Assembly: GCA_013214905.1 (NCBI GenBank)
Contig: JABSRV010000013.1
Span: forward strand, 1 to 38,296
Length of the DNA: 38,296 nt
Direction: 5' to 3'
Source of the DNA: Psychrobium sp.
GTDB taxonomy: Bacteria; Pseudomonadota; Gammaproteobacteria; Enterobacterales; Psychrobiaceae
Part shown: piece by piece, positions 1 through 38,296 of the stretch
Layout: the number at the start of each line of letters is the position of its first letter
Numbering within the stretch: the stretch's first letter is position 1
The notes under the pieces: generated by a model
Told to the model about the DNA's origin: nothing
What the model saw: the letters and a program-made list of their open reading frames with translations, nothing else
The model's database searches: none
Translations under genes and position numbers: made by a program

Positions 1-2
1 AA

Positions 3-716
3 GAGTCATTGGTATCTATTGAAAAAAATGTCGCGCTGCGCCTTGATATAAAGATGGGTGACCAGCTGAGCATCTTACTTGGCGCAGAAGAGATAGTGGC
101 TACGGTTACTAACATTCGCAACGTTCATTGGCAGTCGATGCGACCAAATTTCATCTTAATATTTAATAGAGCCGCGCTTGGCGATATGCCCTCAACGTAT
201 ATTTCTTCGTTTTATCTACCTATTGATAAAAAAGACATGTTACGTGAATTGCTAACTCAGTTCCCGACGTTGTCATTAATCAAGATTGACCGGTTAATCA
301 AAAAGCTACGAGAGATCATTGAGCAAGTCTCCTTAGCGTTGTCTTACATTATGTTTTTAGTCATTTGTGCCAGCGTCTTGGTATTGTTGGTGCAGATTCA
401 GGCCAGTTACCAGCAGCGCCATCACGATTTGGTTATTTTACGCACCCTAGGGGCAAGCAAAAAATTGCTAAAACGCGCTATCGCCATCGAGTTTCTAATT
501 TGCGGCGCCTTAGCCGGTTTTATTGCCGCCTTAACCACAGAGTTAGCCTTATGGCTTATTCAAACCCTGGTGATTGAAATGACGTGGCAACCACATCCAA
601 CACTGTGGGTATTAGCTACGGTGCTTGGCGCACTATTTGTCTCGTTTATTGGTACACGAGCGTGTAAAGACTTAACCGAATTGCCACCAAACGAGCTGAT
701 TAGGAACTTGTCGTAA
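3..716 (+). CDS. ABC transporter permease, YbbP/FtsX-like, 3' part only
   Basis: The frame is open from the window edge, so the N-terminal part is missing; the ORF-track start at 9 is an internal TTG. About 238 residues are visible. The first ~100 resemble the extracytoplasmic region of YbbP-type permeases (GD-L---GAE--ATVTN-R-V-W-SMRPNF, then a STYISSFY motif). An FtsX-type module follows, with three hydrophobic segments at about residues 105-130, 155-185 and 195-215 of the visible part, and a basic loop with LRTLGASKK, typical of MacB/FtsX permeases. In relatives, YbbP pairs with the ATPase YbbA, probably to extract lipophilic compounds from the inner membrane; the partner would lie to the left, outside this window. 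The exact substrate cannot be read from the sequence. Confidence 0.85.
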   Translation, partial: ESLVSIEKNVALRLDIKMGDQLSILLGAEEIVATVTNIRNVHWQSMRPNFILIFNRAALGDMPSTYISSFYLPIDKKDMLRELLTQFPTLSLIKIDRLIKKLREIIEQVSLALSYIMFLVICASVLVLLVQIQASYQQRHHDLVILRTLGASKKLLKRAIAIEFLICGALAGFIAALTTELALWLIQTLVIEMTWQPHPTLWVLATVLGALFVSFIGTRACKDLTELPPNELIRNLS

Positions 717-743
717 TTTGGTGAGGGGGTTCACTCAAAACAT

Positions 744-870
744 CGTCATCCCCGTGGTCTCACCGCAGCCGTCATCCCCGTGGTGTTTTTATCAGGGAGG
801 TGGGCGACTTGCAGGATGACGAGGGGTCTGAGTTGCAGGATGACGAGCGGTCTGACTTACAGGATGACGA
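744..870. repeat. GTCATCC direct and inverted repeat cluster (24-bp tandem unit)
   Basis: CGTCATCCCCGTGGT occurs twice (744-758 and 770-784). A 24-bp tandem unit in the opposite sense follows: GCAGGATGACGAGGGGTCTG.. at 811-834, a copy with two substitutions at 835-858, and a partial third copy at 859-870. GTCATCC and GGATGAC are reverse complements, so the cluster can fold into alternative hairpins just after the permease stop codon. It may protect or terminate the upstream transcript. Confidence 0.75.
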
Positions 871-890
871 CTATTTTTGTCGGTATCAAA

Positions 891-924
891 AATAACAAAT
901 TATGCAGCAGCCTAATTTGTTATT
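891..924. terminator. AT-rich perfect inverted repeat, possible terminator
   Basis: AATAACAAATTA (891-902) and TAATTTGTTATT (913-924) are perfect 12-base complements around a 10-base loop. The stem is nearly all A/T and is followed by TT and then AACAAC, so it is a weak terminator candidate for the permease transcript. It could instead be a remnant of a mobile repeat. Confidence 0.4.
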
Positions 925-1145
925 TTAACAACAACTCAAAAATTTAATTAAATTTGATTAAATACAAAGTATTAACTCTTACTTATCAATATAGATATCA
1001 ACTCATAATACCCAACCTTATGCATAGTTATCAGTCTTATCGCATAGCCATGCATAGCATATAAGGTTATGGGGAGTTGCTAACTTGTAATTAGCTGTAC
1101 ATCTCGTAGAATCAGTCAAAATTAGTCAAATCATTCGGAGCTAGC

Positions 1146-2249
1146 ATGACAAATTGGTCAGTCTTAGAAACAAAAATCAAACAATATTTATGCCCTCCAG
1201 GCAACGGTGTTTTCACTGTCAATACCGCCCAAGAACGTAAAGCGTCTTTGCATACCCACTTATACGGTAGCAGCGAAAACGTAGTTGAATCATGGCAAGC
1301 ACAAATCACTAAACTAGCGGATGATACAAGACCTGTAGTCTTGGGTGTATGCAGCGATACCGGCGGCGGCATTTTACGTGGCGCCAACTGGGGCCCTTTG
1401 TTTTTGCGTCAAACGCTATTAAATGGCAACTACGATGTCGACTATTTTGACGTGGGTGATATTCGCGTTAATCCGCATTTATTGCATGACAAATACCTCA
1501 ACGACGCTACCATCACTAATTGTCGTAAGGCATTTTACCAAGATCCACAATCGCCTTTGCCGGTCAGCCCGTTATCAATTACCGAAGACTTTTGTGACGA
1601 ATTTCATAAGACTTTTCCTGAAAAACGCTTATTCGCCATTGGCGGTGATCACTCGGTTAGCTATCCATTAGTACGTAGTTACTTACGTGCTAAAAAGGAT
1701 CAGGGCAAAAAAGTAGCCTTGATTCACTTTGACGCGCATACCGATTTATTGGTTGAACGTTTAGGCATTGATATTTGCTTTGGCTCTTGGGTTACCCACA
1801 TTTTAGATGATTTACCATCACGCGATATGGCCTTTCAATTCGGCATTCGTTCTAGTGGCCGTGATCGTGGACATTGGGAAGAGACCTTTGGTGTTAATCA
1901 ATTCTGGACTCATGAGATTAATGAACGCGGCGCGCAAAGTATTGCCGATGAAACTATTGGCAAGTTAAAAGCTAATGGTATTGAAGAGCTATATGTTAGT
2001 TTTGATATCGATGCATTAGATGCACACTTTGCTGCGGCTACTGGCACGCCAGAGCCCGACGGCTTAAACCCTGATCAAGCGCTATTAATTATTAGCGAGC
2101 TGCGTAAGCACTTTAAGATCACCGGCGCCGACATGGTTGAGATAGCCCCGTTCCTAAAAACTAATGACGATGACGGCAACGATCAACAAAAAACCCTAGC
2201 CGCTGGTAGCCAAATTAGTGAACTATTGATTAATGCATTAACAGATTAA
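1146..2249 (+). CDS. Arginase/agmatinase/formimidoylglutamase superfamily ureohydrolase
   Basis: A 367-residue protein with the binuclear manganese signature of ureohydrolases: GGDHS (His169), FDAHTD (Asp196, His198, Asp200) and SFDIDALD (Asp287, Asp289), followed by GTPEPDGL in the substrate loop. The family hydrolyses guanidino or formimino substrates such as arginine, agmatine or formimidoylglutamate. The catalytic core starts near residue 62; the first ~60 residues are an extension that most arginases lack, and the total is longer than the usual ~300-320. The substrate cannot be assigned: there are no hut, arg or spe neighbours. The ATG at 1146 is preceded by GGAG at 1137-1140. The gene stands alone, with a strong terminator about 90 bp downstream. 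Confidence 0.88.
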   Translation: MTNWSVLETKIKQYLCPPGNGVFTVNTAQERKASLHTHLYGSSENVVESWQAQITKLADDTRPVVLGVCSDTGGGILRGANWGPLFLRQTLLNGNYDVDYFDVGDIRVNPHLLHDKYLNDATITNCRKAFYQDPQSPLPVSPLSITEDFCDEFHKTFPEKRLFAIGGDHSVSYPLVRSYLRAKKDQGKKVALIHFDAHTDLLVERLGIDICFGSWVTHILDDLPSRDMAFQFGIRSSGRDRGHWEETFGVNQFWTHEINERGAQSIADETIGKLKANGIEELYVSFDIDALDAHFAAATGTPEPDGLNPDQALLIISELRKHFKITGADMVEIAPFLKTNDDDGNDQQKTLAAGSQISELLINALTD

Positions 2250-2338
2250 TTTGTCATTTCACGACAAACATTAAATAGTAGTTCGCGCTTAATTCTAATC
2301 TGTTCACCGCTAATAATGTTTTTTAAGTAAAGATGGTC

Positions 2339-2371
2339 AAAGTCCGATGATTGCAATCATCGGACTTTTTT
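2339..2371 (+). terminator. Rho-independent terminator after ureohydrolase gene
   Basis: AAAGTCCGATGATT and AATCATCGGACTTT form a perfect 14-bp stem around a GC dinucleotide, followed by a T run and TATA. It is strong and symmetric enough to work in both directions. Confidence 0.9.
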
Positions 2372-2584
2372 ATACCTCCGAGTAACCACTTTTACGGCAT
2401 TGCGCTTACGTGATACGTCTAGCGAAACATCGTCATTATGGTCACATACTCGTCTTTTCGTCGCTTAGCTGCCTCGTTTTACTCTATCTTTGGGAGTGAT
2501 GGCGCCATGTGGGTATTTTATCTTACTGACAGTGATAAGGTTCAACATTGGCTAAATCTAGACTAAAAGTCACGTTGAGAATAG

Positions 2585-2619
2585 CAAAAATGCGCATCAG
2601 CTATTAACTGACGCGCATT
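2585..2619 (-). terminator. Rho-independent terminator after pstS
   Basis: Read on the minus strand, AATGCGCGTCAG and CTGATGCGCATT pair (one G-T) around a 7-base loop, followed by a T run (the AAAAA at 2586-2590 on plus). It lies about 40 bp beyond the pstS stop codon. Confidence 0.85.
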
Positions 2620-2660
2620 CATTAGGCTTGAGTCGCACTAGTTACATCACAACTTCTCGT

Positions 2661-3629
2661 TTATAAACTGATGCCTAACTTTTTAAGTTCTTTGCCAGCA
2701 ACCTTAGCTGATAACGGAATATAACCATCTTTCTCGACAATCTTTTGCCCAACTTTTGATAACACCATTTTAACAAATTCACGCTCCATCGGTGCTAATG
2801 GCTTGTTTGGATGCTTATTAACATAAACGTAAAGATAACGTGCTAACGGGTAGGTGCCGTTTAACGCATTGGCTTTAGTCGCTGCAATAAATTTATTTCC
2901 ACGTTTGGCTAGCGGCACGGCTTTAACACTTGACGTTTTATAACCGATGCCTGAGTAACCTAGCGCATTAATCGACGACGCTACCGATTGCACAACAGAA
3001 GCAGAACCAGGTTGTTCGTTAACCTTGGTATTAAAGTCGCCCTTACATAAGGCTTTTTTCTTGAAATAACCATAGGTGCCCGATACCGAATTACGACCGT
3101 ATAATTGAATATCTCGACGCTTCCAATTGCCAGTTAAGCCTAACTGACCCCAACGATTAATTTCACTACCGCCACACTTGTGAGTAATTGAAAAAATGCT
3201 GTCAACTTGCGCAATGGTCAATCCCTTGATTGGATTGTCTTTATGAGCAAATACAGCCAGTGCATCGATGGCCACACGAACCGCTGTTGGTTTGTAACCG
3301 AAACGTTTTTCAAAGGCTTCAATTTCTCGCGACTTCATTTTACGACTCATCGGCCCAAACTGGGATGTACCTTCGGTGAGTGCTGGGGGCGCAGTAGATG
3401 AGCCAGCCGCTTGAATTTGAATGTTAACGTTAGGATAAAAGCCTTTAAATTCTTCTGCCCAAAATGTCATCATGTTAGCTAAGGTATCAGAGCCCACAGA
3501 AGACATGTTACCCGATACGCCGTGGCTTTTATGATACGCCGCGAGGTTTTTATCTGCTGCTAAACTGTTCGCTGACATTAATAAACCTAAGGTAATTGTT
3601 AGGCTGCTCGCTAGTGTACGTAATTTCAT
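2661..3629 (-). CDS. pstS: Periplasmic phosphate-binding protein PstS
   Basis: A 322-residue substrate-binding protein of the high-affinity phosphate ABC transporter. An N-terminal signal peptide ([20 protein letters not shown], cleavage likely after NSLA-A) sends it to the periplasm. Typical PstS phosphate-site features are present: [11 protein letters not shown] near residue 40, [12 protein letters not shown], a FGPMSRKMK segment and [12 protein letters not shown]. The ATG is preceded by GGAGTGAG at good spacing. The transporter genes pstC, pstA and pstB are not adjacent, so pstS is uncoupled here and sits directly downstream of phoB-phoR on the same strand. A tandem PhoB operator lies between phoR and pstS, so it is probably a separate Pho-regulated unit, ended by the hairpin at 2585-2619. 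Confidence 0.93.
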
Positions 3630-3655
3630 TTCTCACTCCAATGCTGATAACTTTT

Positions 3656-3695
3656 AACTTTATACCCATAATCAATGGTCACGGGTATAAAAGTT
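3656..3695 (-). repeat. Hairpin in the pstS leader (TATACCC-type inverted repeat)
   Basis: AACTTTATACCC (3656-3667) and GGGTATAAAAGTT (3683-3695) are complementary apart from one bulged T, leaving a 15-base loop. The structure ends 26 nt before the pstS ATG and would fold in the leader mRNA. The TATACCC/GGGTATA ends match those of the elements at 6958-7163 and 37129-37396, so it may be a shortened relative rather than a dedicated regulator. Confidence 0.55.
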
Positions 3696-3744
3696 TGTGT
3701 GTGGTTGTTTTGTTTGTTAACGAGGCTTAGTTTGCCCGCCCTAT

Positions 3745-3784
3745 GTGAAGGTTACGTGACTAAGTGATGAAGCTTTTATGACAA
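3745..3784 (-). promoter_or_regulatory. Tandem PhoB operator (four half-sites) upstream of pstS
   Basis: On the minus strand four heptamers begin exactly 11 bp apart: TTGTCAT, GCTTCAT, TAGTCAC and CCTTCAC. All keep the TCA(T/C) end of the PhoB half-site consensus CTGTCAT. The array starts one base beyond the phoR stop and ends 116 bp before the pstS ATG. A -10 hexamer is not clear; the segment ~10 bp downstream (CAAACT) is a poor match, so the promoter start is uncertain. Confidence 0.72.
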
Positions 3785-3785
3785 A

Positions 3786-5084
3786 CTAAGATGCACTAAT
3801 GCGTTCATTATTAATAACAAAACTAAAACAGCTGCCTTTACCTAACGTACTGTCAATATTGAGTGTTGATTGATGGTGTAATAAAACATGTTTAACAATG
3901 GATAGGCCTAAACCGCTGCCGCCACTGCTGCTTGAGCGAGATTGCTCTATGCGATAAAAGCGCTCGGTCAAACGATGTAAATGAACAGGTGCAATGCCAG
4001 GGCCATCGTCGGTCACGCTAAACATCGCGCCTTCTGTACAGTGTTGCCACACGACCTTGATATGACTACCGTCTGGGCAATAACGAATAGCGTTAGTGAC
4101 TAAGTTAGTGCAGGCGCTAAATATTTGCGCTTCATCGCCATACACATCAAGATTAGGCGTAATATTAAATTCGATGCTTAAGTCACGCGTGCCGATAAGC
4201 GCCAACGCATCCTCTCTTAGCATATTGATTTGCGCTGACATCAGCACCACTTTTTTAATCAGCGCATGATTTGACGATTCAATTTTTGATAAGGCGAGCA
4301 GTTGCTCAACCATGCCCTTCATGCGACTTGTTTGCTGCTTCATCGCATTGGTTGCCATCTGCCAACTAGCATCAACCTCGTCGTTATCGCTCATTAACTC
4401 AAGGTATCCTTGCAAAACAGTGAGCGGCGTTTTTAATTCGTGCGATACATTGGCCACAAATTCGCGGCGCATGTCTTCAAGTTGCTGCAATCGAGTAATG
4501 TCTCGTGATACCAACAAAAATTGGTTGCGACCATACTCTATAATACGGTGCTCTAATATGATCAGCTCATTGCGCGGGCTAGGAATTATTAAGACTTGTT
4601 CAAAGTCATGTTCACTTAAATACTGTGAAAATTGCGGATAACGAATAAGATTGTCTAAACGCTGTCCTTGATCTTCTGGCCATTTAAGCCCTAGTAATAA
4701 TCGCGCTTGGCTATTACACCACACAATATTATTGTATTGGTTGTATACCACCACGCCGTCAGGCAGAGCATCGGCTCCTTGGCGAAATTGACCTAATGAA
4801 TGTATTAACTGCTGACGGCGGCGGCGATTACTGCGCTGAATATTTTCAACACCATAATACAGGTGATCCCACATCGACTGACCACCCACATGGTGCTTTT
4901 GCGGCACTTGCCATATCCATTGCAGCAGCTTATAAAATTGATGAATGTTAACGATAAACAAAGCCACTGTGCCGATTAACAATAATAAGGATAGTTGCTC
5001 TAATAAAAGCCCAGCGATCACTAATAAGGCGTAAATGGCCGCCAGTTTCCATAAAATTGCTTTAAGTAAGCCTTTGTCTAACAT
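3786..5084 (-). CDS. phoR: Phosphate regulon sensor histidine kinase PhoR
   Basis: A 432-residue inner-membrane kinase that phosphorylates and dephosphorylates PhoB according to phosphate supply. It has two adjacent hydrophobic segments (about 9-28 and 31-48) with almost no periplasmic loop, as in E. coli PhoR, then a basic linker and a PAS domain (about 95-195, with LPDGVVVYN and NIVWCNSQA). The HisKA domain carries FVANVSHELKTPL, with His215 as phosphoacceptor. The ATPase domain has the N box NLVTNAIRYCP, DDGPGIAP, the F box ERFYRIEQSRS and GGSGLGLSIVKH. Length matches the family. It begins 3 bp after the phoB stop, so the two form one operon under the phoB Pho box. Confidence 0.95.
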   Translation of the reverse strand: MLDKGLLKAILWKLAAIYALLVIAGLLLEQLSLLLLIGTVALFIVNIHQFYKLLQWIWQVPQKHHVGGQSMWDHLYYGVENIQRSNRRRRQQLIHSLGQFRQGADALPDGVVVYNQYNNIVWCNSQARLLLGLKWPEDQGQRLDNLIRYPQFSQYLSEHDFEQVLIIPSPRNELIILEHRIIEYGRNQFLLVSRDITRLQQLEDMRREFVANVSHELKTPLTVLQGYLELMSDNDEVDASWQMATNAMKQQTSRMKGMVEQLLALSKIESSNHALIKKVVLMSAQINMLREDALALIGTRDLSIEFNITPNLDVYGDEAQIFSACTNLVTNAIRYCPDGSHIKVVWQHCTEGAMFSVTDDGPGIAPVHLHRLTERFYRIEQSRSSSSGGSGLGLSIVKHVLLHHQSTLNIDSTLGKGSCFSFVINNERISAS

Positions 5085-5087
5085 TGA

Positions 5088-5777
5088 TTAAACTCGTATT
5101 GAAAATCGATAACCAGAGCCACGAACGGTTTGCACGAATTTTTCATGACCAAGACCGGTAATCGCTTTGCGTAAACGCCTGATATGCACATCCACAGTGC
5201 GATCTTCAACGTAAACGTTGGTGCCCCATACTTGGTCCAGCAACTGTTCACGACTAAAAACACGCTCGGTGTGGGTCATAAAAAAGTGCAGTAATTTAAA
5301 TTCAGTGGGTCCCATATTGAGCTGCTCGCCACCTAAACTTACCCGGTGACTCACGGGATCTAACTTCAGGCCTTGGATCTCTATTTCGTCGGCCAAACAC
5401 GTTGGATTCGCGCGACGTAATACCGCCTTAATGCGCGCTATTAACTCTTTAGGTGAAAACGGTTTAGTGATGTAATCGTCAGCCCCCACTTCCAAGCCTC
5501 GAACCTTGTCTTCTTCTTCACCACGGGCGGTAAGCATGATAATAGGGATTTCTTTGCTGTAATCGTTACGCTTTATTTCTTTAGCCAAACCAATGCCATT
5601 ACCACCTGGAAACATCCAATCTAGTAAAATTAGATCGGGGTAAGGCTCCGTTAAACAGGCCACAGCACTTTGGTAATCTTGCGCCTGCACCACGTCAAAT
5701 CCCTGCTGATTTAACACAAAACATAACATCTCGCGAATCGCGGCTTCATCTTCAACTACTAATATCCGTGCACTCAT
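5088..5777 (-). CDS. phoB: Phosphate regulon response regulator PhoB
   Basis: A 229-residue OmpR/PhoB-type transcription factor. Its receiver domain (1-120) has the acidic pocket VVEDE, phosphoacceptor Asp53 in [10 protein letters not shown], the conserved Thr in MLTARG and Lys in ITKPFSP. The C-terminal winged helix (about 130-229) includes [21 protein letters not shown], the [14 protein letters not shown] recognition helix and VRGSGYRF. When phosphorylated by PhoR it binds Pho boxes. The ATG is preceded by AAGGA about 10 bp upstream. A three-half-site Pho box with a -10 element precedes the gene, so autoregulation is likely. Confidence 0.96.
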
Positions 5778-5810
5778 GTTAACCCATTCCTTAAATAAAC
5801 AATCGCAAGC

Positions 5811-5855
5811 ATTATCATCAGTAATTATGACAATAATATGACAATAATATGAAGC
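5811..5855 (-). promoter_or_regulatory. Pho box and -10 of the phoBR promoter
   Basis: On the minus strand three half-sites, GCTTCAT, TTGTCAT and TTGTCAT, are each separated by ATTA, an exact 11-bp period (5827-5855). Exactly 10 bp after the last half-site comes GATAAT (5811-5816), a five-of-six match to the sigma-70 -10. This is the architecture of known PhoB-activated promoters, where the Pho box replaces the -35. The start codon of phoB lies 33 bp beyond the -10. Confidence 0.88.
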
Positions 5856-5899
5856 AAGCGCAGTTTATCGCATATTTATTCAACGAACTAATTTTAAAC

Positions 5900-5928
5900 A
5901 AAAAAAAGCCGCTAATGAAGTAGCGGCT
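5900..5928 (-). terminator. Rho-independent terminator after the porin gene
   Basis: On minus, TAGCCGCTA-type arms (AGCCGCTA at 5907-5914, TAGCGGCT at 5921-5928) pair perfectly over 8 bp with a 6-base loop and are followed by seven Ts. It separates the porin transcript from the phoB promoter. Confidence 0.9.
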
Positions 5929-5951
5929 AATCATGTTTTTACTCAAATTTT

Positions 5952-6881
5952 TTAGAATTTATATTCCATGCCAATCGCTAAATGGCTAGCATCTGTGCCA
6001 TCGTCTAGGGAAGAATCACTGTAGAATGCATAAGTCTTTACGTTCTTCGCTAGCTTGTAATCAACGCCGATTGAAAAGCCGGTGCCTTGTGCTTTATCTT
6101 CACTGTCTTGATACTGTGCTTTAAGCGTCGTTTTACCCATAGAGTAGGCTACGTTAACTAAGAAACCATCGCCATCACTTGCGCCGTCAGCTGTTTCAGA
6201 GCTATTAAACATCGCGCCTAACTTAACGTCGCCTAACTTACCATACACAGTAAGACGTGTTGTATCACGACCAGCAACGTCGCTATCGAGTGCGAGGGCT
6301 GCGTAAAGATCTGAACGTTTAAGCTTTGCATCACCATACATTAAGGCCAAACTAGTGCCCGTTTTTCCGTCTGACTTTTTATTATCTTCGGCAATGACGG
6401 TAGCGCCAAATGAAAAGCCATTCATTGTTGGCGAAATATAAGTCAGCGTATCATCAAGACGATTTTCACCGTTGAACATATGCTTGATGTCACCGTTTAA
6501 GTCGTTGAACAAGTCAATTTTACCTTGCGACAATTTCAGCATAGTATCGTTACGACCCAATAATACCGTACCAAAGTTACCTTTAAGGCCAACCCATTGG
6601 CTGCGGGCTTTAAAGTTATCATTTTCGTCATCAGCAACATCTACTTGCCATTCTATTTTATAAATAGCACTAAGTTCGTCATTAATCTTAACTTTGCCTT
6701 TTACACCAATGCGTGAAGCATTTGATTTTACGTTTGTTTTTGAATCGCTATTCACATCGTCACTTTGGAACGATGCATTAACCTTACCGTAGACTTTGAC
6801 CTGTTCGCCGGCAAATGCGCCGCCACTTAATAATAAACCTGCAGTTAATGCGACGGCTGTTTTTTTAAAAAGAATAGTCAT
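5952..6881 (-). CDS. Outer-membrane porin (general porin family), Pho-regulated
   Basis: A 309-residue beta-barrel porin. It has a signal peptide (MTILFKKTAVALTAGLLLSG, cleavage near AFA-G). The mature start EQVKVYGKVNASFQ is the first strand of the general porin fold, KARSQWVGLKGNFGTVLLGRND is the conserved strand-loop before the constriction, and the C-terminus MEYKF ends in Phe as barrel assembly requires. It is shorter than the ~340-residue OmpC/PhoE type. The upstream Pho box implies induction at low phosphate, like PhoE or OprP, but that is a functional analogy; anion selectivity cannot be read from the sequence. AGGGA precedes the ATG. The gene is monocistronic, ended by the hairpin at 5900-5928. 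Confidence 0.9.
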   Translation of the reverse strand: MTILFKKTAVALTAGLLLSGGAFAGEQVKVYGKVNASFQSDDVNSDSKTNVKSNASRIGVKGKVKINDELSAIYKIEWQVDVADDENDNFKARSQWVGLKGNFGTVLLGRNDTMLKLSQGKIDLFNDLNGDIKHMFNGENRLDDTLTYISPTMNGFSFGATVIAEDNKKSDGKTGTSLALMYGDAKLKRSDLYAALALDSDVAGRDTTRLTVYGKLGDVKLGAMFNSSETADGASDGDGFLVNVAYSMGKTTLKAQYQDSEDKAQGTGFSIGVDYKLAKNVKTYAFYSDSSLDDGTDASHLAIGMEYKF

Positions 6882-6922
6882 TCTAGTTTCCCTGTAAATA
6901 GATTATGTGTTTGTTTCGAAAG

Positions 6923-6956
6923 AGCATACGTAGTCATTATGACAACAATATGACAG
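6923..6956 (-). promoter_or_regulatory. Pho box and -10 of the porin promoter
   Basis: On the minus strand CTGTCAT-ATTG-TTGTCAT (6939-6956) matches the PhoB consensus almost perfectly with the right 11-bp period. Ten bp downstream is TATGCT (6923-6928), a four-of-six -10 match at the same spacing as in the phoB promoter. The start codon lies 41 bp further on. Confidence 0.86.
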
Positions 6957-6957
6957 C

Positions 6958-7163
6958 TATACCCGTCATATTTTAAACCGCAGTTTGATTAATAAATACG
7001 TCGTGTATTTCTCCAAAGGCCGCCACAAGCGACGTTCATAATATTTCCAGAATATTTTGTGGCGGCGTTTCGAAACTTGACGGCTTTGCCTACACGAATG
7101 TAGGTACTCCGGTTTTGTCTGGCACTGAAAACCTGCACTGCAATTCCAATAAATTTGGGTATA
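6958..7163. repeat. TATACCC-bounded intergenic repeat element (206 bp)
   Basis: Starts with TATACCC and ends with GGGTATA. Inside are a 10-bp perfect stem GCCGCCACAA (7019-7028) / TTGTGGCGGC (7057-7066), enclosing a smaller AATATT/AATATT pair, and a 6-bp hairpin CCTACA-CGAA-TGTAGG (7089-7104). There is no ORF. It abuts the porin Pho box on one side and the sbcC stop on the other. It resembles a non-autonomous (MITE-like) element, although the ends beyond TATACCC are only weakly inverted. Confidence 0.6.
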
Positions 7164-7177
7164 TACTTCTGCTGTAG

Positions 7178-10100
7178 CTACCGCGCTAGCAATTCGATCT
7201 TACTCTGCCCATTGCCCAAAGCAGTAATTTGAATGCGCGTTCCTACGCGTTCAACTAACCCTTGTACGTGAGAGATGATACCAATTTGTCGGCCGCTCGC
7301 TTGCAGTGAATCTAAGCAGCTTAGCGCAACTTCTAGCGTATCGGGGTCGAGTGTACCAAAGCCTTCATCAATAAATAAAGTATTAATTTTAGTTTGTAAA
7401 CTGGTAATTGAGCCTAGCCCAAGCGCCAGCGCGAGCGATACTAAAAATGTCTCGCCGCCCGACAGACTATCGATGGAACGCACTTCATCACCCATGTCTT
7501 GATCGATCATTTGTAAATCGAGTTCAGCGCCCGGTACACGCTGCAATAAGTAACGCGGTGCTAATTCTTTTAAATGATGATTTGCGCTAACCAGCATTTG
7601 TTCAAGGGTTAGACTTTGCGCAAATGTTCTAAATTTAGCGCCATCTGCACTGCCAATAAGATCTTTCATTTCTAACCACAATTGTGTCGTCGCGCTTTGC
7701 TCTTCGATTTCTTGCTGCAACTGACCATGACGTATCATTGATTGATTATGTTGCTCTAATGCGCTGCGATAATTAAATTGCTCTTCACTGTACTGTTTGT
7801 GCTGCGCGGCAATGCTTTTTAATAACATTTCACGCTGCCCACAATCACTTAAACTTGGTTTAGGTGATAACTCAGGACACAACTGCAATAAAAGTTCATC
7901 CTTAGCGTTAAGCGCAACTCGCCCTTCATCGAGTCGTTGTTGCTGTTCTTTCAATACCGCCTGTACTTGATGATAATGTTGTAATAACGCCGCTTGCTGC
8001 TGCCGCTGTTTAAGCAGCCACTGATGATCGTAATTAAGCAGTGCGTTGAGCTCATCGGCGTTAATTCCTAACTTACGCTGCCACGCAATCCAATCGTCTT
8101 GCAAGGTCAATACATCGCCATTAAGCGCCACTAAATGCTGACTAATTTGCTGCAAATTATTTTGCTGCACTAATATTTCATTATGGCTATTCATTAGCGC
8201 CAACTCGGCGTTATTGCAAGCTTGGCTCAATTGATTCAATTGTTCTTCCAATGCTTTCTTATAGTGCACTGGATCTTGACCATCAGTTAGGGAAGTAAGC
8301 TGCGCTTGCCATTGTGCATGCTGTGTTTGATTTGCCTCATATTGCTGCTTTAATGGTTGCAGTTGCTGCGTCAAATGCTGTATTTGTTGCGTTAAGGCGA
8401 TATTATTTTGACTTAATTCAAGCGCCTCACTATTGAGTTGATTAAGGTAGTTACTTTTTTCAATGAACTGCTCAACGTCATTAGCCATCTGTCGTTTGAA
8501 ATCGCCAATAAGCACGGTATCACTTAATATTTCAGACCAATTGGCGGCCCCATAAAGATCTTGCAAAAAACCGATACGTTCATGCATTTGTGCCAAAAAT
8601 TGCTTGCTATACTGTTTAGCCAACAGTAAATCGCCGTCAAGACTGCGTGTTTTATGTTGCAGGTTATCAATGTGTTGCTTGCCAATTTCCACTTGGTGCT
8701 GTTCGTTAGTCACTTTCTGCTCAAGTACTCTGGCTTGCTCAACTAATTGCGACACTTGTTGATATTGCGTTTTGGCCTGTTCTATTTCTAATTTGGTTTG
8801 CGCTAGTTGCTCATCAACTTTTGCTAACATAGCCTTAGATACATCACCCAGTGACATCTCGTTGAGCAGGCCGTTTAATTCGGCTATTTCATCAATGATT
8901 TTCGTTAGGTGCTGCGCTTGTTGCTTACCAATAACATCAAGCTGCGTTAATTCAGTATTTAGCGCTTGGCTGCGTTGACTAAGCTGGCCATCACGTTCTA
9001 TCAATTGAGCAATGAGTTGGTCACCAATATTTAATTCTTTGGCGTAAGGGTGATCCTTACTGCCACAAAGTGCGCACGGTTCATCAACCACCAGCCCTTT
9101 TCTATGCTGACTTAAAGACATCACTTTTTGTGCTTGCAACAACGAACGATTAGCTTCCTCAGCGGCGGGTAAATGGCTCTGTAATTGCTGTTTAACATTT
9201 TGATAAGTAATGCGTGACTGAGTTAAATATTGCTGTATTTCTTGTTCTTGCTGCTGCTTTTGCCCAATCATATGTTGATATTGCAGCGCCTGAATAACCA
9301 ACTGCTGTTGCTTATTTAGCTCTCCATGATTGTATTGCAAGGCCTCAATCTGTGACTCCATCTGAGACAGGCTTGTCCCTGAAAATGACTCGACATATGT
9401 TTGTAGCTGTTGCGTTAAATCTTGCACTTGTTTTTGCTGTAGTTCTAATTCTTTATTAGCATCAATAAGCTGGCTGGACAACTGCTGTTGCGCTTGTTCA
9501 TCTTGAACTATTTGGTCTTGATACTGTTGATTATTTTGCTGTAATTGCAAGTAATCACTCATTGCTTGCTCTATGGTGCCAAGCTGATTGACCACCAATG
9601 ACAAGTGCTGATGATCGGTGACATAATCATTAAGCTGGTGTGTGACGTGACTATTTTGCTCGATTAAGCTTTCATTGCCCTGTAATTTTCGTTGTAGCGT
9701 AGATTGTTGCTGCTCAATCACTGTAATTTGCTGCTGTTTCTCTTGCAACTGCTCAGCCAATTGCGTCACCTCGACGCTTCGTCTAATCGCCAATTCCAAT
9801 TCAGGCAATTGCTGTTCAAAGTTTGTTTGTGCTTGGGTTTTACTGTGCTTTAGTTGTTCTACTTGGTGCTGCGTGGTGACATATGTTTGCTCTTGCGCGA
9901 CGATACTTGTTTGCTGCGCCGACTGCTGTTCGACCAAAGATACGTACTCTTCCTCGCGCTGTGCCAATTGCACTTTTACAACATTTGCACCTTGCGCCAA
10001 TTCAACCTTTTGAACTAATTGATTGTTGTCTTCCTGCTGCTTAATGTTGTTTTGTGCTTGCACTATTTTTTGCTGGCCATCGCTCATTTGCTGTGCGAGG

Positions 10101-10918
10101 CTAGCTTGCTGCGCTAGTTGTTGATCTAACCATTGCACCTGTTGTTGTTGCTGCGAAATTCTTGCCAGCGCTTCATTAACACCGCCAATTTTTTGTGCCA
10201 ATTGTTGTTGTTGTTCTTGGGACAATAAACTGACATCACCCTGCTTTGACTGCAGCAGTTGTAAATTATGCTCCTGCTCTTTTGCCGTCGTAAATGCCTT
10301 TTTAGATAATTGAGAATAAAGCTGCGTGCCAGTAATACGCTCAAGTAGATCTGAACGCTCTTTAGCCGGCGCTTTCAAAAATGCAGCAAAGTCGCCTTGC
10401 GCCAATAATACTGAGCGTTTAAATTGCTCGTAATTAAGACCAATAAGCGATTCAATGATGGCTAATACTTCGGTTTTTTTACTGGCAATCACTTGCTCTT
10501 TTTGACAATCAAACAGCTGCATTTCTTGCGCTTGAAAACGGCCACTAGCACTGCCTCTAGCTCGTTTAACTGACCAACGAGCGCTATATTTCTGACCATT
10601 ATCTAATTGAAAAACCACTTGAGCAAAACCACTGGCCGCCCCTCGGGTTAATATATGGCGTACGTCATTGCTTTTCAGCCTTTCACTTTCCTGCGTATCC
10701 ACATGGCCGATTGAGGGGACGCGACGATTAGTACTAAAACGTGGCATCGCGTCAAACAAACTTAGGCAAATGGCGTCCAGTAAGGTGCTCTTGCCCGACC
10801 CTGTATTACCACAAATGGCAAATAAACCGGCGTCAGCTAAGACACCTTGCGCAAAATCAATATGAAACGGCGCCGCTAAACTCGCTAAATTCTCACCGTC
10901 TAAGGAAATGATTTTCAT
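7178..10918 (-). CDS. sbcC: SbcC, ATPase subunit of the SbcCD nuclease
   Basis: A 1246-residue SMC/Rad50-like ATPase. The N-terminal lobe has Walker A GNTGSGKST (37-45) and a Q-loop VLLAQGDFAAFL. Two very long glutamine-rich coiled coils flank a central zinc hook, CALC (Cys615 and Cys618). The C-terminal lobe has the ABC signature LSGGETFLVSLALALG and Walker B INTLFIDEGFGTLD. With SbcD it cleaves hairpins and processes DNA double-strand ends. Length is larger than E. coli SbcC (~1048), mostly through the coiled coil. It begins 32 bp after sbcD ends, so the pair is an operon. Many small plus-strand ORFs here are shadows of the Gln-rich coil. Confidence 0.95.
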   Translation of the reverse strand: MKIISLDGENLASLAAPFHIDFAQGVLADAGLFAICGNTGSGKSTLLDAICLSLFDAMPRFSTNRRVPSIGHVDTQESERLKSNDVRHILTRGAASGFAQVVFQLDNGQKYSARWSVKRARGSASGRFQAQEMQLFDCQKEQVIASKKTEVLAIIESLIGLNYEQFKRSVLLAQGDFAAFLKAPAKERSDLLERITGTQLYSQLSKKAFTTAKEQEHNLQLLQSKQGDVSLLSQEQQQQLAQKIGGVNEALARISQQQQQVQWLDQQLAQQASLAQQMSDGQQKIVQAQNNIKQQEDNNQLVQKVELAQGANVVKVQLAQREEEYVSLVEQQSAQQTSIVAQEQTYVTTQHQVEQLKHSKTQAQTNFEQQLPELELAIRRSVEVTQLAEQLQEKQQQITVIEQQQSTLQRKLQGNESLIEQNSHVTHQLNDYVTDHQHLSLVVNQLGTIEQAMSDYLQLQQNNQQYQDQIVQDEQAQQQLSSQLIDANKELELQQKQVQDLTQQLQTYVESFSGTSLSQMESQIEALQYNHGELNKQQQLVIQALQYQHMIGQKQQQEQEIQQYLTQSRITYQNVKQQLQSHLPAAEEANRSLLQAQKVMSLSQHRKGLVVDEPCALCGSKDHPYAKELNIGDQLIAQLIERDGQLSQRSQALNTELTQLDVIGKQQAQHLTKIIDEIAELNGLLNEMSLGDVSKAMLAKVDEQLAQTKLEIEQAKTQYQQVSQLVEQARVLEQKVTNEQHQVEIGKQHIDNLQHKTRSLDGDLLLAKQYSKQFLAQMHERIGFLQDLYGAANWSEILSDTVLIGDFKRQMANDVEQFIEKSNYLNQLNSEALELSQNNIALTQQIQHLTQQLQPLKQQYEANQTQHAQWQAQLTSLTDGQDPVHYKKALEEQLNQLSQACNNAELALMNSHNEILVQQNNLQQISQHLVALNGDVLTLQDDWIAWQRKLGINADELNALLNYDHQWLLKQRQQQAALLQHYHQVQAVLKEQQQRLDEGRVALNAKDELLLQLCPELSPKPSLSDCGQREMLLKSIAAQHKQYSEEQFNYRSALEQHNQSMIRHGQLQQEIEEQSATTQLWLEMKDLIGSADGAKFRTFAQSLTLEQMLVSANHHLKELAPRYLLQRVPGAELDLQMIDQDMGDEVRSIDSLSGGETFLVSLALALGLGSITSLQTKINTLFIDEGFGTLDPDTLEVALSCLDSLQASGRQIGIISHVQGLVERVGTRIQITALGNGQSKIELLAR

Positions 10919-10950
10919 TGAATGGAGTAATCCCTATTTATTGTTCTGGG

Positions 10951-12195
10951 TTATGGTTCTGAGTTATCTTGCTGACAATCGCTAAGCAGCTGGCTAAACG
11001 CCGACAAATATTTTGCTTCTGGCTGCTTATTATATTGCTGAAAATACTTTAATGAAAAAACATGTTCCGGCTGCAATTGTTCTAATATTTCGCCATCAAA
11101 TGCCGGCGTTTTAGCATCTTTTTCATGATATTGGCTAGTAATCTTAACTAATCGCACGGGCTTGTCCTGCAATGCCTGATTAATTTTCTCACGTAACATC
11201 GCTTGAGGTTTGTCTAGTAATACCACCACCTCTAACAGGGGTTGTAAATGTGGGTCAAGCCAAGGCAAATCAATGTTGGCAAGCAGCGCTAATACTTCAT
11301 CCAACGGCTGCGCTATACTTGGTATTTTCATTAACTGCACGGTTCTTGGAATGTGCAGGCTATTCACCGAACTTAGCTTGCCCTCAGAAAAATCGACGAC
11401 TTTAACTTGATGTTTATAGTCTTTTTCTGCCAATGACATGGGGATAACCGATCCCGAATAATAAACGTTTTGACCACCCAATTGCTGAGGCTTATGTAAG
11501 TGCCCAAGTGCCGTATAATCAAAACGCGTCGCAAATATATCAATCGGCAAGGCATGTTGATTGCCCCCCAATATACGCCGTTCAGACATTTCACTAATTT
11601 GACTCGACACTAAATACGCATGAGCCATCGCAACACTGGCCTGGTCATCGTTATTTCGCCGTGCAATTTCGTCGCCGATTTGCTGATAGACTCTTTCGAC
11701 GCCTGCCACCAGTTTGTCGTTAACGTCCTTGTCTAAGGTACTTAAATCAAGGTCGCCAGCGCGCAAAAAAGGCACCGCAGCCACTCTAACCGCGACTTCA
11801 CCCGTTTTATCTTTTAACTCAATAATTAATTTATCAAGATCTAGACTATTATCGTCATGACGAGGTAAGGCGCCGATAAGGTGAATATCAAACGCCCTGA
11901 GTAGATGATCTGGCGCGTCAAGTTTACTCGGTGAGTCATGGTTGCCCGCCATCAATAATAAATCAAGGGAAGGCAATGACTGCTTCACTTTGGCTAAAAA
12001 TTGATACAGTAAACGCCATGACCATGCGGGCGGATTAGCGCTGTCAAATATATCGCCAGCAACAATCAATGCGTCCGCTTGTTGTTCTTTAAGCTGTTCA
12101 AACAACCAGTTTAAAAAAGCTTGTTGCTCAAACTCACGTGAGATACCCAATAATTGATGCCCGAGGTGCCAGTCTGACGTATGAAAAATTCGCAT
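10951..12195 (-). CDS. sbcD: SbcD, nuclease subunit of the SbcCD complex
   Basis: A 414-residue Mre11-type metallophosphoesterase and the catalytic partner of SbcC. The metal-binding motifs are in order: SDWHLG (residues 7-12), VAGDIFDSANPP, GNHDSPSKL, MAHAYL and ALGHLHKPQQL. The C-terminal ~150 residues are the capping/SbcC-binding region. Length fits the family (~400). It is the first gene of the sbcD-sbcC operon; the start at 12195 begins MRIFHTSDWHLGH, exactly at the family N-terminus. It is divergent from the sensor kinase at 12409, with 213 bp between. Confidence 0.95.
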   Translation of the reverse strand: MRIFHTSDWHLGHQLLGISREFEQQAFLNWLFEQLKEQQADALIVAGDIFDSANPPAWSWRLLYQFLAKVKQSLPSLDLLLMAGNHDSPSKLDAPDHLLRAFDIHLIGALPRHDDNSLDLDKLIIELKDKTGEVAVRVAAVPFLRAGDLDLSTLDKDVNDKLVAGVERVYQQIGDEIARRNNDDQASVAMAHAYLVSSQISEMSERRILGGNQHALPIDIFATRFDYTALGHLHKPQQLGGQNVYYSGSVIPMSLAEKDYKHQVKVVDFSEGKLSSVNSLHIPRTVQLMKIPSIAQPLDEVLALLANIDLPWLDPHLQPLLEVVVLLDKPQAMLREKINQALQDKPVRLVKITSQYHEKDAKTPAFDGEILEQLQPEHVFSLKYFQQYNKQPEAKYLSAFSQLLSDCQQDNSEP

Positions 12196-12408
12196 AGTAC
12201 TTTATCTAATTCCCTGCGCTAATTTTTTGCTATTTTGAGTAGATTCAACTATTTTTAAAGCTAATCACATCATAGTTTCAATATTTAGACGCGTTATTTT
12301 AACGTGATGGCGTTGACTATACGCAAAGTGATTACGGTTGCAATAATTGCATGATGATTTAACAAAATCAGTGAGATTTTTATATTTTACCATTAATGGA
12401 GATTAAGA

Positions 12409-14085
12409 ATGGCGACAGTCAGCATTTCGAATCGACTGCTAAGCAGGGTTCTGTCTTCATATATTATTCTTTCATTTAGCGTAACGTTATTGCAAGTCGC
12501 ATTTACCTATGTTTCGGTAAAAAGTGAAATGTATAAAGAAGTTCAACAACTGGAAAAAACGATCAGTGTCAGCCTTAGTCAGGCGATTTGGGAGTTAAAC
12601 GAAGAACAAATTGCTGCGATAGGCAACGGTCTGGTTGAAATGACACTCGTTAAAGCCGTATTGATTCAGGATGAAATGAGCAAAGAAATATTTATCAGTG
12701 GCATGCTCGAAGGTTTTGAAACCTCAGAAAATCAGTCTCTAAATACAGCTAAAAAAGTCCAATATAACGAACTGTTTGGCTTAGAAAATCAGCTATCTTT
12801 TAGCTTGTCTGGCACACCAACCCATGTCGGTCGCATCATTATTTTCTCTAGTTATTCTACAATTTACAACAAAGTGATGGTGCAGGTGCTTTTCCCAATC
12901 ATTGGTTTACTCATCAGTATTTTGTTGTTGAGTTTTTTGATCAAACGATTATTTCACCGTCTGCTTACTAGCCCTCTTGAACAGTTAAGTTACGGCATTG
13001 CACAAATTGATTTAGAAAACTTAAGCCAATCACGACTAATACCGCCAAGTGAGCAACAAGACGAACTTAACATGCTGACCCATTCCTTTAATTTAATGTT
13101 AGTTAAATTAGAAGAATACAAACTTAATCTTGAGAAAACTAAATTAGCACTAGTCAACGCCAATAAAAAACTTGATTTGCAAAACATGTCACTTGAGCAA
13201 GAGGTCAGTAAAAAGACCGCGAATCTTAGTCTTGCAATCTCAGAGCTAGCACAACAAAAAACCGAATTAGAAGAAAGCGAGCGTGAATTAATTGACTCGC
13301 TTACGCGCTTAAAACAAACACAAACGCAACTGGTACATTCAGAGAAAATGGCGTCTCTAGGCAGTCTAGTTGCTGGTATTTCACATGAAATAAATACTCC
13401 AGTGGGTATCGGCGTCACCGCGGTCTCCTATTTAACCGAATGTGTTGGCAACTTAGATATCGCCATTAAAAACAAAACGTTAACTAAAACCCACATGGGG
13501 AAATTTATTGATGACGCCAACAACAGTTGCTCGTTATTAACCACCAACTTAAATAAAGCGTCGCAACTCATTCAAAGTTTTAAAGACATCGCGGTTGATC
13601 AAACAAGCGAAGCGATTAGAGATGTTAATTTGTTTGACTACCTCAACGAAGTCATCACCTCATTACAGCCTAAATTAAAACGCACACAGCATAGAATTAT
13701 TGTCGAAGGCGATAAAGATATTGTGATCCATTGCCGAGCGGGTTCATTATCACAAATGTTCACCAATCTTATCCTTAATTCACTAGTGCATGCGTTCGAC
13801 GATATTACAAAGGGCGACATGACCTTTCATTTGAGTCGTGACGAAACGCTGGTCTATATCACCTACCAAGACAATGGTAGCGGCGTTAGCCAAGATAACT
13901 TGAAGCAACTTTTTGAACCATTCTTCACCACCAAACGTGGCCAAGGTGGCAGCGGGCTTGGCACTCATATTTTGTACAACATTGTGAACCAATCTCTCAA
14001 TGGTAAAATTAGCGCGCAAAGCGAACTCGGTGACGGACTAAAATATTCAATTCAATTTCCATTATCTCAAATTAATAGTAAATAA
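12409..14085 (+). CDS. Orphan membrane sensor histidine kinase
   Basis: A 558-residue kinase of unknown stimulus. TM1 lies at about 10-37, a ~115-residue periplasmic sensor at 38-152 and TM2 at 156-180 (LFPIIGLLISILLLSFLI). A HAMP domain and a long coiled coil follow (about 180-310), then a HisKA-type helix with SEKMASLGSLVAGISHEINTP (His326). The ATPase domain has NLILNSLVHAF, DNGSGVS, FEPFFTTKRGQGGSGLG and HILYNIV. The MASLG...SHEINTP signature belongs to the NtrB-like class often found in signalling proteins with separate response regulators. No regulator gene is next to it, so its partner is elsewhere. GGAG lies 8 bp before the ATG. A terminator follows at 14163-14187. Confidence 0.9.
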   Translation: MATVSISNRLLSRVLSSYIILSFSVTLLQVAFTYVSVKSEMYKEVQQLEKTISVSLSQAIWELNEEQIAAIGNGLVEMTLVKAVLIQDEMSKEIFISGMLEGFETSENQSLNTAKKVQYNELFGLENQLSFSLSGTPTHVGRIIIFSSYSTIYNKVMVQVLFPIIGLLISILLLSFLIKRLFHRLLTSPLEQLSYGIAQIDLENLSQSRLIPPSEQQDELNMLTHSFNLMLVKLEEYKLNLEKTKLALVNANKKLDLQNMSLEQEVSKKTANLSLAISELAQQKTELEESERELIDSLTRLKQTQTQLVHSEKMASLGSLVAGISHEINTPVGIGVTAVSYLTECVGNLDIAIKNKTLTKTHMGKFIDDANNSCSLLTTNLNKASQLIQSFKDIAVDQTSEAIRDVNLFDYLNEVITSLQPKLKRTQHRIIVEGDKDIVIHCRAGSLSQMFTNLILNSLVHAFDDITKGDMTFHLSRDETLVYITYQDNGSGVSQDNLKQLFEPFFTTKRGQGGSGLGTHILYNIVNQSLNGKISAQSELGDGLKYSIQFPLSQINSK

Positions 14086-14162
14086 AAATCTTCATTAAAT
14101 TTGCCGAGTAAGTTGTGATTGCTAACTCTGAAACTTTTCCCTACACTCTATGCCATTCTCCT

Positions 14163-14187
14163 TTTAAACGATTTACGGATCGTTTTT
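14163..14187 (+). terminator. Rho-independent terminator after the sensor kinase gene
   Basis: AAACGAT (14166-14172) and ATCGTTT (14179-14185) pair perfectly around TTACGG and are followed by TT, giving five Ts in a row. Confidence 0.7.
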
Positions 14188-14276
14188 CAACCAATTGTAT
14201 TAATGAAGTGACCAATTTTGTAGTGAGGATAAACGGATTAGAGCACATGTTCATAGTTCCAGACTGAACATAAGCA

Positions 14277-14338
14277 CCCACATCCTTGTGGGCGAAGCAT
14301 TTATTTCTTATTGTAGTTATTCTACAAAGAAAATAAAT
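14277..14338. repeat. Two adjacent hairpins (CCCACA stem and AT-rich palindrome)
   Basis: CCCACATCCTTGTGGG folds with a 6-bp stem. Next to it, ATTTATTTCTTATTGTAG and CTACAAAGAAAATAAAT (14299-14338) form a longer imperfect stem, with a perfect inner TTGTAG/CTACAA pair and a TTATT loop. There is no T run suited to termination. They may be the end of a repeat or a leader structure. Confidence 0.5.
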
Positions 14339-14358
14339 AACGCCGCTATTATTCGTTT

Positions 14359-14517
14359 ATACCAATTCCATTAATTATGTGATCTTGTTGTGCGACGAAA
14401 AAATCAGCTAGAACAAGGCGCTCGATTGACTAATAGCTGGCTATTAGGATAGAGAGCAACGATGTAATAGTTAATTTTAACAAGCACAAGTTATCAGATC
14501 ATTACTGGAATTAGTAT
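14359..14517. mobile_element. 159-bp MITE-like repeat, copy 1
   Basis: Bounded by ATACCAATTCCA and TGGAATTAGTAT, imperfect terminal inverted repeats. It aligns without any gap over its full 159 bp with 26610-26768. The most conserved part is the central GGCGCTCGATTGA, AATAGCTGGCTATT and GAGAGCAACGA. The centre is itself a palindrome (CTAATAGC-TG-GCTATTAG). There is no ORF, so any transposase must act in trans. Confidence 0.8.
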
Positions 14518-14577
14518 TTCACCATGAAAAATGATCAAAGCGTTTGTGCCATTGGTATTACTTATAAAGTGACTATT

Positions 14578-15495
14578 ATGTGGTTTAAAAATTTAATTGT
14601 TTATCGTTTATCCAAGCCTATTGACCTAACACCCGATCAACTTGAAACTCGTTTAGAAGAGTTTTCATTTCATCCCTGTACCAGCCAAGAGCAAAGCAAG
14701 TTTGGCTGGGGCAAGCCAATGGGTAAACACGGCGACTCATTAATTCATGTCACCGACGGTAATATCTTATTGTGTGCGCGCAAAGAAGATAAGATGCTAC
14801 CTGCCTCTGTGATAAAAGAAGCACTGGACGAGAAAGTTGAAAAAATAGAACAAGCGACGTCACGCCCGGTTAAGAAAAAAGAAAAAGACGCATTAAAAGA
14901 AGAAATTATTCATACGTTGTTGCCGCGTGCATTTTCTAGAATGGGTTCAACTTTCGCCTACATCTCGCCAAAGATGAACTTAATCATTGTTAATGCATCA
15001 AGCCATAACAAAGCTGAAGATTTACTCGCTTTATTACGTAAATCAATAGGTTCATTAGCGGTGCTACCTGTGCAAAGTAAATCACCTATCGATCAAACCA
15101 TGACTCAGTGGTTAACCGATGATGTATCGACCCACCCTTTTAGTCTGTTAGAAGAAGCTGAGCTGAAAAGCCCATTAGAAAATGGCGCGATAATTCGTTG
15201 TAAGAATCAAGATTTGATATGCAACGAGCTAAAAGCCCATATTGAAAACGGCATGTTTGCGGTTAAAGTGGCGATGCAATATGGCGAGTCCATGAGCTTT
15301 GTGCTTAGTGAAGATTTGACCATTAAACGCGTTAAGTTCACTGACGTAGTGACCGAGCAGCAAGAAGATCAAGATAAGGATGATAGAGCGGCCTGTTTCG
15401 ATGCGGATTTTTCTATTATGGCGGGAGAATTTGAAACCTTTATCCCTGCATTACTTGAATTACTTGGCGGTGAAGAAGTCGCTAACGCTGAATAA
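14578..15495 (+). CDS. rdgC: Recombination-associated protein RdgC
   Basis: RdgC is a DNA-binding ring protein that restrains RecA during recombination and replication restart. From the ATG at 14578 the protein (305 residues) begins MWFKNLIVYRLSKPIDL, the family N-terminus, and continues with FHPCTSQEQSKFGWGKPMG, the KKKEKDALKEEIIHTLLPRAFSR segment and the acidic C-terminal part. The track ORF starts 54 bp upstream at 14524, adding 18 residues (MKNDQSVCAIG..) with no family counterpart, so I reject that start. Neither start has a good Shine-Dalgarno. A 159-bp repeat element ends 60 bp upstream and may hold or displace the promoter. A symmetric terminator follows. Confidence 0.93.
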   Translation: MWFKNLIVYRLSKPIDLTPDQLETRLEEFSFHPCTSQEQSKFGWGKPMGKHGDSLIHVTDGNILLCARKEDKMLPASVIKEALDEKVEKIEQATSRPVKKKEKDALKEEIIHTLLPRAFSRMGSTFAYISPKMNLIIVNASSHNKAEDLLALLRKSIGSLAVLPVQSKSPIDQTMTQWLTDDVSTHPFSLLEEAELKSPLENGAIIRCKNQDLICNELKAHIENGMFAVKVAMQYGESMSFVLSEDLTIKRVKFTDVVTEQQEDQDKDDRAACFDADFSIMAGEFETFIPALLELLGGEEVANAE

Positions 15496-15518
15496 TTAAC
15501 TAAACCTGCAGGCTTTGT

Positions 15519-15553
15519 AAAAGGGCGTAGATAATATTATCTACGCCCTTTTT
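15519..15553. terminator. Bidirectional terminator between rdgC and the M61 peptidase
   Basis: AAAAGGGCGTAGATAAT and ATTATCTACGCCCTTTT form a perfect 34-bp palindrome with U-run-like ends on both strands. It serves the convergent rdgC and peptidase transcripts. Confidence 0.92.
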
Positions 15554-15648
15554 AGATCATGAGTCTTTGTACCTAGAATCAGTAGTCGAACCACGGATAA
15601 TAGCGCAGCTCCTTGATTCGCGTCTAACCGCTGAATCTAGCTTAAAAT

Positions 15649-17436
15649 CTAATCTTTCTTTTCTTTTTTCTCTGGGAAATCTACCCCTAACCACGCTTTA
15701 AAGAAGGATTTTTGCGCCTTAGTCGCGTCCTTCACTGTTTTTACTTGCGGTATTTTGTCCATTTTCTCAGCAAAAGTTAGACTCTTCTCTTCTAAACGAT
15801 CACGTCTAAACAAACTTAAGGTCACTGTTTCACCCGCTTTATATTGCGCTAAACGTGTTTTAAGACTGCTTTGAGTTATCTTAAGACCATTAATCGCGAC
15901 GATTTGATCACCCGTTGTCAGCCCTGCCTGCCATGCGACTGAGTCTTTAACCACGCGTGTAAGTGTTACTAAACCGCCACTATCGCGACTAGAGAAACCT
16001 GTGTCAGCAATGCCTTTACTTTTCTTAGGGTATGAGAAGGTTAATCCTGCATTTTCTAATAACGCGTCAAAATCAATCGATAACGGCGTTTCAACATTTT
16101 GCTGCCACCAGGTGCTGTAATCTTTACCCGTTAATGATTTAGCCAAGTTTTTAACGTCTTGTGCATTAAAAGATTTTGGTAAACGATGTTGCTGATATAA
16201 CGCGTTATGCAGCTCGCTATAACCCGCCTTAAGATTACTGTCTTTAAGCATTTGAAAGTCTAACGCCAACGACGCCATGAAACCTTCCGAATAAATATTT
16301 ACACTGTGGTTATTAGCAAAATCACCGCCTTTAGCAATCCAACTTTCATGGCTAGACTCGTTAACCGATTGCACTTTCCGACCAGGCTTATGGGTGTGAC
16401 CATCGATTCTTTTGGCTAACTGCTCAAAGAACTCTTTTTGCTTCATTAATCCAGCTTGCAACAACAAGTGACTTTGGAAATAGCTTGTTGAGCCTTCCGA
16501 AATCCATAACAGATCAGTGTAATTCTCTTTTTGGTAATCATAAGTCGCCAAGTCACCGGGACGGTAAGCCTTAACATTCCACGTATGCACTAATTCATGT
16601 GCTGCCGTGCCTAAAAAGCTAAGGTATTGCTTACGCGGTGCGAACGTAAAACGATTGCGTTGAATAATCGTTGAGTTTAAATGCTCAGTCGCCCCACGCG
16701 CGCCAGTTGTCGCGTGTACCATAAATACGTATTTGTCGTATGGATAACCCTGCCAAATATTTTGGCTAGTCGACACTAATTTCTTTAAATCTTCAGCCAT
16801 CTTAGGCGCGTCGTAGTTGCCTTCGCCCCAAATAACTAATTGGTAATCTTTACCATCTTCTTTAAAATCAAATACGGTGCTAATGCCCGTCTCAATTGGT
16901 GAGTCAACCAATACATCATAATTGTCAGCTACAAAATGATGAGTGCCTGCACTGTCCATGCCTGAATAACTTTTCCAGCTTTTAGGCACGTTTAACTTCA
17001 CTGATACATCTTCATTACGGCGCGCAGGATCGTACATGAACACACCAGTGGCATCGAGATACGCATGAGTATCATCGATATGGCGCGTACGCAGGCCAAG
17101 TTCGTTTGCGTAAACACTGTAAGATACTGTGATAGCACTCTTATTTGGGTTAATAATCTCCCAACTAGACTTATCTGTATGTTGCCAGCTTAATTTATTT
17201 CCCTTGTCATCAACGGCCTCAAAATCTCTCACGCCGTTGGCCAAGTCTAGTATTTGGTATTTCCCTGTGCGCCACGCAGGCATCATCACCGTTGCGTCAC
17301 CGCTGCCAGCAGGCAATGTCATGGTGATTTCCCCCATGTGGTGTTCAGGCGTAGATAAATCAATTTTATAGTCAACGGTGGCACTTGCGCCAAAACTTGC
17401 TAGCAATAATGCAGCAATACTTAATTTTGTTTTCAT
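15649..17436 (-). CDS. Secreted M61-family metallopeptidase with PDZ domain
   Basis: A 595-residue periplasmic or secreted peptidase of the glycyl-aminopeptidase (M61) family. I start at MKTKLSIAALLLASFGASAT, a clear signal peptide; the track ORF adds 30 AT-rich-encoded residues that mask it. The N-terminal beta domain (25-180) is typical of M61. The zinc motif HELVHTW (His280, Glu281, His284) is followed by the third-ligand segment WISEGSTSYF. A PDZ domain sits near 495-570 (GLVTLTRVVKDSVAWQAGL, GDQIVAINGL) and the tail is very basic/acidic (EKKEKKD). The substrate is unknown. It is divergent from the TPR gene with 95 bp between, and convergent with rdgC. Confidence 0.9.
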   Translation of the reverse strand: MKTKLSIAALLLASFGASATVDYKIDLSTPEHHMGEITMTLPAGSGDATVMMPAWRTGKYQILDLANGVRDFEAVDDKGNKLSWQHTDKSSWEIINPNKSAITVSYSVYANELGLRTRHIDDTHAYLDATGVFMYDPARRNEDVSVKLNVPKSWKSYSGMDSAGTHHFVADNYDVLVDSPIETGISTVFDFKEDGKDYQLVIWGEGNYDAPKMAEDLKKLVSTSQNIWQGYPYDKYVFMVHATTGARGATEHLNSTIIQRNRFTFAPRKQYLSFLGTAAHELVHTWNVKAYRPGDLATYDYQKENYTDLLWISEGSTSYFQSHLLLQAGLMKQKEFFEQLAKRIDGHTHKPGRKVQSVNESSHESWIAKGGDFANNHSVNIYSEGFMASLALDFQMLKDSNLKAGYSELHNALYQQHRLPKSFNAQDVKNLAKSLTGKDYSTWWQQNVETPLSIDFDALLENAGLTFSYPKKSKGIADTGFSSRDSGGLVTLTRVVKDSVAWQAGLTTGDQIVAINGLKITQSSLKTRLAQYKAGETVTLSLFRRDRLEEKSLTFAEKMDKIPQVKTVKDATKAQKSFFKAWLGVDFPEKKEKKD

Positions 17437-17531
17437 TATATGATCTTGTTTTATTGTTAGAATGAGGGTATTTTTGGTTATAATATACCAATTTCTGATA
17501 ATAATAAAAATATAATAAGAAATCATAATTG

Positions 17532-19802
17532 ATGCAAAAATACAGCCTAAAGTTTATCTTATCAATGACTCTTTTCACGCTCATTTATTTGATACCTAAT
17601 GCAGTACAAGCACGAAACTTACTACATGTACCGTTAAGTAAGTTGGCGGCCCAAGTAGCTAAGTTACCGCTCGAAAAGCGTCTGCCATTTATAGAGCAAG
17701 CACTCAAGAATGCTCCCCTGACCAAAGATTTGGCCAAGCACATTACTTTATTGTTGATGAAGGGGAATTATTACTATAAAAAACAAAATAACAAACTCAT
17801 ACAAGTGATATTGGATGACGTATTTGTGTTGCTTAAGGACAAACAACTCCCTTTATTATTAGCGAACACTCATTATTTGCATGCGATGAATAAAAGCATG
17901 TTGCAGCGCCAATATGACGAAGCAACAGCAATATTCAAAACGGCCATTAGCACGCTTCAACAAAATTCGTTTTTAAACGAACAGCAGTTGCCCGCACAAA
18001 AGCTATTATTGGCATCAACCTACAAACTAGCCTCTTTGTTATTATTGTTGCAACAACCAGACAATGCGAAAAGCTATTTAATGGAGGCAAAAATACTTGC
18101 AGCAACACTCAATGATAGCGAATATCAAATAAATGCAGCAATGAAGTTAAGCCAGTATTACGTTGCGACAGATCAATTAGTTAAAGCAGAACAAGAGTTA
18201 ATGGCGACTTACCAGCTAGCACTCGCTCAAAAAAGTAACAGACTTAGCATTGTATTGGTGCAGTTTTCACGCTTTTATCGTAAGAATCAACAATTTGAAT
18301 TAGCGATAGAATATGCATTAAAAGCCGTAGATTTGGCCAGAGAAAGTTATATTGGCATTACTGTTGATTCTCCTTTGCCAGCACGCATTAGACAAGCTGA
18401 CGTCGCATCATCCGTTTATAATAATCTAGCAATTTGTTATGAAGAGTCCGGTGATCTTAATTTAGCCATGGTGCATTATCTCAACATTATTAATTCATTA
18501 AAAATCAATACTAGAAATATATATTATTCACTGGCTCACCATAATCTTGGCCAGCTCTATAAAAAACAGCAAAATCTCGCTAAGGCTTTGTATTACTTTA
18601 AAATTTCTGGTGAACATTTCAAGGAAATTGGCCACCAATTTTATTTATTATCCAATAATTTAAGTTTAGCTGACGTTTATATGCAGCAAAAGAATTACCA
18701 ACAAGCCATTGTTATTGCAGAAAAAGCATTGATTATTGCCAAAGAACGTAAGGCGTTAGCCCTGCAGAAAACCGCACACCAGTATTTAAGTGAAAGCTAC
18801 CTTCAAACACAGCAATATCAGCAAGCCAGTATCCATTATGCTGCGTTATTGATCATAACAGTGCGCCAGCAGGCTCGATTAGAAGAGAAAATAGTCGCGT
18901 TGAAAAATAAACCGCAGCCGCAAAGCATCAACCTGCAGCAACAAATAGCGCAACTCAATGATGAGCTGGCGCAGAGTCAAAAAGACAATGAAAAGGCAAT
19001 CACCGTGCTTAGTTTATTAAAACTTGTCATTGTATTACTTGGCATTACTTTCCTTATCTTTGCGCTACGGCTTAAGCTAACGAAAAAACCTGAAAATATG
19101 GTTAACCATGTCCAGCGATCGCTAACGCGTTATAATATATCCTTCATTGCTAATACCGCACATTTCCTTCAAATTTTTCAAGAGAACTACGCCAGTCGGC
19201 AATATTTGATGACGTTAGAAGTCATGAAAATTGATGCGTTATTTAAATACATGAATTATGAACAAGCGAGCCAATTGATCGAGCAATGGTTTATCGAATT
19301 ATCAAATGTCATTAAGCAAGACATTTATTTACTCAATAGTTCAACCATCATTTTCGCGGCGAGCATACAAGACAGCGCTCAGCAAAATACCCAGCAAGAC
19401 ACCTCACATAACATTGGCCAATTCTTATCGTCAGTGCTGCAAAACATAAATGAGGCGATGCCAATTCAGCTGCAAGAGCTTAACGATGAATCTTTATTTA
19501 TTACCACAATTGGCTGCACCACTATTGATAAGGGGCACGCTGAGAATAGACTCATTGATATCACTAATTATTTAAATTTAAGCCTGACCGCGTTAAATGG
19601 GGTACAAACCATTAGCCACCAACAAAGTAATAAAAATTGGTTGTGCATCAGTCCTAAAACACCGAACATTGATATCATGTCACCAGACCGTAGCCGTTGG
19701 CTCTATGCCATTGAAAATAATTTAATGACGATGCACTGCGGCCATGATTTGACAAATGAACATACCATTGATTGGCAAACTACGTTCTACCAGATACAGT
19801 AG
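17532..19802 (+). CDS. TPR membrane protein with degenerate GGDEF-like C-terminal domain
   Basis: 756 residues. The N-terminal hydrophobic stretch (KFILSMTLFTLIYLIPNAVQA) is a signal peptide, so the TPR part faces the periplasm. TPR-like helix pairs run from about 60 to 440 (for example VYNNLAICYEESGDLNLAMVHYLNIIN and SLAHHNLGQLYKKQQNLAKALYYFKIS). A coiled coil (about 455-485) leads to one TM helix (about 488-512, LLKLVIVLLGITFLIFAL). The cytoplasmic ~230 residues look like a worn GGDEF domain: MTLEVMKIDALFKYMNYEQASQLIEQW resembles its first half, but LNSSTIIFAAS stands where GGDEF should be. It would therefore not make c-di-GMP; this assignment is inference. I use ATG 17532; the track uses a TTG one codon earlier. 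ppnN follows after 31 bp. Confidence 0.75.
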   Translation: MQKYSLKFILSMTLFTLIYLIPNAVQARNLLHVPLSKLAAQVAKLPLEKRLPFIEQALKNAPLTKDLAKHITLLLMKGNYYYKKQNNKLIQVILDDVFVLLKDKQLPLLLANTHYLHAMNKSMLQRQYDEATAIFKTAISTLQQNSFLNEQQLPAQKLLLASTYKLASLLLLLQQPDNAKSYLMEAKILAATLNDSEYQINAAMKLSQYYVATDQLVKAEQELMATYQLALAQKSNRLSIVLVQFSRFYRKNQQFELAIEYALKAVDLARESYIGITVDSPLPARIRQADVASSVYNNLAICYEESGDLNLAMVHYLNIINSLKINTRNIYYSLAHHNLGQLYKKQQNLAKALYYFKISGEHFKEIGHQFYLLSNNLSLADVYMQQKNYQQAIVIAEKALIIAKERKALALQKTAHQYLSESYLQTQQYQQASIHYAALLIITVRQQARLEEKIVALKNKPQPQSINLQQQIAQLNDELAQSQKDNEKAITVLSLLKLVIVLLGITFLIFALRLKLTKKPENMVNHVQRSLTRYNISFIANTAHFLQIFQENYASRQYLMTLEVMKIDALFKYMNYEQASQLIEQWFIELSNVIKQDIYLLNSSTIIFAASIQDSAQQNTQQDTSHNIGQFLSSVLQNINEAMPIQLQELNDESLFITTIGCTTIDKGHAENRLIDITNYLNLSLTALNGVQTISHQQSNKNWLCISPKTPNIDIMSPDRSRWLYAIENNLMTMHCGHDLTNEHTIDWQTTFYQIQ

Positions 19803-19823
19803 ATCACTAACGATTATCGATGC

Positions 19824-19829
19824 AGGAGG
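19824..19829 (+). promoter_or_regulatory. Ribosome binding site fixing the ppnN start
   Basis: A perfect AGGAGG lies 4 bp before the ATG at 19834. It decides against the track start at 19756, which would overlap the TPR gene and add 26 unrelated residues. Confidence 0.9.
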
Positions 19830-19833
19830 CAAT

Positions 19834-21072
19834 ATGATTATAAAAATTAGCCCACGAGGCAGCCTAGAGCAACTATCACAGATAGAAACGGCCAAGCTCA
19901 AGAATGACGTAAACTCAACGCATTATCAGTTATTTAGAAAGTGCGCATTGGCGGTATTATGCTCAGGTATTAAAACCGATGATGCAGATACCATCATGCA
20001 GCAATATCACGACTTTGATATTAACGTGATTATTCGTGAACGCGGTGTGCAATTAGAGTTAATTAACCCGCCGCAGCAGGCCTTTGTTGATAATGAAATA
20101 ATCATTGGTTTACAGGAGCATCTATTTTCGACGCTGCGTGACATTGTTTATTTGAGTGATCACTATCATATCGAAAACGATGCCTCTCAATCACCGAGCG
20201 AGGTGATCACCAACCGTGTTTTTCGCGGTTTAAGAAACGCCAAGCTGATTGGTCAAGCGATAGTTCCCAATATAGTGGTATGTTGGGGCGGACATTCAAT
20301 TAACGACATTGAATTTGCCTATACACGTGATGTCGGCTATGAATTAGGTTTGCGTCACCTCAACATTTGCACGGGTTGCGGCCCAGGTGCAATGGAAGGC
20401 CCGATGAAAGGTGCCACCATTGGCCATGCCAAGCAAAGAGTAGAAAATCGTCGCTATATCGGTCTGACAGAGCCGTCTATTATTGCGGCCGAACCCCCGA
20501 ATCAAATCGTTAACGAATTGGTGATTTTGCCCGACATTGAAAAACGCCTAGAAGCCTTCATTCGAGTCGGTCACGGTATTGTGATCTTTCCTGGCGGCGC
20601 GGGCACTGCAGAAGAATTATTATACCTGTTGGGTATTTTGCTAGATCCAGCCAATAAAAATTATCCGTTCCCGTTGGTATTAACTGGCCCTAAAGAAAGC
20701 AAAGCTTACTTTGAACAAATAGATTTATTTATTGGCCAAACATTAGGCGCGCAAGCACAAGCGCTTTACACCATAGTGATCGACGACAGCCAACTCGTGG
20801 GCCAGTTATTAAAGCAAGGGATGAGTGATGTACGCCAATACCGGAAAACTCGCGAAGACTCTTACCGTTTTAATTGGAGTTTAAACATTCCGCTCGTTTT
20901 TCAAACGCCTTTCGATCCTAGTCATCAAAATATGAGTCGTTTGAACCTCAGTTATGATCAAAGCACTCAATCGTTAGCCGCCAACCTGCGTTGTGCCTTT
21001 CAGGCATTGTCGCCGGCAATGTTAAACACGAGAGCATTTTGGCGATTAAGCGACAGGGATTGTTTTAATTAA
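19834..21072 (+). CDS. ppnN: Nucleotide 5'-monophosphate nucleosidase PpnN, C-terminus lost by frameshift
   Basis: A LOG-family enzyme that splits purine and pyrimidine nucleoside monophosphates into base and ribose 5-phosphate; the E. coli enzyme is controlled by (p)ppGpp. From ATG 19834 it begins [16 protein letters not shown] like the family. The core has [39 protein letters not shown] and the LOG motif [16 protein letters not shown]. Good similarity ends at LRCAF near 21000. The last ~22 residues ([12 protein letters not shown]..) are out of frame, and the protein stops at 412 residues against ~454 usual. The missing tail is recognisable in another frame (next entry). All catalytic-domain motifs are intact, so activity is possible but regulation or oligomerisation may be altered. 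Confidence 0.9.
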
Positions 21073-21188
21073 GTGGCGATCAGGCACTCATGGAAAAAAT
21101 GGATACTTTGCTAAGTAGTTTTGTCGAGCAATGCCGCATGAAACTGCCGGGCAGTAAATACATTCCCTGTTATCAAATTAAGAAATAA
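21003..21188 (+). pseudogene. ppnN: Out-of-frame remnant of the ppnN C-terminus
   Basis: Read from GGC at 21003, the shifted frame gives [21 protein letters not shown], a TAA stop at 21066-21068, then [15 protein letters not shown] and [17 protein letters not shown], ending in TAA at 21186-21188. This matches the end of E. coli PpnN (GIVAGNVK..., MRRMDDLL, RMKLPGSAYIPCYE). One base has been lost near 21002, and one codon, probably Lys, has become TAA. With both repaired the protein would have ~451 residues. The old stop overlaps the xni ATG as TAATG. Confidence 0.88.
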
Positions 21189-21988
21189 TGAAACATAAAC
21201 AACCTATGATCCACCTTGTCATCATTGATGCGTTAAATCTTATTCGACGTATTGATGGTGCCTTACGCGGCTTTTCAAGCGATGCCTCGCTAGACAGCGA
21301 GCAATTAATCAATTTGACTTTACAGGCTTTAAAAAAGTTAATCAGGGGCCATCAACCAACGCATATTGTGGCGATATTCGATGGCGATGGCAATAATTGG
21401 CGTAAAGCGTTATACCCGCAATACAAACATGATCGTAAGCCCATGGCAGAGGATTTGGCTCTTTTGCTGCCTAAAATTATTGAGCAATGGCAAGATATCG
21501 GTGTTGCGTCCTATCAACCGCCACACGATGAAGCCGACGATATTATAGCGACCCTTAGCACTAAAATAGCGCAGCGAGGTGCTAAGTGCACCGTTATTTC
21601 AACCGATTTAGGCTTTTTGCAGCTATTGTCGCAGCAAACAAAGGTCTGGGATCATTTCGCTAGCCAATGGCAAGATGAGCAATTAGTACAGAAAAAATTC
21701 AATGTTAGTTCACGCCAGCTTCTTGATTACTGGGCCATCGTTGGTCAAAGTGGTAACAAAATACCTGGGGTAGCTGGCATGGGCCCCAAGGCTGCACTTA
21801 CACTGCTCACCCAATTTGGTACACTTAAAGACGCGTTTTCGGCGCAGACAGACGAAAAAAACAAACTGTTAAGCAAACTGCATAACAATAAACAGCCAGC
21901 GCAATTAAGCTATCAACTAGTTCGATTGAAAAAAGACATCGCGCTTGGGGTTAATTTACATGACTTTATTTATCGACAGCCTCATTAG
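21188..21988 (+). CDS. xni: Flap endonuclease Xni (ExoIX-like)
   Basis: A 266-residue relative of the 5'-nuclease domain of DNA polymerase I. It contains LVIIDALNLIRRIDGAL, IVAIFDGDGNNWRK with YKHDRKPM, the acidic pair region DEADDIIATL, VISTDLGFLQLLS, and the helix-hairpin-helix GVAGMGPKAALTLLTQFG with KIPG. E. coli Xni (~251 residues) is a structure-specific 5' flap endonuclease. The start at 21188 overlaps the ancestral ppnN stop (TAATG); an alternative is ATG 21206, which is closer to the E. coli N-terminus. Because ppnN now stops 116 bp earlier, translational coupling to ppnN is probably weakened. It is followed after 14 bp by the HD-GYP-like gene. Confidence 0.9.
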   Translation: MKHKQPMIHLVIIDALNLIRRIDGALRGFSSDASLDSEQLINLTLQALKKLIRGHQPTHIVAIFDGDGNNWRKALYPQYKHDRKPMAEDLALLLPKIIEQWQDIGVASYQPPHDEADDIIATLSTKIAQRGAKCTVISTDLGFLQLLSQQTKVWDHFASQWQDEQLVQKKFNVSSRQLLDYWAIVGQSGNKIPGVAGMGPKAALTLLTQFGTLKDAFSAQTDEKNKLLSKLHNNKQPAQLSYQLVRLKKDIALGVNLHDFIYRQPH

Positions 21989-22002
21989 GATTTATTGTTA
22001 GC

Positions 22003-23811
22003 ATGACTACTAAGCAAAGCGATTCATTGCTGCCATTAATCTTCGAGCAACGCCAACAACTAGACGATGCGTTTAGTATCGCCTGCGTTAAAATATCGGT
22101 GTCCAACGCCCATAAACTAAAAGTGCAAATATTAGTATTATTTGACTGGTTATGGCATTTGTCCCCCGCAAGTTTAGATACAGTGATAGCAATGTCGTTG
22201 TATCAACCCAATGATATTTCTAGTCTAGCCAATCAAGCGTTTTGCCGCGGGGCCATCGCGGCAAAGCTTTCACAACAACAGCTTTATCACGCCACCAGTG
22301 CCCGCAGCTTAATTAGTGGCGCGATTGTCATGGATATTAGCCTAGGGTTAAATTCAAATCCGTTGGCGCAGCACATATTCAAGCGTCAGCCTTTAACCAA
22401 AGAGCAACTGTACTTTTATCGCCAGCATCCATTACATTCAGCCAACTATTTACACAAGTTAAATGTGGTTGATCACAACGCCGTGCTGGGTATTATTGAG
22501 CATCAAGAATTACTTGATGGCAGTGGATTCCCTAAAAAACTTCGGCAGCAATCAATTTCTCCTTTGGGAAAGATCCTAGCTGTGATTAGCAAGTATGTTG
22601 AGCTAACAGCGACTAGAGCTAATCGACCTGCTTTTAGTACGCATCAAGCGCTAAGTTATTTAGCACAACGTCAGTCGTTATATTGCGCATTAATTTTGCG
22701 ACAATTAGTCACAGCAGTTGATAAAGCACTGCCCGGCATGGTTACTAAAATAGACAAACAAAAGTGGGGATTTATTCAAGCCGTCGAGCCTGACACACAA
22801 CGATTATCGCTATTGCTTTACCATGAGGATAATGGTTGCCTAACAATGGCATCGCAAGCAAAGACAGTGGCTATTGCAGACGTTGAGCACTGGCAATGTG
22901 CCGCTAATATATTTTCACAGCAAAAGCTTAGCGCCTTGCTAAAAGAGCAACAGATTGTGCAAAGAGAGGACTGTAGTGAGTCCAATAGTCGCCTTAAGCC
23001 ACCCCCTACGCTGACAATATTATTAAAGGAGCTAACACTAACCGCGCCAGATAAAGATAAGATAAAGCGCATGTTAGTCACTCTGCCTATACTGGAAAAA
23101 ACACTGATAGTGTGTTTATCGTCTTTATACCCACATAGCCAATTTAACGATAGTTTCCACGCGATTAAAATGATCGGTAATCAACAGATAGGACCTTTAC
23201 TCAGTTTATTAGCGCTGCAATCTCAACTTGAACAATACTATTTCCCCGCTCGTTTTGAGTTAAATCAAAGGGTGAAATGTATTGTAAATATTAGTCGGCA
23301 TATATCTCAACATACTCACGAAATATTACCCAATCAGTTAGCGATGTTTAGCCTGCTAAATTTAGCCCCACTGTACTTTGAAGGCGCTATCCATCAAGGG
23401 CATAAGCACAAGACTAACAGTGAAGACAATAAGAGTAATGAGGGCATAGCACCCATGCACCACGCTTATAGTCTGTTTGGCTTAGCGAGCAATGCCAAGC
23501 AACAAAAAATTAGTTTGGCGCTGGCACAACGCTGGCAAAATCAAAATTCAACACTAAGTTCAATGGCACTTTTGCATAATGAAAATATTGAACACCAACG
23601 TGATGAGCAGCAAATGGTGGCGGCATATCAGCTTGCGGTGCTCATTTGTCATCACGTATTTGATCAAACAGAATTAGATGATGCAAGGCTAAAAATTAAA
23701 TTGCAGCAAATTCTGCGTTGCTTAAAAATGAGCAATACGCATCTTGAACATCTACTGCAATTGGCTATGTCAGATCAGCCTATGTGTGAATTAACGAGAA
23801 GACGACGGTAA
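22003..23811 (+). CDS. HD-GYP-like protein with degenerate catalytic site
   Basis: 602 residues, soluble. Residues ~90-260 follow the HD-GYP order: PLTKEQLYFYRQHPLHSANYL, then IIEHQELLDGSGFPKKL, then GKILAVISKYVELTATRANRPAF. However, the first HD is MD (Met110-Asp111), HHExxDGSGYP has become EHQELLDGSGFP (Glu166, His167), and the later Asp-x-Phe-Asp-Ala segment is SKYVELT. Several metal ligands are therefore gone and c-di-GMP phosphodiesterase activity is unlikely. The C-terminal ~300 residues are helical and unrecognised. It probably belongs to a transcript with ppnN and xni. Its last 21 bp overlap the convergent rlmM 3' end. Confidence 0.75.
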   Translation: MTTKQSDSLLPLIFEQRQQLDDAFSIACVKISVSNAHKLKVQILVLFDWLWHLSPASLDTVIAMSLYQPNDISSLANQAFCRGAIAAKLSQQQLYHATSARSLISGAIVMDISLGLNSNPLAQHIFKRQPLTKEQLYFYRQHPLHSANYLHKLNVVDHNAVLGIIEHQELLDGSGFPKKLRQQSISPLGKILAVISKYVELTATRANRPAFSTHQALSYLAQRQSLYCALILRQLVTAVDKALPGMVTKIDKQKWGFIQAVEPDTQRLSLLLYHEDNGCLTMASQAKTVAIADVEHWQCAANIFSQQKLSALLKEQQIVQREDCSESNSRLKPPPTLTILLKELTLTAPDKDKIKRMLVTLPILEKTLIVCLSSLYPHSQFNDSFHAIKMIGNQQIGPLLSLLALQSQLEQYYFPARFELNQRVKCIVNISRHISQHTHEILPNQLAMFSLLNLAPLYFEGAIHQGHKHKTNSEDNKSNEGIAPMHHAYSLFGLASNAKQQKISLALAQRWQNQNSTLSSMALLHNENIEHQRDEQQMVAAYQLAVLICHHVFDQTELDDARLKIKLQQILRCLKMSNTHLEHLLQLAMSDQPMCELTRRRR

Positions 23812-24870
23812 AATTTGAATCGCCACGGTCACTTCTTCACGATCGTGGTACAAATGTTTACATTGTAATTCATAACGCATACCGGCTTTTCTTAGCCGTG
23901 CTTGGATATGTTCTAAGCACTTTTGCACTTCGAGGTGACGTTTTTTCATCGGTAATTTCAGGTTAAAGATGGTTGCACGACACCATTGATTGACTAACCA
24001 ATCGCCCATTAAGTCTGCCACCTTCATTGGTTTTTCAACCATGTCACAAATCATCCAATCCACTGTTCGTTCGGGTTGATATTTAAAACCATCAGCCATC
24101 AAGTGGGTCACTTGTCCAGTATCCATTAACGATTGTGCCATAGGCCCATTGTCGACAGCTTTAACAAACAAACCTCGACGGACCAACTGATAAGTCCAGC
24201 CGCCTGGACACGCGCCTAAATCAACCGCTTTCATGCCTGAGTGCATGCGTTTTTCAATGATGCCTTTAGGTAAGAACAACAAAATAGCTTCTTCAAGTTT
24301 CAGCGTAGAGCGACTTGGTGCGTCACTTGGAAATTTAAGACGTGCAATGCCCATAAAGAAAGGTGAATTATTTTTAGGGTACGAATAACCAATAAATCCT
24401 TGACTAGAGTCAAGCAGCATTAAATGCAACACTGGTTTCTTATTGTGTTCTTTAGCCGTTAATACTTCTTGTTTACGTAGCGCAGCGCGAAGCGGCACAG
24501 TAAACTTTCGACAAAAACCCAACAACTCTTTCGCTTCGTTCGTATCAGGTGTCTCCACGCGAATATCACCACATAATGGCAAATGTTCGGTGGCCGCTAA
24601 CACAGCTGAGATTCGATCTTCACTTGGCAAGTCAGTTAGTTTATCAACCACAACGATCATTTGTCGTGCAAAAACCAACTGATTAAACGAAATGTGGTTC
24701 GCTAACTTATCAGCTTCCGCTAAGTCGGTGGTGACATATAACACATAGCCAGAATTATCACTTACTACGCAATAACCGTAAACTTCCTGCTCAGTCGCCA
24801 ACTGCTGAATTTCACCGGCACATTCTTTTTCAAAGCCGCGACGGCAATATAACAACAACCCATTATTCAT
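23791..24870 (-). CDS. rlmM: 23S rRNA (cytidine-2498-2'-O)-methyltransferase RlmM
   Basis: A 359-residue SAM-dependent rRNA methyltransferase. It begins MNNGLLLYCRRGFEKECAGEI, as E. coli RlmM does. The N-terminal THUMP-like half is followed by a Rossmann fold with AVDLGACPGGWTYQLVRRGL (SAM loop), VDNGPMAQSLMDTGQVTHLMADGF, and WMICDMVEKPMKVADLMGDWL with the catalytic region. It ends with the conserved RLRKAGMRYELQCKHLYHDREEVTV. Length matches the family. It is the last gene of gcvA-DUF423-rlmM, starting 3 bp after the DUF423 stop, an order shared with E. coli. Confidence 0.95.
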   Translation of the reverse strand: MNNGLLLYCRRGFEKECAGEIQQLATEQEVYGYCVVSDNSGYVLYVTTDLAEADKLANHISFNQLVFARQMIVVVDKLTDLPSEDRISAVLAATEHLPLCGDIRVETPDTNEAKELLGFCRKFTVPLRAALRKQEVLTAKEHNKKPVLHLMLLDSSQGFIGYSYPKNNSPFFMGIARLKFPSDAPSRSTLKLEEAILLFLPKGIIEKRMHSGMKAVDLGACPGGWTYQLVRRGLFVKAVDNGPMAQSLMDTGQVTHLMADGFKYQPERTVDWMICDMVEKPMKVADLMGDWLVNQWCRATIFNLKLPMKKRHLEVQKCLEHIQARLRKAGMRYELQCKHLYHDREEVTVAIQILPSSSR

Positions 24871-24873
24871 AAT

Positions 24874-25257
24874 TTAATCTCTCGGTTTATGTCGCCAAGC
24901 AACAACTAACAAGGCTAACCAGCCCATAATAAAACATACACCGCCAATGGGTGTTAAAAAGCCGGCAATTTTAGCGCCAGTAAAGGAAAATAGATACAAC
25001 GGATAGCTAAATAATGTGATGCCCAGCGCAAATAGCCCGCCGCTTATTAACCATGCCCGCTCACCGCGCTGCATATACGCGATAGTCACCAGCAATAGTG
25101 CTAATAAATGCACGTAATGTTGTGTGCTGGCTTTGTCAAAGACACCAACCAAATAGCTGGAGCTGTTTAAGGTGGCATTATGGCTAGCTAACGCGGCTAA
25201 CATGGTGGCTAAAGCACCATTTAGTGCAATAAAAATCACTAGTAATTTAAGTTTCAC
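24874..25257 (-). CDS. DUF423 small membrane protein (YgdD-like)
   Basis: About 127 residues with four hydrophobic segments (LLVIFIALNGALATMLAALA, YVHLLALLLVTIAYM, LISGGLFALGITLFSYPLYLF, FLTPIGGVCFIMGWLALLVVAW). The FLTPIGGVCF signature is diagnostic for DUF423. Function is unknown. The track start at 25347 would run deep into gcvA; I choose GTG 25257, which has GGAGA about 7 bp upstream and overlaps the end of gcvA by 11 bp, suggesting translational coupling. Confidence 0.85.
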   Translation of the reverse strand: MKLKLLVIFIALNGALATMLAALASHNATLNSSSYLVGVFDKASTQHYVHLLALLLVTIAYMQRGERAWLISGGLFALGITLFSYPLYLFSFTGAKIAGFLTPIGGVCFIMGWLALLVVAWRHKPRD

Positions 25258-26173
25258 GTAAATCTCCTGGCATGCGACTGCTTGCCTTTTCTTGTTCAAA
25301 TAGAGCCAACATCCATTGTCTAAACGCTTTAATCTTACCCAACTCACTTTGGCTTTCTTCAGACACGATATAATAAGCGTCTTTGCTCATTAAAAACTCA
25401 TCGAAAGGACATACTAATCGTCCTGCTTCTATTTCAGGGCGTGCAAATACGCTATAACCTAACGCAACACCTTGCCCATAAATGGCGGCTTGCATCACCA
25501 ATGATGACAAACTAAAAATAGGGCCGTGATTGACATTAAGTGAGACAACGCCAGTTTGTCGACACCAGTTTTTCCAGTCTTTGCGCGACAGATCATGTAG
25601 CAGAGTATGTTTGGCTAAATCTGACGGTTTATTTAACGGTTTATCTCCTGTCAATAAACTTGGTGAGCAAACGGGAATTAAATATTCATCGCGTAATTTC
25701 TCAGCGTCAATACCAGGCCAAAGCCCCCGCCCATAATATATAGCAATATCGACATCGTCGTTCAGAAATCCCTCATCAAGATCGATGGCTTTAATGCGCA
25801 CATCAATCTCAGGATGCAATTCACTAAACTGGGCCAAGCGTGGCACTAGCCACTGAATAGCAAAACTGGGCTGCGACGCGACTGTTAATGTGCCACTAGC
25901 AGTTCTTGACAATAGTTTTTCTGTGGCTTGAGACAAGGAACTAAAGATATCTTTTATATCTAAGAAATAACTTTGTCCTTCTTCGGTCAACAGCAAGGTT
26001 CGATTTTTACGGCGAAACATTTTCATCGACAAATTTTCTTCAAGTGCCTTAATTTGATGGCTTACTGCAGCCTGCGTCACAAATAACTCTTCCGCAGCTT
26101 TGGTAAAACTTAAATGACGTGCTGCAGCTTCAAAAGCTTTTAATGCATTTAATGGAGGTAATCGTCTCGACAT
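25247..26173 (-). CDS. gcvA: LysR-type regulator GcvA
   Basis: 308 residues. The N-terminal helix-turn-helix (LPPLNALKAFEAAARHLSFTKAAEELFVTQAAVSHQIKALE) and RRKNRTLLLTEEGQSYFLDIKDIFS are almost identical in pattern to E. coli GcvA, which controls the glycine cleavage operon. The effector domain keeps FAIQWLVPRL, VDIAIYYGRG-WPG and LVCPFDEFLMSKDAYYIV. No gcvTHP genes are in this window, so here gcvA heads the conserved gcvA-DUF423-rlmM operon. It is divergent from a small secreted protein gene, and a palindrome in the shared 155-bp region is a candidate operator. Confidence 0.92.
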   Translation of the reverse strand: MSRRLPPLNALKAFEAAARHLSFTKAAEELFVTQAAVSHQIKALEENLSMKMFRRKNRTLLLTEEGQSYFLDIKDIFSSLSQATEKLLSRTASGTLTVASQPSFAIQWLVPRLAQFSELHPEIDVRIKAIDLDEGFLNDDVDIAIYYGRGLWPGIDAEKLRDEYLIPVCSPSLLTGDKPLNKPSDLAKHTLLHDLSRKDWKNWCRQTGVVSLNVNHGPIFSLSSLVMQAAIYGQGVALGYSVFARPEIEAGRLVCPFDEFLMSKDAYYIVSEESQSELGKIKAFRQWMLALFEQEKASSRMPGDLRET

Positions 26174-26245
26174 ACCCGTCCCTATTAATTATTAGTTTTT
26201 CTAATGCGAAATATTACATTTTATCGTTTGTTGAAGCAACTTTAA

Positions 26246-26282
26246 TTGACTACATTATCACCACGTTAGCAACGGTGCTAAC
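26246..26282. promoter_or_regulatory. Palindromic operator candidate between gcvA and a secreted-protein gene
   Basis: GTTAGCA (26265-26271) and TGCTAAC (26276-26282) form a perfect 7-bp inverted repeat with a 4-base centre (ACGG), the T-N-A dyad shape LysR-type regulators favour. TTGACT at 26246-26251 is a possible -35 for the rightward gene, but no convincing -10 follows. Assignment to GcvA is inferred from position only. Confidence 0.45.
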
Positions 26283-26328
26283 CGAAATTAATACCATAAA
26301 CTTTAAACATCAACTCAAAGGAACCATC

Positions 26329-26610
26329 ATGAACACCCTAATCAAAGCCACTTTCGTTATCGCCAGCATCGCAATTTCGTTTGCAAGCAACGCAGCGATC
26401 GATAGTGAGATGCAGTTAAATTCAGCTCTTACGGAACAAGAAGTTGTTAGCATGTTAGGTGATGATATGAAGATGAATAAAATTGAACTGAAAAAAAACA
26501 TCAGCTTTAAAGCATCGAAACCTCTATCACCAAAAACAGAAAATTTTGGTTTGGTAACAGTGCGCACGATCAATACCCCATCAATGATCATGACCGTCAG
26601 CAAACGCTAA
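26329..26610 (+). CDS. Small secreted protein, unrecognised family
   Basis: 93 residues from the ATG at 26329, which has AAGGA 6 bp upstream; the longer track ORF (26119) reads through the gcvA promoter and lacks support. The N-terminus (NTLIKATFVIASIAISFASNAAI) is a signal peptide with probable cleavage after SNA. The mature ~70 residues are polar and lysine-rich, with no cysteines or recognised domain (MQLNSALTEQEVVSMLGDD, later VRTINTPSMIMTVSKR). It is expected in the periplasm or outside. It is divergent from gcvA, and its stop codon overlaps the first base of the second 159-bp repeat copy. Confidence 0.75.
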   Translation: MNTLIKATFVIASIAISFASNAAIDSEMQLNSALTEQEVVSMLGDDMKMNKIELKKNISFKASKPLSPKTENFGLVTVRTINTPSMIMTVSKR

Positions 26611-26768
26611 TACCAATCCTCGTTGAAGAGTGATCTTGTTATGTGTAGGTAAAGCTGGTGAAGACTAGGCGCTCGATTGACCAATAGCTGGCTATTGGGA
26701 TTGAGAGCAACGACGTATTCAGCTGCTTTAACCAGCATAAGTGGGCAGTCTTTAATGTGGATTGGTAT
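26610..26768. mobile_element. 159-bp MITE-like repeat, copy 2
   Basis: Bounded by ATACCAATCC and GGATTGGTAT, which are perfect 10-bp inverted ends. It aligns base for base, without gaps, with 14359-14517. The centre carries GGCGCTCGATTGA, AATAGCTGGCTATT and GAGAGCAACGA. Its first base is the last base of the upstream TAA stop codon. There is no ORF. Confidence 0.85.
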
Positions 26769-26773
26769 CATAT

Positions 26774-26814
26774 TAATTAGGAACGAGCTTATCGCTCGTG
26801 CTCTCCCCTAATTA
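26774..26814. repeat. Nested hairpin TAATTAGG / ACGAGC
   Basis: TAATTAGG (26774-26781) pairs with CCTAATTA (26807-26814), enclosing ACGAGC-TTATC-GCTCGT. It lies between the repeat element and the kdsA terminator. It could end the small-protein transcript, although no T run follows. Confidence 0.5.
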
Positions 26815-26820
26815 GATAAT

Positions 26821-26850
26821 AAAAAAGCCAGTTACATAACTGGCTTTTTT
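26821..26850. terminator. Bidirectional terminator downstream of kdsA
   Basis: AAAAAAGCCAGTTA and TAACTGGCTTTTTT are perfect complements around a CA loop, with six As/Ts at each end. It ends the long minus-strand kdsA transcript and also the rightward transcript of the small secreted protein. Confidence 0.92.
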
Positions 26851-26876
26851 GATCATAACACACTGGCTCTTATCCG

Positions 26877-27731
<855 letters not shown>

Positions 27732-27734
27732 TCA

Positions 27735-28976
27735 TTAAAGTGCAATAAATTTCAGTACCAAACCACAAAAATATGCACCGATAGTACCGACAAGATAACC
27801 AAATACGGCCAATAATACGCCTACTGGCGCTAACGCAGGATTAAATGCAGCGGCAACAATTGGCGCAGACGCCGCGCCGCCAACATTCGCTTGCGAGCCA
27901 ACCGCCATAAAGAATAATGGGGCTTTAATTAATTTAGCCATGCCTAACATAAGCGCAGCATGTATTAGCATCCAAATACCACCAAGGACAAAGTATTTAG
28001 GTGTTTCAACAATTTTAGTCACATCCATATGCATACCAATGGTCGCGATAAGAATGTATAAATAAACCGTCCCTATTTTTGATGCGCCAGTAGATTCCAA
28101 TTTACGTGCTTTGGTAAAGGACAAGCCTAAACCAATAAAAGTACAAGTAATGATTAACCAAAAGAATTTACTGTTTAAGCTGAATTTTTTCGCCAATTCA
28201 AATTGTTCGAAAAATGGCGCAATCAAGTCAGCAGCTACATGAGCAATGCCCGTTGCGCCAAAACCAACAGCAACAATTAGCATTAGATCTTTAGTGCTTG
28301 GAATGCGCGAGTTTTGTGCTTGATACTCAGATATTTTCTTGCCTAGCGCTGTAATAGCGGAAGTATCAGCCCCCGTTTTAGCATCAATCTCTTTAGCTTT
28401 GTTGGCTAGGATCAGTAATACCGCCATCCATAAGTTGGCAACAATAATATCAACGGTAACCATGATACTGAAAATATCAGGTCCCGCTTCAAAAATCTCT
28501 TTCATCGCCGCTTGATTAGCGCCGCCGCCAATCCAACTACCAGCAACGGTAGTCATGCCGCGCCATACAGCTTCAGGACCATCAACACCAATCATTTCTG
28601 GATAAATGCTCGACATAATAAGCAGCGCAATCGGTCCGCCAATCATGATGCCCAATGTGCCTGTAAGAAACATCACAATGGCTTTAGGCCCTAGGCTAAG
28701 TATCGCTTTTAAATCAATGCTAAGGATTAATAAGACCAAACAAGCTGGCAATAGGTAACGTGATGCAACGAAATAAAGCTTTGACTCATCGGGGTTAACA
28801 ATGCCAAAACTATACAATAACGACGGCAAGAAATAACACAGCAACAATGCGGGTATAAATGTAAAAAACTTCTTTAAAAAAGGATGTTCGCTTTGGCTTG
28901 CATAAAAAATACCGCCTAACATTGTGGCTAAAATGCCGAGTATCACGGCATCGTTGGTAATAAACGCAGGTTCCAT
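27735..28976 (-). CDS. DUF819 family integral membrane protein (YjcL-like)
   Basis: 413 residues with about 10-12 hydrophobic helices, for example AVILGILATMLGGIFYAS, LLPACLVLLILSIDLKAIL, AIVMFLTGTLGIMIGGPIALLIM and LFAVFGYLVGTIGAYFCGLVL-like C-terminal repeats. The GSWIGGGANQAAM segment and the matching GSQANVGGAASAPIVAA segment in the second half suggest two homologous halves, as in transporters of the BASS/glutamate-permease type. The family is uncharacterised; a transport role is inference. It lies 12 bp upstream of kdsA and 52 bp after sirB1, so it is probably cotranscribed. Confidence 0.88.
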   Translation of the reverse strand: MEPAFITNDAVILGILATMLGGIFYASQSEHPFLKKFFTFIPALLLCYFLPSLLYSFGIVNPDESKLYFVASRYLLPACLVLLILSIDLKAILSLGPKAIVMFLTGTLGIMIGGPIALLIMSSIYPEMIGVDGPEAVWRGMTTVAGSWIGGGANQAAMKEIFEAGPDIFSIMVTVDIIVANLWMAVLLILANKAKEIDAKTGADTSAITALGKKISEYQAQNSRIPSTKDLMLIVAVGFGATGIAHVAADLIAPFFEQFELAKKFSLNSKFFWLIITCTFIGLGLSFTKARKLESTGASKIGTVYLYILIATIGMHMDVTKIVETPKYFVLGGIWMLIHAALMLGMAKLIKAPLFFMAVGSQANVGGAASAPIVAAAFNPALAPVGVLLAVFGYLVGTIGAYFCGLVLKFIAL

Positions 28977-29028
28977 ATTATTCTCTCTTATTATTATTAT
29001 GCTTATATATTATTTTTATGTTTGTAAT

Positions 29029-29847
29029 TTAATGCATCACGACAGATTGCGTTTTAAGTTTGTCGATATGCCCTTTTAATACTTCACTGTTAGGGTGTTC
29101 AGGACAGTGCTCGATAAAAAAGGCAAAATCGATGGCCGCGCCACAGTAATAATCTAACTGCTGCAAAATAAAACCACGCTCCATGATTTGATTTGGATCG
29201 TCAGGCACCAGCTCTAATATTAATTCGCTAAACATTAAACCCAATTCATAATCTTCGTCCAACAAACAGGCTTGTTTTAAACTGGCTAAAAAACGCTTCT
29301 TTACAGTTACCTCACCTGCCGCCATTAAATGCTCATCTTGTAAACGTATGTGATCACCTAAATGCCCGCGTACTAAAGATTCCATTAAATGGTTACTTAA
29401 CGCTTTGCCGTTCAATGGATCAATATATTGGCCACTGAGGCCATTAAGTTTAATAACAAAAGGTCCCGGAAAATCGATAATTTGCGGCTGTAACTCAAGT
29501 AAGTTCAATAAGTGTTCAACCAGAATGGTTGATAATGCATTATTGCCGATGCGATGTTCAATGAAGTGATAGAGATTATTGCTTTTAATCGAAAAATAAT
29601 CACTTTCGTCAATCGCAAAATGCCAATGACCATAAAACAATTCATTAAATGCAAGCCAACGCTGTTCAAGTGATTGCTCTTGCTCACTAATCGCAATCAC
29701 TTGATTAGTGAGCTCTATTAGCAAAGCCTTGCATTTTTCGATGTCTAACTCTTCGCTAGTAGCTTCTGAGCTAAATAGTAATATCTCAAAGGCGGTCATC
29801 GCATGAATGTCTGGAAGGTTGTCAATTAAATGCACAGTATTACCCAA
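29029..29847 (-). CDS. sirB1: SirB1/YchA-type transglutaminase-like protein with TPR tail
   Basis: 272 residues of the SirB1 family. The N-terminal ~190 residues are the transglutaminase-like core (RWLAFNELFYGHWHFAIDESDYFSIKSNNLYHFIEHRIGN, then STILVEHLL and FPGPFVIKLNG). The usual catalytic Cys-His pattern is not evident: SDYFSIKSNNL-YHFIEHRIG keeps the fold pattern only. The C-terminal ~80 residues are TPR-like (DEDYELGLMFSELILELVPDDPNQIMERGFILQQLDYY). The role in the cell is not established; the name comes from Salmonella genes linked to invasion gene expression. Its start overlaps the sirB2 end by 8 bp. Confidence 0.85.
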   Translation of the reverse strand: MGNTVHLIDNLPDIHAMTAFEILLFSSEATSEELDIEKCKALLIELTNQVIAISEQEQSLEQRWLAFNELFYGHWHFAIDESDYFSIKSNNLYHFIEHRIGNNALSTILVEHLLNLLELQPQIIDFPGPFVIKLNGLSGQYIDPLNGKALSNHLMESLVRGHLGDHIRLQDEHLMAAGEVTVKKRFLASLKQACLLDEDYELGLMFSELILELVPDDPNQIMERGFILQQLDYYCGAAIDFAFFIEHCPEHPNSEVLKGHIDKLKTQSVVMH

Positions 29848-30226
29848 GGATCATTGCTTGCTTTAATACCGCTAACTTACCAGCGATTAATACCCAACCC
29901 ACGGCGCCGATGCTTGTTAGCAGCTTCGTTTTAACCGTTTCGGCTTTGTACAGCGCAATATAAGCCAACACAATGTAAGCGATAACAGCAATCACTTTCT
30001 CGGTTAACCAATTATCAACAAATGGTGTTTGATTGATAATAATACACAGCATTATTGCGGTAATAATTAATAAGGTATCAACGGTGCGCGAAGTTATTTT
30101 TGCCCATTTTTTCTGGTGAATTGATTTATTGGCGAACATGAGCGCCACGCGAACAACAAAGAAAAGCACGCTAAAAGCAACAAAGCTTAAATGCATGTGT
30201 TTAATAGGGAGATACATTGATTCCAT
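29840..30226 (-). CDS. sirB2: SirB2-type membrane protein
   Basis: About 128 residues with four TM helices (LSFVAFSVLFFVVRVALMFA, TLLIITAIMLCIII, EKVIAVIAYIVLAYIALY, LLTSIGAVGWVLIAGKLAVL). The sequence LPIKHMHLSFVAFSVLFFVVR and DTLLIITAIML match the YchQ/SirB2 pattern. The track start (30241) adds MWTIF; I prefer ATG 30226, which has GGA 8 bp upstream, though ATG 30217 (MYLPIKHMHL) is equally close to the family N-terminus. Function is unknown. It overlaps sirB1 by 8 bp. Confidence 0.85.
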   Translation of the reverse strand: MESMYLPIKHMHLSFVAFSVLFFVVRVALMFANKSIHQKKWAKITSRTVDTLLIITAIMLCIIINQTPFVDNWLTEKVIAVIAYIVLAYIALYKAETVKTKLLTSIGAVGWVLIAGKLAVLKQAMILG

Positions 30227-30336
30227 GAAAATAGTCCACATATTTTAGTTGCAGACATTTTACTGACTTTCTTTCATATAGCTAATTTAGGCGCACTAAA
30301 AGATTCAATTGTCGATTATTCAATCAACTCCCACGG

Positions 30337-31890
30337 TTAATGCGGGTATTTGTTCATAATAATCATAAATTGTTCCAGATTATCTAAAAACAAATCCACC
30401 AATTTTGGTTCAAATGCAATACCACGATTCTCTTTAATAAAATTCAAACAAAAATCCAAATCAAATGCTGGTTTATAACAACGCCTGTTGTATAACGCGT
30501 CGAACACATCCACAAGCGATACAATTCGTCCATAAAGGTGAATATTTTCCCCTGCCAGTTTATTTGGATAACCGCTACCATCCCAGCGTTCATGATGATT
30601 CAGCGAGATAATGGCGCCAACTTGCAAGATTAAACGACGAGAGTCATGCAGTAAATCATAACCAATTTGCGCGTGGGTTTGCATAATTTTCCATTGTTCA
30701 TCATCTAGTTTGCCTGGATAATTTAACACATCGTCTGGAATGCCTATTTTACCAACATCATGCAATGGCGCTGCGAGTTTTAGCGTTCTTACTTCTTGCT
30801 GCCCTAGGCCGTAAAGCTCTGCCAACAACGCAGAAAAATGAGCAACACGCTTTAAATGATTACCCGTCTCTTTAGATCGGGTTTCGAGTGCGCTGCCTAA
30901 TCGATAAACAATTTCTTCCTGTGTATCTTCAATGTCCTGATCCAAAATAATATTGTCGTAGGCGATTTGCACATTGCGTGAAAAAATCTCTATCAAGTGC
31001 CTATCATTTTCACTAATATCATCGTGAATACCACTAATAAAAACCAAGGTTGAATATTGCTGCGGATCTCTACCGTAATAGAAAATATAACCTTCGCCAA
31101 ATTGTAATTGATTATTACTTTGTGTCTTTAAGTAAATTCTATTAAGCGCTGGCGGCAATACGTCATGTACCATTTCCCCTACGCTGCCTGCAAAATCACC
31201 TTGCGCGGCAACCACAGTTAAGTTGTGATCTTGTTTGTTAGGACCATGCAACTCAGCGACTAATGAATTCAACTGAAACCCATTATCACCACGAGAAAAT
31301 ACAGCGCCAAGTTGGGTCAGTAACCCATCAATGAACTGATGCATATTATGGCTAGAAAATAAATCACAGGACGCACTAATCACTCGCTCTAGGCCTTGTC
31401 GGTTCGATTCAATGGCCGATAAGTCTCTAAACGAGCGTAGTGCAGAAACGATGGTGGTAAATAACCGTTGTGACGTTAGCTCTGTTTTAGATTTATAGTC
31501 ATTTATATCATAGGCTAAAATCACTTCTCGCTCTGGTGCTTGCCCAGGCTGACCGGTGCGTAAAACAATGCGTACCAATTGATTGTTAGCTTGCTCTCGC
31601 ACGTACCTTGCAACTATTAGCCCTGCATCGTCGGTTTCCATGACTACATCAAGTAAGATAACCGCAATGTCAGTTCGCTCATCAACAATTTTTTTTGCCT
31701 GCTCGCCGCTATAAGCACTGATAAATTCAATCTCGCGCCCTTGAAATTCAAAGCCACGCAGTGCTAACTTAGTAACCGTGTGAATTTCTTCTTCATCATC
31801 AACGATAAGCAACTTCCAGCGCTCTAGCGGTATCGCGGTGCTATCTTCTACTTCTATTTCCTCGGCAAATATAAAATCGTCCATATGCAC
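30337..31890 (-). CDS. Response regulator with receiver, DUF3369 and HD-GYP domains
   Basis: 517 residues. The receiver domain (about 25-150) has LLIVDDEEEIH and VILLDVVME with phosphoacceptor Asp81. A DUF3369-type sensory segment (about 155-305) and a coiled linker follow. The HD-GYP domain (about 320-510) has an intact active site: HDVGKIGIPDDVL (His377, Asp378), MQTHAQIGYDLL, NHHERWDGSGYP (His432, His433) and DVFDALYNRRCYKP. It is expected to hydrolyse c-di-GMP when phosphorylated. No cognate kinase is adjacent; the orphan kinase at 12.4 kb is one possibility, without evidence. It sits between prmC and sirB2, where enterobacteria have no such gene, and is flanked by a 378-bp gap, so it likely has its own promoter. 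Confidence 0.93.
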   Translation of the reverse strand: MHMDDFIFAEEIEVEDSTAIPLERWKLLIVDDEEEIHTVTKLALRGFEFQGREIEFISAYSGEQAKKIVDERTDIAVILLDVVMETDDAGLIVARYVREQANNQLVRIVLRTGQPGQAPEREVILAYDINDYKSKTELTSQRLFTTIVSALRSFRDLSAIESNRQGLERVISASCDLFSSHNMHQFIDGLLTQLGAVFSRGDNGFQLNSLVAELHGPNKQDHNLTVVAAQGDFAGSVGEMVHDVLPPALNRIYLKTQSNNQLQFGEGYIFYYGRDPQQYSTLVFISGIHDDISENDRHLIEIFSRNVQIAYDNIILDQDIEDTQEEIVYRLGSALETRSKETGNHLKRVAHFSALLAELYGLGQQEVRTLKLAAPLHDVGKIGIPDDVLNYPGKLDDEQWKIMQTHAQIGYDLLHDSRRLILQVGAIISLNHHERWDGSGYPNKLAGENIHLYGRIVSLVDVFDALYNRRCYKPAFDLDFCLNFIKENRGIAFEPKLVDLFLDNLEQFMIIMNKYPH

Positions 31891-32268
31891 AGTCCCTGGT
31901 TTGATTAGTTATATACCCGTCATCATTGAAACCTCAGATTTATTGTCTGAAGATTAAATAACATCCACCATTAATGCGTGAGCTAATACGTTTAAATACT
32001 TGGTAGCCCATTGACATTTCAATGATTATTGGTAAAAAGCAACTAAATTCGTCGGTAGCAGAAATTAAAGCATAAAATAACGGCATAGCGACGCTCAAAA
32101 AAACATACAAAACCATCAAAAACAAGTTTGTGCCTGTATTGAGTTGGTATTATTTAATGATAGTAAATGAATTAGAAATATGGGGGTTAAATAACGAAAT
32201 AAGTATTATTCACGCCGTTATTTTTCTTAGCTTATGAAATGAATTAGGGGTATTCGTATCTTGTGCAT
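31891..32268. other. Intergenic region between prmC and the HD-GYP gene
   Basis: Mostly AT-rich DNA without a gene I can support. It contains a TATACCCGTCAT word at about 31912, like the start of the 6958 element but without a matching far end. There is also a weak AATAACG/CGTTATT stem near 32190-32220 that might end prmC. A 61-residue hydrophobic ORF (31940-32125, minus) lacks a ribosome binding site. Confidence 0.5.
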
Positions 32269-33117
32269 TTATCTTCTTTGAGCGAATGTTACTCGGTCTA
32301 AACCTGCCAAGTCTTTGAGCGTAGCGGCTTCAACAAAACCCGCCATAGTTAGGATATTGCGGACTGATTCGGCTTGTTCAAAGCCATGTTCAAACAACAA
32401 ATAACCGCCAACTTTTAGATAATCAACCGCTTGAGCGGTAATATCCATGATGTCTTGCAAGCCATCATTTTTTGCAACCAAGGCTGATAATGGTTCAAAT
32501 CTTACATCGCCTTGTGCAAGGTGTGGATCATTTTCGTCGATATATGGCGGATTTGACACGATAAAGTCACATGTTCCTAACCATTGCTTATCAACATTTT
32601 CAAGCCAACTCGATTGTAAAAAAGTGGCGTTCTCAATAGCGAGTTGTTGCTGATTACTTTGGGCTAACGCCACCGCCTGCTCACTGTAATCAATACCCAA
32701 TAACGACCATTGTGGTTGCTCGCTTGCTAACGCCAACGCAATAGCCCCCGTTCCAGTCCCTAAATCAATGCCCATTGCTTTGGGAGTTGAGACAAGTTCT
32801 AACACGGTTTCAACTAGCAGTTCGGTTTCGGGACGAGGGATTAGCGTGGAGGGTGCGACGCGCAAAGACAATGACCAAAATTCTTGCGTTTGAACGATAT
32901 AGGCAATGGGCTCACCTTGCTCGCGTCGATGTAACAACAACTCAAATGCCTGAATATTTTCTTTGCTTATCTCTTTTTCAGGCCAGGCATAAAAATAACT
33001 ACGCCCAACCTGTAATACCTTTGCCAATAATATTTGTGCGTCTAATAACGCACTATCACTGTGTGCAAGTCGCGTGCGTGCGGTGGCTAATACATCAGCA
33101 ATGGTATTATTGGTCAT
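32269..33117 (-). CDS. prmC: Release factor glutamine methyltransferase PrmC
   Basis: 282 residues. It methylates the Gln of the GGQ motif in RF1 and RF2. The N-terminal helical domain carries the RF-binding stretch (LLHRREQGEPIAYIVQTQEFWSLSL, TLIPRPETELLVE). The SAM-binding motif is GIDLGTGTGAIALALA and the catalytic motif NPPY is at 189-192. Length fits the family (~277). It starts 3 bp after the stop of prfA, its substrate gene, a coupling conserved across many bacteria. Confidence 0.95.
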   Translation of the reverse strand: MTNNTIADVLATARTRLAHSDSALLDAQILLAKVLQVGRSYFYAWPEKEISKENIQAFELLLHRREQGEPIAYIVQTQEFWSLSLRVAPSTLIPRPETELLVETVLELVSTPKAMGIDLGTGTGAIALALASEQPQWSLLGIDYSEQAVALAQSNQQQLAIENATFLQSSWLENVDKQWLGTCDFIVSNPPYIDENDPHLAQGDVRFEPLSALVAKNDGLQDIMDITAQAVDYLKVGGYLLFEHGFEQAESVRNILTMAGFVEAATLKDLAGLDRVTFAQRR

Positions 33118-33120
33118 AAT

Positions 33121-34215
33121 TTATTGTCTATATTCTTCAGACAATGCAGCTAAAAGATCAGCTTGCTGTTCATGCAATAACGGTTCGATAATCATGCTGA
33201 TATCGCCCTGCATCATCTCAGTTAGACGATATAACGTTAGGTTAATGCGATGATCGCTCACTCGCCCTTGCGGATAGTTATAGGTACGAATTCGCTCACT
33301 ACGATCACCACTAGCGACTAATGAACGACGAGTCGACTCTTCAGCTAAACGGCGTTTTTCGTCTTCGGCTTGTTGCAAACGCGCGCCAAGTACCGACATT
33401 GCTTGTGCTCTGTTTTTATGTTGCGAGCGCTGTTCTTGACACTCAACAACAGTACCCGTTGGAATATGCGTAATACGAATAGCTGAATCTGTTTTATTAA
33501 CGTGCTGACCACCGGCACCAGAGGCGCGGAATGTATCAACTTTTAAATCTGCAGGATTAATCTTAATCGCATCAGCTTCTGGAATTTCAGGCATGATTAC
33601 CACGGTACAGGCAGACGTATGTACACGGCCCTGAGATTCGGTTTCAGGTACACGTTGTACGCGATGGCCACCAGACTCAAATTTCATGTGGCCATAAATG
33701 CCCTCACCGATGATCTTGGCGATAACTTCTTTAAAGCCGCCTTTATCAGATTCATTAAGGGTAAGAATTTCTAAACGCCATCCTTTACTTTCAATGTAAC
33801 GAGAATACATTCTAAATAAGTCACCAGCAAAAATAGCTGCTTCATCACCACCCGCACCGGCACGAATTTCTAAAAATGCATTACGATCATCGTTTGGATC
33901 TGTTGGCAATAATAATATTTGCAGATCAGCTTCAATTTGAGCAAGTGCGGCCTTAGATTCTTTATATTCGTCTTGCGCCATCTCGCGCATGTCAGGATCT
34001 TCATCCTTTAGCATCTCTTGTGCCGAAGAATAATCAAGTTCCGCTTGCTTATAGCTAGCAAATGTCTCAATGACAGGACCAAGCTTGGCATATTCTTGAT
34101 TTAACGTGCGAAATAAATCTTGATTGTTAATAGTAGCGATGTCGCCTAACAAAGCTTCAACTTCTTCATGACGCTCTTGCAAGCCTTCAAGCTTAGCGTA
34201 AACAGTTGGTTTCAT
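33121..34215 (-). CDS. prfA: Peptide chain release factor 1
   Basis: 364 residues. RF1 recognises UAA and UAG stops. It carries the peptide anticodon PET (190-192, in [15 protein letters not shown]) and GGQ (235-237, in [23 protein letters not shown]), the hydrolysis loop methylated by Prm[21 protein letters not shown] and [21 protein letters not shown] are conserved. It lies 86 bp downstream of hemA and 3 bp upstream of prmC. Confidence 0.97.
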
Positions 34216-34301
34216 TGTCTTATTTTCTCATATTAAAAGCACTAGAGATTCATTATGCGACTGATGCGCACAGACTAGTGTCGATATTTGTTGCTATTGT
34301 A

Positions 34302-35555
34302 TTAGGTATTGTCACCAAGTCCCAGTGCATTAGAGATAATATTTAGTTTTTCATTATCTCCAGCGTGGCTGGCACTGCTCATGGCACGTGTTGGATGGTG
34401 AATTAATTTATTGGTGAGTTTATTGGCCATTTCAATCAATACTTTTTGAGGGTCATTACCTTGGGCAATTTTTTGCAGTGCTTTTTCCAATAATTCATCT
34501 TTACTGGCAAAACTCGCTTGTCGATAGTCTTTAATATAGTCAACTGAGTCGAGTGCACGAAACCAAGCCACAAAATCTTCTGCTTGCGCTTTGGTAATCA
34601 GCTCAGCTTCGTCTGCTGCCGCGCGACGTGATGCCATGTTCTGTTGCACAATATCTTGTAAATCATCAACCGTATAAAGATATACATCGTCAAGTTCTGC
34701 CACTTGAGATTCAATATCACGCGGCACCGCAATATCAATTAACAATAGCGGTTGATGGCGCCGTGATGATACGGCCGTTTCCACTAACCCCTTCCCTAAT
34801 ATAGGTAAGGTGCTAGCAGTAGACGAAATCACCACATCGGCGCTGGCCAAGTGTTCTGGAATTTGCGCCAAGGTAATCGCTTTCGCACCGATTTGCTGCG
34901 CCATCTGCTCACCACGGGCCAAGGTACGATTTGCCACTGTAATATTACTAACACCGGCCTCAATTAAGTGCTTTGCCACTAATTCAACGGTTTCACCAGC
35001 GCCAATAAGCAAGACATTGGTATCATTTAAGTCCGCGAAGATTTGTTTGGCTAGACTCACGGCCGCAAACGCAACCGATACCGCATTGGCGCCGATATTA
35101 GTATCGGTGCGAACTTTTTTAGCCACAGAAAAAGTACGTTGGAATAGTTTATCTAAGGTCACTGAAATAGAGCCGGCAGACTTTGCCGTACTATAGGCTT
35201 GCTTAATCTGCCCCAGAATTTGCGGTTCACCCAGTACTAATGAATCAAGGCCACAAGAAACACGCATTAGGTGATTAACCGCTGCCACGCCATGGTGTAA
35301 ATAAAGGCTTTTCTCTAGCAATTCGCGATCCACTTGATGGAAATTAATTAACCAATCAACCATTTGCTGCGCTTGATTTTTATGGCAATACAATTCCGTT
35401 CTATTACAAGTAGACACGATCACGGCTTCGCTGCCCAAATTAAGCCGCTTTAATTGTTGCAACGCCTCGATCATTTGATCGGGCGAAAAAGAAATTTTTT
35501 CACGCAATTCAATGGAGGCTGTATTGTGGTTGACACCTAAGGCGACTAAAGACAT
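34302..35555 (-). CDS. hemA: Glutamyl-tRNA reductase HemA
   Basis: 417 residues. It reduces Glu-tRNA(Glu) to glutamate semialdehyde, the first committed step of tetrapyrrole synthesis. It begins [21 protein letters not shown]. The catalytic cysteine is Cys50 in [11 protein letters not shown], followed by [19 protein letters not shown], the NADPH domain [17 protein letters not shown] with [12 protein letters not shown], and the C-terminal dimerisation helix ([10 protein letters not shown]). It is the first gene of the hemA-prfA-prmC run and is divergent from lolB with 143 bp between. Confidence 0.97.
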
Positions 35556-35698
35556 TTATTTGGGTTCGATTAAATCTATCAGCATTTTATGACGCTAATT
35601 TTACATGAAAGCACAGGTCAATTGAAAGCACCCCTAGAGGTTAAGTTAAAAAGAAGCTACTCTATATTGAATCTAAGTCAAACTTTTAGACAATTTAC

Positions 35699-36268
35699 GT
35701 GATTAAACGATTATTATTCTTATTAATGACAACAATATTAGTTGGTTGTAGTACTACAATCGATCCTAATAAGCTTGTCGGCCCCGTCACCCAGCAATGG
35801 CAATTTAACGGTAAATTTGCCGTGCGCTCGGTAAAAGAAACAAAATCAGCCAAAATTAATTGGCAACAACTTAACGATCAATTCGACATTAACCTCTACA
35901 CCACATTTGGTATCACCGTGATGAAAATCAATGGCGGACGTAATCATGTGCAAATAGATGACGGCAGCGACACGTATAAAGGCACCTCGGCAGGTCACCT
36001 TATTTGGCAACTTACCGGTTGGCATGTACCCATTGACCAAATGCAGCAATGGGTTCAAGGGGATGTCAAACAGGCTATTAATGTTAAATTAGATCAATAC
36101 GGACGCTTCAAAAGTGGCGACATTATCGGCGAAAACGGTCAAGTTTGGCATTTAAAACTGAGTAAGTACAAAAACGTTGATGGCTACATCCGCCCTCATA
36201 GTCTGTTACTAAGTCAGCAAAAACTATTTTTCAAACTCGCAATATCAAAGTGGCAAATACAAAAATAA
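35699..36268 (+). CDS. lolB: Outer-membrane lipoprotein receptor LolB
   Basis: 189 residues. LolB accepts lipoproteins from LolA and inserts them in the outer membrane. The start is GTG 35699: it gives a lipoprotein signal MIKRLLFLLMTTILVGC with lipobox LVGC (Cys17), whereas the internal ATG would leave too short a signal. The mature part shows WQFNGKFAVRSVKETKSAKINWQQ, LIWQLTGWHVPIDQMQQWVQG and YGRFKSGDIIGENGQVW, the LolB pattern. No good Shine-Dalgarno is visible. The stop overlaps the ispE start (TAATG). Confidence 0.92.
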   Translation: MIKRLLFLLMTTILVGCSTTIDPNKLVGPVTQQWQFNGKFAVRSVKETKSAKINWQQLNDQFDINLYTTFGITVMKINGGRNHVQIDDGSDTYKGTSAGHLIWQLTGWHVPIDQMQQWVQGDVKQAINVKLDQYGRFKSGDIIGENGQVWHLKLSKYKNVDGYIRPHSLLLSQQKLFFKLAISKWQIQK

Positions 36269-37128
36269 TGAATACAGAAAACACCTGGCCAGCACCCGCG
36301 AAATTAAATTTATTTCTACATATCACCGGTAAACTCGACAATGGTTACCATACACTGCAAACCATCTTTCAATTTTTAGATCATGGCGATACATTGTCTT
36401 TTTCAGTCAATCAAACGGACAAAATATCTATTGCCCCAGATGTCGTTGGCATTGCGTTAATAGATAATCTTATTTATCGCGCCGCGATTTTATTAAAGCC
36501 ATACGCTAATAAAAACGCTGGCGTGCATATCGATCTTGATAAAGTATTGCCTATGGGCGCGGGTTTGGGCGGCGGCTCATCTAATGCTGCCACTACGTTA
36601 GTGGCATTAAACCATCTTTGGCAAACAAATTTATCTAATGAGAAACTAGCGCAGCTAGGGCTAAGCCTTGGCGCTGACGTGCCTATTTTTGTGCACGGTT
36701 TTGCAGCCTTTGCGCAAGGTGTCGGCGAAGACCTCACGCCAGTAACACCACCTACTCCCTATTATTTGGTTATTTGGCCGGGCATTAGCGTTAGCACTGC
36801 AGATATTTTTCAAGCGCCAGATCTACCCAGAAATACTCCCATGCTGACATTAGAGCAGCTCGCAACCGCGCAACTGGGTAATGACTGCCAACAAGTCACA
36901 AAAAATCGTCATCCTGAGGTTGCCAGCGCCCTCGACTGGTTGATAGAATACGCACCAGCAAAAATGACAGGGACTGGCAGTTGTGTTTTTGGAGAATTTG
37001 ATAGTGAGCAGGCAGCGAACGCCGCACTGGAAAAATTACCCAACTCAATGCATGGATTTGTCGCTAAGGGCATGAACAGCTCACCATTAGCGATAAAATT
37101 AGCGCAACAACAGTCATCATTATTGTAA
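36268..37128 (+). CDS. ispE: 4-diphosphocytidyl-2-C-methyl-D-erythritol kinase IspE
   Basis: 286 residues. A GHMP kinase of the MEP isoprenoid pathway. Start ATG 36268 (MNTENTWPAPAKLNLFLHITG) overlaps the lolB TAA by one base; the track start at 36250 is a GTG inside lolB. It carries PAKLNLFLHITGKLDNGYHTLQTIFQFLD, the phosphate loop LPMGAGLGGGSSNAATT (about 95-109), LSLGADVPIFVHG and the C-terminal MTGTGSCVFGEF. The lolB-ispE-prs order is the standard one in gammaproteobacteria. Its stop codon is followed at once by a 268-bp palindromic element. Confidence 0.96.
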   Translation: MNTENTWPAPAKLNLFLHITGKLDNGYHTLQTIFQFLDHGDTLSFSVNQTDKISIAPDVVGIALIDNLIYRAAILLKPYANKNAGVHIDLDKVLPMGAGLGGGSSNAATTLVALNHLWQTNLSNEKLAQLGLSLGADVPIFVHGFAAFAQGVGEDLTPVTPPTPYYLVIWPGISVSTADIFQAPDLPRNTPMLTLEQLATAQLGNDCQQVTKNRHPEVASALDWLIEYAPAKMTGTGSCVFGEFDSEQAANAALEKLPNSMHGFVAKGMNSSPLAIKLAQQQSSLL

Positions 37129-37396
37129 TATACCCAAGTTACTTGAAAATGCGAGTTTCAGAGCTCGGGTAGGATGCCAGAACAAGGCATGACTTGTAAG
37201 CAATGGTTATTCCCTTACTTAGAGTCATAACGCCGTGCTGGCTTTCTACCCGAACTCCCGCTGAGAAAGGCGATAAGCGACCAACTACGGCGTTATAAAA
37301 CCTTGATGTAGAGTGACTAGAACGGCGGTCTTATGCCTTGTATTTGGCACGCTTCTCGACTTGCTGAGTTCTGCATTTCCAGGTAGCTTGGGTATA
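37129..37396. mobile_element. 268-bp imperfect palindromic (MITE-like) element between ispE and prs
   Basis: The ends are TATACCCAAGTTACTTGAAA and, read from the other side, TATACCCAAGCTACCTGGAA, continuing as AATGC, so ~25 bp of near-perfect terminal inverted repeat. Further nested pairs are TGCCAGAACAAGGCAT (37175-37190) with ATGCCTTGTATTTGGCA (37333-37349), and ATAACGCCGT (37227-37236) with ACGGCGTTAT (37287-37296). Nearly the whole element can fold on itself. There is no ORF. It starts directly after the ispE stop codon. Confidence 0.82.
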
Positions 37397-37430
37397 AATT
37401 TACTATTAGCTAATATTTAGCTAATGAACT

Positions 37431-37469
37431 GGCGGATTCACACCGCCCACCAACCCCCTGAGGTTTCAC
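37431..37469 (+). promoter_or_regulatory. prs leader: small hairpin and ribosome binding site
   Basis: GGCGG (37431-37435) and CCGCC (37443-37447) form a short GC stem in the leader. TGAGG at 37459-37463 is a Shine-Dalgarno 6 bp before the GTG start of prs and supports that start. No recognisable PurR box is seen. Confidence 0.5.
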
Positions 37470-38296
37470 GTGCCTGATATTAAATTGTTTGCTGGGAATG
37501 CCATTCCAGAACTAGCTAAGAAAATTGCCGATCGTCTTTCTCTAAAATTGGGTCAAGCGACTGTGGGTCGTTTTAGTGCCGGCGAAATTAGTGTACAGAT
37601 CAACGAAAATGTTCGTGGGGCAGATGTCTTCATCTTGCAATCAACTTGTTCGCCAACCAATGATAACCTGATGGAATTATTGGTTATGGTTGATGCCCTT
37701 CGACGAGCTTCTGCTGGCCGAATTACTGCTGTAATTCCTTATTTTGGTTATGCGCGTCAAGATCGTCGTGTACGAAGTGCCCGCGTACCAATCACCGCTA
37801 AGGTAGTTGCTGACTTCTTATCTAGTGTTGGTGTTGACCGTGTATTAACAGTGGATTTACACGCGGAGCAAATTCAAGGTTTCTTCGATGTGCCAGTGGA
37901 CAACGTATTTGGTACGCCGGTATTACTTGAAGATATCAAAGAACGTAAGTTTCATAACCCAATCGTGGTATCTCCAGACATTGGCGGCGTAGTACGTGCA
38001 CGTGCGCTAGCTAAATTATTAGACGATGCAGACCTTGCTATTATCGACAAACGTCGTCCAGCAGCTAACGTTGCTCAAGTAATGCATATCATTGGTGATG
38101 TTAAAGGCCGTGATTGTATTATTGTTGATGACATGATTGATACCGGTGGCACCTTGTGTAAAGCCGCTGAAGCGTTAAAAGAGCACGGTGCTCGCAGCAT
38201 CTATGCTTACGCTACGCACCCAGTATTTTCAGGCAGCGCCGTGACTAACATTGCTAACAGTGTGATTGATGAGTTCGTCGTGACTGATTCAATCCC
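37470..38296 (+). CDS. prs: Ribose-phosphate pyrophosphokinase (PRPP synthase), 3' end beyond window
   Basis: The ORF is open to the window edge (275 codons of ~315), which is why the track omits it. From GTG 37470 it reads [20 protein letters not shown] and then closely follows E. coli Prs: [85 protein letters not shown], and the PRPP loop [18 protein letters not shown]. It makes PRPP from ribose 5-phosphate and ATP for purine, pyrimidine, histidine and tryptophan synthesis. The upstream region is shortened to ~70 bp by the palindromic element, so the promoter may lie within or across that element. Confidence 0.97.

Follow-up and report, generated by a model that had tools for sequence, protein, structure and literature searches.

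A probable IS630-type MITE with a covarying two-hairpin interior between ispE and prs

In the usual view, a MITE requires nothing but its ends. Several families of short intergenic repeats have been described in bacteria. In E. coli and Salmonella, copies of ERIC (enterobacterial repetitive intergenic consensus) have TATACTCGTCATACTTCAAGTTGCA as their ends and occupy a TA target (PMC2759123). RUP (IS630-Spn1) has ends like those of IS630-family ISs, and the CIR elements of Caulobacter and Brucella consist of two arms and a linker (PMC2229807). The element described here, located between ispE and prs, is probably a gene-less MITE of the IS630/mariner type, with a covarying two-hairpin interior that would act as DNA. 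Its conserved part is the interior, whose shape is maintained by covarying pairs and which also occurs between the ends of different transposon families.

Insertion at ispE-prs

The window (the whole stretch of 38,296 nucleotides that was analysed) carries the element at positions 37129-37396, with no strand assigned; 264 bp (37131-37394) lie between two TA dinucleotides, as judged from the terminal inverted repeats (TIRs), the flanks and the empty site in eight relatives. Rechecking of the ends and flanking genes upheld these coordinates, as well as the proposed start directly after the ispE stop codon (37126-37128); the distance to the prs GTG at 37470, predicted at about 70 bp, was 73 bp. 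Upstream stands ispE (36268-37128, plus strand; NCBIfam TIGR00154, E 4e-92) and downstream prs (37470-38296, plus strand, cut by the window end; NCBIfam NF002320, E 2e-142). Inverted repeats of about 25 bp had been claimed, and arms of 24 nt that are 88% complementary were indeed present: the left one (37129-37152, plus strand) is an IS630-type end, TATACCCAAGTTACTTGAAAATGC, and the right one (37373-37396, minus strand) reads TATACCCAAGCTACCTGGAAATGC. The termini of the element's family match those of IS630-family ISs end-to-end. No open reading frame of 80 aa or more occurs inside the 264 bp.

A search of the element's own genome (G000, 3.9 Mb in 447 contigs) uncovered a second full copy, 98% identical (C415:25759-26026), together with about 20 further TIR ends and other copies, full or partial, that are more diverged. 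Matches to the TIR pattern numbered 12 per strand, against none for the reversed control. All eight same-genus genomes that have the locus displayed a short ispE-prs gap devoid of the element, so the insertion is specific to the source lineage. When the element is removed, the joined window gap aligns to these eight relatives and the conserved prs leader block is unbroken; this block (37397-37469, plus strand) lies just downstream of the insertion, which left it intact. The element is thus mobile, its site being empty in relatives and its copies lying elsewhere in the genome. That it might instead be a fixed regulatory leader of prs, as its position could suggest, is hardly conceivable given its absence from all eight relatives with the locus and its copies at other sites. 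The leader of the genus itself (window 37397-37469 and L067-L074) displays two conserved hairpins, the first with apparently compensatory changes (TTAGC/GCTAA, TTAGT/ACTAA) and the second formed by TGGCGG...CCGCCCA; a conserved prs leader element in the genus is possible.

Among 115 copies with flanks, the outermost bases were T in 97% and A in 91%, and no longer direct repeat was apparent. TA duplication was judged on these other copies, the window's own empty site being too diverged to fix its length. A copy from Motilimonas (L150:7027-7350) is inserted inside an ERIC element, and excising it with one TA restores the five-base ERIC hairpin loop, as in the ERIC of Vibrio litoralis. This nested copy and the T/A flanks agree, and would fit TA as the target of the element.

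The proposal that the element supplies a promoter to prs, or a terminator, was not supported: the scan detected a single promoter-like site where 0.9 were expected, and this site is on the minus strand; it detected no terminator-like site. An effect on ispE-prs read-through is possible. The element is probably passive at this locus, where it would lengthen the ispE-prs gap and furnish any read-through RNA with a strong hairpin.

IS630-family ends and distribution

Examination of the same genome with DDE_3 revealed remains of IS630-family transposases, one of them a decayed IS630 copy of 1116 bp with ends TATACCC...GGGTATA and a broken reading frame. Related elements of about 1.1 kb occurred in other genera, many with an open frame and with ends such as TATACCCAATCAACTTGAAGATGCAGG; the first 24 bases of this right end are identical to repeat-element ends in G021 and G045, two genomes that belong to another family. 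When 120 copies were aligned locally with IS630-family elements, the 40 best alignments were all exactly terminal, spanning 27-60 bp (E down to 3e-6). Since its ends match those of the 1.1-kb transposons, including the decayed copy in the same genome, the element is classified as a MITE: it is short, lacks a transposase gene, and displays TIRs, TA duplication, multiple copies, empty sites and ends in common with autonomous IS630-family elements. An origin by internal deletion of an IS was rejected, the interior not being homologous and the best matches being confined to the terminal 27-60 bp.

MITE-rich genomes were mostly devoid of detectable IS630 (DDE_3) transposase and IS-bearing genomes contained few such ends, so we infer the partner, and mobilization in trans, from the termini. 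An IS630-family transposase would move the element by cut-and-paste into TA. Within the loci analysed, TIR pairs 0.7-4 kb apart yielded no convincing autonomous parent; a candidate of 2.65 kb in G045 was discarded, as its genes were ordinary ones. At window 3662-3690 lies a 29-bp palindrome, (T)ATACCCATAATCAATGGTCACGGGTATA, apparently composed of two IS630-type ends back to back, and many similar ends occur in the genome.

Scanning one genome per species with the pattern retrieved at least 118 stretches. Among the matches listed, named carriers were Vibrio, Photobacterium, Shewanella, Parashewanella, Colwellia, Psychromonas, Moritella, Motilimonas, Pseudoalteromonas, Catenovulum, Alkalimonas and Algicola, in addition to uncultured relatives, and lengths clustered at 261-267 bp with a few at 250-253 and 269. 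The scan pattern restricts length to about 246-276 bp, and unconstrained end pairing in the analysed loci gave the same peak. Within the order, a covariance model of one half matched 140 of 395 genomes, representing 41 of 115 genera. When used as query against plasmids, phages and E. coli, the window copy had no match; a Vibrio copy matched seven plasmid records. Literature text searches returned nothing relevant for the end sequence or the family.

Two inverted hairpin modules

Folding of the 268-nt strand gives -110.5 kcal/mol, whereas shuffled sequences give -72.5 +/- 5.0 (z -7.6); not one of 200 shuffles folded as well. The original prediction described one long hairpin. Its strong self-folding stands, and the long hairpin is a real alternative in the window copy, where the two folds are nearly equal with RNA energies (-74.9 versus -72.3); yet 75 copies show a TIR helix closing two separate arms. 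Pairing within arms was better than A-to-B pairing in 74 of these 75 (arm and duplex energies, with RNA and DNA parameters), and the arms are stable (mean z -5.4). Arm A (37162-37256, plus strand), delimited by covariation, comprises an outer helix (37162-37183/37235-37256) and an inner helix (37186-37194/37223-37231), with an internal loop made of CAAGGC (37183) and TAACGC (37228). Arm B (37264-37365, minus strand) is its inverted homologue and displays GCGTTA (37290) and GCCTTG (37335) on the plus strand. R2, a module model without the ends that was trained only on the 264-bp family, scored 70.8 bits for arm A and 71.7 bits for arm B. Likewise, model R1, built from arm-A halves, recovered the other half of elements in the opposite orientation, in the window at 37261-37395 on the minus strand (69.7 bits). 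An HMM made from A interiors recognised 51 of the 75 B interiors and 10 of 1025 shuffles. Arms A and B are homologous modules in inverted orientation, each a predicted hairpin of about 95 nt. Their TAACGC/GCGTTA motifs suggested attC sites of integrons, a candidate that was set aside: the motifs belong to an internal loop in each of two arms, not to the two ends of a single hairpin.

The 47 copies below 90% identity fold into the TIR helix closing two arms. Both-side changes occurred in 56 of 75 pairs, and 92.8% of cells were paired, against 34-41% when the columns were slid by one to three positions. When all column pairs of the 75 copies were considered, with no structure chosen beforehand, 25 of 33,930 were significant against a home-made null of 20 alignments simulated on the tree (not R-scape): 23 belong to the predicted fold, two are nested inside arm B and no significant pair is in conflict with the fold. 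Across genera, compensatory changes preserve the helices, and they do so with no strand polarity. Relatives across many marine bacteria retain the folded shape while the letters change, and it seems that the shape itself matters.

What this shape is kept for can be read in several ways. The core could be a mobile structured RNA, transcribed copies acting as processing site, stability element or sRNA; such roles have been proposed for NEMIS in Neisseria and, in Yersinia, for ERIC, and hairpin-forming MITEs affect nearby mRNA (PMC2229807, PMC2267715). The strong compensatory change, the conserved motifs of the loop, the stable arms and an intergenic position near genes would suit this explanation, which we nevertheless judge unlikely. 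RNA helices tolerate G-U but not A-C. In 43 arm pairs without fixed wobble, G-T was no commoner than A-C (79 versus 99), unlike in a control of 12 tRNAs from the analysed loci (18 G-U to 0 A-C); this speaks against selection acting on a one-stranded RNA. Nor did mismatch polarity depend on the direction of flanking genes (17:22 versus 29:31, p 0.68); orientation between tandem genes was random (25:22) and 18 of 91 sites were convergent, in a rough count with gene context taken from the longest open frames. No promoter or terminator was found, and no Rfam family exceeded its gathering threshold. Equal G-T and A-C is what DNA-level constraint or templated correction of the arms predicts; it can also come from RNA action in both orientations, or from mutation alone perfecting the arms.

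The last of these would require no function at all, template switching in replicating hairpins simply copying one arm onto the other. Quasi-palindrome correction is an established mechanism in bacteria, and it would account for pair changes without G-U intermediates. Yet the internal loop, which correction alone would erase, stays mismatched and is conserved in both arms and with other ends; this argues that correction by itself is insufficient. Size was also held at 261-267 bp in most copies, and we regard mutation alone as a rather unlikely explanation. Our best guess is that the core acts as a DNA-level structure. As hairpin or cruciform, it would take part in upkeep or mobility of the element, which is the weakest step of the proposed mechanism; templated correction of the arms perhaps helps to keep the fold, which would not be an RNA acting on prs.

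The same core between other ends, and known systems

Outside the family on which it was trained, R2 also matched single-module elements of about 159 bp ending in ATACCAAT, with up to 70 bits in L130. Two of them are in the window: one at 14358-14517, with ends TATACCAATTCCATTAAT (43.5 bits), and one at 26610-26768, with ends ATACCAATCC whose 23 nt are 83% complementary (36.2 bits). A further weak module match was recorded at 14273-14365, beside the former. Elements ending in TAGGGTCTGTTGATCTTT also carry the core, either as a single module (L105, 64.5 bits) or as two inverted modules in 265-266 bp (L139 and L284). In Parashewanella, the module is present in 243-bp elements ending in TTGAACCTAGAAAACTCAG (L169 and L177); these module-bearing elements were recorded at L169:715-811 and L177:2928-3023, with ends TTGAACCTAGAAAACTCAGTTGGG. 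Fifteen of 18 inspected R2 matches were bounded by inverted ends scoring at least 13; in the same loci, 2.4% of randomly chosen places were. ISSod6 from Shewanella oneidensis, annotated as IS5-like, has an end that agrees at all of 22 nt with the TAGGGTCTGTTGATCTTTGCTG end of L284.

Because R2 matches have other ends, including ISSod6-like ones, the same folded core is carried between ends of different transposase families, which it may have reached by end exchange, nesting or common descent. We tentatively propose that this hairpin core is portable, its shape and internal loop being conserved while its letters vary: it would be common to miniature elements with IS630-type, ISSod6/IS5-type and at least one more kind of ends, would be a functional part of the element, in addition to the ends, by acting as folded DNA, and would have changed ends over time. 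Such a conserved interior predicts a function for MITE interiors that is directly testable in laboratory strains. The window also carries, at 6958-7163, a TIR-bounded element of 206 bp from another family, TATACCCGTCATATTTTAAACCGCAG, with a relative at G000:C392 (L226:2322-2534).

Concerning known systems, the core-bearing elements L284 and, with similar ends, L139 and L105 connect the core to ISSod6, whose transposase belongs to a family other than that of the IS630-type ends of the window element. RUP and Correia/NEMIS are likewise short, gene-less and hairpin-forming, with inverted ends and a TA target; the window element differs by its 264 bp, its two inverted covarying modules and an interior that is not IS-derived. 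CIR elements, compared by description, are mobile intergenic repeats that are also predicted to fold into two arms, but measure about 110 bp, lack TIRs and display a GANTC motif.

ERIC resembles the element in its ends. ERIC-type ends (TATAC.C...TTCAAG.TGCA) at TA are found in the window element in similar, not identical, form, and ERIC ends are close to those of the 264-bp family and to IS630 right ends; ERIC also holds AAGGC...AACGCAG. That the element is itself an ERIC copy is nonetheless very improbable. ERIC measures 127 bp instead of 264, nhmmer found none, and its interior was missed by both module models (with filters off, the best score was 4.6 bits, outside the ERIC core), which is why the element was not filed as ERIC. 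ERIC as a single-module form of the family was rejected as well, the models being negative and the motif alone being shared. According to a 2007 review, ISs with similar ends were known only for RUP (PMC2229807). The ends of ERIC (L287:160-286) resemble the right ends of 1.1-kb IS630-family elements found here (L258 and L259; TATACCCATCATACTTCAAGATG), which makes the latter a candidate autonomous partner for ERIC. The window element resembles ERIC, IRU and RU-1 by IS630-type ends, TA target, intergenic position and strong folding, and ERIC and the 264-bp family both occur in Vibrio litoralis; ERIC, in contrast, is a single stem-loop.
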